A DNA stretch of 6,139 nucleotides from contig DAOVMD010000202.1 in NCBI GenBank assembly GCA_030630935.1, forward strand, positions 1 through 6,139. The letters run 5' to 3'. Numbering within the stretch: position 1 is the stretch's first letter; the number at the start of each line of letters is the position of its first letter. Under the pieces are notes generated by a model. It saw only the letters and a program-made list of their open reading frames with translations, was not told where the DNA came from and ran no database searches. Source of the stretch: Candidatus Mcinerneyibacteriota bacterium. Its GTDB lineage: Bacteria; AUK180; JAQVHJ01. Shown one piece after another: positions 1 through 6,139 of the stretch. Position numbers and translations under genes: made by a program.

Positions 1-136
1 AAAGAAGAAAGATAAAAAGATAATAGGGTTTGAAATTACGGAATGTTCGGAAAATAATAAAAAAATATTAAATTGTTTTGGCCTAAATATTAAAAAATTA
101 GAGGATTATATAGGTAAGACTTTTTCACTCTCATAA
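1..136 (+). CDS. 3' end of an unidentified gene entering from the left edge (partial)
   Basis: An open frame starting at base 2 runs 44 codons to a TAA stop at 134-136 with no in-frame ATG, so any start lies outside the window. The peptide is charged and lysine-rich, with a hydrophobic IIGFEI stretch near residues 7-12 and ending LEDYIGKTFSLS. The IIGFEI piece recalls the end of small DUF2283-like proteins, but this is too short to name a family. It is convergent with the cyclase gene and overlaps its last 47 bases on the other strand. That overlap is odd for two intact genes and fits the view that the cyclase tail is accidental read-through. It could also be a chance open frame, since the region is very AT-rich. 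Confidence 0.35.
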   Translation, partial: KKKDKKIIGFEITECSENNKKILNCFGLNIKKLEDYIGKTFSLS

Positions 137-2372
137 ATTCGTTTTTATCCCCAAAGATACAGTAGTTAAAAGGCTTTTTGCTTTTTTTAGGCGTCCAACT
201 TAGGTTAATAACTCTATAGAGCGAATCATTGTCTTCAGAAGCAGGAATTAATTCAATAAGATTATTTTCTTTAAGATATAAAATAAATTGTTCAATATAA
301 AAAGGATTACCTTGTGCTTTTGAATTAATGAACTCTATTAACTCATCATTTGCTTTTTGACCTAATTGATTCTTAATAAATTCACTAATTGAGTCAGAAC
401 TTAACATATCAATAATAATTTCATTTTGCAATTCACCTTTATCAATTTCCAGGAAAGGTGTTGAACTGTCATCATTAAAACGGCTTGTTGCAATTACTAT
501 AATGGGAAAATCCTTAATCTTTCGTGTTAGTGCTTTAAATAGCTTCATTGAATCATTATCTATCCAGTGAAAATCTTCAAGATAAAGGATTAAAGGTTTC
601 AATAGACTTAAGGCTTTGAAAAATTCTATTATTGCATAGAAGGTATTCTCAAATCGACCCCTGGCATCTAAATTCTCATATAAACTGTCTTCCCAATATA
701 TCCCAATCAAAGCTCCCAATATTGATTTTGTTCGTGTAAGCTCCTTTATTATTAATGGAATTTCTTCAAGATGATTATTTGTATCTGATCTGTTAAGTAA
801 AACACTTAGATCAAAAATCAATTTATTAAAAATTATTTCAAAATTTGTTTTTTTATCTGCCTCTTTAGTTTGACCATATTGTTTGAAGTAGTTTGTAAAC
901 ATATAAACGAAAGGATTCATACTCTTTTTTAAAATCGAATCAGTTTGAAGTAATAATGTTTGAAATTTATCGGTAAGATTGTCGGTAACCTCCGCTACAA
1001 GTTTTGATTTACCAATACTCGCTTCACCATAAACATAAACTATTCCACCAAACTTATTATTAAAAATTGTCTCTATATATTTTGTTAATCTCTTATATTC
1101 AATTTTCCTACCTACCATCGAACCTTGAAAGAATTTTGGTTTAATCTCTTGTTCGTGCCATAATAATTCAAATATTGGAATAGGTTTTGAAAAACCTCTA
1201 AATTCCTTGCGACCTAAATCTTTCAATTTATAAGTATTTACATTTCTTTTAACTTCTTCAGAAACCCAAACTTGATTCCAGTCAGCTCCTAGCATAAATT
1301 TTGCTGATTGATTAACAATGTTGCCTAAACATGTATAGGTACATCGTCGAGAGCTGCCGACAATACCAGAGTAAACTATTCCTTTTGTAATACCCACTCT
1401 AATATTATTACTATATCTATCCTTTAAGGATTTAATAAAATTAATTGCCCGACTGATATTATTTTCAAATGATACAGGAACTCCAAAAAAAATTACAAGA
1501 TGGGGACCTTTATCACCAAATGCAAGGCTGCTGATATATCCACCAAATTTAAAGGCATTTTCTAAAACCTCATTGATAAACGGTTGTAATTCTGTAAAAT
1601 CTTCAAGTTCTTTAAATGATATAAATACACTAACAACATCTCTAAACTCACCTTGCTGTTTATAATCAATAACACTATCAGGTAAAAATTTCGATACTAC
1701 ATCTCTTGATAAAATCGACTTGCTTTCTATAAGACAGGATAATTTCGTTCCGGAATCTGCTTCGGTTTTGTTAATTTCTTCAAATATGAAATATTTTTCA
1801 TTTGATTCTAAATTCGGTAATCTCCTGATCTTAACTGAACTATCTATAAAATCAGTAAAGACGCTATCCATGACTATTTGCATTTTTTTGCATTTAGCCT
1901 CTGAATTGGAACACCCATCAATTGGCTCACCTTTAAAATAAAGGGTCTTATATTTTGTAGTACCTATTATTCCCCAGCTAACATTCCCATGGGATAATCC
2001 TAACTTAAGACATAGTTCAAAGTCACCAAATTGGGTTTTCTGTAGCTTATTTTCTTGGAATACCTTTTTAACTGACCGAGCGGCAACTAAAGGTTTTACA
2101 TAATCGTCTGTTTGGAATATTGCTGTAAATGCATCTCCTGCAAAACCTGAGACGAAACCATTCCTCTCATATACTGCATCAATTACAGGTTGAAATATGT
2201 TATTTAAAATAGTTGAAAGAACTTCAACTCCCTCTTTTCCTTCTTTTAAGAGTTTTTCTGTCATTATTGTAAAACCGGAAATATCCATAAACATCGTGAA
2301 TGCTTTGAATTCTCCCGTGTAAATTCCCTTTTTGTAATTCTCCTGAATAAAATATGGGATTAGGTTTTTCAT
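90..2372 (-). CDS. Soluble-adenylyl-cyclase-like signalling protein (two cyclase domains plus NTPase), C-terminally truncated
   Basis: A 760-residue cytoplasmic class III nucleotidyl cyclase expected to make cAMP from ATP. Domain 1 (about residues 22-175) has both metal-binding aspartates, D30 in FMDISGFT and D80 in FAGDAFTAIF. Domain 2 (about 243-375) lacks them but has K288 (FGDKG), T347 (YTCLG) and N354 (NIVNQSAK), the substrate-side positions of the human soluble adenylyl cyclase type; K358 stands where an arginine is usual. An NTPase module follows, with Walker A GEASIGKS (449-456), Walker B LILYLEDFHWID (594-605) and an IATSR strand (627-631). Relatives usually continue with helical (TPR-like) repeats and exceed 1000 residues. 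Here family-like sequence ends near S725, and the last 35 residues are a lysine-rich tail. The ATG is preceded by AGGGGA, and the N-terminus LIPYFIQENYKKG matches the usual family start. It probably arose by rearrangement; whether it is still active is unknown. Confidence 0.9.
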   Translation of the reverse strand: MKNLIPYFIQENYKKGIYTGEFKAFTMFMDISGFTIMTEKLLKEGKEGVEVLSTILNNIFQPVIDAVYERNGFVSGFAGDAFTAIFQTDDYVKPLVAARSVKKVFQENKLQKTQFGDFELCLKLGLSHGNVSWGIIGTTKYKTLYFKGEPIDGCSNSEAKCKKMQIVMDSVFTDFIDSSVKIRRLPNLESNEKYFIFEEINKTEADSGTKLSCLIESKSILSRDVVSKFLPDSVIDYKQQGEFRDVVSVFISFKELEDFTELQPFINEVLENAFKFGGYISSLAFGDKGPHLVIFFGVPVSFENNISRAINFIKSLKDRYSNNIRVGITKGIVYSGIVGSSRRCTYTCLGNIVNQSAKFMLGADWNQVWVSEEVKRNVNTYKLKDLGRKEFRGFSKPIPIFELLWHEQEIKPKFFQGSMVGRKIEYKRLTKYIETIFNNKFGGIVYVYGEASIGKSKLVAEVTDNLTDKFQTLLLQTDSILKKSMNPFVYMFTNYFKQYGQTKEADKKTNFEIIFNKLIFDLSVLLNRSDTNNHLEEIPLIIKELTRTKSILGALIGIYWEDSLYENLDARGRFENTFYAIIEFFKALSLLKPLILYLEDFHWIDNDSMKLFKALTRKIKDFPIIVIATSRFNDDSSTPFLEIDKGELQNEIIIDMLSSDSISEFIKNQLGQKANDELIEFINSKAQGNPFYIEQFILYLKENNLIELIPASEDNDSLYRVINLSWTPKKSKKPFNYCIFGDKNEFMRVKKSYLYNPLIF

Positions 2373-2676
2373 TGTCCCCTACATATTTGATAAATAATTT
2401 TCATATTTCTAAAATTTCGCATATTCTTTCTACTTATAAATTTTTATATTTCATATTAGTATAACAAATATATTTATTAAAGTCAAATAAAATAAATTGT
2501 AATTCTTGGATAAATATAATTTAGTAGGTTATCTGTTTTAAGGTAGGTATAAATTCAAAATTATTTTAAATAAAACAATTAATATTCGAAAATCCGATAT
2601 GTTTTTTTATTCTAACTGAATGGAAAAATTAAAATACTCTATTATTTTTCATAATAAATTAAGGATTTTAAATTCA
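2373..2676. other. Gene-free AT-rich gap upstream of the cyclase gene
   Basis: About 300 bases without a supportable open frame on either strand. It must contain the promoter of the cyclase gene, read on the minus strand, but I see no convincing -35/-10 pair; TATACT-like and TATAAA-like words are expected by chance in such AT-rich DNA. The right part (from about 2611) is the diverged edge of the cold-shock duplication described separately. No tRNA-like or strong hairpin structure was seen in 2373-2610. Confidence 0.5.
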
Positions 2677-2713
2677 ACACAATGCTATTCCTGTTACAGA
2701 AATAGCATTGTGT
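2677..2713 (-). terminator. Stem-loop after downstream csp gene, probable terminator or 3' mRNA element
   Basis: Perfect 13-bp inverted repeat ACACAATGCTATT / AATAGCATTGTGT around an 11-base loop, lying 41 bases after the csp stop codon. In the csp transcript the stem is followed by UUGAAUUU rather than a clean U-run, so it is a weak match to a classical intrinsic terminator; it could instead protect the 3' end of the mRNA. The same structure recurs without a change after the other csp gene. Confidence 0.75.
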
Positions 2714-2754
2714 ATTGTAGATATATTAAATATACTATGATTTAAAAAAGAAAA

Positions 2755-2943
2755 CTAGACTTTTTTAACATTAACTGCACAAGGTCCTTTCTGACCTTCT
2801 CCAATTTCATATTCAACTACATCACCTTCTTCGATATAGCCTTGTACTTCATTTTTATGAACAAATATATCTTTCCCCTCTTCTTGGCTGATAAATCCAT
2901 AGCCCTTGCTTGGATTAAACCATTTTACTGTACCTTTTGGCAT
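2755..2943 (-). CDS. csp: Cold-shock domain protein, downstream copy
   Basis: A 62-residue single-domain cold-shock protein that binds single-stranded RNA or DNA and is expected to act as an RNA chaperone in the cytoplasm. RNP1 is seen as KGYGFI (residues 13-18) and RNP2 as DIFVH (25-29), with the family's opening GTVKWFN and closing [10 protein letters not shown]. It is a few residues shorter than the usual 65-70. The aromatic residue that usually follows RNP2 (HF) is replaced by lysine (HK), in both copies. GGAGG lies 7 bases before the ATG. It differs from the upstream copy only at residues 5 (T for K) and 42 (V for E). It has its own upstream blocks and 3' stem-loop, so it is probably transcribed alone, although read-through from the first copy is possible. 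Confidence 0.97.
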
Positions 2944-2987
2944 TTAAAAACCTCCATGTTTTTATTGTTAACCAAAATATTATTTAT

Positions 2988-3022
2988 ATTAAACCTAAAA
3001 TATCTTCGAGGTTTAATTTCAA
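2988..3022 (-). promoter_or_regulatory. Possible promoter region of downstream csp gene
   Basis: On the minus strand TTGAAA (3017-3022) and TTTAAT (2988-2993) occur in the same order as TTGAAA and TATAAT before the other csp copy. The spacing (23 bases here, 21 there) is longer than the 16-18 of a standard sigma-70 promoter, so the boxes are supported by their conservation between the copies rather than by a good consensus fit. A second conserved block, TATTTTGGTTAA, lies nearer the gene and could be the real -10-side element if this organism uses a Bacteroidota-type promoter. Confidence 0.35.
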
Positions 3023-3105
3023 AAAATACTTATTTAGAATTGAAAAAATTAAAGAACTTTATTGATTTTTTATTTTTAACATTAAATTATGTATTTTTAA
3101 TTTTA

Positions 3106-3142
3106 ACACAATGCTATTCCTGTTACAGAAATAGCATTGTGT
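3106..3142 (-). terminator. Stem-loop after upstream csp gene, probable terminator or 3' mRNA element
   Basis: It is the same 13-bp stem and 11-base loop as at 2677-2713, again 41 bases after the stop codon. The transcript continues UUAAAAUU, again without a strong U-run. Together with the identical bases up to the stop codon this makes an 82-base stretch (stop codon included) shared exactly by the two copies. Confidence 0.75.
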
Positions 3143-3183
3143 ATTGTAGATATATTAAATATACTATGATTTAAAAAAGAAAA

Positions 3184-3372
3184 CTAAACCTTTTTAACGT
3201 TAACTGCACAAGGTCCTTTTTGACCTTCTCCAATTTCATATTCAACTTCATCGCCTTCTTCAATGTAACCTTGGACTTCATTTTTGTGAACAAATATATC
3301 TTTTCCCTCTTCTTGGCTGATAAATCCATAGCCCTTGCTTGGATTAAACCATTTTACTTTACCTTTTGGCAT
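3184..3372 (-). CDS. csp: Cold-shock domain protein, upstream copy
   Basis: A 62-residue cold-shock protein, first of the tandem pair. It has the same RNP1 (KGYGFI, 13-18), RNP2 (DIFVH, 25-29) and HK substitution as its neighbour, with K5 and E42 where the other has T5 and V42. GGAGG lies 8 bases before the ATG. Of the 13 base differences between the two coding regions, 11 are silent, so both proteins are under purifying selection and both genes are likely working. The gene is preceded by a 373-base gap with several inverted repeats, which could include a structured leader as known for some csp genes; only the conserved blocks close to the gene support a promoter there. Confidence 0.97.
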
Positions 3373-3421
3373 TTAAAAAACCTCCATGTTTTTACTTTTA
3401 ACCAAAATACTACATATAAAA

Positions 3422-3454
3422 ATTATACCTAAGCTGACCGATTTTTAATTTCAA
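3422..3454 (-). promoter_or_regulatory. Possible promoter region of upstream csp gene
   Basis: The minus strand shows TATAAT (3422-3427), preceded by AGG, and TTGAAA (3449-3454) 21 bases further upstream. If the TATAAT is a -10 box, transcription would start near 3415 and leave a leader of roughly 40 bases. The spacing is too long for a standard promoter, so either the -35 is unused or another sigma factor acts. Equivalents of both boxes are kept before the other csp copy. Confidence 0.4.
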
Positions 3455-3494
3455 AAAAACCTTTGGCGGGGTATAACACACCTAAGTATGGGAA

Positions 3495-3519
3495 GGAAAT
3501 CAGTTTTTAACTAATTTCC
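3495..3519. other. Inverted repeat 1 (hairpin)
   Basis: GGAAAT pairs with ATTTCC and inside it AGTT pairs with AACT around a TTT loop, giving 10 base pairs with one C/A mismatch over 25 bases. There is no T-run on either side, so it is not an obvious terminator. It could be part of a csp leader or of a small RNA. Confidence 0.5.
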
Positions 3520-3532
3520 ATCAAATAACTCA

Positions 3533-3554
3533 TAAGGTTAAATTAATAACCTTA
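3533..3554. other. Inverted repeat 2
   Basis: TAAGGTTA and TAACCTTA form perfect 8-bp arms around AATTAA. It is either an operator-type site for a dimeric regulator or a short RNA hairpin. It lies 13 bases from repeat 1 and 10 bases from repeat 3. Confidence 0.5.
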
Positions 3555-3564
3555 AAACACTATA

Positions 3565-3579
3565 TTGTTATGATAACAA
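3565..3579. promoter_or_regulatory. Inverted repeat 3, 7-1-7 operator-like palindrome
   Basis: TTGTTAT-G-ATAACAA is a perfect 7-1-7 palindrome. Fur-superfamily regulators (Fur, PerR, Zur) bind sites of this geometry, and TGTTAT/ATAACA half-sites occur in some Zur boxes, so the resemblance is real but not diagnostic. It lies about 190 bases upstream of the first csp start and is not next to any gene start, so an active operator would need a promoter I have not identified. Confidence 0.3.
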
Positions 3580-3745
3580 AAATTAAAGCAAAAGTCAAGT
3601 AAAAAATTGTGAGAATAAAATCTTCTAATGATAAGATGACAACAAAAATTGGTCTAAAACCGATTAAATGTATATTGCTAATCACTAAAAATGTCCGATT
3701 TTATAATCACCAAAACTTAATATCATGAAATTATAGTACCCTTCT

Positions 3746-4225
3746 CTAAATGTACATAAATGTACATTGTGATAAAAAGTTAATATACGTCCCCATTTTC
3801 AGAATCTCTTTTAACGTCTTTTCTAACTCTAACTGTTCCGGGGAACCCGGTTTTAAAATATACTTTGTTTTATTCTCGTTTTCCTGGATTATAATTAGGC
3901 CTGAGCCCATTACTCGATTTTCAATTTGATTCTTTTTATTTGAAGCAGCTTTATTAAAGTTTGATACTATTTTTTTATATTGTGATTCAGAGATTTTTAT
4001 CTTACGATAATCCCCGCCATCATAAGTACCACTTGAACTTGAATGAGGTTTCACAGGATTATACTCGAGGGATTTCTCACCTGTGCTGTTAATAATATAA
4101 GTATTACCGCTGCCGTCAGAATAAGTATATATTACATTACTATTCATTTTACATCCTAATGTTAAGGTTAAGCAGAAAAAAATAACGACAAGAATAAAAA
4201 GTTTTTGAAACCGTAATTTAGACAT
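3746..4225 (-). CDS. Putative lipoprotein of unknown function
   Basis: A 159-residue protein with a lipoprotein signal peptide: basic start MSKLRFQK, a hydrophobic stretch and lipobox LTLGC, so the mature protein would begin at lipidated Cys25. The next residue is Lys rather than Asp. After a short strand-rich part (YTYSDGSGNTYII) comes a serine/glycine linker (SSSSGTYDGG), then an alpha/beta-looking part with a lysine-rich helix, a VMGSGLIII strand and a helix near LEKTLKEILK. I do not recognise the family. The start is the ATG at 4223-4225, six bases after AGGAGG; an ATG 15 bases upstream overlaps the yggS stop as ATGA but would sit inside that Shine-Dalgarno site. It follows yggS by 11 bases, so they share a transcript. 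The last six residues and the edge of the stop are encoded by a 20-base palindrome, so the natural C-terminus may have been lost. Confidence 0.8.
   Translation of the reverse strand: MSKLRFQKLFILVVIFFCLTLTLGCKMNSNVIYTYSDGSGNTYIINSTGEKSLEYNPVKPHSSSSGTYDGGDYRKIKISESQYKKIVSNFNKAASNKKNQIENRVMGSGLIIIQENENKTKYILKPGSPEQLELEKTLKEILKMGTYINFLSQCTFMYI
3749..3768. repeat. Palindrome at the 3' end of the lipoprotein gene
   Basis: AATGTACAT and ATGTACATT are 9-bp arms around a central AA. Each arm contains the self-complementary word ATGTACAT, so it is also a direct repeat of that word. It encodes the last six residues of the lipoprotein and ends directly at its TAG stop. As RNA it could fold back on itself, but no U-run follows. 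Confidence 0.6.
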
Positions 4226-4229
4226 AATA

Positions 4230-4237
4230 CACCTCCT
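4230..4237 (-). promoter_or_regulatory. Ribosome binding site that fixes the lipoprotein start
   Basis: The minus strand reads AGGAGGTG, a near-perfect anti-Shine-Dalgarno match that overlaps the end of the yggS stop codon (TGA) by one base. The ATG at 4223-4225 lies at normal spacing, whereas the ATG at 4238-4240 is upstream of this site and cannot use it. Confidence 0.85.
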
Positions 4238-4905
4238 CATCTTCTCCCAAAAAGAATAGTTCCGAGTCGGATCATATTGCTGCCTTCTTGAATTGCGACC
4301 TTATATGAGTTGGACATTCCCATTGAGAGGGTTTTCATTTCGATATTATTAATATTCAAATCACCTATTTTAACAAAGATTTGTTTTATTTTTCTGAAAT
4401 ATGGTCTGACTTCTTCCGGGTCTCCGGAGATCGGTCCCATTGTCATTAAACCTTCTAATTTTAAAAACTTCAAATTTGAAATTCCCTGTGCAAGATTTTC
4501 TATCACTTCAAAATCAGGGGCAACACCCGATTTTGTAATCTCACTCCCGATATTTACTTCTATTAGAACAGAGATAATTTTATTAATTCTTTCCGCTCGT
4601 AGATTTATATCTTCAGCATGCTTTAATGAATCAACAGTTTGGATAATATTAAATAATGGAAGAGCTTTATTGATTTTATTTTTCTGAAGATTCCCAATCA
4701 TATGCCATCGGACTTGTTTAGTAATCTCACCTAACGCTTCACACATCTGCTCTGCTTCCTGGAGATAGTTTTCACCAATATCTGTTGCGCCGGCTTGAAT
4801 TATCTCTTTAACTTCTTCAACAGTGCGGGTCTTTGCTGCTGCAACAATTGTTACATCATCCGGAATTTCGTTTCTGATTATTAAATAATTATCTCGAATA
4901 CTCAT
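4237..4905 (-). CDS. yggS: YggS-family pyridoxal phosphate homeostasis protein
   Basis: A 222-residue cytoplasmic PLP-binding protein of the YggS/PLPBP family, which has an alanine-racemase-like barrel and buffers pyridoxal phosphate without a known enzymatic reaction. The PLP lysine is K25 in VAAAKTRTVEEV. Other family marks are GENYLQE (44-50), WHMIGNLQKNK (67-77) and the phosphate-binding end LSMGMSNSYKVAIQEGSN (193-210) followed by MIRLGTILFG. Length is slightly below the usual 225-235. Two alanines stand where SK is often preceded by valine-serine (VSKT), a mild variation. The ATG follows the VOC stop by five bases, with a weak AGAG-type site inside that stop region, so translation is probably coupled to the VOC gene. 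The TGA stop overlaps the ribosome binding site of the lipoprotein. Confidence 0.97.
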   Translation of the reverse strand: MSIRDNYLIIRNEIPDDVTIVAAAKTRTVEEVKEIIQAGATDIGENYLQEAEQMCEALGEITKQVRWHMIGNLQKNKINKALPLFNIIQTVDSLKHAEDINLRAERINKIISVLIEVNIGSEITKSGVAPDFEVIENLAQGISNLKFLKLEGLMTMGPISGDPEEVRPYFRKIKQIFVKIGDLNINNIEMKTLSMGMSNSYKVAIQEGSNMIRLGTILFGRR

Positions 4906-4910
4906 AATCT

Positions 4911-5303
4911 CTATCCTTTTCCTTCGGATTTAATTTCAAAGAGGTTTCCTGAAAAATCTTTAATAAAGTATTTCTTTCTACCTTCACTTTCTCCGATTAT
5001 AATCTCTATATTATTCTTCTTAACTATTTTTAAAAATATTTCGAGATCTTCTACAGTAATACAAATATGCGGAATGTTGGGTTCGGGAAGTTTGAATCCA
5101 GGAAAGATAAATATCTCGACATTGACCAAACTATTTCCAAAAACCATTACATTAAGATTATGTTGAATCTTAAATATTTCATAGGACAATTTTTCTGGAA
5201 TTTGGAATTCATATAAGATTTTAAATCCTAATATTTTATTATAAAAATTTATTGCGTCTTTTTTATTCTTACTCATTATACCTATGTGATTAAGACTAAT
5301 CAT
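4911..5303 (-). CDS. VOC-superfamily (glyoxalase-fold) metalloprotein
   Basis: A 130-residue single-domain protein of the vicinal oxygen chelate superfamily, which includes glyoxalase I, methylmalonyl-CoA epimerase and antibiotic-binding proteins. The two beta-alpha-beta-beta-beta halves start at ISLNHIGIMSKN and PHICITVEDLE. Four candidate metal ligands occupy the expected places: H6, E63 (VNVEIFIF), H79 (IPHICIT) and E123 (NLFEIK), a complete H-E-H-E set. The substrate cannot be read from the sequence; length and layout are closest to the small glyoxalase/epimerase-like members. The ATG is preceded by AAAGG, and the gene stops five bases before yggS. A palindrome separates it from the deaminase gene upstream. 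Confidence 0.88.
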   Translation of the reverse strand: MISLNHIGIMSKNKKDAINFYNKILGFKILYEFQIPEKLSYEIFKIQHNLNVMVFGNSLVNVEIFIFPGFKLPEPNIPHICITVEDLEIFLKIVKKNNIEIIIGESEGRKKYFIKDFSGNLFEIKSEGKG

Positions 5304-5330
5304 AATATTACCTTTCTAAACCATTATTTT

Positions 5331-5358
5331 TCGGAGTCCGAAGTGATTTCACTTCCGA
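5331..5358. repeat. Nested palindrome between deaminase and VOC genes
   Basis: The core GAAGTGATTTCACTTC (5340-5355) has perfect 7-bp arms and extends outward to TCCGA...TCCGA-type arms with one mismatch. A second palindrome TCGGA-G-TCCGA (5331-5341) shares its right arm with the first, so two alternative hairpins compete. It begins directly after the deaminase stop codon. It may be a processing or partial termination element within an operon, or one copy of a dispersed palindromic repeat; only one copy is in this window. Confidence 0.65.
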
Positions 5359-5784
5359 TTACTTACCGTCTATTTCTGTGATTTCAATATTTAATTTCCT
5401 TGCGGCTTCCGGGATCTTCGGATCGATGTTGTATGCATCCTTAAAAAAGATTTTCTTAATTCCTGAATTCGCAAGTAATTTAAAACAATTCCAACAGGGA
5501 TATGTATTGACATATATATCTGCACCATCAATCATAATCCCGTGTTTGGCAGCTTGAACGATTGCATTTTGTTCAGCATGAATAGTTCTGACACAATGCC
5601 CTGCTACCATATCATGACCTACTTCATCACAATGTTCTAAGCCTGCAATTGAACCATTATAACCTGTTGCAAGGATATTCTTCCCTTTTACAATAACTGC
5701 TCCAACTTCCTTTCTATCACAGGTAGAACGAGTGCTCACCATCTCAGCAATATCCATAAAATAACTATGCCAATCTTTTCTCAT
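5359..5784 (-). CDS. Deoxycytidylate (dCMP) deaminase, ComEB family
   Basis: A 141-residue zinc-dependent deaminase of the cytidine/dCMP deaminase superfamily, converting dCMP to dUMP, the substrate of thymidylate synthase. The zinc site is complete: HAE at 69-71 (H69 ligand, E71 proton shuttle) and PCWNC at 96-100 (C97 and C100 ligands). The start RKDWHSYFMDIAEMVSTRSTC, GAVIVK and the GYNGS loop (41-45) are typical of dCMP rather than tRNA-adenosine deaminases. The CDEVGH...GHCVRTIH segment (52-69) is the insert with extra Cys/His residues seen in this family. AAGGGG lies at normal spacing before the ATG. It follows the PreA-like gene by 72 bases and precedes the VOC gene by 55; shared transcription with both is possible but not shown. 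B. subtilis calls its homologue comEB; that does not imply a competence role here. Confidence 0.93.
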   Translation of the reverse strand: MRKDWHSYFMDIAEMVSTRSTCDRKEVGAVIVKGKNILATGYNGSIAGLEHCDEVGHDMVAGHCVRTIHAEQNAIVQAAKHGIMIDGADIYVNTYPCWNCFKLLANSGIKKIFFKDAYNIDPKIPEAARKLNIEITEIDGK

Positions 5785-5807
5785 CTATAACCCCTTTTAT
5801 ATTTGAA

Positions 5808-5830
5808 CCGTACGATGGTATGTCCCTACG
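5808..5830. repeat. Possible remnant of a palindromic repeat upstream of the deaminase gene
   Basis: The gap between the PreA-like gene and the deaminase contains CGTACGATGGTATGTCCC followed by TACG, with CGTA/TACG at its ends and the word GGTATGTCCC in the middle. Words of the GTAGGGACATACC type are common in dispersed bacterial palindromes, and this looks like one half of such an element. It is a single copy and short, so the call is weak. Confidence 0.2.
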
Positions 5831-5856
5831 AAATTTATAAATAGTTTTTGATTAAA

Positions 5857-6139
5857 TTACTTTATTTCTATACACCCTTCAACCGGGCAAATAGATGCAC
5901 ATAATCCACAACCGGGGCATTTATCTTCATCAACCACCGGTAATCTATCTTCATTTAAAGTAATTGCTCCATGAGCACCATCACTACATGCTATGTAACA
6001 GAGATCGCATTTTATGCATAAATCCCAATTGATTTCTGAGTTTGGATCTGCTTCCTGAACAAGCCCGTCATGTGTAGTAAGGAATGGTAAGGCCTTTCCT
6101 TTAATTTCTTCAATACTATTAAAACCCTTTTCATCAAGA
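5857..6139 (-). CDS. preA: PreA-like dihydropyrimidine dehydrogenase subunit, C-terminal ferredoxin domain (partial)
   Basis: The last 93 codons and TAA stop of a gene whose start lies beyond the right edge. Two 4Fe-4S motifs are seen: CIKCDLCYIAC (fragment residues 41-51) and CPGCGLCASICPVEGC (74-89). The stretch after the first, SDGAHGAI, parallels the ACEDTSHQAI of PreA, and the preceding part (EKGFNSIEEIKGKALP) matches the helix that joins the FMN barrel of PreA to its ferredoxin domain. PreA, with PreT, reduces uracil and thymine to the dihydro forms using NADH in E. coli. The FMN-binding barrel is not visible, so a related flavoprotein such as a dihydroorotate-dehydrogenase-like enzyme or another ferredoxin-fused oxidoreductase remains possible. 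Being next to dCMP deaminase would fit pyrimidine metabolism. Confidence 0.75.
   Translation of the reverse strand, partial: LDEKGFNSIEEIKGKALPFLTTHDGLVQEADPNSEINWDLCIKCDLCYIACSDGAHGAITLNEDRLPVVDEDKCPGCGLCASICPVEGCIEIK

Follow-up and report, generated by a model that had tools for sequence, protein, structure and literature searches.

What keeps the untranslated 3′ ends of two neighboring cold-shock genes identical, base for base, when the genes themselves have accumulated silent changes? The window in which this question arises is an entire contig (C180; 6139 bp) of a 3.16-Mb draft genome that consists of 471 contigs and is 80% complete. The initial annotation had described 82 of 82 identical bases running from the stop codon through a stem-loop in both copies, and a letter-by-letter comparison confirms this. 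A recount also agrees that the 189-base genes differ at 13 positions, 11 of them silent; the other two are replacements (T/K at codon 5 and V/E at codon 42). The further statement that the upstream parts differ more is borne out, with 89% identity between the copies over the proximal 45 nt and 67% over the 161-nt upstream region. Two explanations had been offered, that the 3′ region is a functional RNA element or that gene conversion homogenized it locally. For the perfect identity we favor the second and hold it likely, with moderate confidence, that a recent local conversion passed across an ordinary, hairpin-bearing csp 3′ end. The hairpin itself is most simply read as the ordinary 3′ end of the csp mRNA.

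The genes of the window lie on the minus strand. In transcription order, they encode a cytidine/dCMP deaminase-family protein, a glyoxalase-family protein, a YggS-type protein (Ala_racemase_N), a short product, the two cold-shock proteins, and a cyclase-AAA protein. The short gene, just upstream of the csp pair, is without a family match. The cyclase-AAA gene (90-2372, minus strand) adjoins the pair downstream and combines a cyclase catalytic domain and an AAA_16 ATPase domain in one 760-aa protein. Both csp products contain the CSD domain (PF00313; 74.4 bits against a Pfam gathering score of 27). A long intergenic region of ~370 bp (3373-3745) precedes csp copy 2 and overlaps a match to the Rfam cspA thermoregulator, a 5′ leader (3325-3494, minus strand). 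This match is below threshold (19.3 bits against a cut-off of 78, E = 0.085), and it is the only trace of a known Rfam RNA family in the contig. Coordinates of the csp units are given in Table 1.

Table 1. Positions of the two csp genes and of the parts of their 3′ ends and flanks within the window.
Feature	Positions	Strand	Description	Evidence
csp copy 1	2755-2943	-	62-aa cold-shock domain protein	ORF; Pfam PF00313, E = 6.7e-21
csp copy 2	3184-3372	-	62-aa cold-shock domain protein; 60/62 residues as in copy 1	ORF; PF00313, E = 6.5e-21
Proximal leader of copy 1	2944-2988	-	SD GGAGG	89% identical to copy 2 leader
Identical tract, copy 1	2676-2757	-	Stop codon, 41-nt AT-rich linker, hairpin, and one base	82/82 identical to 3105-3186
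Identical tract, copy 2	3105-3186	-		82/82 identical to 2676-2757
Linker of copy 1	2714-2754	-	41 nt, starts UUUUCUUUUUU after the stop codon	Unchanged between copies
Linker of copy 2	3143-3183	-	41 nt	Identical to copy 1
Hairpin of copy 1	2677-2713	-	37 nt, 17 pairs, one G.U (csp sense), loop UAA; tail UUGAAUUUAAA, without a real U-tract	Fold z = -5.5
Hairpin of copy 2	3106-3142	-	37 nt; tail UUAAAAUUAAA	Identical to copy 1
Sequence beyond hairpin of copy 1	2596-2675	-	Homologous to the copy 2 counterpart, strongly diverged	Local alignment above 2000/2000 shuffles; 64% identity, gaps counted

Because the flanks are homologous but diverged and enclose islands of identity, the pair probably goes back to an old tandem duplication of the whole csp unit that has since diverged. 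Such a duplication would have copied about 430 bp (leader, gene, and 3′ end), and the two identical tracts are offset by 429 positions. Silent sites and outer flanks would then have diverged strongly (dS about 0.4). The coding sequences now stand at a dS of about 0.40 and a dN of 0.013. Their silent differences are patchy: all 11 fall in codons 23-62, where about 24 silent sites are available to change, and codons 1-22 have none (P = 0.007). The coding part contains an identical run of 54 nt. Patchiness of this kind is as expected if conversion acted on the genes as a mosaic.

When the TAG stop codon (3 of the 82 bases) is set aside, the noncoding identity is 79/79. Compared with the silent sites, where 11/35 have changed, the absence of any change in the 3′ untranslated region (UTR) is highly significant (Fisher test, P = 6e-7), and this excess of identity over the background of the pair is what a conversion tract would leave. 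The contrast is weaker against all coding sites (13/186 changed, P = 0.012), and if the 13 differences were spread uniformly over 275 nt, a run of at least 82 would arise with a probability of about 0.13. The significance of the identity thus depends on the yardstick, and the silent-site test is the appropriate one. The first differences flanking the copy 1 tract lie at 2675 and 2758, so that the tract spans the hairpin foot to the stop codon; differences nearby are dense, which is compatible with boundaries that are either functional or random.

A stable stem of 17 pairs lies 3′ of the stop codon, as it does in an intrinsic terminator. However, a U-rich tract directly after the stem is absent from both tails (Table 1), and a scan with a terminator consensus finds no terminator. 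For these two reasons, we consider that the hairpin may be a non-classical terminator, or a processed or protected 3′ end. Among 312 genes of the same genome (a background sample of 60 contigs, 429 kb), the longest 3′ hairpin has 15 pairs, fewer than the stem found here. A mismatch replaces the G.U pair when the opposite strand is folded; pairing in the csp sense suits a predicted structure that is used in the csp mRNA.

Could selection on this hairpin suffice? Under that explanation, selection acts on the hairpin alone, which serves as an ordinary terminator or stability structure, and the linker and loop are identical by chance within a stretch that evolves slowly. Such hairpins are frequent in csp genes of other genomes (68 of 121 have one that begins no more than 60 nt after the stop codon, 44 of these 68 with a T-rich end), and the uniform model, with its long runs, would leave room for chance. 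Neutral change at this locus is, however, far above the uniform model, as the silent sites attest. Furthermore, selection on a hairpin preserves pairing, not letters, so the fact that linker, loop, and all 17 pairs are unchanged at a dS of 0.40 argues against it. There is no compensatory or wobble change between the copies in the 17 stem pairs, and none of the 41 linker positions has changed. We regard selection on the hairpin alone as highly improbable.

The initial annotation had reasoned that an untranslated stretch should not change more slowly than silent sites. As a yardstick, we used the orthologous csp genes of two genomes (G120 and G257), the closest by genome search (70% protein identity). 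Their silent divergence (dS 0.43) is close to that of the pair described here, and their 3′ flank has changed at 8/67 sites (12%), compared with 33% of silent sites. Because this flank evolves more slowly than silent sites, the neutral expectation was too strong. Measured against the flank rather than the silent sites, the unchanged UTR (0/79) gives P = 0.0015. Note that in the same two genomes (L199 in G257 and L200 in G120, minus strand) a csp leader block of ~45 nt (GTGTATTGTTAGCGAGTGGAACGGTGTTCTCA...) is almost unchanged despite the 33% difference at silent sites. The GTGGAAC within this block is complementary to GTTCCAC of the 3′ flank, a possible leader-to-3′-end pairing.

De Bruijn assemblers can treat a lone difference in an otherwise identical stretch of ~80 nt as a mergeable bubble at small k, which does not hold for more closely spaced differences such as those of the coding region. 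One or a few real UTR differences might therefore have been merged by a short-read metagenome assembler, and the draft is fragmented and incomplete. If one or two differences were hidden, significance against the ortholog yardstick would fade (P = 0.012 and 0.044, respectively), but silent sites would still have changed significantly more than the UTR (P = 6e-6 and 3e-5). The contig also runs cleanly through both copies. We consider an assembly effect very unlikely.

The initial annotation had proposed looking for the stem-loop and its preceding bases in this genome and in related ones; this search recovered only the two copies within the genome and no match in 60 relatives. The two copies, being identical, carry no covariation. 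A mobile repeat (REP or MITE) was rejected on the grounds that just two copies are present in the genome. An exact search of viral contigs with the hairpin core found no match. In plasmid and phage collections, the csp unit has only partial matches of 60-80% identity, and csp genes of this type were not found in six other genomes of the phylum.

The main alternative is that the whole 3′ UTR is a regulatory element whose very sequence is maintained by purifying selection. For example, both copies might be autoregulated by Csp that binds the U-rich UUUUCUUUUUU, with the hairpin shielding the end; alternatively, all 79 nt might be recognized by an sRNA or a nuclease. The absence of UTR changes at a dS of 0.4 is what such selection would produce. 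So is a tract bounded by the stop codon and the hairpin foot, beyond which homologous sequence has diverged. Cold-shock proteins favor pyrimidine- and T/U-rich single strands, with a BsCspB consensus of GTCTTTG/C (PMC7825780). In U content, the UTR start exceeds 97% of the ORFs sampled from the same genome (the T content of the first 20 nt of the linker is reached by only 2.7% of 365 ORFs). Yet csp genes elsewhere have no U-enriched 3′ UTR start (T fraction 0.259 versus 0.246, P = 0.47). Such a start is therefore not supported as a general csp feature, and Csp binding to UUUUCUUUUUU is hypothetical here.

Other observations also count against selection on the whole UTR. Nearly all of its 79 bases would need to be constrained, the closest csp relatives have 3′ flanks unrelated to it, and in other tandem csp pairs the 3′ ends are not conserved. 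According to a review (PMC7821165), conservation in bacterial 3′ UTRs usually breaks off near the stop codon, and does so even when the species compared are related. A perfectly kept UTR is thus unusual, and recent copying is the cheaper explanation. We judge sequence-specific selection on the whole UTR to be rather unlikely. Its narrower form, in which the 79-nt UTR is a sequence-specific control element of both csp mRNAs and Csp on the U-rich stretch controls termination or decay at the hairpin, seems to us doubtful. If selection were nonetheless at work, the csp 3′ UTR would hold a regulatory element that parallels the controls known for the 5′ leader.

Gene conversion between neighboring bacterial paralogs is well documented (PMC12046097). 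Our literature search on conversion in csp genes in particular found nothing relevant, but other tandem csp pairs record it. Three species of one genus (G077, G218, and G347; L201, L202, and L203) carry a tandem csp pair. The copies within G218 differ at 1/192 sites, whereas the same pair differs at 11/192 in the sister species G347. G218_b is 1 site from G218_a and 9 from its ortholog G347_b. This is a clear case of gene conversion, in which copy a has replaced the sequence of copy b along about 200 nt (a 204-nt tract). A fourth pair (G027; L148, minus strand) has a 106-nt identical tract over the leader and the first half of the gene that ends abruptly; all 34 differences lie behind it, and the second half of the gene is strongly diverged. 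By analogy, conversion in G218 and G027 favors conversion here. Two other pairs show a different pattern. In G056, a 20-nt hairpin core is kept amid indels and changes, and in G242 (copies 2.2 kb apart) a GCATCTC/GAGATGC stem persists with diverged loop and linker. To judge from sequence, these two pairs reflect selection on structure, and the csp pair here resembles the conversion cases.

Two features nevertheless count against conversion. First, the boundary of the tract lies no more than one base from the hairpin foot, even though homology continues past it. This suits function better than it suits a random tract end, unless conversion stops where homology breaks down, in which case the boundary is compatible with conversion. 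Second, of 17 adjacent tandem pairs examined, the pair described here alone has its identical part in the 3′ UTR. None of the 16 others has the 3′ UTR as its best-conserved part, and their 80-nt 3′ flanks are 37-77% identical, compared with 99% here. Separately, one contig (G277:C201; L205) carries two csp genes 2.15 kb apart (1130-1327 and 3282-3479). Their flanks are 97-99% identical and their coding sequences 95%, with coding changes clustered in the first half, so that here, too, conservation is higher in the flanks than in the gene.

The analysis shows the identity, its excess both over silent sites and over the ortholog yardstick, and conversion in other tandem csp pairs; from this we infer that conversion occurred here, as well as its direction and the role of the hairpin. 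Under the conversion that we favor, the 3′ UTRs, after the early divergence, would have been made identical anew by recent conversion between the copies. The converted tract would extend from the hairpin foot to the stop codon and measure 82 nt or more. The hairpin would be an ordinary mRNA 3′ end, either terminator-like or a barrier to 3′-5′ exonucleases, and it would have been retained in both copies since neither can do without a 3′ end. If this is correct, the locus is a warning against taking identical untranslated stretches of tandem paralogs for conserved function. It would also mean that patchwise homogenization recurs among small tandem csp genes of distant bacteria.

The csp pair can be compared with three kinds of known system. 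Conversion between pe_pgrs27/28 and between pe_pgrs17/18 of M. tuberculosis (PMC12046097) likewise leaves a mosaic of identical tracts and diverged stretches with abrupt ends; there, the tract lies in the coding part, whereas here it lies in the 3′ UTR. The tandem pairs of G218 and G027 are likewise adjacent same-strand CSD genes, 164-174 bp apart, with identical tracts of 106-204 nt; in contrast to the pair described here, their tracts cover leader and coding sequence and their 3′ ends are unrelated. The intrinsic terminators of csp mRNAs share the strong hairpin, which here follows 41 nt after the stop codon, where many csp genes usually have it. The hairpin here departs from these terminators in its 17-pair stem, longer than any in the genome sample, and in having no real U-tract. 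The pair is thus mostly ordinary, as conversion also occurs in other tandem csp genes.
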